Positions 1 to 64,000 of a stretch of DNA of 64,000 nt are shown here, piece after piece. Location: NCBI RefSeq assembly GCF_000003815.2, contig NC_049979.1:11075381-11139380 (forward strand). The letters run 5' to 3'. Each line of letters opens with the position of its first letter. The first letter of the stretch is position 1. A program made the position numbers and the translations under genes. This stretch comes from Branchiostoma floridae. Lineage: Eukaryota > Chordata > Leptocardii > Amphioxiformes > Branchiostomatidae. The notes beneath the pieces were generated by a model that worked only from the letters and a program-made list of their open reading frames with translations, ran no database searches and had not been told where the DNA came from.

Positions 1-2259
1 CAAGGCTGGGAAAGTGTTTGATCACCTTGTAATGATAAGCCATGGCTGGTTCCCAGCAGACTGAGAGTAGAAAGCATCATTATGTCATTATGATAAGCCG
101 TGATTTCCAGACCAAGGAGTAGGTATATGTGACATACAGCAGTAGCACCATTGGTTCTCATTTACCTGAAGTTAAAGTCCATGGATCAGCAACCAAGCTT
201 TTGAACCTTCCTCTTACGCTTGGAAAGAACATACAGTCGGTTGAATTGGGAATATAATTTATTTCGGCTGTAGCCTAAATCAGTAATCAGTGTTTAATAT
301 GAGGGTCTGAAATGGCAGTCTAATGACCTCAATACGACGGTAATTGCCCCAGGTGCGGCCAGGGACTGTAGGTTTTGAACCACCACACCGCACCATCGCA
401 CGTGTGGTGGTTCTTTTAAGGTGCCTGGGGTACGGCTCTCCCCAGACACGGGACCTCCATTTAATGGGAAACATTACGCAACAGTTCCTAAAGCAACTGG
501 TAGCACCCTTGAGTGATTCAGAGCTTAAAACAGGTTCTTTATATCGGCAAGGGTAAACGACCACACCTCTCCCACACCCTGCAGGTCTACTCTCCAAGCA
601 GAGGTTCGGCTCCGGCTGTGTTTTTTCAAGCGTTTTGGGCGTTTTTATCGGGCTTTTTATTTTGTACAGTTTTTTTGATGTCTCGCGGCAGCGAGTGCTT
701 CAGGTCCTGGTGCCTAGGAAACATTTCCACTTTTACATCTCAGGGTTTTCCGGAAGAAGACCAGTGTGCAAACCTTTTATTTCCCTTTCTCCTTTGCTGG
801 GGGAAGCACACCTGTTTACTCATAGGCGAGGTGTATTCCGAGAAAGGACTATTTAAAACGATACTCATAGCCACACGCATGGCCGTGTCCTGTTACGTGT
901 ACAATACTAGCTATAGTGACTTCGCTTTTTAAGTAAATGTTTGTATAGAAAAAACACAGGAAAAGAAAAAAAATTATCGACTGATAGTACCTAAACATTA
1001 GGCTGGACTTAAAGCCCCTGTTACAGAGTCAATGGTATTCGGCCATAGTTGTTGATTGCTCGAATGTCTCCCAGAAGCGACAGAGGGTTGAAAAACGTGG
1101 CCTCGATTTCTTTCGTTTGCCTTCTTCCACTTCCACTTTCAGTGGAGATAGGCAGACGAACAAAATCACTGCCACTAATAAGAGAATATAGCGGCCGTAG
1201 TACTACCAAGGAGCCCTTTTTTACCTTCTTGGTACTACCTCAAATGTCATTAATTAAAACTTGCAGGCTCGGCCGATAGATTTCTGCTCATTGTAACAGT
1301 GTCTTAACCTTTGTCCTTTGGGCAAACTTTCACCATACAATCTCCCTATGCTGGGTGTTTTAGACCCCTTGGAAAGGAGAGGTACTACACTCCAGCACGT
1401 GACTGGAGACATTTGTCAAATGTAGGCCACCAGACGTGACGGACAGGCGATACTCTCAGCAATATGCGTCACGTGTTTACACAAAGGGTATCGACATTAC
1501 ACTACAAACAGCTCAACATTTCTCAAACGTTTTCAACCGTCTGTCTCTCCTTTCACCACCCGTCTTGAGAACGTAACGAGGCGAAAACAAATTTTACAAC
1601 AACCCCTCCTGGTAGAACCATCCTTCTTCTTGTATTACATAAATATCCACACAGTACGTGCAGATTGTAACGTTGACAAGGATTTGAAAAGTTAGAAGTG
1701 ACGCATGTAACATTATGACGCCCTGCCCTTGCTCCTGTGTTCAAGTTGACCTCAAACTCGTGGGCAACTGTTATTGTTGCGGATGGCAGGTCGCGTCGGC
1801 TGCTACCAGCAGAAACCTGGACACTGCGAAAACACCTTTGTGAGCGATACATTATTTTGACAGGATATTTGCCCGTCCTTTGTCGAGCCGTGGAGATCAA
1901 TAGGTGTGAGTAAAAGGCACCGCCTAAGCCCCTCCCATCTCGGCCAGAGACAAAGGTGTTTACGACGGAAAGTGTTACCGATACGGTAATTTTACCTGTC
2001 GTGAGGATCAGCACGTGGTGCGGAGTAGGCTCAAAACAAAGTCGCGAAGAATATGACTCCCTGTGTACCAAATACCCAGTGTATTATTGCTTTGTGCGTG
2101 GTTGACCAGGTAGCATTGCAATTACACTTGGCCACAGCAAGGACGCGACTAGCCGAGTCCAGTCGGTTGTTTGGGGTTGATAGGTGCACGTAAGCGTTTG
2201 TCGCCCCTCAAGAGTTCCTCATTTCGTCAACGGACCGATTGATTTATTGAATAACAAAC
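1..2259. other. Gene-free stretch with repeat fragments
   Basis: I see no convincing exon here. The longest open frame (172 codons, minus strand, 1553-2071) has no recognisable domain and unlike-coding composition. One transposon arm is present at 587-665 (listed separately). The last 200 bases should hold the promoter and 5' UTR of the coding region starting at 2260, but no clear TATA box or splice acceptor decides this. Confidence 0.5.
587..665 (+). repeat. Solitary arm of a CTCCAAGCAGAGGTT-type MITE
   Basis: The sequence CTACTCTCCAAGCAGAGGTT followed by GGCTCCGGCTG, a T-run and CGTTTTTATCGGGC matches the left arm of the inverted-repeat elements at 28961-29163 and 29290-29452. No matching right arm is found downstream, so this is a truncated copy. 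Isolated right-arm-like pieces (GCTTGGAGAGTAGA) also occur near 18410. Confidence 0.6.
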
Positions 2260-3330
2260 ATGTCTGTGATGGGGCCCAATGAAAAGATGTTGGTGCGGTC
2301 CAGCAGCACACAAAGTCTGAAGACTGAGTTGGAGAGACAAAAACAAGAGGAGAAGGACCTCAAGGAACAAGAGAGAAAGGAACGCCTTGAGCGTCTCAGA
2401 GAGGAGTACAACTTTCGCATGGGCACAAGCATCATGGATCGAACCGACCCCGGCGTGAAGAGACCGAACCCCAAGAGTTTCCCTAGCCATTACGCCAGTC
2501 CGCGGCTTGTACGGAAGCCGAGGGGCAAGAACCAGCAGGTGGACGGGTCGCTATCCCCGCCGCCCGCGCCAAGGATGCTAGTCGACGCCGCCAAGGTCAA
2601 CAGCGAGCCGGGCGTCCTGCAAAGTATGCCATCGTCGGCCAGGAGGCTGACAAGGTCCGTTTCGGAGAGCAAGCCAATCGCGATACCGAACAAGAAATCA
2701 CAGCTCACGTCCCCAACCCGTTCCCCCAGCTCCACGTCAAGCAGCCCTGCACCCCCGAGACGCACTCGGGCAAGCACCCACTCCGAGGTGGAGACAGACC
2801 TGCGGCGGATCGCTCTGGAGAGAGGCAAGGGGGCCAACACTAACGCCGATCCGCGGCCACGGGTGAATTCTATGCCCACACGGAACCGGGCAGCCAACAG
2901 AGGAAAGAAAACCGGATCGTTGGACAACCTGAAAAAGTCACCGAAAGGATCGCAAGCCAGTCTGGCTTCTTCCAAAGGTTCCAACAGCACGAAAGGTAGC
3001 AAGGAGTCGGTGTCTTCAGCGGAGGAAAATATGGCGAAACTGTCGCTGAGTTCAGAGGGGATAGCCGACTTCCCACCTGGCATCGTAGTGGACGGCGATC
3101 AGGTCTTTTTCACCGACGGCGACGGTGGTACTGACCAGACAGCGGGCGGCGAGGCGCACGACACCAACCACCACCATCACCACAAGAAGCACATGAAGAA
3201 AAGCCCGATCCCAGCGCAGTACCAAGGCTACGAGGTGGACTACCAGGGCCAGTTTGACAACGTGGTGCAGTCCAACTTCAACGAGATGCTAGGAATCCAC
3301 ACGATTCTATCCATGGTGAACAAGCAATGA
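2260..3330 (+). CDS. Orphan disordered protein, 356 aa, single exon
   Basis: I do not recognise this gene. It is an open frame of 356 codons with an ATG in the context AAACATG and a GC-rich third-position bias typical of real exons. The N-terminus (residues about 18-50) is a charged Glu/Lys/Arg coiled coil. The middle (about 65-270) is rich in Ser, Pro, Arg and Lys, with many TRS/SPxR-like motifs suggesting phosphorylation, and is probably disordered. A His run (HHHHHKKH) sits near residue 305. The last 40 residues (from YQGYEVDYQGQ to the stop) look ordered and may be the conserved part. There is no signal peptide or membrane segment. It could be a cytoskeletal or scaffold protein, but that is a guess. 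Additional 5' exons cannot be excluded. Confidence 0.7.
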   Translation: MSVMGPNEKMLVRSSSTQSLKTELERQKQEEKDLKEQERKERLERLREEYNFRMGTSIMDRTDPGVKRPNPKSFPSHYASPRLVRKPRGKNQQVDGSLSPPPAPRMLVDAAKVNSEPGVLQSMPSSARRLTRSVSESKPIAIPNKKSQLTSPTRSPSSTSSSPAPPRRTRASTHSEVETDLRRIALERGKGANTNADPRPRVNSMPTRNRAANRGKKTGSLDNLKKSPKGSQASLASSKGSNSTKGSKESVSSAEENMAKLSLSSEGIADFPPGIVVDGDQVFFTDGDGGTDQTAGGEAHDTNHHHHHKKHMKKSPIPAQYQGYEVDYQGQFDNVVQSNFNEMLGIHTILSMVNKQ

Positions 3331-5500
3331 CAGTCTTTCATATCTTCCATTCAGTGGACATGGCCGACCGAATCATTCCAGTAGGTCGAACTAGATGGGA
3401 CATTTGAATATTGACCACATTTTTGTAGTAAAACAAAAGGTAAGAGAAAAAACATGTACATACACTTTGATTTGATTTCATAATTTTCCTCCTCAACACC
3501 CGTAGCTAGCAGTTTCATAGTGCCCACCGTCCTCATAAAGAACGTAATAATGCTCCTTTTCATATTTAACCAACCCTGTATATTTGTACCATAGACGTTG
3601 CTGCTACTTTGTTTGAATCCCTCTTTCCACTAGAGCATGTGACCGCTAAGAGACCAGAAATTTTACAGACCTCAGCGAATCTCAAAGATAAAGATCTGGT
3701 TTGTTTACGTTTTGTGTGTTTTGATGTCTTTGGAACGTAACCATACTTTAACATCTTCCATCATGTTTCAATTATGAAGTCAAGTGATTTTGATCACTGT
3801 ATGGTCTCTCATTGATCGCCGCCTAGTGGAAAAGGGCCTTACAGCTATGTATTCGAATACCTGTGTATGTCTTGTCAAGAGACACTTGTATAATTTCTTT
3901 CATTCAAAAAGATAACATATGAAAAGGTACAAATTAACGTAAAGAGACGTAGTGGCGGTGACCTCAAGTTTTGGCAACTTATATTAACGCCACCACTTGT
4001 ATAATGGAAAGTAGAATATTAAATAAACAAGATTGTAAATACATTTAGTAAATGAATAGATTAATGAATACGTTAAGTATCGGTGTGAGTTCAAACCCCT
4101 CCCGGCATAAAAGAAAGCCATAAAGGACATATGTAATAAGAAGCGCTTTGTTTCTATGATGTAATGTTGACTAGCTAACATAATTGTATAATGATTGTAA
4201 ATCTGTATAATTTGTTGTGCAGTTGTAATTGTCGATCACAAAAATTGGTTGGAAATACTCGATAAAACTATCAAACAGTGGATGTCACAAACTGTCTAAC
4301 ATGAGGATCAGTTGGACTTCGTGAACAAATAGTAACATTGTACATAGTTGTGAGATATTCTATTTAACTGATGCGTTTAATATAGCTGTGTTGCATGTTT
4401 ATGCAGATGTGTGCAAATTTTGCAATGTCGTCGTATCGTTCTCAGAAGAGTAAACTAAATGGACATTCTCTGATTTATCATATAATTAAAAAATACAAAA
4501 CATTATCATAGGTTTTAAACGATTTTCCGTTCAAAATAGACCGATAACGTCACTGCGTTTGGAAATTCAAACAAAAAACAACCACTAAAATGAACCAGGC
4601 GTATTGTTGACATGAAACATCGCCGTACGTGTTTTGAACGCACACCGCACATGGCGTCATCTGTCCGAAGTTGGCGCCATGCCAACATTAGGTCACCTGC
4701 GTGTGTGATCAGGTATCATGTACAAAACAACACAACACAAGATTGTTTTTATCTGTGTCACTCGAATGAAAATGTAGATGTAAAACAATTGTAGAAATGC
4801 TGCACTGCATTTTGTATTTTCTTTACGACTATAGAACTCGAACCAAACACACGATTTCAGACATGTTTAGTGAAGATTGTTTATTTGGGTAAAAGCCAGC
4901 CTTGAAGAAATAATTTATCCTCTGTAATTGCTTGTCAGTGTGTTGACTAAGTACAGGCGGGTGCACCGCCAACAATGTATGCACTGCCTACCTCTTGTAA
5001 AGGGAGTGGTGACAAATTGTGGTCCTTGGAAGCAATGTTTGTTCACAGGTTAGAGACAGCCTGATTTTTCTGATTGTCGCTCGGCCTTGCTTGAACCTCC
5101 CCTGAGCACGTTGCATACGTGCGAGGCACCACGTTGTTTTGAGTTGTTTGATGTTATAATAAGAAGCTTGTACGTTGAGAGGGTTAGGGAGGCTTGATTG
5201 CTCTCGAAGTAACCAAAGTGTGCTACACAAATCTGTACATTGTAATCTATTTTGTTAGATCTTTCAAAAGCAGGATATCACATTGCTATAGGATTGATGT
5301 AATCATATTGTGGCAGATAGCAAATTCCTTCTGAATCACGCACTTTGTAAGAACTCTTCTGTTAGCTTGTATCTGCCATTGTTGCTGTTAGCACAATCAT
5401 CGTGAATACTTCACGCTAAATGTTATCATATCATTGTATGTTTTAAGTTATACGTATGCAAAAGTGTGCCTTGTAATAAATGTATATACGTAACGTTACA
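3331..5500 (+). other. Probable long 3' UTR with AATAAA at 5475
   Basis: Downstream of the stop at 3328-3330 the sequence is AT-rich and has no convincing ORF. A canonical AATAAA lies at 5475-5480, in TTGTAATAAATG. If it serves the orphan gene, the 3' UTR is about 2.1 kb. No closer canonical signal was noticed. The boundary is inference from the signal alone. Confidence 0.4.
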
Positions 5501-6351
5501 CAAAGCCTTGTCTGTCGCCAATTTCATTGTGAGTGGTTGCACAAATGTAGTTGTCAATGTAGGCATTGGCAAACACAACTTCGTGAGGAAATGATTATTG
5601 AAGAAGTGTTGTGACGGTTGGTGTGGATGAAATTATAAACAGGGCCACCCTTTAGTACAGCTATACACAAGGCTGTGTATGTTTGTTTTACTGGGTTCAG
5701 TGACCGCTTGAAGAGGGATGCCGTAATCGTGGCGACCAAGGACAGGGTCTGTACGGAATAGAGCCGCATCCTGAATCTTTGAACAGTTACTATGGTTAAA
5801 CAAACCATTTTCAACAGTCAGGAGACTAAGCAATAACAACGTCACAAGGCTTTGGCACAAAGCCAGTAATCAAACCCCAACCATGCCAGATGCACAAGCA
5901 GTTCTCCAATGTCGTTTTATACAAATAGTAACCTAGTAGCCTAGCATAAGCTACTAAGCAGCAGAGGAATGGGTTGATGGCTACCGGCGCAAACAACCTC
6001 CTCTTATTAATTGATATCAAACAGCGATATAATAGATTCCGATGATGGTGTTGAGTGTTGAGGAGTAAGGGGTGCTTTCCCTAGTGCTCAAATGGCCTTT
6101 CAGTTGTTCATAGCTTTCCGTGAAAAATATATAACTGAGCGCTTGTTACTATATTGATGGTATTGGTGGTTATGGGTTAAATCAATTGCATTATTTCTTA
6201 GATTTTACGATACACACGTATGATGCTTCTTTACAATGGGGCTGTTACAGTCGTTAGCTTTGGCACAATATCTTGTAGTGAGAGTATTCAATGTTCTACT
6301 GTACTTTAGTGGAAACCAAGAGAATGTTGTTCGACTAGAAAACTAAATACA
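5501..6351. other. Gene-free stretch
   Basis: AT-rich sequence with only short open frames, none with recognisable domains. I see nothing else in it. Confidence 0.5.
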
Positions 6352-7132
6352 ACAAGAGTTCGTAGACCTCAGATCTCCATGAAATAGTCCGATCATGCAA
6401 ATTACTTCCACATTTACATAATCTATGCTTGGTTATGTATACCTTTAAATAACTTATGCCGGTCCAAATGTTGATTGTCCAATGATATACCATTGAGAAG
6501 AATTATAGCACTTTTATATCAATTATGCAAATTAGGTTTGAATTTGCATAATTGTTATCTGCTAATGTTCCACCAGCCACAAACTACATATATTACAGGT
6601 ATTTGAGTCCTATAATGGAAACCACTACAAATATAGATTTCCCTCATTAATTATGCAAATTAAGTTTGCATAATTTGCACTTAAGGATGTAACATCTATG
6701 TTAAAACTACCTTTATACCAAATAGCATCTAAATGTGTCGTTCTCTTGTTCAGTTATCCTCCTAAGAAGATTTAAAAAAACGCCCTTGCAGTTCCAGAGC
6801 AACCTGCTAGAGGACCCAAACATACACCACCTATTCCTTACGTCATTAGCTATCTGCCACCAAAAAATCAAGACCCCAGCACATCCAGTTCAAAAGATAC
6901 AAAAAAAACGAATTTTTGCTGCAGTACCAAGGTCACATACCAGGCGGCCCAAAATTGACCTTGACCTTTGTCTTCCTAACACCTACTTACATACCAAATA
7001 TCATCGTAATCCATCTAGAGGTTCTTGAGTTATGCTGACCAAAAATATCCGGAAACACAAACACACACGGACACACAGTCAGACAGACACACGGACACAC
7101 CTAAAACTATATCTCCATTTTTCATGGAGATA
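6352..7132 (-). mobile_element. Helentron/pearl-like non-autonomous element, copy 1 (~780 bp)
   Basis: The left end (ACAAGAGTTCGTAGACCTCA) and the right-end hairpin (TATCTCCA, T-run, TGGAGATA) match the ends of the element at 44775-45859. The 2 kb elements at 26676 and 38671 carry the same end in reverse complement. Internally it has ATTATGCAAATT-type motifs, a region shared with the 44.8 kb copy (CAAGGTCACA, CCAAAATTGACC, TTATGCTGACCA) and an ACAGACA microsatellite just before the hairpin. It is flanked by A on both sides, consistent with insertion between T and T on the minus strand. It has no transposase ORF. Confidence 0.65.
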
Positions 7133-9321
7133 ACACTACACATGTCAATGACACAGATGAGATACATTTGAGGTTCTCATTCCCAGTCATTGTGGATGCT
7201 ACCTGAGCAATCTGATGCTTTAGAGAATTTATCCAATTGCTTGATTTATTTTGTATTACGCAATAATTTACCTGGATGATTATTGACACAGATATAAAGC
7301 AGTGTACAAAAGATAATGTTTCGAATGCGGTTGATGAAATATCTACAATGCCTCGACGCGTGAGTAAACGTCTGTCAGATGAAGATAAAGCCAAGGATAC
7401 GAAATAGGGCCATGTTCTTACATCTTCTGTCCACGGAGGTATGGCGAGCAGTATTGGACACACAACTCGAAGTTCAGGTCCAGCGCGTTTGTATCTCAAA
7501 CACATATGCAAACACAGCTGCGAGTCCGCGCCAGAACCCGACACCATCAGACGTACATGTACAGGCACACTCAAGGCGTGTGCCAAACGATGAGCGAGGA
7601 GTTTGTCAAGAATGGACAAGTTACCCTTTATAATAGAAGGCACTGCTAGCCGGGATTTTGGGGGCTTATGGCATGCCTTATTTATTTTATCTGATATTTT
7701 TATATCCTCTGCGGAAATCCCACAAGAAAACGAGTACAGTTCGGACTGATATGGCATCAGAAGAAGGCATATCATTTGCCCACCAAAAAGCCCAAATCAA
7801 ATCCTGCTACGGAGGCTAAAACAAGCGCCGTTTGCACACGTTCGCACACTTACTGTAACCTACATCTGCTTAGTGCGACCTTCAAATAAAGAGATACTAC
7901 TTGTGTAGCTACCACTCTTGTTTGGATCAAAAGAAAGCTGTTGCTTCAGTCGAACAGAGTAAATATAAGGATAATTGTTCCGATTTTTCATCACGGAGCT
8001 TGCTTCAACATGTCTGGGATCTCCAGCTATTTTAGAAACTGCTTAAAAGTAGTTGCATGCGTGCAGAGCTCCACGTTATTATGAGTTGTTTGATATGAAA
8101 GCTCTGTTTTGACTGAAAGACAGGATACATGTGCATGGAAGGATTGTATTCCAGGACTCGTGACGTCGATAAACACACGCACACGCAGACACACACACGC
8201 ACACGCATGTACATGTATGCACAAATGGGCAGATACAATAAGTGTTGAGCACGCTTTGCTATCAGCCAGATAGTTACATTGGAGATAAGTTGTCTTCTGT
8301 ATACATATGAACTGGTGTCAGAAAGAGAATCCGTCAATAGAACTAGGCCGGTCTGCCCCTTGCGGAATAACCTCTAACTGCACCAACTCAAGGTAGCTAG
8401 GTACGGTCACACTCGTTCGTCAGAACGTTACAATCAACTTTTGTCGAAAGATTTTCAGTAACGCTGCCATAGAACCGAATGCCCAGAATGATCTACGCCA
8501 ATCTTTTTGTTACCCAAGCACTGGATCCGGAGCTTGTCCCGACAATGCCCTCAGTTTGCATAACTCACGTTCGTGAATATATTGTAAAATGGGGCTGATA
8601 GTCAACATATTCAGTCATACTTTGTTATAAGCCAGTTAGCAAGAAAATTCGAGGTCTTGTCCAATTAAGTTGGTGCATATGAATACGCATCAGAGGCTAC
8701 ATACGCACAGTTGGGTGTACGAAAAAAACACGGAAAGGCTGGGTCAAAGTCCAGTCTATATCAGTCTCGTCTCCGTCTACTAACCAGGCCACAGTTTATC
8801 CGGTCATGACTCATGTGATGCCGCCCAGTCATAGCAATATTCTACATCGGATCTGACCGCTGACTGTATTTTCAAGACAGAATATGCAAATCCGACTCAA
8901 GGTATGCTCTCACAGTGGTATCGCTGGACAAAGGTATTTTGTTTTGATCGTGCAATGTTGTTGATAACCGTATCATAGTTTGTTGTTTAGACCGCATGTC
9001 TTATAGCACAGGAAAATTCACTAAGAAGCATCGTTCTATGACAGAAGAAAACATACAACGACAACAGTACATGACAGTTATTTGAACTTTTCTAAACACA
9101 CCTGGACACGACGATATCTGAACACTACGTTTGTGCTGAAAGACAGAAATCATCTCATACTAAGTTTTGGTGACAGGACAAAGTACAAAGTACAAACCAC
9201 TTTATACACGAGGCATACCCAAATGGTCTATGAAACAATGCATTGCATACATACAAGCATTTTGTGTTTGTTATTTGAACACAGACAAGGTCGATTCGTC
9301 ATAGACCCTTCTGCAGCCGAC
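7133..9321. other. Gene-free stretch with a CA-rich patch
   Basis: No supportable exon. A CA/CG-rich simple-sequence patch lies at about 8173-8216 (ACACACGCACACGC). A segment of about 50 bp at 8050-8100 (TTGCATGCGTGC...GAGTTGTTTGAT) resembles 5110-5155, suggesting an old dispersed repeat. The right end should contain the promoter of the MFSD6-like gene. Confidence 0.45.
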
Positions 9322-12300
9322 ATGACATGCATGGATTCCGAAGAAAGTCCACACCGGCGCATTCCTATTCCAACATGTGAGGTGAACCGGGGGCTTCTAC
9401 CTGTCAAAGGCTTCTACTTTTTCTTCCATTCAGGTACAGTATAGACGAATAACCACACGTCAAACTAAGTGTTCTGGCAGAGAAATGTATCTGTATTCTT
9501 CTTGGCAAGCGTAAAGCTGTGTACAGTTTTTGCACCCAGGTGTTTCTGAGCTTACCTATCGCTGGGTATCATTGCCTTACTGATATTGGTTGTGGCGTGT
9601 TGAAGTGGTCAATGACTATGTCATACAATGTCCGCTGCTCGTCGATGAGAATGGAATGAGTTCAACGTGAGCATAGAAGCTGGGGATAGGCGATGTGGTA
9701 ACCTTAATGATTTCAGGGACTTGGACCGAACAGCCTGAGCTCATGGTAAATATACATCAACTACTCATATATTGGTTTCTATAGATCTACTGTAGACTAG
9801 GTCGGCGTTTCGTTGTATTTCTTATTTCATAACATTACGTACCAAGGAGTACGTCACATTTTCTACCCGGGGCCCGGTCGGACTGCTTGCGGAAACGAAA
9901 AAAATATTGCACAAGGCTGTTGAATTATTTTTGGTCAGTTTTGTGTTTTTGTTGTCTTTTATGTCGTACTTTTCGTTCCCCCAAACTGCCCGGCAGAGCC
10001 CCTTTGTGGAAATGTTACGTTAGCCATTTGTATTTTCGCTACGGTACTGTGTTCATCTCTTGTTATATGTATGGGTATGGTTGCAAGTCCTTTGTTTTCC
10101 GTTGCAGCCAGCTCGTGCCTGTGGCCGTACATCCCCGTGTACATCAGACATCTCGGCGTCCCTGCCTACCAGGCCGGCCTCATCAGCGGGGCGCAGCCGT
10201 TCGCGGGCTTCCTCTTCAAACCCGTCCTGGGGTTTGTAGCAGACAGGCTCGGCAAACACAAGGAAGTTCTGCTCGCGTCTATTTTCCTCTGCTTGACATT
10301 TCTTTTCTGCTCCTACTTTGTTCCCCCAGTGCAGACGTCAACTATACTACTGTCAAATGATGAGTACAACTGCACCCCTTACAGTATTGAAACTACAGGC
10401 TTGCTTTCGACACTCACTAATTCCTGTATATCAGGACAAAACATGTCAGGTACCTTCGATGTACCGTCATGCAATTCTAGTATAAACGGAGCAAATCATT
10501 TAACCGCAGATGAAGTCAAAGAACAGATTTCTTGTCTAAGTGTCGTAGAACTGCCCATAAATTTGACTAGTCTGTACATGTGTTGTCATGGAAACGAAAC
10601 CGCTACAGACTGTCCTGTCTGTCAATGTACCGAGGAAACATGTGAAGGCGACAGTGAGATAGCCGTTGGAGGCTGGACTTTGACGTTCTGGTTTCTTTTC
10701 TTGCTGCTTGTTCCTGGTCTCTCTCTACACGCGTCAGTGCTAACCCAGTCTGATGCCTACACGATGCACTCGCTGGGTGAGGAGAAGACAGAAGGGTATG
10801 GGCGACAGCGACTATGGGGCTCCGTGGGCTGGGGGATATTTGCAACTGTTTCTGGTTTTTCTACTGACATTCTAGGAGACGAAAGCGGTCAGTCTAACTA
10901 TGACTTCGCGTTCTACAGCTTTGCGGCGTTTGGCGCGGTGACCCTGTTGTTGGTCGGCTTCACCTTTAAAAGATGGGACCAATCCGAGCCAGAAAATATG
11001 GCACGTCACATAAGGAAACTGATCTGTAAAAATAATGTGATTGTCTTTTTATCGGTTTTGTTCGTTTTGGGGTCTTCGTTTGGCGTCTTGGAAACTTTCG
11101 CTTTCTGGTATCTAAAAGACCTCGGAGGAAGCCAACTTCTGTTAGGTCTATGTTTGACTGTTAATTGTATCGCAGAAGTGCCGTTTTTCTTCTTTTCGGG
11201 TAGACTTATTGAGAAGATCAGTCACAGAGGTGTTTTCTCAGTCTCTCTGTTCTGCTTTGCTCTGCGCTTCCTCTTCCTGTCGCTGCTGGTGAACCCGTGG
11301 TGGGCCATCCCGGTGGAGGTTCTGCACGGCACCACGTACGGCGCCATGTTTGCCGCCTCCACCACCTACGCCAGTCAGATCGCCCCGCCGGGAATGGAGG
11401 CCACGATGCAGGGGGTCATGGGGGCCGTCTTCATGGGTGTGGGTAGGTGTCTTCTTTTTCAAGATGTATTTATAGAAATTTAATAGTGTTAAGTGCAACT
11501 GCATTTGATTTACAAAAATAAAGAAGATTCAGAACGACATGCAATCTTGCCACAAGAAACTATCGCCCAGCCTACAAGCAAATACGACTAAATTGTTATG
11601 CGGTATTGCCCTTAGTATAGTATATATAGCATGACGCCAGCAATCAGTATGAACTGTCACATTCGTCGTCTTTCATCGTACGGTTTTTAAAGGATTTTCA
11701 AGTACGCTGATGCAGAACCAATCACCAAGGGTCGCGCATTTTCCGTAAAAATGAATTTTCTACGACATGTGCACGATTTATCTTCGATTATCTAATGTGA
11801 CCTGCCCCTAAACTTACAATTTGACTTTGAGCTAGCTTTCAACTTTTTAGATCTAAACTAAGAGTTATCTCTGTAGGTCAATTGCAATGGAGATCCAATG
11901 TGACATTTTAGTTTGAAATCTGTTTTGCCTCTTCAAACTACTTTCTTTGCTGAAAAAAATAGTAATGCAAATCTGTAACTATATAGACTTGTAGCTCCTT
12001 AGAAAAATCAATCAATCAACCTTTAGGGCCAGCTTCTGCTACTTTTTCAGCAACCAAAAGAGTCTCGTGGGGACGATTTCATAGTACAAACTTTATTACG
12101 TAACGATTGTACAAGGTACATATATCTTCTACTACATAACAGAAACCATGTTAGGCGAGACCAATCGACCACGCAAAAGTCTAAAAGTTACTACTTCTAC
12201 GAACAACCTAACGTATTAGTGACCATTTATTATAAAAAATGATGTTGGTCCTTCCCCAGGCTGGGCGTCTGGCTCTCTGATAGGGGGCGCTCTTTTCGAG

Positions 12301-12822
12301 CAGTACGGAGGAGTGGTGCTGTTCCGTGTCTACGCAGGCGTGTGTCTCTTCACCTGTGTGGTGTACACTGGGGTGTCAAGGTTCATTAAAGAAGACCATC
12401 CCACGGACGACAAAGAGCTGGTTGAAGGTGTGCGGATCCTCAGATTTCCTCAGAGTCCACTCCGAGATACCACGAGGGTTTTTAGACAATAACTGTAATA
12501 AGCCCCAACAGTCATAATTTTTTCCAAAATTTCCGAATTTTGAATCTATTTGAATTCCTTTGAATACTTTGGAAACATTTTGAAAGAGATCACACAAAAA
12601 TCATATGCATGTAAAGCACACAATCGTGCAGGCATTACAGACGTGCAGACATTAAAAGTGCATGTCCATTGAGATAAACCGTTTGATCATTGTACTGATT
12701 TTATAGCATCTGTTTCATGTTTCCTACCAGATGCAGCACGTAATCGAGGAGTGGAGAACCCTGCAGTTGACGTCGATAGTACGCACGGAAGGTGTGACGT
12801 AGAGAGAGTGACGTCAGTGTAA
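9322..12822 (+). CDS. MFSD6: MFSD6-like major facilitator superfamily transporter (4 exons)
   Basis: Four exons join in frame: 9322-9433, 10108-11442, 12260-12427 and 12731-12822 (stop TAA), giving 568 aa, or 565 if the second ATG at 9331 is used. All junctions are GT-AG and phase 1. Exon 1 ends in LLPVKGFYFFFHS, which runs into SSCLWPYIPVYIRHLG, the first-helix signature of the MFSD6 family. Exon 2 carries most of the 12 membrane helices and the motif GFVADRLGKHKE between helices 2 and 3. It also carries a large Cys-rich extracellular loop with several N-x-S/T sites, as in vertebrate MFSD6. Exon 3 encodes the last helix pair (GWASGSLIGGALFEQYGG). Exon 4 is a short polar cytoplasmic tail. The family is an orphan plasma-membrane transporter group, so the substrate is unknown. 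AATAAA signals lie at about 13308-13317. Vertebrates have MFSD6 and MFSD6L; which orthologue this is cannot be told by eye. Confidence 0.9.
9868..10003. repeat. Possible MITE in intron 1 of the MFSD6-like gene
   Basis: The left segment (GGGGCCCGGTCGGACTGC...GGAAACGAAAA) pairs imperfectly with the reverse complement of the right segment (TTTTCGTTCCCCC...GCCCGGCAGAGCCCC). It resembles the right arm of the inverted-repeat element at 33071-33505. The target duplication was not resolved. Confidence 0.4.
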
Positions 12823-14206
12823 CGCGGATGACATCGTCACTGACATCATGTTCACATCAGTTTGCGTCATGCTACTTTATCAGAAGCAAAGCTGACACAA
12901 ATCGCTTTGAAGCACAAACCCTCATGGCCGTTCCCTTTTTGACAAAGCCTGCCCCGACGACAAAAGCATTTAAAGATAGGATTCTGTAATAACATGCACG
13001 TGGATTGATAAGATAATGTGCACAAATATGGACGTAAGTTTCATTCTTAAAAAAAGGGTACACCTGATGAAACGTGTTCGCATCCCTTCTAACATCCAAT
13101 GTGGCTTCCACACAAGCTGTGTGCTTTGTTCGTCTATGGCTATGGTTTAATCTATATGTTATGCGTATACACTAAATGGGGTTGTTAACTCATTGCGATG
13201 GATTTACATTACAAAAATCTATTACCTTCTATAAAACCAAAGACCAAACCTATGAAATACACGAATTGCTAGCATTGATTGTGATCTTATGATACAGAAC
13301 AGAAATTAATAAATAAAACCAAAAAGGAAACACAGAGGGTGTTGCAGCCATACGAATTATTGTAATGAAAAGACAGTGTGGTCACGCTAGGAATTAACAT
13401 CAACATCCTGTAAGTCCCTCCAACTTGTTACATACATGTACATGACGTTCAAAGATGATACTTGGTACAATTGCACATTTACATGCCTGCGATGCAGACT
13501 TATACAGATGTTTGTGTCAGATTAAAGCCTTTTAGACATGCTAGTAGCCGCTGACATCAAATCAATTAAATTCTTGGCAAAAAAACTTTCTTATCCAGGA
13601 TGTATACTAAACGCGTGTTTCACAAACTACTAGTATACGTGCAAAAACATTTCAGCCCTAGGCCTACGTATACATTGGATAAGAGTAATGATTAGGATAA
13701 ATGTGAAATAGCGTTAAAACACACGTGGAAATGTATAACTCTATATTACTAGTATTATGTTCATGATAAAAATGAATCAAATATTTTTTCCACGTATGAC
13801 TAAAGATCAGTGTCCATGCTCCCCATTTTGTCGAAGTGTCTGGGAGTAGATTGCATACAAACGTTAACATGTCTATAAACATGTTTCATTTGATTAACAA
13901 ATGAAAAGCACGCACCAGAAAATTACATTCTACATGACGTGAATGGTACCTTTCATTATGTTTGACATGAATGCTCTTTATGGTTCTCTATTATATTGTA
14001 GACTCTGTAGCTTCAGATCTGTTCGTCATGTATCATTGAAGAATCTCCGTGTTCTGATTTTGGTAAATTTGAAGAAAATTACTATGTACAAAGACGTTTT
14101 ACCACGATAAACTGTAAAATTTCCAAAGACGTTTTACCACGATAAATCTTCATAACGTATTTTACTGTTCATAACGTATTTTAGATGGACTCTCCTGGGA
14201 CAGGTA
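12823..14206. other. Convergent intergenic region (3' flanks of MFSD6-like and LRRIG genes)
   Basis: AT-rich, with AATAAATAAA at 13308-13317 as probable plus-strand polyadenylation signals. Near the LRRIG stop codon there is a short tandem duplication (14089-14184): AAAGACGTTTTACCACGATAA occurs twice, then CATAACGTATTTTA twice. No coding exon is evident. Confidence 0.5.
14089..14184. repeat. Short tandem duplications in the LRRIG 3' UTR
   Basis: A unit AAAGACGTTTTACCACGATAA is repeated at 14090 and 14124. A second unit, TTCATAACGTATTTTA, is repeated at about 14149 and 14168. Both lie just downstream of the stop codon of the minus-strand LRR/Ig gene. Confidence 0.7.
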
Positions 14207-17119
14207 TTAGATATCATTATTTTCATACACTAACTGAGGAGCATCGTCTGCTGCCTGCCCGTCGTCATTTCCATAGATGACATCTGAAGCAGCAGGTTTT
14301 GCCTGTTTGTCGTTATTCCTGTATATGGCTGATGAGGCTGCGGACACTGCTTCCTCCTTTTGATTCTCATATATAAACTGAGAAGAAGCATATGATACTG
14401 CCTCAGTCTCATTGCCAGACTTACGGTCCAACCGAGGAGGAGTAGATACTGCCATGTCACCATCATCGTTCCCATAGATGACACGACAAGCAACAGATTT
14501 TGCCTTTTTACGATTATTCTTGTAGATGGCTGTTGAGGCAGTGGACATTGCTCCACCATTGGCATTCCCATAGATAAACTGAGATGAAGCATCTAGTTCT
14601 GCCTCATCAGCCTCGTCGCCATCTTCAATGTTAAACTGAGAAGGAGTAGTTTCTGTCTCCTCACCTGCATACCTATTGATGGCCTGAGAGTTTTCAGTAT
14701 TCTCATCCACGTGCTTGTCATCAAGGTGTGATGTCTCCTCGTCATTATTTTCACATGTAAATGGCCTATGGACTGTAACGTTAACTGCCTGAAGTGCCGA
14801 TTCAGGTGGATGTTCTACCTTTGGACCTACAGTTCCTCGAGCGGGAGGACCTGCTAACTTATCATCCTCGTGTTTGTTAGCTTGTTTGGTTGCACTTGTT
14901 TCCAATACTTCGCCATTCTCGTATATGAGAGCCTGATCAGTTGTTCCTACTTCCTCGCTATTCTCATACATATTAGCTTGGTCACTTGTACTAGCGGGGT
15001 AGTGGGTGTTGCCAGGGGTTGGCAATCCACCCTCCTGCCCTTGTATATCTTTGCCATTTATCACAACTGTGTTCATATTGTTAGGAATAGAAGCAAGTGC
15101 ACAGACCAAAGGAGGCTTTCTGGACCTACGGCGAAACAGGGCGAAAACAACGCCAAATATACTCAGCATTGCAGCAATGGCACCAAGACCAATCGACAGG
15201 GAAATCTCTACCGAGTCAGTACTGATTTCTGCCTGGTCAGTCGGAGAGGATGCAGACGAAGCAAACTGGGAGAAAACTGAAGATGGGCCTTTGATGTCAA
15301 CAGTTAGTGTGGCAGATGTGGATCCAGCAGGACTCATTGCAATGTAGCTGTACAGATCGGCATTTGCCGCAGTAACATTTGTTATTGTAATAGTAATTGT
15401 ACCATTCACCTCTACAGTTACTCTCCCACTTGACTCATCAACGCCTGTGTCGAGTCCAGATGGGAGAATGACCGTAATGTTTGATGAGGGTATTCCTTTA
15501 TACACTAAACGGAGAGTGACACACCAAAACAATGTGTTATTCTTGATCCTCTCAAACCTCAAAGTGATTGGGTGTTCAGACAGTGTCGCAAATATTGCCG
15601 GGCTAATGGCAGCAGAAGTGTTTCTATCACCATATTGTGAAGTTGTTGATATGGCTGATGACATGTTACCATCAGCAGGCAGGGTGCCAAGTGTTGAAGT
15701 TGTTGATATTGCAAATGTTGGAATTATAATATCAACAGACAGTGTAGCAAATGTAGAGCCGACATGATTTGCTGCAATGCAGACGTATAAACCAGAATCT
15801 GCTTTAGTAAGATCCCTTACAATGATGGTACCGTTCTCATTCACGATAACTCTCTTATCTGACTCAACTGTTGCGTTTCGTCCGGATGGAATAATGACCG
15901 TTATGTCTGGTTTAGGAATTCCCGACGCTTTGCAGTCCAAGTTCAATGCTTTCCCACGAATCAGCGTGATATCTTTTCTTCTTTGAAAACTAATGACTGT
16001 CGGTTTTTCACAGGTCAAATTTTCGGGCTCTAAATCTTGAAGCTTTAGCCCACGGAAGTTACTGGGTTCTTCACAAATGATTTCGTTTTCAAACAACTGA
16101 GACCCGGCCATCCATGACCTGAAGGCAGCCATCCTACAATCACACTGCCAGGGGTTGTTGTGCCAGATCAAAATAGTATCCTTGGGTAGGTTTGAAAATG
16201 TGTCAGGCTGAATGATAGTGATTTGGTTATATTCTAGGCATAGCTCTTGTAGGCTTGGGAGATTTGAAAGTGTACCGGGTTTAATCTTATGTATATGGTT
16301 ATATGGTAGTTCTAAATGTTCGAGCTTAAGAAGGTTTGAGAATGCACCAGGCATAATGTTAGTTATCTGGTTTGAGGCCATCTCCAATTCTTCGAGCTGG
16401 CGTAGGTGTGAAAATGTACCCGGTTGAATGACAGATATCTGGTTGGACTCAAGGTCCAACTCTCGCAGCGTCGGTATCTTTGAGAATGTATCAGACTCAA
16501 TGTTAGCTATCCGATTTTTGCTCAGGTCCAGCGTTCGGATCCTTGGTAGATTTGCGAATGACTCAGGATGAATGTTAGTTAGATGATTCCGACTCAAGTA
16601 CAATCGTTCAAGCTTGGGTACATTTGTGAATGCGCCAGGCTGAATGTAGGACACGCTGTTGCCTAACAGAGTCAACATTTCAAGACTGGGTAGATTTGAG
16701 ATTGCACTAGACGGAATGCTGGATATATTGTTGTGGCGTAGGAACAGTTCTGTCAGCTTGGGTATATTTGTGAATACACCAGCCTGAATACTCGATAGTT
16801 TATTATGAGTAAGGTACAAACGTTCAAGATGAATAAGATTTGAAAATGCCCCAGGCTGTACAATAGCTATCTGGTTACCGTCGGCCAAGAGTGTTGTCAA
16901 ACTGCTGTACCTTGAGAGATCAGGCGAAGATAGGCTTGTGATGGCATTGCGCCCTAATTGAAGGGTTTTGATACTTGTAGGTAGATTTTGAGGAACACTA
17001 CTAAGGCCTCTGTTGGTGCAGACACAGTATGATGGACAGCTGCTGCTACATGGTGTGGTTGGTCCAGATTTTAGGATGATCAGTAGAAGAACCAGCCTTA
17101 TCTTTAGCTTGCTGGACAT
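14207..17119 (-). CDS. LRR and Ig domain transmembrane receptor with nine YxN motifs (970 aa, single exon)
   Basis: A type I receptor read from an ATG at 17119 without introns. Residues 1-23 are a signal peptide. A Cys-rich LRR N-cap (CSSSCPSYCVC) follows. Then come eleven leucine-rich repeats of exactly 24 residues (about 50-313) and an LRR C-cap (NNPWQCDCRMAAF, about 320-370). Ig domain 1 (about 374-464) has both cysteines (LNLDC and LYVCIA). Ig-like domain 2 (about 515-609) has FWC but LYSYIA, so the second cysteine is replaced by Tyr. A membrane helix at about 640-662 is followed by RRRSRK. The 300-residue cytoplasmic tail is acidic and has nine Y-x-N motifs (Tyr 718, 733, 850, 866, 882, 917, 933, 949, 965), the Grb2-type SH2 consensus. 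LRRIG receptors are strongly expanded in amphioxus; ligand and partners are unknown. It converges with the MFSD6-like gene and diverges from EMC7. Confidence 0.9.
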   Translation of the reverse strand: MSSKLKIRLVLLLIILKSGPTTPCSSSCPSYCVCTNRGLSSVPQNLPTSIKTLQLGRNAITSLSSPDLSRYSSLTTLLADGNQIAIVQPGAFSNLIHLERLYLTHNKLSSIQAGVFTNIPKLTELFLRHNNISSIPSSAISNLPSLEMLTLLGNSVSYIQPGAFTNVPKLERLYLSRNHLTNIHPESFANLPRIRTLDLSKNRIANIESDTFSKIPTLRELDLESNQISVIQPGTFSHLRQLEELEMASNQITNIMPGAFSNLLKLEHLELPYNHIHKIKPGTLSNLPSLQELCLEYNQITIIQPDTFSNLPKDTILIWHNNPWQCDCRMAAFRSWMAGSQLFENEIICEEPSNFRGLKLQDLEPENLTCEKPTVISFQRRKDITLIRGKALNLDCKASGIPKPDITVIIPSGRNATVESDKRVIVNENGTIIVRDLTKADSGLYVCIAANHVGSTFATLSVDIIIPTFAISTTSTLGTLPADGNMSSAISTTSQYGDRNTSAAISPAIFATLSEHPITLRFERIKNNTLFWCVTLRLVYKGIPSSNITVILPSGLDTGVDESSGRVTVEVNGTITITITNVTAANADLYSYIAMSPAGSTSATLTVDIKGPSSVFSQFASSASSPTDQAEISTDSVEISLSIGLGAIAAMLSIFGVVFALFRRRSRKPPLVCALASIPNNMNTVVINGKDIQGQEGGLPTPGNTHYPASTSDQANMYENSEEVGTTDQALIYENGEVLETSATKQANKHEDDKLAGPPARGTVGPKVEHPPESALQAVNVTVHRPFTCENNDEETSHLDDKHVDENTENSQAINRYAGEETETTPSQFNIEDGDEADEAELDASSQFIYGNANGGAMSTASTAIYKNNRKKAKSVACRVIYGNDDGDMAVSTPPRLDRKSGNETEAVSYASSQFIYENQKEEAVSAASSAIYRNNDKQAKPAASDVIYGNDDGQAADDAPQLVYENNDI

Positions 17120-18583
17120 TCTCCCTGTTAAGAAAGAGAGACATCAGACTGAGGTATCAGAAAGACTGAGTCCGATTCCCCGCCAACATAGATCATTTCC
17201 TCGATTCCTTTGTATCCAGGGACAAATAGAGACTAACATAGTCCTTTAATTTGGAAAATTATAATCTTTTCACTTGGAGAATTTTGTCAAGAACCGTGGA
17301 TATTTAGCAGTGGAAGAAGAGGCAATAGATCAGTTTTGTTTGCAAAAGAAAAACCTCGATTTTGTGTGTAATATCCTATATTGGAAGGGGACATCTGAAT
17401 GATATGGTGCATGCCAGTATCAGTGGACGGAAGGATATTTTTTTCAGAAAAGACCTAGAATGTGTTTTTATATCATGTTGGGACATTCTTATACCAGGTA
17501 TAAAAGGTGCGGTGCTTAAAAGTTTGTTTGCAATTCAAATGTAAGTGTTCGTGTCCCTCCATAGTAAAATACAGGAAAAGTCCCATTATGGGCTTAGCGA
17601 CTTTCTGTGTTCTGGACAGGCTATGGTAACGTTACTAGACTCTTAATGGCAGATTTGTGAAGAAGTGACATATAGGTTTGGCAAGCAGCTTTTTTTAATT
17701 GCAGGGTTCGATATCCGAAAGATTGTTTCGAGAGACTTTGAACAACTCAAGAGGGGTTGATGAATCGTCAGATTGTCATGATGTTAACGTTACATAGATT
17801 GATGAATTCGAAGCTTTTCAAAACCTCTTTAACGTTAGAAAGGACCTCCATTTTGGTAATGTACATTACAAAATCACAAAAGAATCACAAAACGCTTCGC
17901 TCTTTCATCAAATCTGCAAAACTTTAAGTGCCAAAGACAAAGTACCAAAACAAAGTCGAACCTTACGCTTGCACAAGAATGCAATTACTGCCTAACGTTA
18001 CATACAATGTTGTGGTCTTTTCGTTTCAAGGACAGCAAAGTGAGGAGGGGGAATTTTCCACGCTGATGTTTCACGCAAAAATAGCTCCTCGAGGATGTGT
18101 AACTCTTTCAGGGTATATTTTACAGTTTGACTTAATATATACATTCTCTTACCATAGGGAATTATGCAAAAATGATAATAATTTACATTTGAGTGACATT
18201 TGCATACGATACTAGGAGTTAACGTTAGTGAATTGATATGTTTAACCAGTTTTTGTAGTTAGCCATGTTAGATGTACTTGTAAATCTCCGGGTTTTTTTT
18301 CAGTTTCCCCCACTCTTCTAAAATAGCCCAAAGCTATTCTACTCCTAGCCCGGCTACACTCCTTTGCCAGCTTTTGATACTATCTTTGATATGCTACCGT
18401 AGGATCTGCTTGGAGAGTAGACCAACCCTCCCCCGTCAGCTGTAGTGGACTGTGCCAAATACCCCATCATGCAGTTCGCACCGGTCCTGTGAGACCTGAG
18501 TGAGAGGCCGTGGAAGACAAGAAGGAACGCGCTGTTTGAACACGGATTTTAACTTAAAAGAAGCTTGTGACTGTCAGAAAACG
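17120..18583. other. Divergent intergenic/promoter region between LRRIG (-) and EMC7 (+)
   Basis: No supportable exon. A TATATTTTA-like stretch and short repeats occur. The sequence CTGCTTGGAGAGTAGACC near 18407-18424 is an isolated right-arm fragment of the CTCCAAGCAGAGG MITE family. The EMC7 5' UTR should be in the last 100-150 bases. Confidence 0.45.
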
Positions 18584-20955
18584 ATGGAGATCGCGAAAGG
18601 AGGACAAAGTTACCTCATACTGTTGGTTTTAATGAACCTAGCTGCTGTTGGACGTGTTTTATCGCAAGAAGACGTGTCAGTAGGGGGAGGGGCGGTGTCG
18701 TCATCAGCGGGTTGGGAGGAGGAAAATGGAACCGGCGCAGCGCCGACAACTTTTAAAGTCGAGGGGAAGGCGATGGTACCCGGGCTCAAGACACTGGAGT
18801 GGATAGGAGACGCCAAGATCATCGTAGACCACGGGGCATATCTTGGGTTCTTCAGGTAAGGACCCTGATTACACGATTATTAGGTTTACCTATGGGAAAG
18901 GCAGAGCTGCAGAATGGTCCAGAATAATAATGACATGATACTAATTTTATCTTGTGCTTTCTGATATTCAGAACAAAAATGCTTATATCAGGCTACAAGG
19001 GGAAAAAAACAACAACATTGGAACCTGTTACCAAATGTATATTGTAGTGAACATCATCAGCTGTGAAAACTTCCCGGTATGTGCTATAAATTCATACAGT
19101 AGGAGGGCAAGCAAGTTTTCATAGTGTTTCATGTTAAAACAATTCTGTAGTTCAATAACAATACAACGAGATGCATATTTGTGTTGTGATGAATCCACGA
19201 CAGAGAGGTCAATATGAAAACTGCAAAAACTAAAAGATTTTACCAAACTCCTTGATTTTACAGTGAACATTTCAATATTTGCAATATACGTGATGTACTT
19301 AATTCATCATGATGGTATTTCATTCCGTGTTTGACTTTACTCCTTTATTGTTCCTGACAGGATGGACGGTAGTTTTTCCCTGTACGTGCCATCAGGGTCC
19401 TTTGTGGTGGAGGTGGTCAGCCCAACCTGGGCTTTTGAACCGGCAAGAGTGGACGTCACTGCCAAGGGCAAGATCAGGGCCAGGAAGGTCAACCTGCTCC
19501 AGATCCAGAAGAACGACCCCCTGCCGTACCCCCTGCGCTTCAAGTCCAAGGGCAGAATCAACTACTTTGAGAGAAGAGAACAGTGGAGGATAACAGACTT
19601 TCTCTTCAACCATATGGTGGGTATACAGGGGTGCAGGGAGTATAAATTATAATGTTGCGGGGGTAGTCAGTCGAAAAGCAGTGTGACAGTGTTGGGGAAG
19701 AATGATGACCTTGGAGATATATGAGATGTAATGCAGTCTACTTTGACATTTTGAAAATAGCAAAAATCACATCACTTGGCTCTGTATCTCTGATTTCAGG
19801 ATTATTCTTGATTAATGTTGTAAACAGTCAAATGAGACCTGTTTTTACTGCTTGTTGAATGTTTTAAATATAATAGATGATTTCTAGTATGATATACAAA
19901 CTTAATGGAGAGTCACTGCTGCCAAATGAACAATCCTTTGCTCCAGGTTTTTGAGAGATTGTATCTTGATGATTGATGAAACTGTGATGTTTCTGTACTA
20001 CAGGTGATCATGATGGTCCTCCCACTGGTTCTCCTCCTCATCCTGCCTAAGATGATTAACACCAATGACCCGGAGATGCAGAGGGTGAGTACTCAATGAT
20101 AGTTAAAGTCCTTCCTGTACAAAATGGTGCATTTGGCAGAGCCCATCTCCATTTCTAGTCCTGGGCCACACAAGTTTGTGCAGTCACTACAGCAGGGGGC
20201 TAGTCCACTGGTAGTGGTGGAGTTAAATATTCAATTACAGTACCATACCCTATCACTAATGCTGAGTGCTAAGCAGAGTAAGCAGCATGTACCATTTTAA
20301 AGTCTTTGGTATGACTACGCTGGGGATCAAACTCACAGCCTACAGACTGCAAGGCATTACACTCTACCCACTTGGCCCTTGCAGCACCAATGTCCAATGG
20401 CCATTGATAGGTCATCTGAACAAATTGCACATTGAACTTAAACTCTGTTGATTTACATGGTGCCAGAACATATCATGAATACTGTAGATTAAAACATTGG
20501 TTTTATCATATTGCAGACTTTTTATTTGTGGGTCAATTATTTCAGTGAAGAAGCTATTATGTTTTCACTGTTTTCCATGTAATTGCAAGGATATCAAAGT
20601 TCTGTATTCTTTGTACTTGTACATGTATATTAAGAATCATGATCACAGAGGCACACACATGGCCAGTCAAAATAATACATCACCCAGATGAGGTGGAGTA
20701 ACAATGTTATAGGGTCACGGAAAAATAAGTATAGTATACATTTGATTATCACATGTACTTTTACGTATAGTTGTATCCTGAAAATGTGCTTACTGTATAT
20801 CATCCTCCAATACCTTTCAGGAGATGCAGCAGTCAATGAACATGCTGTCCCCCAACAAGGATCTACCAGACATGTCAGAGTTCTTCACTAAGATGTTTGG
20901 TGGTGGTGAAACCAAGAAAACAACAACAAGTAGAAAAGTAAAAAGAAGACAATGA
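18584..20955 (+). CDS. EMC7: ER membrane protein complex subunit 7
   Basis: Exons 18584-18855, 19361-19616, 20004-20084 and 20821-20955 join in frame (phases 2, 0, 0) to give 247 aa, close to the vertebrate length of about 242. Residues 1-28 are a signal peptide. The luminal part carries the EMC7 beta-sandwich (VEGKAMVPG, then GSFSLYVPSGSFVVEVVSPT and FKSKGRINYFERREQW). One membrane helix starts at about residue 176 (VIMMVLPLVLLLILPKM). The cytosolic tail (EMQQSMNMLS, LPDMSEFFTKMF) ends in a basic KKTTTSRKVKRRQ. The EMC inserts tail-anchored and multipass proteins into the ER membrane. AATAAA at 21761-21766 is the likely polyadenylation signal. The gene is tail to tail with TOMM20. Confidence 0.96.
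20322..20395 (-). repeat. tRNA-derived SINE-like segment in EMC7 intron 3
   Basis: On the minus strand, GGCCAAGTGGGTAGAGTG resembles a tRNA A box, and about 30 bases later GAGTTTGATCCCC resembles a B box. The flanks do not form an acceptor stem, so this looks like the head of a tRNA-derived SINE rather than a tRNA gene. The element's ends were not resolved. Confidence 0.5.
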
Positions 20956-23433
20956 GAAAGCCCGAGTTAACCTGTAGTATTCTAAGGGTATCAAACAACA
21001 TCAAAGTAGGAGTACTGAGGGGTTAATGACTGCTAGTGAAGTTGCATGGGTTTAGAGGACAGGTTATTTCAGGATCAGAATTTTACCTTATTGCTAGCGA
21101 GTAAATCTGTCATGGGGTAAAATTGACTTGGCCCTTTCCAACCTTTAGCGCCATGTGAAATCTGTTATCAGGAACACCAGTTTTGGGTAAAACTAGGGTC
21201 AGGTTTAACATTTCTTATGTAATAACGTTTTACTTATTACCATTTCTTATGTTTTACCACCTGACTCCCTTTACCCAGTTCACACACGTTCCTGCCAGAT
21301 TGTGCTCTCACTAGGGCAGTTTTGGCATTGGCACTGGGGTTTGGAAAGGGGTCTAAATTTTAAAGTCAGCTCATGATCCCATGCTGCTATATCTTCAAGT
21401 GTAGACTTCTGGTGTTATGTAAAAAATGTGAAAGGTCAATGATAATTTGTACAAGCTTGCATTCACTTTGCTGTAAACACTTTTTGGATTGAAATTTAAA
21501 AAAAAAGGTGTTTTGAAATGTGACAAATACACAGGATGTCTCTCCTGTAACAGGATTCTGATTCATATGTGAAGAATTACTACTCAGATTTAGCATACTG
21601 TAAAATGATTCTGAATAGGTCTGGGACAAAATCTCAATCACATAGAGTTGAGAATTCCATTCTGTATCTGCATGTGATACAGACATAGAACAAATGTAAC
21701 ATTGTGTAAGAGGTAATGTTATTTATTCAGCATGTTTACCTTCATTGCTGTGGTGTTTCAAATAAAAGCTTGTGTTGATTTCTGAACAAGGAAACCTGTT
21801 TATGGATGTTTCCTGGATTTCAGAATTTCCAGGAAACTTTGTTTACACACATTACATTTATTAAATTTCTTTGTGTGCTGGAAGTTTTAGAAGAAATGCT
21901 ACACCACTTTCTCGAAGAAATGCTACACCAGTTTCTCGAAGAAATCCTACTGCAAAATTAATTCCCCGCATACCTTAATGAATTTACAGAACTCAAAGGT
22001 CAGTTAGGTAACACATGCCATGTGTTAGCACCCAGTTCAATTCCTACTCAACAACTGTGTATATTGAACCAGTTTATTGAACAATGCAAAAATTGTCCTA
22101 AATACATGTACCACATGTCCACGAAAACCTCAGATTTAGTCAAAAAGTTGTGAATGGATAAAAGCTTCATATAGCTTTTTAAGTTAAGTCCTGTAATAAT
22201 GTACTATGGATGTACTAGAAATTAATTCTGTAAAGAATTCAAAGAACATAAGCACTCTTTTATTCTGTTTGTATGTAAAACACAACTGTAGTACTAAGTA
22301 CATACGACCTGACAGAAAACTAGACCCTACACTACAGGTATGTACACTTAATTCCTGAACAACAGTTTCTTAACAGTCAAAAACATTTGTCCAGTATAGC
22401 TACAACACTCGTTCTTTGACTGTGCCTACATTATAATATCCCAATTCCTGAACTGGATCATAAATGTCATAAACTTCTGTCCATCCAGCTTTGTCGATGT
22501 ACTTGTACCTTGGAATTACCTCATTTAGGGAACTTGCCAGATGCACAAACACTTTGATGATGGAATGAAAGGTACTTGTATAATCAGTCAGAATACAGAA
22601 TGCAGTGCTGGCCAAAATAATTTTGCCATAGTTTAAAGTTGTACATGTATTTCAATGTCTGCTATCCAAAGATGTTTCAAATGAAAACAAGAACCTGTTT
22701 GTCTGACCTGTCATTTACTCTTTTGCCAACAATGTAATTGCTATGAAATAAGAGCAGAAATACAAAGAATTCACCTGGAAAAAATGTGGTACCCAAAGCT
22801 GAAGATAGTTCACCTGACATAACTTGGATACTCCTCTAGACATGAATGTAAATCCAACACACAGTTCAAGTTAACCATATGGTTTGAACCTTGTAAAATT
22901 GATGTCAGCACATGTGTGCTGTAAGCTGCCTCTTGTATGTTGCCACCGGACTGAACAAATCTCATTGTTATCAAAACATACTTATGACAGGTACGTCGGA
23001 CAAGGACTGTGTGTGCCCTTTACAATCTATAAAACAGAAAAATAAAAATTGCCAATTACATAGTACTTAACTTCATACTCTATTAGACTCAAACTACCTT
23101 GGTAAATTTAAAGTTACCTCAGGTAGTGTATCAAAGGTGTAGTATACTTGAAGGGTTGAAGTTGATAAGTAGTAAGAAAAAAATCTAACTGTGAAGAGTA
23201 TTCAACACATACTTCAAATATCAACAAGATCACTTGGATTTTGTTCATAATGTACAAAAAAAATATCTGGTTAGGATATAGTATGTGGAGAGTTAACTTT
23301 GCCACACAACAAACTACAATACATGTCTTGGAAGTCTTGGAACTAGATTTGAAATATGTAAGAGCTATTTATATCTACAGGCACAAGTAACATCACTAGA
23401 ATTACTCATAGAAACATAATTCGGCTCTAAAAT
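20956..23433. other. Convergent 3' flanks of EMC7 (+) and TOMM20 (-)
   Basis: No coding exon is supported. AATAAA at 21761 serves EMC7. On the minus strand AATAAA (seen as TTTATT at 22259-22264) could end a TOMM20 3' UTR of about 1.2 kb. The rest is AT-rich. Confidence 0.5.
21890..21950 (+). repeat. 24-bp minisatellite, about 2.5 copies
   Basis: The unit GAAGAAATGCTACACCACTTTCTC is repeated with one or two changes, then truncated at GAAGAAATCCTAC. It lies downstream of the EMC7 polyadenylation signal. Confidence 0.8.
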
Positions 23434-26151
23434 TTACTCTAGTTCATCATCCATGGTTGTTGTTGCCATTGCCGATGCAAATTTCTGTAAAACACAAAAA
23501 AAGAATGACATGTCATTGCTGAATAACAAACATAAAACAGGATGAACAGATCAAATGGCTGATGCTAAGTAGCCAAACTGTATTGGTTTCCTATCTTGTG
23601 ACTGAAATGGTGCTTTTAGTCTTACCTGGAGTTCCCAGCACATAGAATCTCCAATTGTTACTTACTTCATGCTGATTTTGCAGAGAACTACCAGTTTTTC
23701 TATAGCTATGAAGAAGGCAATTGCCGATGAACCAAAATTGGATTTGTGTGACCCTAGATTTTAGACTTGGAATATCATGCACAATGTAAAAGTATGACGT
23801 GAAAGACGGAAAAGCACACAGAACTAAGTTTTGTGTTTCATCTATGAAATTCCTTATGCAATCTGTCATATTTGTCAATTTTGCTCAGTGGGCACTCTGG
23901 TGGAAACATTTTTTTCATCACATGAAGTGCACAAACAGATTATAATCTATGAAATCCATGATCAATAAACATTGGAAATTGCTATTTGGCGCAGCTAGCA
24001 TTCTATCTTACCTGACTGACACTTGGTAGCTTGGCGATGAGCATCTGGAACACCTGCGGAGGCAGTGTCTGCTGTAGCACCTGCAGCAGCTGCTGCGGCT
24101 GCCCACATACAGCCACGGCATTAGTCAGGTGCTCCACACCATTCTCAAAGTCACCTGTGTCAAAATGTGGGAAAAACATGTTTTCACATTATGTAAACTC
24201 AAGTAAGTTGCTGCCTATAATTTTAGTAGCTCAAAATTAAATGACCTTTTCTCTATGTGCTTTTATTATCAACAATTGATTGATTTTACTTTTGGCAAAT
24301 CTGACATTTGTCACTGGAATAAAGGTTGTTTACAAACATAATTACAGAAGGCTTGATAACTATAGAAATATTTCAAACTTTGACATTTCATGGTCTTTTT
24401 CCTCTTTGGTGGTAATGTTTGGTGGTGAACCAGGGTAAAAACAGCAACCAAAACTTTGGCGAATACTGCAGTGGGAAGGGGGTTGCACTCATGGAAAAAT
24501 CTTACTTGCCCAATCGGGCAAGTGGGGTATGACATCCACTTGTCTGATTGGCACTTTCACTTGCCCTGGACAATCGGACTAGTGGACTTGTCCAACCCAG
24601 CCTTAGGGAAGTAATGGAGCCCTGGTAAGGATGACATACAGGCTATGGATGCCCCTACTGTTCTTGGTTACTGTGAGTTCCACTACAGGATGTAGAACTG
24701 ACCCTGAGCCAACAGCTCCTCTCCCAGCTGGACCTCCTCCAGGAAGAACTTCTGCACGGCCTCCGTGTCCTTCAGGTCAGGAATCTGAAACACCAGGTGG
24801 TGCACAGTCAGGTCACATCTAACACTTCATCATTCTCACATAAGTGCAGACTAGGGCATCTCCAGCTTCAGATTTTTTTGCCTTTCCCTTTCATTGTTTG
24901 GGAGCCAATATGTTGTTGATTTTCCTTGCAAAATCTGTCATTTCCAGCTGACAAAAACACATTTTCATCACTTTTTATGTAGTGAAGTTCAGCTTTTGGG
25001 AATGGAACATTTGTCCGTCCAAACAAGCAAATTTGAGGGACGGGTCCTAGCCTGGCAGCCCTGCTGCAAACCCAACCAACTTCCAGGACACAGTCCACCT
25101 GCACCTGATATAACAACAACATTACATTTACAACACAGCACACTTCCAAGGTACTTGACCCCCACTGTGGGGTGTTACCTGGTATCTAAACAAGACAAAA
25201 TCATCTGTCATACTCTTACTCTTATATTACTGAAGCAACTACAATCATTGGTGATTAACAAGCCAAATACAAATTACAGTAAGGAGGAAATGTTCACTTG
25301 GATTTTGTGGTTGAATCAGTATCATTGAAACAAGTGAGTAGGCAGTAGTTATATGTTTACAGTGAATAGGTAACTAGTAAAGTTGCAAACATACGATTAA
25401 GACCACTGGGAACATTTGTCCTTTTCGTTTTACAGTAGATCTAAACTAAAAAGATCGCATAAAGGTTAAGCTGCATGCTGCACCTGTCATGTCACTTCAA
25501 TTATTCACAAACAAAATCAAATGACAGTCTACAAAGCTGAAAGATCTGTCGCATGAGTTAACAGGGCTTACCTTTGTCGTTGTCTGTGTTTTCTTGGTCT
25601 CTTTTTGCCTTTTTCTCCCTGCATAGCATGCAAAAGAAGAAAATATCAACGTGAATGTTGATATAAAGTATTCTCATCTTATCAGTCTAGCACTATATTA
25701 GTCTATAAGGTACCACGGAAAGAAGTAAAGCGGTGAGTATGTTGAGAGATCACGTGTGGGAAGAGTGGGGGAGGGGGGCGAGAATGCACGTTTTTTCATG
25801 ACCCTTGGTGACATGTCATGACAGCACAGAAAGAACGTAGCACACGCTCCTGCGTATTTCGTGGGGAGGGGGAACACATATCACTAAATCAAATCTGCAT
25901 AACCTTAGTCACTTCGCAAAGCCATAATTTACAGCACAAATATAATTTGATTACAACCGTGAAAATACTAAATTTCACCCGGTGCCCCCCTCCCACCCGG
26001 CGACATGAGGAGAGAAACACTTACTTTCTCGCAACTTCTGTTTGAAGCCGGGGTCGTTTCGTCTCTTGTGGTCAAAGTAGATGCAGTACCCTAGAAATAA
26101 GGTACCACAGACGCCAGCCGCGAGGCTGAGGGCTGTCTTTGTGGTGATCAT
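23434..26151 (-). CDS. TOMM20: Mitochondrial import receptor subunit TOM20 homologue
   Basis: Five exons on the minus strand: 26025-26151, 25572-25618, 24703-24784, 24012-24154 and 23434-23484. They join in frame (phases 1, 0, 1, 0) to give 149 aa against 145 in vertebrates. The start ATG at 26151 was chosen because MITTKTALSLAAGVCG aligns with the vertebrate N-terminus; an in-frame ATG at 26175 is possible. Residues about 8-27 are the outer-membrane anchor (AAGVCGTLFLGYCIYF). A basic linker follows (RERRKRQKETKK). The receptor domain then reads IPDLKDTEAVQKFFLEEVQL, GEELLAQG, HLTNAVAVCGQPQQLLQVLQ and TLPPQVFQMLIAKLPSVSQ, and the protein ends in an acidic DDELE. It binds mitochondrial presequences and passes them to the TOM pore. 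No key element appears missing. Confidence 0.96.
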
Positions 26152-26675
26152 GACTTGTCCTAGTCCGCCCTGCATGTGCACGACAAGATGGCAACCCCGG
26201 CCCGACCGTTCGTGACGCAAGGTGGGGGCCTCGCGGTCTCACGCTCTGTCTTCCGTATCCTCATTACTGTGCCTGCAAAATGGTAGAGACAGTGGTGCCC
26301 CCGAAGTGCCCGTTTCCGTGCCTTAATCAACACTTACATGACTATGAAATATTTCCTGTCAGCAGAAGTGTAAAGAAACCTGTATGTGTAACATTTACAA
26401 AGAACAACGACATGGTGCCGTAATTGCATGATTGACCAGCAGAGACATCTAGCAGTTAATCCACCTACTGCATATCTCAGTGGGAAGGAAACTGTGATGT
26501 TTAAACGTTAACGTTAACGTATTACAGTGAAAGGTTGTTCTTTTCAGTTAAAATTTTCCCCGAAGTTACACCTCAAGATTCACACAGGGGCCATAAAGAG
26601 GTTTCATATCGCAGCCTGCAGACAGCAGAGTTAGAGAACAGTTGTGATAAACAGTTAACGTTAGAAGTCCGTCAT
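26152..26675. other. TOMM20 promoter-side flank
   Basis: The first 130 bases upstream of the TOMM20 ATG are GC-richer than their surroundings and should hold the 5' UTR and promoter. No TATA box is evident. The remainder has nothing recognisable up to the 2 kb element. Confidence 0.4.
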
Positions 26676-28778
26676 TACCTGCATGTATGCAGGTATGGTT
26701 TTGATGCTGGTGGAAACTTTTCGGTAGCCGGGGATGTAGTAGCCTGGGTACCATCCTATTTCTACCGGGGTTCCCTACACTCACTTTTTTAGGGGTAGCG
26801 AGTGTAAGGAGCCCCGGTAGAATACGGATGATACTCAGGCTAGGGATGTAGGGCGCTGTATCTCGTGAACGCATGGTGCGAGCACGACGATTTTTGGTAC
26901 GTGGGTTGGGGGTGGTAGCCTGACACTCAGGTGTGATTTTGGGCCTCCTGGCGCTTGACCTTGACATTGAAGGTGGCATTTTTGGTGTTTTTGGGGCACT
27001 TTTGGCGCTGTGTGTCCGGAACGATACGCGCGATTGCGACGATTTTTGGTGCATGGGTGGGGGGTTGTTGCCTGTTGCCTAGGATTGACTTTGGGCCTTG
27101 TCGCGTTTGAACTTGACCCGGCAGGTCGAATTTTGTGTCCGGGAGGGGTGTTTCCGGAGTTATATCTTCTGAACGGCTGGTGCTGGCGCGATGATATTTG
27201 GCACATGTGTCGGCGGTGGCTGAATAATGCTCAATTTTGATTTTGGCGCCCTTGGTGCTTGAACTTGACATTTTAGGTTACCTTTTGTGCGGGCACGGGG
27301 CGTGCGCTGTATCTCCGGAACGCAAGGTGCCATTGTGTTGCCATTTGGTACGTGAGTTGTTTGTGGTGTCCTGGTGGTCAGGTTTGATTTTGGGCCTCCT
27401 AGTGCTTGAACTTGATACTGTATAGGTTGACCCTGTTTTAGTGTGGTTGGGGCATCCTCCCAATATCTGCTTGGTTTTAAAAACAGATGATGGTTGGGTG
27501 TAGAACCATCATCTGGCCTGGGCCACCTTCAATGTATCAGGTTACTTAGTGGCACTGACAGTTTGCCAGATGACGGGAGTGTGCCAGATTATATATCTGT
27601 TGGTCAGGTATAATTGGAGTTTGCTTATTACTCTTTGTGGTGTTTCTAGAGCTGTATAGTACTGAGTTTTAAGTTCCGGTACAAGTTCCTTTACCCTGTT
27701 GGCAATCATGGTTGAACTTGAACTTAAACAGAAGAAGATGCAATTTTCTAATGTGGAGGAGAACTGTATAGAGTGTGGGCATAAGAGAAAGGTATGTGTA
27801 TGATTTGTCCTGTGTTTCTTTTTGTTTCTTTGGTAATGCCATTTCCATACTGTATACAGGTAATTTGTTGTTTTGGGCTAGTCATATTCGCTTGGTTTTT
27901 GGGCTTGCTTAATCTATGGTACAGGCAGGGTTAAGTGGTGGAGGCTTAGCTTTGTTCTGTTTTAAATTCAGTATCGTTTGTTGCATTTTGTCGCGGCAAA
28001 TATATGATGAAATTCCCCTTCTAAGCAACTGCTCATTGGTTTGTGGGGATGTTTGCTGGGTGTTTGCTTTGACTACAACAGCTTCTGAACTTTTCAAAGC
28101 TTCCATTGCCAGCAGCTTGCCATCTATAAATGGGATTGACAAGGACATTTTTCATAGTAAATTATGCTGTTAAATTTGGCTTAGATACTACAGGAGATTT
28201 AGGTTTGGGTTGGATGGATTGAATGAAAATATCATACCACCCTGGGGACTAACTGTTGCTGCTGCATGGGGGCTACCACTATTCATGTTGTCTAATGTCT
28301 ATGGAACTACAGATAAAAGTATCATTGGTCAAATTATGCGAGTAACATTCCGATGTCAAGTGAATAACACCCCAGAAATAAATCTTTAATGAATATCATT
28401 GGAAGAACACAAACCAAGGAGACTTAGCAGCTGCATTAGGTCAGTACATTGAAATAGGAAGATATTAGTATATCATGTGACAGAGTAACTACATGTGCAT
28501 GGGCCATCTGAGACAAAAAAAGGTAGCGTCTCAACAACTTCAAAGTACTGTGGTTGGTTACATACTTAAGAAATCCAAAATAAGTAATGTTCATCCATGT
28601 CCAAACTTACAAATTCAGAAAATGGAATTTCAGAGTCAGACTTTTGCATGGTGCACAACCAACACAGTAAAAAGCTCATTTTTCCAACCACGTACCACAG
28701 ACAAAAAGGCAAAAATACACAATAGGTCTACAGAAACCCAATACATTTCATGCAGGCCTGAGGTCTACGAACTCTTGT
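26676..28778 (+). mobile_element. 2 kb Helentron/pearl-like element, copy 1, carrying a nested MITE
   Basis: It begins with the hairpin TACCTGCATGTATGCAGGTA and ends GTCTACGAACTCTTGT, flanked by T on both sides. The left third holds four diverged tandem units of about 150 bp (about 26850-27430). Each has a GCGCTGTATCTC-like block, a GATTTTTGGTACGTG-like block and a TTGAACTTGACA-like block. A short ORF at 27708-27803 runs straight into a GTATGT donor. There is no transposase. It is nearly identical to 38671-40657: about a dozen substitutions, one 4-bp difference and the 103-bp insertion at 26740. Confidence 0.8.
26740..26842. mobile_element. 103-bp MITE with 9-bp target duplication (GGGATGTAG)
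   Basis: Terminal inverted repeats of about 30 bp start TAGCCTGGGTACCATCC and end GGATGATACTCAGGCTA. GGGATGTAG occurs immediately before (26731-26739) and after (26843-26851). The paralogous site at about 38724-38732 has a single GGGATGTAG and no element, so this is a proven insertion. The 9-bp duplication suggests a Mutator-like or Merlin-like mobiliser; the superfamily is not settled. Confidence 0.9.
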
Positions 28779-28960
28779 TCTAGGATGTTCTCCGCTACAC
28801 GGCGAACAGAGGCACTGCAGTGCACCACTGCTCAAATGGGGATATTCAGTAACGTTAACATTCGTTAAGATGAAATTAAAACGCCGTGCAAGTTGCTCGA
28901 GTATGAGTTCTAGTTTAGCGGTGGGTCTACAGACGGGTACACCTATTCAAGCTGTATCGG

Positions 28961-29163
28961 CTACTCTTCAAGCAGAGGTTAGGCTCCGGCTGTTTTTTTT
29001 AATCGTTTTTATCGGGCTTTCTATTTTGTCATTTTTCTTGAAGTACGCCAGCCAGTTAGGTTTTGACACAGCAAGATGAAATACGAAATAGAGAGCCTGA
29101 TAAAAACGTCTAATAAAAACGTTAAAAAAAACAGCCGGAGCCTAACTTCTGCTTGGAGAGTAG
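28961..29163. mobile_element. 203-bp foldback MITE with target duplication TATCGG
   Basis: The left arm CTACTCTTCAAGCAGAGGTT is the inverted complement of the right arm AACTTCTGCTTGGAGAGTAG. The inner arms CCGGCTGTTTTTTTT and AAAAAAAACAGCCGG also pair, so most of the element folds into a hairpin. TATCGG flanks both sides (28955-28960 and 29164-29169). Confidence 0.8.
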
Positions 29164-29289
29164 TATCGGCAGGACATCAACACTCACGATGACGCCTCGA
29201 AAAACTAAACTAGAACAGCATTTTTTGTTTGTTTTTGTAATAATCTGTTTGTAATCCAGCCGAGACCAGAATCTGTCAGACGAGAAGGA

Positions 29290-29452
29290 CTGCTCTCCAA
29301 GCATAGGTTAGGCCTAGCTGTTTTTGACGTTTCTTTGATACGTTTTGTCTAGCTTTCTATTTTGTACCGTTTGTCACTGTTGCACGGCAAAATAGAATGC
29401 CAGATAAAAACGTTAAAAAAATCAGCCGGGGCCTAACCTCTGCTTTGATAGT
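29290..29452. mobile_element. Second foldback MITE of the same family
   Basis: The left arm GCTCTCCAAGCATAGGTTAG pairs with the right arm CCTAACCTCTGC, and AGCTGTTTTTGACG with CGTTAAAAAAATCAGC. It lies about 130 bp from the previous copy. No clear target duplication was seen. Confidence 0.65.
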
Positions 29453-30331
29453 AGAGAACGACCAAAGCATGGAGTGCCTATCTCCCATCCCCACTACAGA
29501 TACTGGCACTGTCCTTGGTGCTGAAGACCGATCAGTATGGTCAGTTCCGATAACTCGCCCTTTTGGGCAATTTGGGCCTTCGTTATGATATTTTTGTACC
29601 AAGTACGATCGATTCTGACTCACTAATTATATGGAAGCATGCAACGTTACAGGTCTATAGAGAGGCAGACTGAACAAAACTGCAACAATGCGGATACAGA
29701 TGTCTTACTCAAGGAAAACTGCGGTGCGATAGATGTCGGTTAGCTGTGTCCACTCTACTATATATTACAGATCTCTAGAGGTTTGAGAAAAAGCAAGACG
29801 CGAAACTTGCTTGCATGCAAGAGGAGTTTATTCTAAACCAAGAGGACACCGATAGACAATCATAGATCAACAGGTTAAACTATCAATATTGAGAAAGTTC
29901 CCAGCTAGCTACTTTGTTCAGCTTTATTGGGCAGCATCGTAAAACGCAGTTATGGAACGTACTGAAAGATACATATACACCGCCATTGAAGTACGTAGTG
30001 CGCATGTTAACATTAATTAACATAAGTGTACACCTTGCTCCGGATATCTTTTTCTATAACATTGCCCTGTGCGATATGGGTTGTGATTAGATGTAAGCTA
30101 TATTATCAAAATATTAGATGTAAGTTATATCGTCAAAAATACAGTACGAGAGGATGATATGCCACCGACAATCATGTATTATAACCACTAAAAACCTTTA
30201 ACGATATCGAAGTTGCAAATTAAATTGGGGATAAAATTGAAATTAAAAACAAATCCAAATACATATAAGTAGGATAATTTGAATATTTTGTGTAAAATGC
30301 GATTATGTTACGTTACAACTTTCACCGAAAC

Positions 30332-30337
<6 letters not shown>

Positions 30338-30378
<41 letters not shown>

Positions 30379-30420
30379 TGTGTGCAAGCACGTGCGCGCG
30401 TGGCGTGTGTGTGTGTCTGT
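30338..30420 (+). repeat. (GT)n microsatellite, interrupted
   Basis: A run of GT dinucleotides is interrupted by CAAGCACGTGCGCGCGTGGC and then resumes. Confidence 0.95.
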
Positions 30421-30892
30421 GCGGGTGTTTTATATATCTGGTTATTATCTAATAACACGTGCGTAATGTTGTTTTGAAGTAAAGACATAAAAATATATGA
30501 AATGTTTTGTTTAATCGTTACAAACTGGCCTTCTCCTTTGCACATGTTCTCAATAAATTGGTTTTGGAACAGGATGGTCAGGAACACCTGACCATCCTGT
30601 GTACTGTCTACCCACATCTTGTCTATATCCTCTCATACAACGTCCGTCAACATCGTGACCCACTCTCCTCTCTCTTATAAAATCTATCTTCCATTGACTC
30701 TTCTCATTGAAAAAATCTCCCCACAAACGCCACAGTGTATCTCCGTACAGGTGTTGGGCTAGAAAATCGTGCTGTTTTTTTTACAACCACTACCCTGACC
30801 CATTCATCTACGCATGTACAGCGCTTCGCTTGCGGACTATGTAATACAAACGGGCTGATGTCTTTACATTATGGGCATGGTCTCTAAGAAGA

Positions 30893-30980
30893 TGTCAGTC
30901 AATCAGAGAACGTCCTAAGTGTCTTCTTTTATAGGTAAATCCGATTCTCTGATTAGTTGACAGCCGGTTGGAGGCCAAAC
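30893..30980. mobile_element. Small CAATCAG-type inverted-repeat element, copy 1
   Basis: The start TGTCAGTCAATCAGAGAA pairs with TTCTCTGATTAGTTGACA near the end, followed by GCCGGTTGG. A second copy lies in opposite orientation at 31644-31729, so the two bracket the last exon of SLC1A copy A. Confidence 0.65.
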
Positions 30981-31125
30981 ACACAAACTTTAAGTTTGAG
31001 CGGAAAGGACGAGGCTCTTCGTCGGTGAATGTTAGAACCCCAACATGCATGGAATAAGAAACTGTCAAAAAAAAAAAACGCTACAATCTTCCATCCCAAG
31101 ATGTGCTTGGAGATGACGTCACAGC

Positions 31126-34100
31126 CTACAGCGGAGTGACCTCCATCTCCGGCCTGCCGCCATCATCGTAAGCAGGAGGACGCCCCATCATGGCCTCCTC
31201 GTACTTCTTATCCAGGGGCGGCAGTGTGCCGCGCACGTTGTGGTCGATGATCCCCGCGCCGATGGAGTCTCCCAGCACATTGGTGGCAGTCCGGAAGCGA
31301 TCCCTGCAGAAACGCACACGTACATCGCTTACCTACTAGTACTAGATACATTGTACATGTTTATACGATAAATGTAACGTTAAACTCGTTTCAGTCAAGA
31401 AGACTCCATGCAACGTTTGCACAGAATTAAACGGTACTTAAGGTTGTAAACTGTTATATCATCAAAAACATTAATTTAACTTTCTATTTTCATTATCCGT
31501 AAAGGCGAAGACGGCCATGGCAAAATCAGACTTCTCCCATGTTACCACACTTTTATATCATGTCAGAACACTTTCTGGTACTAGACACTTTCTTCGGCAG
31601 TCTCTAAAACTCCTAAATTGGGATGAGATATTCACTTTCTTGGGCTTGTCCACCAACCGGCTGTCAGCCAATCAGAAAATCTGACTTTCCTAAAGAAAAC
31701 AAGTGGGCGATGTTCTGATTGGCTGACAGATGGAAAGAAGGGCTCTGCGTAAGAGAATGATTCCTACTATAACATACAGACATACTCACAGGAGCCAGTC
31801 AATAGCAAACAGCAGGGTGATGTCCTCGATCGGCAGCCCCACAGCCGTCAGCACGATCACCATGGTGATGAGCCCAGCTGACGGTATCCCGGCAGCCCCC
31901 ACGCTGGCAGCAGTCGCGGTGACGCTGCAGATATTCAAAGTTTTAGTTAAATGTTCCAACAATCTTTCCAATGTGCGCTATGCTCATTTTAAGCTACAGG
32001 TGAAAGAGTACGCCTGCTAACGCTTCGGTCACAATTGCGCCGGTGCCCGTCGGTGGTGTAGCCCCGGCCGGGCTCTCAAGTCATAAATTTGTCCCGGTGG
32101 ACTGTCGGGCAACCCGGGGGTACCTGTCGGTGTTTTCACCGGTAGGTTAAATCGTCTATCTGTCGCCGGGTCTCGGTCGGCTTGATTTTAACCAAGGACG
32201 TAATCATAACGTCCTTGATTTTAACTCCGAATGAAGAAAAAAAATCAGGGGCCCGGAAGGCCCAAATCTAGTCCGGTAGCAGCAGGGGCCACGTGGGGCT
32301 ATGATTGAAAATGCCCCAAAAATGCCCGGCAGCGCCCGTTTTTCCAATTGTGACCGTAACATTTGTAAGTTGTTAACGAGCAAACAGTAAACTAAGATTA
32401 TGGGCCCGTCTCACCTGATGGCGACGATCTGTCCGAAGTTGAGTGTGATGCCGTTGACCTGGGCGATGAAGATGGAGGCGACGGCCTCGTACAGCGCAGT
32501 GCCATCCATGTTGATGGTGGCTCCCACCGGCAGCACCAGGCGGGCCACGCGCGGATCCACGCCGTTCTTGTCCTCAAGGCACCGGATGGTCACGGGTAGA
32601 GTAGCGGAGCTACATTGATGATGGTTTGGAGTCATCAGGGTAATGAGATGCTCAATATAGTTACTCAAGAAACTGGATACTGAGTTTTTTAAACGTAGAA
32701 AATGTATCCAGTTGATTTTAAACTTGTCTTGCTTGAGTGACTTTAGTATTGACTATAACGTTATAGAACTACATTTGGATCGCAGCAATTTAACATTAAC
32801 GTTTAATATGAAACAGTTTTCTAGTAGCCCGAGTGGGTACCATCCTATTTCTACCGGGTCTCCTTGCACACGCTGTGGGCCTATTAAAAGCAAGTGAAAG
32901 GAGCCCCGTTATAAATACTTCGGAAGTGACACCAGTGACGTAGCCATGAGTGCAGTCATAGGAGTGACACAAAAAGTGCGATACACCAAGTGTATGGTAG
33001 CCATGATAGTAGTGAGTGTATGAGTGTAGTTGTAGAATTGACACTACAGTGAGATAGCCATGTAACCCATGGCTTAGGTCCCATTTCCAAAACGGGACTC
33101 GGTCGGCATGTTTGTGGAGTTTTTACCAAGAAATATACACAAGTTATGCTCATTTATGTATTTATTTATTGATCTTTAGGGTAGTCCCTTCAGTTAACGT
33201 AGTAACTGATTTCCAAGGGAGCCCTATATACATGTTCGCACAACGACGGATTATACCGCTCCTTACGGGGTGACACAACAACAGTTGTAAAGGTACCGTA
33301 TTTAAGATCAGGACAATATGGACAGTAGAGTTGTTGATAGTTTCAGAAGCTCAGCAGATCCTGCGAAGCTCATCTTTTAACAGTTAAAAAACACATCATG
33401 ATTATTTTTTATTACATTCTGTGTGTTTTCTTGCCATTTATATACTATTTTTCGTTTCCGAAAGCTATCCGGCCGGGCCCCGGGTTGGGAATTGGGACCT
33501 AAGCCTAACCGGGTGTGCTTGGAGTGGTTACTTGTAAAAGTGACACTATGAGGTAGCCAAGTGTCTAAAAAGAGATGCGTGAAATTTATGACAATTCATG
33601 GCATTATTATTACGCAAATGGTTATGTTTAGTCTCCCCTTAGAAAAGCACGATACCACCAAGGGGCCCCAAAGGAGGAGATACCAAAGATAGTCCCTTAG
33701 GCTGGATTTTACGACAGAACGCCTGCTGCCGTAAGCGCGAAATGACACATGACGTAAAAGCTGGAAGTGTACTTCTGAAAGTTCTTCCTCCACGGCCACG
33801 TGTGCAGATGAATGCGACTTTCACCCAGACGGAAATTTGGAAGCAAACGAATATATTCAGTGGATATAAGGTATGCATATTTTTTCGAGCTATTATGAAG
33901 CATGTATCTGTATTTTAAACGCCTTTTTGTTGGTGAAAGAACGATCAAACGCAGCAAAGGGGAAAATATACTGCTGGTGGTGGGGAGGGGGGGCGTAACT
34001 CCACGCCAAGATACATAGTTGCTGAAGAGTGACCAGTCACTGGAAAACCCAGTGATGAACCAGTGACCTACGCATGTATATGTCACAGTAGAGATCACGA

Positions 34101-37100
34101 TCCAGTAGAATCGCTGATTCTACTAGTACAGATTGCGATCGGGATCTCTCCTAGGACCAAGTAGGATCTCTTGGAAGATGGATCTCTTGGAATAGGGTCT
34201 GCATGCCTTTTTCCGTTAAGCGTTACGAGCCATTTTAATTCACCGTTAATCGTTACCGACCCGCTCTAATTCAACGTTAATCGTTATCGGTATATTCATC
34301 GTGAAGCGTTATTGGTCGTTTTAATGCAACGTTAATCGTTATTTGTTATCCCGAATTCACCAAGAAATTCTTCGTAACCCGTTATATACACGAAGTCTAA
34401 TGCCAGATAGAACCCCTGAGAATGCAGGAAATGGCGTTTCAAAGGGTCCATGTTTCAAAATTTCTCCGAGGCCCCCGGCCTTCAGCTCCGGACAGGGTAA
34501 AATATGTTGTGGAAGCGTTGCCTTCAAAAACTTTATCACTCATACAGATTTCAGTGTCAAGCTTAGTTTCGGGCAAAAAGTACTCCTAGAATGCAGAAAA
34601 TGAGGTTTCTCCGGATCTCTCTTGCGACGGCTTGCGCCCTTGGCGCTTACGACGACATGGCGAAAATATGTTAGGGGCGTGGGTTTTCGCACAAAAAAAT
34701 CTTTTCTCTCTAATAAAATCTAATTTAGTTTCGTCTCACAGCAAAATCTGTCCTTCAAAAGTCCAGATTTTAAAATTTCCCTGGACTTATATTGCAACGT
34801 CTCGTGCCTTCCGAGCTCGAATCTAAATGGTAAAATATGTTGGGGGCTCTGGGGCCAAAGCTATAACCATGTGTGATTTGATGAAAATGTTAAAATCAAC
34901 CTAGCTTGGTCGGTCGGCAAAATTTGCCGAAAAATGCAAGAAAAAGCATTTAAGAGGGTCTTGATTTTAAAATTTTCCCGGGGAAGCATACCCCCGGACC
35001 CCCCTGGGATGCGTCGCGCCTTTGGCGCTCCATGTGCTGAAACGATAGTTCAATCCCTCCATAAGTAATTTGCTACCGCCGTCTCTGTGGCTGGCCGGGA
35101 ACTCTAGATCTGCCTCCGTCAATTTACAGATGTCATGGACATTGTCCCTCTCATTCCTCCGGGTTCTGGTCACCTTTTGCTTCTCACAATGTCATTAAAC
35201 GGATATTTTCACCCATTGATATAACTACTCTAGCGCTGTATGAATATGAATGTTACTTAAGTGCTATGCGTTGTAACTCCTTCTGAATTAACCGTTAAGC
35301 GTTACCGGGCCTCCTGAATTTACCGTTAAGCGTTACCGGGCCTCCTGAATTCACCGTTAAGCGTTACCATGCAGACCCTCTTGTAAGAGCGGCTAAGGCC
35401 AACATGGTATTTTCCAGTTTAAAAATGATGGTTATTGATTGATCGAGTGATTGAACTTTAGATGTTTGAGTCAAACATTGTTTTAAGACCAAAATTGCTG
35501 TCAGTCATGTCAGTCAGTCATGTTCTCTGTAGCATTTGGAGGTCAGAGGTCAAGTTGAAATAAAGATATGGTAGGCCCGCATAACTTGATTGTTGTTTAG
35601 TTTGCCACATATCCAGCATTCAAATGAAGTCCATCCTTGACACGCTTCTTCTTCTATTACAGGAACATTTTCTGTCAAAAGATCTAAATCAACTTGTACA
35701 TGAATCCTCAACCCACCATGGACTTTGGAGGAGTGGGCGTTGACACAGCTGACCAAAGAGGCTGTACAGGCTGTTCTGCTGGTCAGGCTGGGCTCTGGCC
35801 TGCCATGGAGCTGTTGATAACCAGAGGTTCGGGTGTTTACTCAACTGACCAAAGAGGCCGTACAGTACTGCATCTTGTTGCACAGGCAGGGCACTGCCGA
35901 GCTATAGAGCTCTTATTAAACAGAAGGGTGCGTATTCATGCAACGGACCAAAGCGGCCAGACAGCATTACATCATGCTGCCTATGCAGGGCACTGTCCAG
36001 CTATGGAGCTGTTATTGGACAGAGGGGCGAGCATTGATGCAACTGATAAATTAGGCTGTACAGCATTACACCATGCCGCTCAGGCCGGGCAATGTCCTGC
36101 TATGGAGCTGTTATTGGGAAGAGGGTTGTGTGTTGACACAACAGACCGAAGAGGCCGGACAGCACTGCATCATGCTGCTCAAGCAGGGCACTGTGGAGCT
36201 ATGCAGTTGTTGTTGGACAGAGGGGCGAGCATTGACAAAACTGACCATAGAAGCAGGACAGCATTACATCGTGCTGCCTGTGCAGGGCACTGCCCAGCTA
36301 TGGAGCTGTTATTGGGCAGAGGGGCGAGCATTGACGCAACTGATAAAACAGGCTATACAGCTCTGCATCTTGTTGCTCATGCAGGGCACAGTGGTGCTGT
36401 GGAGCTGCTATCCAACAGAGGGGCGAGCGTTGACAAAACTGACCAAAATGGCTGGACAGCATTACATCATGCTGCCTGTGCAGGGCACTGTCCAGCAATG
36501 GAGCTGCTATTGGAAAGAGGTTCAGGTGTGAATACAGCTGACCAAAGAGGCGGTACAGCACTGCATCATGCTGCTCAGACAGGGCACTGTGACGCTATAG
36601 AGTTGCTATTGGGCAGAGGGGCGAGCGTTGACATCACTGACAAAACAGGCCATACAACACTGCATCTTGTTGCTCAGGCAGGGCACTGTCCAGCTATGGA
36701 GCTGTTATTAAACAGAGGGGCGAGCATTGACAAAACTGGCCAAAGAGGCCTGACAGCATTACACCATGCTGCCTATGCAGGGCACTGTCCTGCTATGGAG
36801 CTGTTGTTAGACAGAGGTTTGGGTGTTAACACAACTAACCAAACAGGCCGTACAGCACTGCATCTTGTTGCTCAGGCAGGACACTGTCCAGCTATGGAGT
36901 TGTTATTAAACAGAGGGGCGAGCATTGATGAAACTGACCAAAAAGGCAGGACAGCATTACATCATGCTGCCTATGCAGGGCACTGTCCAGCTATAGAGCT
37001 GTTGTTGGACAGAGGGGTGTGTGTTGACACAAGAGATCAAAGTGGCCGTACAGCACTTCATTATGCTGCCTGTACAGGGCACTGTGGCGCTATGGAGCTG

Positions 37101-40100
37101 TTCTTGGGCAGAGGGATGTTGGACGTTATGGACGTTGACATAACTGACAAAACAGGCCGTACAGCACTGCACCATGCTGCCCAGGCAGGGCACTGTGGTG
37201 CTATGGAGCTGTTGTTGGACAGAGGGGCAGACATCAACATAACTGGCAACTCCAAGCGATCACCTGGCAAGACAGGCCTGACAGCACTTCACCTGGCTGC
37301 AATCAACAGTCGCTGTGCTGCGATTACCCTTCTCTTGGACCGGGGTGCAAACTTGGAAAAAAGGAACATGCTCGACCAGACAGCACTACACTTCGCTGCA
37401 AGTAGAGGCGACTGTGACCATGTTGGATTGTTGCTGAATCGAAACTTTGGTGGAGCCAGTGGGCCTTTAATGGACAAAGATCTGTTGACAGCTCTTCATC
37501 AGCAGACCTCTGTGTCTACAGAAGAAGGTCATCGTGTTGCGATCACGCTCTTGTTAGATAGACAAGCGGATATAGATGCTGTTGATCATTTTGGCTGCAC
37601 TCCCCTACATTATGCTGCCTTGAAAGGGAGCAATGACCACATTCTCCTCTTGTTGGATAGAGGTGCAGACCTTAATGTGCAGAATAGTTATGGTCAGTTT
37701 CTACTTCACTCAGCAGCATTGGGCGGGCATAACGATACCATCAATTTGCTGTTAGATCGTGGTGTGGAAATTGAAGCAGAGGAGGTCTCAGGCAGCACAG
37801 CACTCCATCTAGCTGCACGGTACGGACACCAGGAGACTGTCAAGTTGCTGTGTTCATGCGGTGGGAACCTGTCAGCAAAGGACAAGTATGAGGACTTGAC
37901 TCCTCTTTTGGAGGCTGCTTCGAACGGACACTGCAATGTTATTGACGTCGCCTTATCATTAGGTGCTACATTGGCTGAGAGGGATTTTGCTGGCAACTCA
38001 GTGCTTCATTGTGTTACAACTCGTGACCCGAACACAGCGCTGAACACTGTTACTCATTTACTGGGTCTGGGTGCGGATGTGAACGCAAGGAACGAAGTTG
38101 GCGAAACAGCGCTTCACCATTTCATTGATTCAGAAGAATGCTCCTTGAAAATGGTAGAAGCATTCCTTCTGGCGGGCACAGACTGTAACCTGAAGGACAT
38201 AGATGGTCTGACACTCTATGACGTGGTGCCAGAGGATACAGACCTTCAGAAACTCCTGCTTCATCATCAAAAACATCACCCTGACCTGAAGAGATTGTGT
38301 CGGGCAAAGATCCACAGTGCTCTCCGTAAGAGTGGGCAAGAAGAATCTGAAATCAACCAGTTTGCAATACCCAAAGAACTGAAGGACTACCTATTATTCA
38401 GAGCTATTTTCTAAGTGCTGTGCAGCCTGCTACTTCCTTGAACAGTTTCAGTAGTTTAGCAAGGCACAAGCTTACAAAGTTCTTTGTACCAAGTGTTTCG
38501 ATTGTTATAGTGCTATTATCATCATGTCTATCAAGCTATTTGGTTTCTTTTTAGTTTGCTTTTTGAATAGAATGATAGTCTGACTACATGTGTTTCTTAT
38601 GTATCTTTAGTAGTTCTGAGGAACAAGTAATGGGATATTGAAAAAGTCCTGGAGACAACAAATTCCTTTTTACCTGCATGTATGCAGGTATGGTTTTGAT
38701 GCTGGTGGGAACTTTTCGGTAGCCGGGGATGTAGGGCGCTGTATCTCGTGAACGGATGGTGCGAGCACAACGATTTTTGGTACGTGGGTTGGGGGTGGTA
38801 GCCTGACACTCAGGTGTGATTTTGGGCCTCCTGGCGCTTGACCTTGACATTGAAGGTGGCATTTTTGGTGTTTTTGGGGCACTTTTGGCGCTGTGTGTCC
38901 GGAACGATACGCGCGATTGCGACGATTTTTGGTGCATGGGTGGGGGGTTGTTGCCTGTTGCCTAGGATTGACTTTGGGCCTTGTCGCGTTTGAACTTGAC
39001 CCGGCAGGTCGAATTTTGTGTCCGGGAGGGGTGTTTCCGGAGTTATATCTTCTGAACGGCTGGTGCTGGCGCGATGATATTTGGCACATGTGTCGGCGGT
39101 GGCTGAATAATGCTCAATTTTGATTTTGGCGCCCTTGGTGCTTGAACTTGACATTTTAGGTTACCTTTTGTGCGGGCACGGGGCGTGCGCTGTATCTCCG
39201 GAATGCAAGGTGCCATTGTGTTGCCATTTGGTACGTGAGTTGTTTGTGGTGTCCTGGTGGTCAGGTTTGATTTTGGGCCTCCTAGTGCTTGAACTTGATA
39301 CTGTATAGGTTGACCCTGTTTTAGTGTGGTTGGGGCATCCTCCCAATATCTGCTTGGTTTTAAAAACAGATGATGGTTGGGTGTAGAACCATCATCTGGC
39401 CTGGGCCACCTTCAATGTATCAGGTTACTTAGTGGCACTGACAGTTTGCCAGATGACGGGAGTGTGCCAGATTATATATCTGTTGGTCAGGTATAATTGG
39501 AGTTTGCTTATTACTCTTTGTGGTGTTTCTAGAGCTGTATAGTACTGAGTTTTAAGTTCCGGTACAAGTTCCTTTACCCTGTTGGCAATCATGGTTGAAC
39601 TTGAACTTAAACAGAAGAAGATGCAATTTTCTAATGTGGAGGAGAACTGTATAGAGTGTGGGCATAAGAGAAAGGTATGTGTATGATTTGTCCTGTGTTT
39701 CTTTTTGTTTCTTTGGTAATGCCATTTCCATACTGTATACAGGTAATTTGTTGTTTTGGGCTAGTCATATTCGCTTGGTTTTTGGGCCTGCTTAATCTAT
39801 GGTACAGGCAGGGTTAAGTGGTGGAGGCTTAGCTTTGTTCTGTTTTGAATTCAGTATCGTTGCATTTTGTCGCGGCAAATATATGATGAAATTCCCCTTC
39901 TAAGCAACTGCTCATTGGTTTGCGGGGATGTTTGCTGGGTGTTTGCTCTGACTACAACAGCTTCTGAACTTTTCAAAGCTTCCATTGCCAGCAGCTTGCC
40001 ATCTATAAATGGGATTGACAAGGACATTTTTCATAGTAAATTGTGCTGTTAAATTTGGCTTAGATACTACAGGAGATTTAGGTTTGGGTTGGATGGATTG

Positions 40101-43100
40101 AATGAAAATATCATACCACCCTGGGGACTAACTGTTGCTGCTGCATGGGGGCTACCACTATTCATGTTGTCTAATGTCTATGGAACTACAGATAAAAGTA
40201 TCATTGGTCAAATTATGCGAGTAACATTCCGATGTCAAGTGAATAACACCCCAGAAATAAATCTTTAATGAATATCATTGGAAGAACACAAACCAAGGAG
40301 ACTTAGCAGCTGCATTAGGTCAGTACATTGAAATAGGAAGATATTAGTATATCATGTGACAGAGTAACTACATGTGCATGGGCCATCTGAGACAAAAAAA
40401 GGTAGCGTCTCAACAACTTCAAAGTACTGTGGTTGGTTACATACTTAAGAAATCCAAAATAAGTAATGTTCATCCATGTCCAAACTTACAAATTCAGAAA
40501 ATGGAATTTCAGAGTCAGACTTTTGCATGGTGCACAACCAACACGGTAAAAAGCTCATTTTTCCAACCACGTACCACAGACAAAAAGGCAAAAATACACA
40601 ATAGGTCTACAGAAACCCAATACATTTCATGCAGGCCTGAGGTCTACGAACTCTTGTTACTATTTGTATTCCTGCTCCATATGGTTATGTTTTACGATAA
40701 ATCTCAAAGATTAAAAAGGGCACATTTCCAATGTTGCTTTACAAAAAGATCCAGGGATCTGATAGCCTTGCGTGTAGTTGTAGAATTGACATTAGTGAAG
40801 TAGCCATATGTGTATTTGTAGAAGTGAGATACCCATGAGGGTGAGGTAGCCATGAGTGTATTGTAGAAGCAAGGGGTAGAACTTGGTAGAAGTGACACTA
40901 GTGAGATAGCCGTGAGTCTGGAGAAGGTCGGCTACTTGTATGCGTGACAGGGGTTTAAGCACAGCACATGTGTCACTTAGTCACTTCATTCCTAAAGAAT
41001 ATAGAAAGAAATGGTAGTACCATTTCTTTCTATAGTCTTTAGGAATGAAGTGACTAAGACCGTAGATTTCTAGGAGTTGATCCAGTGTTGTGTTCTCACC
41101 TGGAGGCGGTACCAAACGCCGTGACCAGGGCCTGGCCTATCCCAGCGATGTACTTGAACGGGTTCTTCCGGGTGAAGATCAGGTAGAGCCCGGGGAGGAT
41201 GATGAAGCCGTGAATGGCCAGTCCTGTGTTTACCGTGAGACACAATTGAATAGATTTATGTGAATGAACGAAAGTAAAGTAGACTAAACTTAACACTGAG
41301 ACATGTTGAATATAATACAACCCTAGTGCCCAAGATTTGCTGGAGTTCAACTTTCAACGCCAGTAGCACAAGATGTGATCACTGTTTGGTTATTAGAGAA
41401 AGCCAAGGAGACACAACTGTCTAGCCAGCTTACATTCTTTTCGTCTTTGTGTTGATTGAGGTATAGTCAACAAAAAAGTTAAACTAAGGCCAGGGACAGA
41501 CGACAAATAATGAGTTACGAAGACAAGTCGTAAAAGTCAAAAGGGCAAGACTAACGTGTCCTGTATGGTATGCCACCACCCCACTAGTTGCGCTGCAACC
41601 ACAGAGGCGATCTAATTTGGATTTGTGTATCTATTGACTTCATAATTGAAATATTTTTACAAAATCTAAAAGCGTGACTGGAGATTCGAGAAAACACCCA
41701 AAGTCTAAATAGATACGTTCTATTATCTATGAAATGATGGATCCCTCTGTGAAATCGCTCGCTCGCAGCAATGTCACCGCGTTCTAGATCTAGTGAGGTG
41801 GTGGGAATAATGCAAGTCTACAGGTCAGTTACATCCTTGGTTATATGTATTATTCTGCATGGCTAAGTAGAAAAGGTGACAACAATGATCTACATTCTTG
41901 ACGAAAAGCCATTTGCGGCGGGGAGGGTTGAGTCTGACTACAGCGTGTGAATTATCGACCTCAACTACCCCATGGTTCTTTTCGTCTTTCTGCAGATTGA
42001 GACCCTGATTGAAACATAACTCAGAAAGTGAAAATATGCATTAAAATGCGCTTAAAACACCGCCGCAACAGACACACTTATCCATGAGCTTACCGACGAT
42101 GACCGTGACCATGTACATGCCGAGCTGCCCCACCAGCTTGAGCGGGTCGATCATCTTCATGATCTTACCTGCGATGAGGAACATGATGCCGATGGGAGAG
42201 TACCTGAGGACGGAAGGCACCACAGGTCTGACATTACGTGAACTATCTCCTACCATATGCTTTATTCTTAGGCCATGTTGATTTGATTATATGGATGTCA
42301 TCGTCGTGCTCATCAATGTTAGGATACTGTAGATATCGCTCAAAATAAGCAAATATATTACGTACGTTGATTACAGAAACATGTCGCAAAACGTATGCTA
42401 ATGACATAAATTATTCAAAGATCAAAGAAGATGTTAAAGAACAAAAATGAAGAATGTATTGCTCGGTATGGTATAGCTATATTCGGTGTGTTCAGTCACT
42501 TGTTCAACGTTGCTGACCACTTACAATGAATGCAACTCTTTTTTTTTGGGCGGGGGGGGGCAAACTTTTTTATTTGCACGCTCGCATCAGTTTTGGGGCT
42601 CTCAGAGATGTAAAGACAAAAAATTAAGCCACATGGCATTATATAATTCTTCATTTTTCAGCCATAACTTTCCATCAACTTTTCTAGAAGCTTACCACAT
42701 GATGAGGTAGACCAGCGTCATGATACAGTCGTTGAAGATGGTGAAGACCTGGACCAGAGGCTTGCCCTTCTCGCCCATACGGCCCAACACCACCCCGAAG
42801 AAGATGGAGAAGGTGATGATGCCCAGAACGTTCAAACGGTTCAGATAGCTATGGTCAGGAAAAAAAGATCGCTGCATGGTCAATATTGTTCAAGGTATAG
42901 GTTCTAGACCACATGGTTTTGATTCTACAGTCTTCGTATGATCGATATGGGCGTCATCGAGATAGGTCGTTCAGTGTAATATAACCAGCTGCTGCCGCGC
43001 CAAGTGTCTGTGAAACTGATGCGTTACTGGCGCCGATGGACGATTATACTGGCTGTACTAGTACAAATATACTGTAATAAGTGGCTTATGAACATGAATT

Positions 43101-46100
43101 TCACTATAGATTACTGATTGATTTAGAAATAGTATATCGGACTCCAAGTAACCTAGATTAATATTTTAGGTATGTTTTGCAGGTCTTCACAAATATTATT
43201 TATTTATTTTTTGTTTACTTACCCTCCTTGCTTCACATACACCGTGATCTCCTCTGGGATGGCGGTAACGTTAGTCATCATGGTGGTGAAGGCGGCGGCC
43301 GTGGCGGTGATGTTGGGAGGGGTGTAGGCCGGGTTTGGCTTGGTTTGTGCCACGATCTGCGTGTTGTACTGCAACATGGACGTGACAAACGTTCGTTCAT
43401 TCGCCCTTAATATTGCCTAATGGCACCAAGTGCAGCAGGTTTCCTTACTATTTCAGTAGCAGGTTTTTTTTAGGGAGGAATCGTTAGTCTTTCCCCCTTT
43501 AACGTGCGCACTTCCTCGTACGCGGGACCCGAATTTTATGGATGATATCCGCGCATGCATAAGTTTTCTCCTGTTCTAAAAAATCCATCTCCTACGAGGC
43601 TCAACGCAAGTCCGGAGCTTGCCGCAAAGGGCAGCATGTGCTAGCTTGCGTAAAACTCGATACGCACTACCACAAACCGTGCTAATTTTATCAAACTCTT
43701 GGTCTAACTGCCCCTACTTGAGAATTTCACAAGAACGATCAAAGAAGTACACTATCAGAAGGTATATCAAATATCAATTACGTCAACTGAGTCATAGTGA
43801 ATGCGCCTCATGCATACAAATACTTGTTGCTTCCTGTAAATACACTGTGTTCTGTGGTTAAATTCCTAACATCAGACTTTGTTCTCCTGTGGTTCCACCG
43901 CATTTTTATGTTGTTGCTGGATTTATTTCACCCTCCCGCATTAGTTTCGGGGTCTCCAGACGATGTCACCACCAATCACCACATAAATTCTCAAGTGCTG
44001 AATCCATTTTGTTCCCTGTGAATATTTCTGACCACCCCTTCAAAATGGAATAAACCTCGTGGAAACAATTACAGTACAGAAAACTTACCGACTGGAAGCA
44101 GGCCTGCGCAATGTTGTCTGGAAACATATTCCTGTGACAAATGCATAAAAAACCTAAAATATGAAAAAGTACATTACGACAACTCCTTTGGCTTTTGGGA
44201 AAGTTTGACCTTTCTTCAGATTACAAACCATTCCAGAGTGGGATGCCCTGCCTGGCACGGTGGTGATTGCTCCCACCGTTAAGAACTTCCGCGCCAGGCA
44301 GCTGAGAGCTGCCCGCCCTAACTCGGGACCTTCTATGTTACCCCTTGCGGGGCTATTTGTGGGTACTTAAGAAGAAGAAGAAGTAGACTGGAATATAATT
44401 TGAAATGTAAACGTATGACTGAAAAACTACATTACGACAAATACTTTGTGTAAGTTTAACCTTTCTTCAAATTACAAATGTGAACGTATGACCAATTCAG
44501 CAACAACCACAGAAAGCGTAAAATGATTCCTTCTTGTGCGTACTCCCAAATCCATTGGATTTCGTAGAATTTCGTACGGAGGTGGTACTAACCATTTACG
44601 GATCACAAAAGATTGCCCACGTTTTTGCAGGTAGATCGCACGCAGTTGCAAGTACAGCGGGTTGTGCCCTTAGCTTAAGATAATTATCTTAAGTTAGCTT
44701 AAGATAATTATCTTAAGTCGAAAAATACTCTTGCGCAAACCAATGGCTCGCCAGAGCCTGTAATTACTAGCACAACTAGAGTTCGGCGACCTCATACCTC
44801 CATGAAAATTTAAAGCTTTCGTAAATTTCATGCAATTGACTAAGACATTAACATAATGTATGCATGGTGTTGTTAATCATTGACTAACGTTCACATGTCA
44901 CAATTATAAAATTCCCATTATTAATCATAAAGAGGTTTTGCAATTTTTACATAAATTATGCAAATAAGTTCCTCATTACCATATTTGGTATCTGCTTATA
45001 TTCCACCTATCATAATTAACATGTGTTACATGTATTGAGGTCCATTTATTGAAAACAATGGAACTGTACAATTTCCTCATTAATTATGCAAATTCAGTCA
45101 TCATTTGCATAACATGTATATCATTATGAACATCTTTGCCTAAGCTACCTGTATGCCTAAAATGCAGGCAATCCGTCGTTCCTTTCTGCAGTTATCCTCT
45201 TTGGAGTGTCTTGACAAAAACGCCCCTGCAGTTCCACAATTGAATGTTAGGGGACTGAAACTTGCCCCACTTTGTCATGACGCTAAAAGCTATCAACCAC
45301 CCAAATGTCACGACCATATCACGTCCGGGACAAGAGATACATTGAAAAAACTGCTATGATAGAATATTCTCATTAATTATGCAAATGTACTCCTATTTTG
45401 CATAATTAGTATTTTATCTTGTACAACATTGTCTAAGGTACCTACATACCAAAAATCATGAAAATCCGTTATTCCCTTCTTGAGTTATCCTCGTCAGAAG
45501 TTTTTGACAAAAATGCCCCTGCTATCCCAAAACTAGACGCTAGGGGGCCCAAACTTATGTCATTTTTTCCTGAGCACAAGAACTATCTAATACTTAAAAA
45601 TCTTGACCATAGCATGTTCAGAACACCGAGATAGCAAAACCGGAAGTTGCGCTGCAGTACCAAGGTCACACACCAGGGGGCCCAAAATTGACCTTGACCT
45701 TTGTCTTCCCAACCCCTACCCACATACCAAATATCATCGTAGTCCATCAAGAGATTCTCAAGTTATGCTGACCACAATATGCGGTCACACAGACAGACAC
45801 ACACACAGACACACACACAGACACACTCAAAACTATACCTCCATTTTTTCATGGAGGTAATAAGTCAACGACTGTGGTCAGACTCAAACATTGATCCGGC
45901 TCATTGTTGTTACCTTTTCCACTCAACCATGCAAAATAATACATGTAACCAAGGACACTATGATATATAAACGTCCTTGATGTAACTGGACTAGAGGCAT
46001 GCATTGTAGTAATGCATGATAGTAATGACTAATGTCTCATTGGTCATATCGAAAAATCTCATAATCATTAGTTATATCGAAATTTTAAATGACCATCAAT

Positions 46101-49100
46101 ACTCTACGACAAATCTGGCGCAAACCAATTATCACGGGGTCGTTGGTGCACGATAATTCACCCGCTTAGGTTAGTCGCTACCATGTCTGACCGCAAATGG
46201 CACTTCGCCAAGGATGCAGCTCATTGTTGTTACATTTTCCACTCAAGCACGCAGAATACGATATATCATGCCATTGATGTCACTGAACTGCAGGATTGCA
46301 TTCTTTACACCCAATTCTACTAGGACGCAGTCNNNNNNNNNNNNNNNNNNNNNNNNNNNNNNNNNNNNNNNNNNNNNNNNNNNNNNNNNNNNNNNNNNNN
46401 NNNNNNNNNNNNNNNNNNNNNNNNNNNNNNNNCATATCCAGTTGCTTGAGTACTATTTTTGGCGTATGATTCCTTCTTTGTCTATGAAATTCGTTGATTA
46501 CTCTGTCAAATCGTTCGCTCCCAGTCAGGTGACTGCGTCCTAGTAGAATTGGGTGTAAAGAATGCAATCCTGCAGTTCAGTGACATCAAGGGTATTATAT
46601 ATCTTATTCTGCGTGCTTGAGTGGAAAATGTAACAACAATGAGCTGCATCCTTGGCGAAGTGCCATTTGCGGTCAGAGATGGTAGCGACTAACCTAAGCG
46701 GATGAATTATCGTGCACCAACGACCCCGTGATAATTGGTTTGCGCCAGATTTGTCGTAGAGTATTGATGGTCATTTAAAATTTCGATATAACTAATGATT
46801 ATGAGATTTTTCGATATGACCAATGAGACATTAGTCATTACTATCATGCATTACTACAATGCATGCCTCTAGTCCAGTTACATCAAGGACGTTTATATCT
46901 CATAGTGTCCTAAGCTTGGTTACATGTATTATTTTGCATGGTTGAGTGGAAAAGGTAACAACAATGAGCCGGATCAATGTTTGAGTCTGACCACAGTCGT
47001 TGACTTATTGTGCTAGTAATTACAGGCTCTGGCGAGCCATTGGTTTGCGCCAGAGTATTTTTCGACTTAAGATAATTATCTTAAGCTAACTTAAGATAAT
47101 TATCTTAAGCTAAGGGCACAACCCGCTGTACTTGCAACTGCGTGCTATCTACCTGCAAAAACGTGGGCAATCTTTTGTGATCTGTAAATGGTAAGTACCA
47201 CCTCCGTACGAAATTCTACGAAATCCAATGGATTTGGGAGTACGCACACACGCCGTAGTATGTTAATTAATTCTCAACTTTCTCTGCGTTAGGGCTGCGG
47301 ATTCCCCCTGCGGATTCACCCCGCGCGTCCCGCACAGCGAATAGATTTAGTAAGGAAGCCCTACGTAAGCAGCACGTGTAAGTACGGCCTGCATACGGTA
47401 GCGTGGCAATCGCACAGAGATAGAACGTACAACTCACTACTTGCGAAACGAACGATGCAGGCAACCACTCACGGCCGGGCGTGGCATGCAAACCACATAC
47501 TTATATCTTGCGCAACCGTGCAAGTGACGTGCGTTGAGACGTACAGTACTCCCTCCCTGCTCTTGCCATTCCTTCCCCACGTTTTCAGGAAAACTCCAAG
47601 AAACAAACGTACGGAAAAATAACACGTGAGTTGTCGGAGACAAAGAATATGGTGTTTATAATTGCCCATCTCTGCGTGGTTCTATCTTAGAGGTGCTAAA
47701 ACACCAAAGATTTGTGTCGCCTCATGATTAACATCCTTTTATCGAGTAATATTTAAACTAATCATCATCTGCAGAATAGCTAATGTTAGTTCACGCTGAA
47801 GTGGAAAATATGAAATCAATGCAAGGTGCGATGCGAGCATGGTTGGTCTAAGTAGCGAATGTATGGTACTGGATCGTGTATAATTTCTTTAAGGTCACAG
47901 TTTTTCCACTCCGAGGAATATTTTCCACATAGCAGAGCACATTTATAAAACGCTACGGAAACAGCAGTATAACACACAGACCATCGGCCTCACCTGATGA
48001 GGTCCAGGAAGGAATCTGCAGCGCTGACCCTGCGGGAACTGCCCGCCCTCTCGATCTTGCTGGGATCGCCCTTCCCAGGGTGGATGCTCACCACTAGGAT
48101 GATGCCTGACATCAATAAATAAGATTTTCAGACAACTACAATCTCTCAAGAGCATACCAACAAATGGCGTTGAAGGTTGAAGTTCATTACTGGTTACGGG
48201 AGACTTGAGCCTCAACATACGTAAAAGATACAGTTTAGAGCACAAATCATGCGTCAATCTCGAAAGATAGAAGCATTTTTGATTAACACCCTAGAAGTTT
48301 GGCACAGGTTTGTCAACTGCCATTTTGAATAATCTGGTACTAATCATTTGGAGACTTTTCATAGGCATATACAGCTGAAAATCATGATTGTATGTGTAAA
48401 AGCAAGCACCTATGATAACGGCGATCAGAGTGGTGCCGGCGTAGTACGCCACCGCACGCCCTCCCAGCCTGCCGGAGGTCTTGGCGTCCAGAGCGGCCAG
48501 GGCAGAGATGATACTGCAGAGGATGAGCGGCAGGATCATGCTCTTCAGCATCCTGATGAACAGCTCCCCCGGGAAGGAGAAATAGTCGATGTTCTGGAAA
48601 TATTACAAGACATGAAGGCATGGTGTAATCAATGATTTTCATGAAGTAAGTGGAGTTAAAATTTTTTTTTTAGGTGACCCTACCTCTGGACCAATTGTAA
48701 TTGTCTGTAATTATCGCCCACCTGTTGTAGCTATGGCTACATTAAATGGTTACAACCCAGGTGTTACGCCGCGGTCTACTGTCCATTGTGCTTATCAAAG
48801 ATATCTAAGGAAACTTCTCAGGTACAGTGAGTCTGTCGTATGGCTGTATATACCCTTTTCTCTTTTCTGTGACGATCAGTGGAAGAAACGAGCTAAACCC
48901 GAGATCATTTTCAACTTCATGACAAGATAGTGACGAAGACCCTCCCCTTACCTCATCAGACAGGTTGGCCATGCGCATGAGGAACCCCATGAGGATCCCC
49001 AGCCCCACTCCCAGGATGGTCAGGAGCAGGAGGAGGTTTTCCTTGAGAGCGTGCTTGCACATCTGTCCCCGAGAAGGCCCGGGGTCCACATCCTCGATCT

Positions 49101-49116
49101 CGTCTGGCCTAGTCAT
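31126..49116 (-). CDS. SLC1A: Excitatory amino acid transporter, SLC1A family, copy A (11 exons)
   Basis: Exons: 48952-49116, 48410-48593, 47994-48105, 44089-44131, 43223-43368, 42696-42848, 42094-42203, 41100-41223, 32415-32609, 31790-31924 and 31126-31303. They join in frame to 514 aa with no stop. Exon 1 carries TM1 ([18 protein letters not shown]). Exon 5 has two N-x-T sites (Asn 187, 201) in the extracellular loop. Exons 8-9 give hairpin 1 (TAFGTASSSATLP) and the TM7 motif NMDGT (379-383). Exon 10 gives hairpin 2 ([20 protein letters not shown]). Exons 10-11 give [17 protein letters not shown]; Asp 457 and Arg 460 match the residues that bind acidic substrates, so it should carry glutamate/aspartate coupled to Na+, H+ and K+, unlike ASCT neutral carriers. 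The C-tail has PPAY (498-501) and ends VTPL. A TTCTACAG acceptor 12 bases before the ATG indicates an upstream noncoding exon. Intron 8 (32610-41099) hosts an ankyrin-SOCS gene on the other strand. Confidence 0.95.
31644..31729. mobile_element. Small CAATCAG-type inverted-repeat element, copy 2
   Basis: On the minus strand it reads TGTCAGCCAATCAGAACA through TCTGATTGGCTGACAGCCGG, the same layout as 30893-30980. It lies in intron 10 of SLC1A copy A. Confidence 0.65.
32026..32356. mobile_element. MITE with CGGTCACAATTG termini (331 bp), in intron 9 of SLC1A copy A
   Basis: Perfect 12-bp terminal inverted repeats CGGTCACAATTG and CAATTGTGACCG enclose a GC-rich core with no ORF. TAACGCTT on the left and TAACATTT on the right may be an imperfect 8-bp target duplication. 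Confidence 0.75.
32823..32920. mobile_element. Degenerate copy of the 26740 MITE
   Basis: GTGGGTACCATCCTATTTCT and then ACCGGGTCTCC match the left arm of the element at 26740-26842. AGGAGCCCCG matches the inner right arm, but the outer right terminus is decayed. It lies in intron 8 of SLC1A copy A. Confidence 0.65.
32925..33064. repeat. GTAGCCATGAGTG minisatellite, left block
   Basis: Irregular tandem units contain GTAGCCATGAGTG, GTAGTTGTAGAATTGACACT and GTGAGATAGCCATG. Related units recur at about 33530-33562 and in a larger block at 40768-40914, at the far end of the same intron. Confidence 0.6.
33071..33505. mobile_element. MITE with GGCTTAGGTCCCA termini (435 bp)
   Basis: GGCTTAGGTCCCATTTCC at the left matches the inverted GGGAATTGGGACCTAAGCC at the right, and pairing continues inward (CGGTCGG with CCGGCCGG). 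It interrupts the minisatellite, units of which lie on both sides. There is no ORF of note. Confidence 0.75.
34192..35382. mobile_element. About 1.2 kb TIR element with CCGTTAAGCGTTAC subterminal repeats
   Basis: AGGGTCTGCATG at 34194 is inverted as CATGCAGACCCT at 35368. Near each end, direct units of the type CCGTTAAGCGTTACCGGGCC, spaced with GAATTCA, occur three or more times. The interior has loosely repeated blocks (TTTCAAAATTT...CTCCGG..., TTAAAATTTCCC..., CGCCTTTGGCGC) and no transposase. The target duplication is unclear. Confidence 0.6.
35700..38414 (+). CDS. Giant ankyrin-repeat SOCS-box (ASB-type) protein, single exon
   Basis: An intronless frame of 904 aa from the ATG at 35700; an in-frame TAA at 35685 bars extension. 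A TATTACAG acceptor at about 35662 suggests a noncoding 5' exon. About 24 ankyrin repeats of 33 residues fill residues 40-850. Repeats 2-15 are near copies of [20 protein letters not shown] and RGASIDATD; repeats 16-24 are diverged, so the array has a young and an old zone. The end is a SOCS box (about 862-904): [13 protein letters not shown] fits the Elongin B/C-binding BC box and [13 protein letters not shown] fits a Cul5 box. ASB proteins are substrate receptors of Cullin-5 ubiquitin ligases, with the ankyrin array binding the target. It lies in intron 8 of SLC1A copy A on the opposite strand, 256 bp from a 2 kb transposon. The target is unknown. A retrocopy origin is possible. Confidence 0.88.
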   Translation: MNPQPTMDFGGVGVDTADQRGCTGCSAGQAGLWPAMELLITRGSGVYSTDQRGRTVLHLVAQAGHCRAIELLLNRRVRIHATDQSGQTALHHAAYAGHCPAMELLLDRGASIDATDKLGCTALHHAAQAGQCPAMELLLGRGLCVDTTDRRGRTALHHAAQAGHCGAMQLLLDRGASIDKTDHRSRTALHRAACAGHCPAMELLLGRGASIDATDKTGYTALHLVAHAGHSGAVELLSNRGASVDKTDQNGWTALHHAACAGHCPAMELLLERGSGVNTADQRGGTALHHAAQTGHCDAIELLLGRGASVDITDKTGHTTLHLVAQAGHCPAMELLLNRGASIDKTGQRGLTALHHAAYAGHCPAMELLLDRGLGVNTTNQTGRTALHLVAQAGHCPAMELLLNRGASIDETDQKGRTALHHAAYAGHCPAIELLLDRGVCVDTRDQSGRTALHYAACTGHCGAMELFLGRGMLDVMDVDITDKTGRTALHHAAQAGHCGAMELLLDRGADINITGNSKRSPGKTGLTALHLAAINSRCAAITLLLDRGANLEKRNMLDQTALHFAASRGDCDHVGLLLNRNFGGASGPLMDKDLLTALHQQTSVSTEEGHRVAITLLLDRQADIDAVDHFGCTPLHYAALKGSNDHILLLLDRGADLNVQNSYGQFLLHSAALGGHNDTINLLLDRGVEIEAEEVSGSTALHLAARYGHQETVKLLCSCGGNLSAKDKYEDLTPLLEAASNGHCNVIDVALSLGATLAERDFAGNSVLHCVTTRDPNTALNTVTHLLGLGADVNARNEVGETALHHFIDSEECSLKMVEAFLLAGTDCNLKDIDGLTLYDVVPEDTDLQKLLLHHQKHHPDLKRLCRAKIHSALRKSGQEESEINQFAIPKELKDYLLFRAIF
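38671..40657 (+). mobile_element. 2 kb Helentron/pearl-like element, copy 2 (no nested MITE)
   Basis: It has the same ends and internal tandem units as 26676-28778, in the same orientation, and is flanked by T on both sides. Its length (1987 bp) equals copy 1 minus 112 bp (MITE plus one target duplication) minus a 4-bp deletion (TTTG) near 39860. It lies in intron 8 of SLC1A copy A, just downstream of the ankyrin-SOCS gene. Confidence 0.85.
40768..40914. repeat. GTAGCCATGAGTG minisatellite, right block
   Basis: Units such as GTAGTTGTAGAATTGACATT, GTGAAGTAGCCATATGTGT, GTGAGGTAGCCATGAGTGT and AGTGACACTAGTGAGATAGC match the block at 32925-33064. Confidence 0.65.
40976..41058 (-). other. 83-nt near-perfect hairpin just inside intron 8 of SLC1A copy A
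   Basis: Arms of about 40 nt (CTTAGTCACTTCATTCCTAA and the rest of the arm) are inverted complements with one mismatch and an almost absent loop. On the SLC1A transcript it begins about 41 nt after the exon 8 donor. It could be a tiny MITE, a small-RNA precursor or a double-strand RNA-editing element. No function is claimed. Confidence 0.7.
41720..41960. repeat. Diverged relative of the large foldback element
   Basis: Blocks such as TATGTATTATTCTGCATGGC, GACAACAATGA, GAAAAGCCATTTGCGG and GAGTCTGACTACAG match the arm at 46600-47000 (TATTATTTTGCATGG, AACAACAATGAGC, GAAGTGCCATTTGCGG, GTCTGACCACAG). It lies in intron 7 of SLC1A copy A; borders are approximate. Confidence 0.5.
44775..45859 (-). 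mobile_element. Helentron/pearl-like element inserted in the foldback's left arm (1085 bp)
   Basis: It starts ACTAGAGTTCGGCGACCTCA and ends with the hairpin ACCTCC, A/T run, GGAGGT. It contains repeated TTATGCAAAT motifs, two core-like units (GAGTTATCCTC...TTTTTGACAAAAATGCCCCTG) and a CAGACACACA microsatellite before the hairpin. The opposite arm preserves the uninterrupted site (ACAATAAGTCAACG read in this orientation), so insertion occurred between two A/T pairs without a longer duplication. Confidence 0.8.
46333..46432. other. Assembly gap (100 N)
   Basis: Exactly 100 N, the usual placeholder for a gap of unknown size. It sits near the centre of the foldback, where assemblers typically fail. 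Open frames crossing it are artefacts. Confidence 0.99.
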
Positions 49117-52049
49117 GCTTCTTCTCCACTGTAGAAGAGTTCATATGTACAAAAGGCTAAGGCTAGGATAAATCTTGCCTATACAGCATAGATCATAAAA
49201 GAGACTTACTGCACTCTTGTCATAATGAGATGCGTTACCAGTTCACAGAACTGGAAAATAGACCGTTCAATGAGTCTGCAAGCTCGAAATGTCATTTTCG
49301 GCAACACTATTCTCGGTCATCGAGCAATTTTCAGGGAGTGGTCGACATGTGCATGTCAACGAACCCTGTCCAAAGTGATAGGATAGATTCTTAGACGAAA
49401 ATACGCTCGACTCTTCTGAAATCAAGCTTGCAAGCAACCCTCAGGTGATAGGTTAACATTTTATAAGCACGTCGACTTTGTCTCCGGGGTTTTACGAGGA
49501 AGAAGCTTTACGGGGCATTTAGTTACAACAAAGTAACCGATAATATACATTACGTTCGACGCCTCTGCTAAGTATTTGACCTTAATCTTACAGTGATAAA
49601 TTTACGAGTTAGTTACTTAACCCAGCTGTTAACTGCATGCTGCACGAGAGGAAGTACACCCCACTGTCGTGGTACAGTATTTACAGTTGTTGCACGAGAC
49701 CCGTGCCTGGTATGCGCATGATGCGTGGGTACGGACCCCATATTGCCCTGGAGCACTTCTGTCTCTGTGGCATGTTGCAACAACTCGCGCTGGTAGCCAG
49801 ATATTAATTAGACAAGCAGGTCGTCTCTGTGGTTGCCTGATTTTTCTCACAAGCAAGCCTATTACATCCTGTGTGCGTCCGCTTGTATTCTGATAGCTAT
49901 TGTAATCCTGACAAGCCGGACCATCTAGAGCAGCGATCAAATTTCTCGAACAAAACAGTGCTACATGACGACCTTACGAGTCTGTCCTGGTCCCACCCCG
50001 AAATCAACAGCTACGGGGCGTACACTTACAAACAGACATAACGTAACATAACATAACATATCCATTCCCACAGACAGAACAACAGAATTTTCGTCGACCT
50101 CTCAGCTCAGTTCATCAGGCGATCGAAATTTTAACTTCTCCACCTGTATAACCAGCCTCTAGAGGTGCAAGGATAGCTATTTGTTATATGTCGTTTGTAA
50201 AAATGTGTGAAGAATTGTGATTGTAAAACAAACGCCATTAGGGCAAGTGGCGTCATATCGCTTGTACATGTGACTGCGATGTCGCTTCTATAGACAAAGA
50301 AGAAAAGACAAAACTAGGACGTCGAATTTCTCTCCATATTTCCCACACAACTTTGTGTTTGTTCGAATTCTTGAGCGACGAATGCCAGGTCACGCTCGGA
50401 AGTGCAACTATCCGGGCAGAGACGGACAAGGACGCGAAGAGGGCCTACTACGACCAGGACAGGCACCGGCTTGATGTGTTCGTAACTTGACTAAACTGGC
50501 CGGAGGGGAGTTAACTGGAACTTCGAGAGGTCTACCAAAACACCGAGGACTGGTCGGGGTGTTACCTACACCTGGCGTTATGGTAGCGACGTCCTGGCTC
50601 GTAAACCAAAATAGCTTGTTATGATTGCGAGTGTAAATCCAAAAAGTCATACCTTGGCAGACTGCTGTGATTGATTGTTGACACATACCTACATGTATAC
50701 ATGTCTTTGAACAGATCAAGAGCTGAAAATCAACACATCCTTAACCGTACAATACGTGTAATGTTCTATCTTACGGAGTAACTTGTGTCCTACCTTTCTT
50801 TGTGTCCTTCGAATATGGCCAAGTTTTGACCCGACACTGTGACACTGTCTGCCTGGTTCTGGAGATAGTCAGTGGAACAATGGTGAGTGACGTTAATCTG
50901 ACTGGTTCCACAGGGGCAGTAGGACTGGTGTGACAGAGACGCCCAGGTTGTTAATATTCATAAGCATAGCCATAGGACCAAACCACTGCAATTCATTTCG
51001 TACTAATTTTCATGACATGACTGTCGCACTTACGCGTAACGTCAACGGTCACTTGATTGTCACTGTATTCAATCTATTTCATTTCGTGCTGTCATCATCA
51101 TTTCTGCAGTTCGTAAGACCAAAAAACTCTTACACCATTTTTACCGAATATGTTTTAATATATTTTACGCATTTGAAGAAACATAACCTAATCCATTATG
51201 CACAATTACACATATCTATGATAGTTTAGGGCATTTACTCCAACATTAACTGAAACCGTATACTACACCACCAATTTGGGGAAGTCAAAAATTCGACAAC
51301 GTTCACAGCTCAATTGGTTTTATACACATACTCTAGTATAACAATCCACAGCATAAGTGTTTCTGCACTAGGTTACATCGCTCAGATCTTGTTATCATTG
51401 CAAAGTCCATGTCAAGGACAATACATCGCGATAGCAGTCACTATTGTACGTTTTTCAGCCATGATCTAGTGACGTCGTGAACATGTTAGGCTATTTTTTT
51501 ATTACATAGAATTCTGTTTTTGGTAGTTGAATTTGTACACAGAGCCACATGTATTGATAAATCCCATTACACTTTAAGGTCAGTCTGATTTTATTCACAT
51601 TTAGCGGGTGTCACACTACCAACGGACAAATCAGACATTCAGCTGGAGACAGTTAAAATACCACTAATATCAGCACACCTTACATAAAGTAATCGCACTT
51701 CTGCATACTTATATAGTACATGCTGCCTTGCCGTCTTAACTTAATCCTGTGTATATCTTACATCAGTTTAAAACAGCAACATTAGTATCAATCACATCAG
51801 CTTTATCTTATTACGGGACTTGCCAGTGAGTTTGTGAAACACTGAATAAAACAAGACCATCAGTCATCAGTCAGCATTTCCGTATACTAGTATTAATATA
51901 TATAGATACAAGTATGTAGACACATACATGCTGAAAAGGATTCCCATTAAAGCTTTTATAATTAGTAGATCACTATGGTCCATCAGTTTAGATGCAGATT
52001 GATAAGTTTCAAACCGACCTAAGGTAGACTCCATTGGTCTGAAAATCCG
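49117..52049. other. 5' flank of SLC1A copy A and 3' flank of the receptor kinase
   Basis: A splice acceptor (CTTCTACAG) 12 bases upstream of the SLC1A copy A ATG implies a noncoding first exon in this region; the best candidate is at 50795-50880. No other coding exon was found. The part near 51.2-52.0 kb is AT-rich and probably includes the 3' UTR of the minus-strand kinase gene. Confidence 0.5.
50795..50880 (-). other. Candidate noncoding first exon of SLC1A copy A
   Basis: On the minus strand the segment with CAGAACCAGGCAGAC and GTCGGGTCAAAA ends at an AAAG|GTAGGA donor. It is similar to 55840-55915 (CAGAATCAGGCAGG, GTCGGGCCAAAA, ACAAG|GTGTGA donor). Conservation of sequence and donor between two places supports a transcribed exon, but transcription is not shown. 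Confidence 0.4.
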
Positions 52050-54734
52050 TTATCGCCTGTTGTGATTTTCCAGAAGCGCAGCATGTCTTTGTGGCCTCAT
52101 TTGGTCCATCTTTCGGAACAGCTCTTCAGGCGTCGGCCGCTTTGTTGGGTCGACTATCCAGCAGGACCTGATGATGCGGTACACCGACAGCGGACAGTTC
52201 TCCGGCTGCTGCAGACGGACTCCTTTCTTCAGCAGCTCCAATAGTGTGCACACGTCCGGGTGCAGCGGCCCGCCAGCATAGCGGGGCTCCTCCCCAAAGC
52301 TGGCGATCTCCCACAGCAGCACGCCGTACGACCACACGTCACTCTCGCATGTGTACACCCCGTCCCGTAACGACTCCAGGGCCATCCACTTCAACGGCAA
52401 CAACTCCTCCTCCCCGCCCTGGTTGGTACGTTTGTACGCCGACGACACGTAAATGTCACGCGACAGCCCGAAATCCGCGATCTTCGCCACTTTCCTGTCG
52501 CTGATGACAATATTACGAGCTGCGACGTCCCTGTGCACGATCTTCAGACGTGCCAGCTCCGATAGCCCACAGGCTACGTCACAAGCAAACCCCAGGCGCT
52601 CCAACAGTTTGCTATTTCCCGTGGTCTTGTAGTGTTCGCGCAGACTCCACAGGTACCGTCGCAGTTCTTCATTGCTCGCGTACTCTACAAGGATGTACTG
52701 AGGCTCAGACTTGGTAACAACGCCATAAAGCTTCACCACGTTCGGGTGTCCCTCTTTGTCCTCGTGGATCCTGGCGAGGATGTCCATTTCGCGGCGAAAG
52801 TCACGGACAGCAGAGGCTGTCATGCGCTCGGGCCGGATACTTTTGGCGGCCACCAAAACCTGGTAGCCTTCGGGCACGCGCAGTTTTCCCCGTACCACAT
52901 GGCCGAACTCTCCCTCACCGATCATGTGTTCGAACTGAATGTCCTCTTTGTCTACTTCCCATGGTGAAAGAGTTTCTATCATGTTTAAGTCTTCAGCTGG
53001 GTGTTCAGGTCTTCGACGACCCCGTCTTACCAGGATACCGGTCACTATACATCCGATTAGAGCAATGGTCGGGATAACGGACGCCAACACTACAACAACG
53101 ACTCGGTTCTCATCAGGAATGGAGACGTTCTGACAAAACTCACCCGACTGTCCTTCAGCACAAATACAGCTTCCATTCACTGAATCACACGAAGCGTCGT
53201 TTTCACATTTGCACTCCAAGCTGCAGTTGAACCCGAATGTGCCAGGTGCGCATTTGTGCTCACACCTGTCTCCATGACGGCCCGGAGGACATAGACAACC
53301 CTCCCACCTGTCACACGTCCCGCCGTACTCACAGTCACACACTTGGCTGCAAACTTCCCCATGGTAGTTAGGTCGGCATTCCGTAGCGTTCAGAACGTAA
53401 GTCGCATTAAACAGTTGTTCGTCTTTCGCCTGTACCAGACAACTATATCTACCGTTATCCGATTCTAGGATAGTTTGAAAGCTAAAGGAACTGTTCTGTA
53501 CGTTCCCTTCCTCGATGACTTTTGTGTCGTTCTGTCTGTTACCTATTTGGTAAGCCCAAGTCATATTTGCTACGTGGATGTTTGCAGCCAGACAGGTTAG
53601 TGTCAGATTGGTATCGATGTACTTCACAACTGAATCACCAGGTGTCTCTACGATGACGACCTCAGGCCAGGGAATATCACAGGCTCGTCCTCTCCAGCCA
53701 GGACGGCACTTACAGGCACCGTTAAAGCCATGGCAACGGGCTCCGTTCTTGCAAACACAGTCCTTGTCACAGTACAAACCGTACCGACCCTCAGGACATC
53801 CTGTAACGTTGTACTGAAATGTGTACACAAGCTGATTTGTTCCCCCATTGAGCGCGATGTTAGCGCTACATCGCACCCAGTACGGTGATGTGGACCATAT
53901 ATCATTTAACTCTATAGTAATGACATTGCGGTCACCTTTATCAATTTGAAAGTGACCACTTCTTAGCCATTGGGGGTAGTCTTCATTGAGAGAAATGTCA
54001 AAAAAAGAAATCTTCCCTTTATCCTTCCTCTCTCGGTCGTGACACTTTAGTTGAAGCCTACCTTGTTGTGGCCCTTGGAGCAGCGAGAAGAGTGTAGTCG
54101 AGTCTGAATCCCATTCGCTCCCGGTAATAGCGATTCTTGCAGAACAATCATCTTTCAATAGGAAGTTACTCGGAAAGTTCCTCGCGTATTTCCTCGAGGT
54201 CTTAAGATAGTCCCGGTATGACAAAAATTGATCTCCGATTGAAACTTGGATTCCGTCACTGCTGAGTACGGTATAATACCCGCCCCGCTGTATGCCCAAA
54301 AGGACTGGCGCTTCGCACCGTTTATCATAGAATGGTGGGTATCCCGGCACGTCTATCACTTCAATGACGATGATCACGTACAGGACAGTCCTATAAGTGG
54401 TGTTTGTTAGCTCCACCGTCAGGTTGTATCGCGAGTGGAACTTGTAGTCCAGCGGAGCCGCCAAAATCAACGCCAAGTCCTCCGCACGAACCCCAAACCG
54501 CCCCGAATCGTCCCCTGTGGTGATGTTTACTGACCAAAACGCCCCATTGCCGCCTTGTGCAGAACCAACGCTGGCGTTGAGAAAATCTCTCAGCTGCACC
54601 ACTGTGCTACCAACTGAAACATCCTCGGGTATTGCGACATTTTCCACCAAAACGAAAAGTTCCTGATAAGCATGGAGACCAGATAGCAGCACGACTAGCA
54701 GAAGTGCCGCACTGAACGTCCCATGTCGTGTCAT
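52050..54734 (-). CDS. Intronless receptor tyrosine kinase with cadherin-like, EGF and Ig domains
   Basis: The frame gives 894 aa from the ATG at 54734 (codons further upstream open only with GTG). Residues 1-22 are a signal peptide. A cadherin-like domain (about 25-130: VGSTVVQL, GRFGVRAEDLALILAAPLDY, YNLTVELTN) is followed by an unassigned region (140-305), an EGF-like module (313-353, CPEGRYGLYCDKDCVC), one Ig domain (358-450, LTLTCLA and YSCLV) and two or three EGF modules (453-537). A membrane helix lies at about 545-570. The kinase (597-885) has GEGEFG, VAAKS (Lys 631), HRDVAARN (Asp 736), DFG (754-756) and LPLKWMALES, so all catalytic residues are present. The EGF modules look Tie-like and the cadherin-like start recalls RET, but neither assignment fits the whole. 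It lies between the two SLC1A copies on the same strand. Ligand unknown. Confidence 0.92.
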   Translation of the reverse strand: MTRHGTFSAALLLVVLLSGLHAYQELFVLVENVAIPEDVSVGSTVVQLRDFLNASVGSAQGGNGAFWSVNITTGDDSGRFGVRAEDLALILAAPLDYKFHSRYNLTVELTNTTYRTVLYVIIVIEVIDVPGYPPFYDKRCEAPVLLGIQRGGYYTVLSSDGIQVSIGDQFLSYRDYLKTSRKYARNFPSNFLLKDDCSARIAITGSEWDSDSTTLFSLLQGPQQGRLQLKCHDRERKDKGKISFFDISLNEDYPQWLRSGHFQIDKGDRNVITIELNDIWSTSPYWVRCSANIALNGGTNQLVYTFQYNVTGCPEGRYGLYCDKDCVCKNGARCHGFNGACKCRPGWRGRACDIPWPEVVIVETPGDSVVKYIDTNLTLTCLAANIHVANMTWAYQIGNRQNDTKVIEEGNVQNSSFSFQTILESDNGRYSCLVQAKDEQLFNATYVLNATECRPNYHGEVCSQVCDCEYGGTCDRWEGCLCPPGRHGDRCEHKCAPGTFGFNCSLECKCENDASCDSVNGSCICAEGQSGEFCQNVSIPDENRVVVVVLASVIPTIALIGCIVTGILVRRGRRRPEHPAEDLNMIETLSPWEVDKEDIQFEHMIGEGEFGHVVRGKLRVPEGYQVLVAAKSIRPERMTASAVRDFRREMDILARIHEDKEGHPNVVKLYGVVTKSEPQYILVEYASNEELRRYLWSLREHYKTTGNSKLLERLGFACDVACGLSELARLKIVHRDVAARNIVISDRKVAKIADFGLSRDIYVSSAYKRTNQGGEEELLPLKWMALESLRDGVYTCESDVWSYGVLLWEIASFGEEPRYAGGPLHPDVCTLLELLKKGVRLQQPENCPLSVYRIIRSCWIVDPTKRPTPEELFRKMDQMRPQRHAALLENHNRR

Positions 54735-55149
54735 CTTTTCTTTATCGGGCAGTGGCACTATAATACCACGTTTCCTTCCTCTGTCGACTTGTCAACAATT
54801 TTTCCGTGTCACCTTCTCTTATCAGGAAGCCAACTAACGTTACTGATGCTTGTCTTGTTTCCTCTTCTGTTGGACTGCCACATCCTCGGGTATTGCCCAT
54901 CCATTTCCCACCAAAACGAAAAGTTCCTGATACTCCTGGATGCCTCTTTCTTATGGCTAGACAAAATCAAAGCAAAATAGTCAATTTCACTGCTCTTTGT
55001 CTCAATGACGGCCCGGAGCACAATGGACAACGAAAGGTTGCTCGCGGAAATAGGTTTGAAAAAATTAAAATTTAGTACTCACCTTAGGCTGCCATGTTGT
55101 TGTATAGACTTTACTTTATCCAAGTACGTCGTCGTTGGATTCATTTACA

Positions 55150-55152
<3 letters not shown>

Positions 55153-55211
<59 letters not shown>

Positions 55212-55223
55212 GCGCGCGCACAC
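55153..55223 (+). repeat. (CA)n microsatellite with a CG core
   Basis: About 28 CA dinucleotides, then CGCGCGCG, then CACACA. Confidence 0.98.
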
Positions 55224-55839
55224 AGTTTGCCACGTACATGCGTCTTTTCCTCCCAAGTAGATTCCTTCGGAAACAGGATTTTACCAACTTTCTAGCATAA
55301 AACGATTAATTAAAAAACCAGAGGAAACACTCATTGAGGGCATGCCTCTCCAGTAATTGTTGAAAAATGTTCTAGTCTCTTACACAAATTGATAGAAATA
55401 AACATATGCTATCTATAACGAAATTATAGCTACTTACGTAGGTCGCCTTCAAGCCCTGCTCATGAGAACGTAACAGAAGGCAGGATTTGTACAATAGATG
55501 CCTTTGCCACTATCGTTAAAATTTCTTTCTCACAGGGGGAGAGACTTTATCTTGCAGTGCGGATTTGTCCCGGTGCCACTTCCGGCTGCACTGTCGTCTA
55601 ACCTGTCCGTTCACCTGAGGAAAACTATTCAAATGTTTAAGTCTCACCTCTGACATGGGAAGCTACTTGGAAGCGTATAAACATCATAGCATGCAGTATA
55701 AGTAAATGTTTTTTCAAAGGATAGGATATACCGTTATAGGATAGCTGTAGATAGGGACGACGGATTTCCATGTTGTCGAAAATGAGCAACATTACATACG
55801 TTATGCAAATTAGAACCTAATCCAATGTAGTAAAGTAGG

Positions 55840-55915
55840 TCACACCTTGTGTTGTGTCGTTGTATTGTTTTGGCCCGACACGGAAACGACCTGCCTGATT
55901 CTGAACAATGGGATA
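55840..55915 (-). other. Segment resembling the SLC1A copy A 5' exon, upstream of the kinase gene
   Basis: On the minus strand, CAGAATCAGGCAGG, GTCGGGCCAAAACA and an ACAAG|GTGTGA donor parallel 50795-50880. Similarity continues at 55940-56005 (AGGACCAAACCACT, then TATGACAGAACT) against 50965-51025 (AGGACCAAACCACT, CATGACATGACT). It could be a noncoding first exon of the receptor kinase, or a relic of duplication. Confidence 0.35.
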
Positions 55916-57407
55916 TCACTATGTGACGCACAGGTTCCGAAGAGAAAGGAGGACCAAACCACTACAACTTAAGTACCGATTCATTGCACACTGATCTTTA
56001 TGACAGAACTCGTCTAATTATATATAACTACCACAACAGTCAAGCAGGTGTGATGTAATATATTATATATAAGAGAGAGAGAGAAGAGAGAGACCTTTTG
56101 ATGTAAGGAAAAGGTAATGTAGGTTTGAGTCCCCAGCAGGTTGCTCTTGAACTGCAGAGACATTTTAGTTCATTAGACACCTGTCTCGTCTTTACCCCAA
56201 GGCGGCACTACATGTAGATTTGGACAACCCAGTAACACCAGGGAAGCCTCACAAGCCGAAAAAATCACTCCTGGTAGATCCGCCATGCTGTTCATCAAGC
56301 ATGCATTCAAGATATAATTGCTACAATTTCATTTGCCATTCGCTTATAGATTGCTTCCATTCCGTGCAGTCAGCACCAATGGACCCAAAACACTTCAGAT
56401 GACACAAAGCAGTGCAGTATGTACTTTGTATTAAAATGCGACACACATGGAAAGCTTTGTCTAAAATGTTTCTACACAAATACATATCTGGGAAAATATA
56501 CTGTTTTCGTATATGATTTGTTTTCTCCTTCTTATAAATTTGGCTATGTGCATAGTACTAGTAGCATATACAGTTCAACTAACTTGCGGCAATACGACAG
56601 CCTTGTTATCATTTCATGTTACCTCGGCGCACAGCTGAATTCGAAATACATACCCATTATCACAAAACTGATCTGTCGTAAAATCTAACCTTTATGTGTT
56701 TATGTCAGGGCAGCCAGGTTTCAAACGGGTATACAATACCAAGCAATATTTCAATCAATAACAGTTATATGTCCGACATAACAAGCCCAAGCAGTAAACG
56801 TTATGTGAAGGTTAAGACCGCATGATAAAAAGAAAAGCAGTAGATGATTTAAGGATTGAACAAATACTAAACCATGGTTCTAAAATCACTACAAAACACA
56901 CCTTCAACATGTTTATCAGTTAATCCTCTGATTAAAACACTGTGCCTTTTGATTCACAGTATACAAACACTATGCAGTGTATTATCTATTTACAACCATG
57001 GCTTTGTAGTACCAGAGAAAAAAATTAATTGTATGGATACATATTATTTGCCAATATAATACTTAAATGTATGTAGCAATTAATTAATTAGAGATTACTA
57101 AAAAGGCATCAAAACTATTCGATGACACAATGTGCGCAATATCTTTATATTTAATACAGAGATAATAAAGGTACTTCTGTAAATAGTGCAAGTCACAGTA
57201 TTCCAGATATTTCTTATCCAGTTAATGGCTGATCTTAGAAGAGAGAGGTCGAAATCTTGAAACTATACACACACTCAAAAAACGTCTAGTATATTGCCAT
57301 GAGGCCGGTATGGAGGCTGACAAACCGAGGCCTATTCACAAGTAATACACACTAGTTAGAATCAAAATCAAAATCTATGCACCTCAACAACTACCGCGGC
57401 ACACAGG

Positions 57408-60400
57408 CTACAGCTTGGTGACATTCATAGGAGCTTTGCTGTGTCCATTGTAGGCGGGAGGACCTTCCATGGCGACCTCCTCATAGTCGCTGGGCACGGG
57501 CGGCAGTGTGCCGCGCACGTGATGGTCGATGATCCCTGCGCCAATGGAGTCTCCCAGCACATTGGTGGCAGTCCGGAAGCGGTCCCTAAGAAGAAAAAAG
57601 AATCTGATAGTATCCCGGCAAGGCCTCTTCAAAGATAACTGTTTTTTTAGACCCGTTTTAATGTGCCCTCTGTACTGGACGCTGAAACAAATCGCTACAC
57701 GAGAGACAACGTTCTCTGCAATCTGTTACATTTCCAACAGGCAAGGGAAGACCTATGTCTGAGTACATTCTGCTATCGTTACGTGACCGATACCTTTTCA
57801 TCGTCTGATACGTCTACATTATTAACAATGACAATGACAATGAAGTGATATTAACATGGATATTCGCATCTTCTCCAATACAGCTCAGCTTAGATCATGA
57901 TAATACAATGGCATGTAGTTATACTCACAGGAACCAATCAATGGCGAAGAGCAGAGTGACGTCCTCGATCGGCAGCCCCACAGCCGTCAGCACGATCACC
58001 ATGGTGATGAGCCCAGCTGACGGGATCCCGGCAGCCCCGATGCTGGCAGCAGTGGCGGTAACGCTGTCCAGGGATGGCATACCACGTCATTATTCAACTG
58101 TTCATGATGCTTAAACGCGTGTGAGAATATATATATATGGCTACCATCAATTGCATGTCGTTCCTTTAACACGACGAAGAACGGGACGACCGACTACTAC
58201 TGTATCAACGAGGATAATAGCATGCATTCAACAGTACACGCTTTATCTTCTCCTGTCGTGCTTTTACACTTTTTGTTATGACGATTAATTAAGGGTGACG
58301 TCTGACCGTCTTTTGTGCAGGCAGTGGTCTTCATCAGACCTCTTTGAGAGTAGAAGGCTTTGCACTCCTCCTATCTATATGACTAGCCAACTCTTCAGGC
58401 AAAATATTCCCCTTAGCCTGGCCAATTTTTACAATTAAAGTCCTCAAAGGTCCTTAAAGTATAATGGAGGCTACTGGGGCAGAGTGCAAAGACAACCCTT
58501 TAGCTCACCTGACGGCGACGATCTGCCCGAAGTTGAGCGTGATGCCGTTGACCTGGGCGATGAAGATAGAGGCGACGGCCTCGTACAGCGCAGTGCCGTC
58601 CATGTTGATGGTGGCTCCCACCGGCAGCACCAGGCGGGCCACGCGCGGATCCACGCCGTTCTTGTCCTCAAGGCAACGGATGGTTATGGGTAGAGTGGCA
58701 GAACTACGATTGTAAATAAAAGTACTATATAGATAAAAGCTATAGACAACTTAAAATCGCGATCACTGCTTGTTCAAAACACCACAGATATCAAAACCGG
58801 AATTTCCTCTTGGTAAGCCGCCAAGGGGTCCATTCTGTTTTACACTCTAAGCTATAAGTTAAAAGCTTTGTGCCTTGTGTCAGACTATTCCATCCGCACT
58901 GCCTCTCAACATGACGTGCGTTACACTCGCAACGACATTATGACTTGCGATTTGATATCGGAACAAAAAAGTCTAAAACCGATTGTATTGCCGTATACAA
59001 CATTCGAAGTCTGCGGTCGTATTACCTGGAGGCGGTACCAAACGCCGTAACCAGGGCCTGGCCTATCCCAGCGATGTACTTGAACGGGTTCTTCCTGGTG
59101 AAGATCAGGTAGAGCCCGGGGAGTATGATGAAGCCGTGAATGGCCAGCCCTGTGCATATCAAGGAGACGCAGGTTGTTGTGAGGTCGCAAAGAGAACTAA
59201 GAATGATACTGTGTTGGTATTAAAAATAACCAAAAATGTTGTCGTACTGAGTCCGCAGACTTTTTGCAGTCTTTACAACTGAAGATAGTTGGAAGAACAA
59301 ACGTATGCGGATTTCCTGTTTACCCTTATTAATTGATTTACGAACTGTTTGCAATAACTAGTTACGACTTAAGTATATCTACACAAACTCGGTCGACAAG
59401 TTATGACAGGTAATAGAAGTATCTTACCGGCAATGACCGTGACCATGTACATGCCGAGCTGCCCCACCAGTTTGGCTGGGTCGATCATCTGCATGATCTT
59501 GCCTGCAATCAGGAACATGATGCCGATGGGAGAGTACCTGTAGGCAACATGACACATTCAAGATTAGTAGGTCTGATTTTTTCACGCAAAGCACATGTGC
59601 AATATGCACACTTATACTGATCAGTCGTAGTATTAAAGTGGAAAATCGGAAAATCTATTGTTCAATCCGGCCAAGGCCCTGTACGTAGTTGTGAGTTCAA
59701 ACAGTTCAGTGAGGCTTCACAAAGACAACAAAAACATATTCAGAAGTATTTGCCCCAAAACTATCGTCGTCCTGATCTACAAGGGTTTTATCCAAGGCAG
59801 TTCATCAGTTTCCATGGGCAACAATTTCGCTTGTGAAACCTACCACATGATGAGGTAGACCAGCGTCATGATGCAGTCGTTGAAGATGGTGAAGACCTGG
59901 ACCAGAGGCTTGCCCTTCTCGCCCATACGGCCCAACACCACCCCGAAGAAGATGGAGAAGGTGATGATGCCCAGCACATTCAGACGGTTAGAGTAGCTGG
60001 AAGGTAAACAATGACTTTGATTGTGCTAATATAGGTTTTATAAGCATGATAGGCTTTTATTACTATTCGACATCTTCGATTCTCAATAACATAAGTTTCT
60101 CAACCAAATGGATACGTTTTGCAAACAGTCAGGCGTTTCAGATAGCATGCCCGTCATTCCTCAGTGACGTTTTGTCAGTAGCTTTTAAGTCAAGACAAGA
60201 GACAGTGGGTGATGTCTTCAATGTCTGTTTTCAGAACTTATGTGGTTGCTTGAGTAACGTTTGTATTGAGTATCACATTACATGGATGTCTAACCATCAT
60301 CGACGTCGTCTTCGATTGTTATCACTCACTGTCCCGTATGTTTGATTTTTTTAATGTTTTCAGATAAACAGATACTCAACGTTTTAATCAAATGTACATG

Positions 60401-62562
60401 TGTCGGTGTTGGTATTTAATGTTAATACCGTAACTCCTGGTTTGAATCTATCGAAGTCAACATCAGCAAAAGACCTCACCCTCCCTGTGTCGTGTACACC
60501 GTGATCTCCTCCGGGATGGCTGTCCCGTTCATCATCATGGTGGTCATGGTAGCAGCCATGGAGGTGATGTTGGGAGGGGTGTAGGCCGGGTTAGGTACGG
60601 TCTGCTCCACGATCTGTGAGTTATACTGTAAAACACACGTGGGAGATTACAAACCTCCAATGACTCGTATCATTAATCACAGAATACAACATAACGAAAA
60701 CACTGCAACGTAGCAAAACAAAGTGAAACAGAAAACATAACACTGTAAAAGCAAGCACATCGCAATCACTACGACGGGCAAGTCATATCATATAACGTTA
60801 CAGCACTAACGCCGAAGAAGGTATTCACTTCTGCATAAACGAGCGGCGAGTCTAGTGTTAGGAGGTTCCAGGGCTATATATTGAAATTATAACGAAGACT
60901 TACCGACTGAAAGCAGGCTTGTGCAATGTTGTCCGGAAACATGTTCCTGAGTCAGGAATAAAGCAAACTATCTAAGATTTCACCGACAAGGCAACATGCA
61001 CCACGTATAGGTATTGCACGTTGAACTTTTTAGAATAGACGATCGGTACCGGTAGTAAGCCCAGAGAGTAAGTTTGCCCAATTGTAAATTATTCAAAACC
61101 TTTACAACATCGATGGACAAAGCAGCTTCGTATGGTGTGACGGGTGGATTGCCAGTGGCTAATTAAAACAAGAAATCTTTTAAGAAAAGCTGTGCATTGC
61201 CGCGTATTTTATGACTGAACTGCTGAGAGCGACACCTAGCTTCTTCAGTAGGAAATGCAGCAAAAGGGGATATTGGAAATTTACCTCATTATCATAATTT
61301 ATGTCACATGAATTATTGGCACATTAAACAGGTTTTGTAAAACTTTTTGACCCACAATGAATATGCATTATTTTTCATTACAAAATAAGTTCCTTCTGAT
61401 GCAATTTGTGATATATCTTTATATAAACATGGTGAGTTAAAGCGTAGATTTATTACGCTGGACCACATACAGTAACATGCGTCTAGAAGAGCGTTTTAAT
61501 ACTCGCCTGGAATGTACCATTGTTTAACTAAGCCATGAAACTCGGCCGCGAATAGCCGCGAGTGAGCGAGCGAGCGATTAGCCGCGAGCGAGCGTGGTCC
61601 AGTGGATTGGCTTGCCTCCCTAATGTTTGTGTACCCTTAGGGGTCAACTACATATGAGTATGGTCATTGTATCGAATGGTCATTACTAATTTTGAACTGT
61701 CACCTTCCAGCAAAAAGAAGGGCCTTTGGAAGGGGCTTTGGAAGGGCTGGGTTAAAAGGTCCGTCCATTGATCCAACCATGGAAGAAAGCTGGCATAAGG
61801 CATTGCCGCTGGCGCGGCAATGCAAAAAAAACAGAACGGACCATAAATTACCAAGCTACCATACGGAGAACAGTAGAGAAGGTAATCCAATGCTACCTGA
61901 TGAGGTCCAGGAAGGAATCTGCAGCGCTGACCCTGCGGGAACTACCCGCTCTTGCAATGGCGTCCGGGTCGCCCTGTCCAGGGTGGATGCTCACCACTAG
62001 GATGATGCCTAAATAAGACACACACACACATATAAAATAATTTTTTAATGGTGATTGCACTTTTACAGAAAGATCACCTCGACATAGTCATTCAGGTATC
62101 ATCGTAATCAACTACGTTCATGACTGTGTTGATAAGCAGCTTGTATCATATAAATAATGATGTTTATCTAAAGATTCATTCCCAAAGCCCAAATGCAAGT
62201 GTGCAGGCGATGTGATAACGTAAAATGGTAGAAGAAAAGTCTCATATTTCTACGCAAATTACTGGGCAAAGGCAGCTTTGTTATCTCCTTTGTAGCAGTG
62301 ATTAGTGACTAGTAGCCTCACACTGTATGATTTTGATTTTAGTAAAACTGTGATTTTTTAGGTTTTCTAGATACACACCTATGATGACAGCGATCAAAGT
62401 GGTGCCGGCATAGTACGCCACTGCCCGACCGCCTACTCTGCCGGAGGTCTTGGCGTCCAGAGCGGCCAGGGCAGAGATTATACTGCAGAGGATGAGCGGC
62501 AGGATCATGCACTTCAGCATCCTGATGAACAGCTCCCCCGGGAAGGAGAAGTAGGCGATGTT
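57408..62562 (-). CDS. SLC1A: Excitatory amino acid transporter, SLC1A family, copy B (exons 2-11; 5' end missing)
   Basis: Ten exons on the minus strand: 62379-62562, 61897-62008, 60904-60946, 60480-60625, 59844-59996, 59428-59537, 59026-59149, 58509-58703, 57929-58063 and 57408-57585. Each has exactly the same length and phase as exons 2-11 of copy A. The counterpart of exon 1 (TM1) was not found before position 64000, so it lies beyond the edge or was not recognised. Functional motifs match copy A: hairpin 1 SSSATLP, NMDGT in TM7, hairpin 2 [14 protein letters not shown] and [12 protein letters not shown] with the acidic-substrate arginine. The C-tail differs ([18 protein letters not shown]) but keeps a PPAY motif and ends NVTKL, a class I PDZ ligand like the ETKM end of vertebrate EAAT1. 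Introns are much shorter than in copy A (no hosted gene, no foldback). Confidence 0.94.
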
Positions 62563-62871
62563 CTGTAAATATCACATACCATGAACAACATTATGATTAA
62601 TACTAGATTTCTCCCAACACACAGAATTGACTCACGAATTTTTCCCGATCTTCTGGTCTTCTTCAAGATTGCTCATAAGAATGTGGAAGGTTCTGAGCAA
62701 TCTGGTCCTCACTTATCATGAACACGGCCATAGGCTGATCGAGTTGGTATCCGGTAAGTTCAATCTTTGTGTATAACAGTATTCTACGTTTTCCATACCG
62801 ACAAAGACAAACTTTCATGTTGGTAAAAGATGAACATATATCATCAATGAGACAGCGGCCTTGCCCTCACA

Positions 62872-63936
62872 TAATCTCCAAGCAGAAGTAAAAAGGCGAA
62901 ATCGATTCGAAACGTTTCTCACGGTCCATGTACTGCCGAGCAGTGGGCCTCTCTACTAGTTTAAGAAACGATACGAGGGTGAGTCAGAAAGTAATGCAAG
63001 TGGTTTCATAACAGAGTCGTTCTTTGATCGAATGAGTTGAAATTTGGCACAAAGGTTAAGACATATCTTCTCTTGAGATTGAAATATCAAAATGTGTTGC
63101 TCATTACTTTATGAGTGACTGAGCTGCTTTCAAGGTGACCACACCCTTGGTATCCCGTCAGAAGAAAAGAGAGGTCCAATTAACGTACAATTAAGAATAT
63201 CCCTAAACCAATGTTTGCTATTGTAGGAGACTAAGCCTGCACATGTAATAAGCTGCATTTCTGTATAAGCCACACGCTTAATTTTAACTCTGAAATCTGA
63301 GCAGTTTTTCTTTTTTCGTTGCTGGTGTAGAGTGAGGTATACGCGGTCTTCAGGGTCATGAGATCTGCGGTGCTATTATTAAAACTTTCCGTAGCCTTCT
63401 TTTCCATTAACAAAGAGAAATGAAACTTAGCACACTTTTTGGCCTTTAAACAGTTAATAACTGTATAAAGTTTCGTTTCTTTTAGTTAATGGAAAAGTAG
63501 TCTTTTAACCAACAACTCACGAATTCGTGTATAAATCCAACAGCTCTATAACACAACTTACTGCATCCTAGCAGCTGTAAATAAAGAACCATTACGAGTT
63601 TAGAGATGAAAATTGGCACGCAGTCTATAGAGACATTTGGTATCATACATGAGTAATTTCAACTTCCTACAGTGATTTTTAGTGGGTCAGATTTAGAGGA
63701 ATCCCTAGTCTGTCAAGGTACTAAGGGTGTGTTCATCTTGAAATCAACTCAGTTGCTCATAAAATAATAAAGACCAGATTTAAAACATTCAATCTCAAGA
63801 GGACATATATCGCTACTTTTGTGCCAAATTTCAACTCAATTGATAATAAAACGAGTCTGTTATGAAACCACTTGCATTACTTTCTGACTCACCCTCGTAC
63901 AATTTGACCTGCCTTTCTACATATGCTTGGAGATTA
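62872..63936. mobile_element. Small MITE (TAATCTCCAAGCA termini) interrupted by a mariner-like element
   Basis: TAATCTCCAAGCAGAAGTAAAAAGGC at the left is matched in inverted form by GCCTTTCTACATATGCTTGGAGATTA at the right. The inner mariner-like element (62972-63899) separates the two; without it the outer element would be about 140 bp. It lies upstream of exon 2 of SLC1A copy B. Confidence 0.55.
62972..63899. mobile_element. Non-autonomous mariner-like element (~0.93 kb)
   Basis: The ends read TACGAGGGTGAGTCAGAAAG and inverted CTTTCTGACTCACCCTCGTA, the mariner-type terminus, with TA at each border. The inverted repeats are long: about 45 bp almost perfect, then at least 150 more bp imperfect (GAGTTGAAATTTGGCACAAA, TTTATGAG..ACTGAG). 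The longest interior ORF is 60 codons, with no transposase motif. Confidence 0.8.
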
Positions 63937-64000
63937 ATTAGTTGGTGCACAGTTCTATACAGAAGTGTGTACATGTATGCTTGCCTGTGTCGTGTGCGTA

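Follow-up and report, generated by a model that had tools for sequence, protein, structure and literature searches.

The window analysed here, a 64,000-nucleotide stretch of the Branchiostoma floridae genome, contains on its reverse strand an open reading frame encoding a putative type I receptor with leucine-rich repeats (LRR) and immunoglobulin (Ig) domains (Table 1), which we refer to as the window gene. Pfam LRR_8 and I-set both score above the cut-off, with the LRR block preceding the Ig domain as in LRR-Ig type I receptors. A second Ig-like stretch is visible when paralogues are compared by eye, with a tyrosine where some relatives have a cysteine; the Pfam search returned no separate stretch for it. 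The hydropathy peak at residues 643-661 is shortly followed by RRRSRK, a basic stop-transfer sequence, and we predict a single-pass topology with a cytosolic tail.

Table 1. Features of the window gene, in positions of the 64,000-nucleotide window (aa, residues of the predicted protein)
Feature	Position	Strand	Basis or remark
Open reading frame, 970 aa, single frame, LRR-Ig type I receptor	14207..17119	-	Relatives ~50% identical over most of length
N-terminal hydrophobic segment, probable signal peptide (aa 1-23)	17051..17119	-	Read from sequence
Leucine-rich repeats (aa 62-313)	16181..16936	-	Pfam LRR_8 2.6e-89; LRR_14 62-313
Ig I-set domain (aa 380-463)	15731..15982	-	Pfam I-set 8.4e-15
Second Ig-like stretch (about aa 513-612), boundaries approximate	15284..15583	-	Paralogue comparison by eye
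Transmembrane segment (aa 641-661)	15137..15199	-	Hydropathy maximum 2.42, window starting at aa 643
Cytoplasmic tail (aa 662-970), 309 residues	14210..15136	-	Hydropathy; homologous tails in 25 paralogues
Y-E-N 718-720 (proximal)	14960..14968	-	Tyr 21/25, Asn 25/25 paralogues
Y-E-N 733-735 (proximal)	14915..14923	-	Tyr 9/25, Asn 25/25 paralogues
Degenerate slot 750-752 (H-E-D), register by eye; scan preferred 749	14864..14872	-	Gap in 25/25 aligned paralogues
Lost site 789-791 (C-E-N), weak in unit scan	14747..14755	-	Tyr in 22/25 paralogues
Degenerate slot 831-833 (I-E-D)	14621..14629	-	Unit scan
Repeat block 1 (DNA copy)	14437..14606	-	73% identity to block 2, offset 201 nt
Y-G-N 850-852 (block 1, unit 1)	14564..14572	-	Sequence
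Y-K-N 866-868 (block 1, unit 2)	14516..14524	-	Sequence
Y-G-N 882-884 (block 1, unit 3)	14468..14476	-	Sequence
Degenerate slot 899-901 (R-K-S; block 1, unit 4)	14417..14425	-	Block comparison, unit scan
Repeat block 2 (DNA copy)	14236..14405	-	DNA self-comparison
Y-E-N 917-919 (block 2, unit 1)	14363..14371	-	Sequence
Y-R-N 933-935 (block 2, unit 2)	14315..14323	-	+2 = Asp in 18/20 aligned paralogues
Y-G-N 949-951 (block 2, unit 3)	14267..14275	-	Sequence
Y-E-N 965-967 (block 2, unit 4)	14219..14227	-	Tyr in 0/25 paralogues (21 gaps, 4 Cys)

The tail carries nine Y-x-N motifs, at 718, 733, 850, 866, 882, 917, 933, 949 and 965, exactly where the first-pass annotation of this DNA had placed them, and they account for 9 of the 12 tail tyrosines. 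Its further statements that the spacing is exactly 16 residues within 850-866-882 and 917-933-949-965, and that most sites have Ile, Val or Leu before the tyrosine, also hold, with Ile or Val at eight of the nine sites and Met at 718. Shuffled versions of the tail contain on average 1.08 Y-x-N and none of 200,000 reached nine. As the nine motifs are partly copies made by duplication, this result indicates that the array is not compositional rather than that the motifs had nine separate origins. A motif scan of the whole tail found no Yxx[LIVM], which agrees with the earlier view that the tail is not an ITAM (paired YxxL/I) and likewise rules out an ITIM ([ILVS]xYxx[ILV]). With Ile or Val at -1 and Glu or Gly at +1, the sites have a context that we take to resemble Src-type substrates.

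Internal duplication had been proposed as the origin of the array, and the DNA supports this: 170 nt of the tail are repeated with 73% identity at an offset of 201 nt, corresponding to 67 codons. The duplicated block had been described as having three motifs; the duplication stands, but the block is 67 residues long with four slots (850, 866, 882, 899 and 917, 933, 949, 965), one of them without a tyrosine. This is the fourth slot of block 1, which reads R-K-S at 899 where its counterpart at 965 is Y-E-N. Over 68 codons the two blocks differ by 35 residue changes and 9 synonymous changes, with 24 codons identical; the three shared tyrosines and three shared asparagines are all kept, one Asn codon having changed synonymously. 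Scoring the tail by the unit positions outside the motif pointed to further slots that have decayed, namely 831 and 749-750, with weaker signals at 815 and 789, and we count about four decayed slots in this tail. We consider the repeat copies to be old because a crude lag self-comparison of the whole tail found no lag above threshold and Tandem Repeats Finder likewise reported no array in it. Taken together, the block comparison and the decayed slots suggest an array that was probably longer in the past, with both gain and loss of sites.

To place the gene in its family, we searched its own genome (513 Mb, 431 contigs), scoring 47 of 1935 candidates. At least 111 matches were obtained, falling with a 3-kb joining distance into at least 46 clusters, at least 31 of them on contig C5; the window gene is included, and a cluster is not necessarily one gene. 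Among the matches listed, none other than the window gene lies near C1:11 Mb. We read 56 loci of the genome, several of them overlapping, and aligned the window-gene tail to those of 25 paralogues with homologous tails, including L013, L053 and L055 and excluding L019 (a 472-residue open reading frame without Y-x-N) and the more distant L028. In a midpoint-rooted ectodomain tree of 26 proteins, the window gene groups with 17 others (99/99). Outside this group fall L040, L042 with L026/L027, and L045; the branches of L040, L028 and L045 are long and their places uncertain.

Contrary to the earlier suggestion that few receptors carry so many Y-x-N, such tails are not exceptional in this genome. 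The 26 clade tails have between one and nine each and 13 of them have seven or more, the highest count of nine being found in the window gene and L050, while L042 has 11, L045 has 13 and L040 has 21. Asparagine occupies +2 of 148 of the 308 clade tyrosines compared to 24 expected from composition, the units being related by descent; Yxx[LIVM] is found at 9 of the 308 and YxxM at none in these 26 tails. For comparison, one group of seven other LRR genes assembled by eye has 35 Yxx[LIVM] and 9 Y-x-N among 64 tyrosines, and a second group of four, also by eye, has Y-W-P-W repeats with Y-x-N at 6 of 71 tyrosines (in these counts tail starts were set partly by eye, and L001, L004 and L006 of the seven end at the locus edge). 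Other LRR genes carry tail arrays of an unrelated kind, for example 28-residue TYWPWEIP repeats.

The arrays of several relatives are strongly expanded. In L040 (contig C9), 19 tyrosines are exactly 16 residues apart and the underlying DNA is a 48-bp repeat of 17.9 copies that match at 86%. The unit is 17 residues long in L045 (C7), 20 in L042 (C180) and likewise in L026 and L027 (C5), and 22 in L025, where it contains Y-E-N; L009 has a 14-residue unit containing R-V-Y-[DG]-G, in which the tyrosine is kept without the asparagine, and L010 appears the same by eye. Counting units along chains picked by their tyrosines is circular for Tyr, and we used in their place anchors outside the motif, written after viewing the sequences and applied to the last 540 residues. 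In the units located in this way, Tyr is kept in 18/18 for L040, 9/10 for L042, 7/8 for L026, 9/10 for L027 and 8/10 for L045, and Asn in 13/18, 10/10, 8/8, 8/10 and 9/10 respectively. Hits to the 16-residue array neighbour hits to the 20-residue array at C7:15.235 Mb, where there is a single open frame of 1147, and likewise in the vicinity of C7:21.11, C7:21.12, C5:8.78 and C9:10.748 Mb; the C9 case is L040, read as a locus, and the others are known as hits.

Besides 16, related tails show repeat periods of 14, 15, 17, 20 and 22 residues. The first-pass annotation had placed the motifs on a 16-residue ruler, and in view of these periods we reject 16 as a functional ruler or meaningful constant: 16 is the length of a repeat unit and not a conserved docking distance. 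The differing unit sequences together with the tree suggest several separate array origins. The main finding is the repeated building of arrays across this receptor family.

We addressed the question of whether Tyr and Asn are kept while the linkers drift, a check that had been proposed for orthologues, with the 25 same-genome paralogues in place of orthologues. Motif columns were taken from the window gene alone and scored by identity to it; counts from the paralogues are not independent of one another. Tyr columns match in 140/182 cells (0.77) and Asn columns in 132/176 (0.75), compared to 2508/5786 (0.43) in the tail outside the motifs. When columns are drawn at random from outside the motifs, 79 of 20,000 draws attain the Tyr mean and 199 of 20,000 that of Asn, with eight sites each having enough rows. 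Similarly, comparing the window gene with the paralogues gives a pN/pS of 0.41 at Tyr columns, 0.17 at Asn(+2) columns and 0.82 in the remaining columns, with column classes picked by family majority and hence biased towards conservation. The motif is thus conserved above its linkers, as expected in the earlier note, but Tyr and Asn are only slightly above their neighbours (128/181 or 0.71 at -1 and 123/176 or 0.70 at +1) and sites turn over. The near-equal conservation of -1 and +1 indicates that conservation applies to the four-residue core as a unit and not to Asn in particular. Over all family pairs, Tyr columns are slow (33/20,000 draws), while the rate at Asn columns does not stand clearly below that of the linkers (1409/20,000 draws).

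The turnover is visible slot by slot: the +2 residue is Lys in 7/23 paralogues at slot 850 and Asp in most at slot 933, and position 882 is His in 9/22. Counted over the nine slots, Tyr and Asn occur together in 125 cells, Tyr alone in 40, Asn alone in 39 and neither residue in 2; Asn is kept in 39 of the 41 cells without Tyr and Tyr in 40 of the 42 without Asn. With an odds ratio of 0.16, the losses of Tyr and Asn are uncoupled; Y-x-N as an obligate pair is not supported, and the case for regarding every slot as an obligate pY-x-N unit is weakened. Separate, recent losses would also yield such uncoupling.

The reading that we prefer, and on which we are evenly balanced between belief and doubt, is that the window gene encodes an innate-immune-type LRR-Ig receptor whose tail would serve Grb2-type adaptors as a multivalent phosphotyrosine array, comparable to LAT or LAX but built into the receptor. 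Ligand-driven clustering would allow a Src- or Syk-type kinase to phosphorylate the [I/V]-Y-[E/G]-N units, on which Grb2-type SH2 domains (Grb2, GADS) would dock. With several sites on a presumably disordered tail, adaptors and SOS-like partners could cross-link receptors, and the output would be set by the number of intact units and not by their spacing. In-frame tandem duplication would have built the array and would continue to drive its gain and loss, with several family members having expanded at other unit lengths. Many tyrosine units at varied spacings suggest that the common feature lies in number and not in distance, and the rebuilding of arrays with other spacings suggests that signalling strength may be tuned by repeat gain or loss.

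YXNX is a Grb2 SH2 site in LAT, for which theory finds that valence decides whether large Grb2-SOS1-Grb2 aggregates form, predicting a gel phase when LAT is trivalent but none when it is bivalent (PMC3291652). Amphioxus Grb2 is reported as 74.77% identical to its human counterpart and as associating with an LRR receptor (PMC10199209), amphioxus has GADS and SLP-76 (PMC5431462), and an amphioxus LRR receptor is phosphorylated through Lck in Jurkat cells (PMC8211107). The YXNX and valence theory of LAT together with amphioxus Grb2, GADS and Lck therefore favour a multivalent docking tail of the Grb2 type. FrLRR, the Grb2-associated amphioxus receptor, is described as having a predicted C-terminal transmembrane or GPI site (PMC10199209) and therefore offers no precedent for a pY-x-N tail. 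Since in another system it is reported to matter how Nck and Grb2 sites are placed relative to each other (PMC9333988), indifference to spacing is a prediction of our model and not a result.

It is conceivable that the array is a neutral minisatellite, in which slippage or unequal exchange multiplied a Y-x-N that happened to lie inside the unit and copy number has no functional meaning. The fast linkers (pN/pS of 0.82), the 48-bp repeat of L040, the many unit lengths of the relatives, the decayed slots of the window gene with the uncoupling of Tyr and Asn, and the unrelated 28-residue arrays of other LRR genes are all consistent with this explanation. Conservation of Tyr and Asn above non-motif columns in the paralogues argues against it, as does the retention of Tyr in every anchored L040 unit despite copies matching at 86%, and we regard neutrality as unlikely, though with a chance well above negligible. 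Another explanation would be that the window gene is a decaying relative whose tail is drifting. Its position as the lone match near C1:11 Mb among the matches listed, the loss of sites 789 and 899 and the apparent replacement of Cys by Tyr in the second Ig-like stretch point in that direction. All 970 codons are open, however, with nine sites it ties with L050 for the highest count among the 26 clade tails, and it has a tyrosine at 965 that none of the 25 paralogues possess; we find decay very improbable.

Alternatively, the tail may be a phosphotyrosine array that is read through the tyrosine and its near context instead of Asn at +2, by other SH2 or PTB domains or in a kinase-scaffold role. 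The 40 cells having Tyr without Asn, including those at 933 and 850, fit such a reader, and so do the -1 and +1 positions that are nearly as conserved as Asn and the existence of R-V-Y-[DG]-G arrays. It is harder to reconcile with Asn following clade tyrosines at about six times the expectation from composition and with Asn columns that are conserved relative to the window gene, and we give it a small but appreciable chance.

What phosphotyrosine arrays need in site number and spacing is best known for LAT and a few designed tails. Here one genome offers a natural series of related receptors, in which the number of Y-x-N units runs from 1 to 21 and the length of the unit from 15 to 22 residues, and the valence question thereby becomes directly testable. 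If the docking-tail reading is true, an invertebrate chordate has a Grb2-type array inside a pattern-recognition-like receptor. Analogous to a dial, minisatellite-like coding repeats might set signalling valence: the number of pY-x-N, 1 to 21 per tail, would evolve apart from the ectodomain, would have been rebuilt several times at other unit lengths, would vary between individuals and would set the threshold of adaptor cross-linking or condensation. We offer this wider hypothesis tentatively, as a possibility that we lean against on balance but would take seriously.

Like the tails of LAT, LAB (NTAL) and LAX, that of the window gene is membrane-anchored with several Y-x-N, nine in this case. 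LAT, LAB and LAX have a very short ectodomain, not a large ligand-binding one, and a juxtamembrane palmitoylation CxxC. In contrast, the window-gene receptor has about 640 residues before the transmembrane segment and its tail begins FRRRSRKPPLVCALAS, without CxxC; its array also differs in sitting on an LRR-Ig receptor, in being made of repeats and in its 9 sites, up to 21 in relatives. The large ectodomain and the missing juxtamembrane CxxC indicate that it would work like LAT, LAB and LAX without being a member of their group. LAT is described as having three YXNX sites and LAX as having them at five of ten tyrosines, and in LAT-type tails valence sets Grb2-SOS1-Grb2 aggregation (PMC3291652).

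Y-x-N in a receptor tail is also what the window gene shares with the immunoglobulin tail tyrosine (ITT) of membrane IgG. The ITT motif has the Y-x-N form and acts as an amplifier beside ITAMs, whereas the window-gene tail has many motifs and no ITAM. In membrane IgG this tail tyrosine motif is reported to recruit Grb2 to the antigen receptor (PMC4263166).

Within amphioxus, titles and abstract beginnings in the open-access literature yielded no description of Y-x-N arrays in receptors. BbLcLRR is likewise an amphioxus LRR receptor; its tyrosines are described as phosphorylated through Lck, and it is described as inhibitory, with a WSC domain and with ITIM or ITIM-like motifs, no Ig domain being listed (PMC8211107). 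The LRR-Ig relatives in the same genome share with the window gene the LRR, the Ig, the transmembrane segment and a homologous tail, mostly at ~50% identity, and differ from it, gene by gene, in the number and the unit length of their arrays.

Among the tails read, the richest in Y-x-N belongs to L040, an LRR-gene locus elsewhere in the same genome, where 21 such motifs were counted in the tail of an LRR-Ig receptor. Within this tail lies a coding tandem array consisting of 17.9 copies of a 48-bp unit, and an additional reading frame, 366 codons long, is likewise open across the array.

The receptor tails of loci L009 and L010 end in a different array, made of EAVSSPEFNRVYDG-type units of 14 residues that retain the Tyr and carry Gly at the +2 position (L010 was read by eye in both respects). 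This array lacks the Grb2 consensus.

In the window gene itself, by-eye comparison with relatives such as L003/L009 shows Tyr in place of both Ig cysteines in the second Ig-like stretch. Two other ORFs of the window were noted, and the translation of the receptor tyrosine kinase-like one suggests a kinase domain together with EGF-like and Ig-like stretches.

Positions of the tail array, the Ig-like stretch and the other ORFs
Feature	Location	Strand	Basis
48-bp tandem array	L040:5318-6174		
Second Ig-like stretch	window 15284-15583	(-)	by eye
Receptor tyrosine kinase-like ORF	window 52050-54758	(-)	translation reading alone
Ankyrin-repeat ORF, 906 codons	window 35694-38414	(+)	translation reading alone

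Repeats also characterize two further groups of LRR genes. Four loci (L033, L034, L039 and L041) form a separate group with C-terminal NTYWPWEIPGEGTRNTPRRASLPL-type repeats of about 28 residues each; copy number reaches 13.2 in L033, for which a hydropathy search returned no transmembrane segment. A third group (L001, L031, L032, L044, L046 and L048) has repeat units of 37-68 residues containing QYED[IVM] or MYAGV, so that the tyrosine context is Yxx[hydrophobic] and not Y-x-N.
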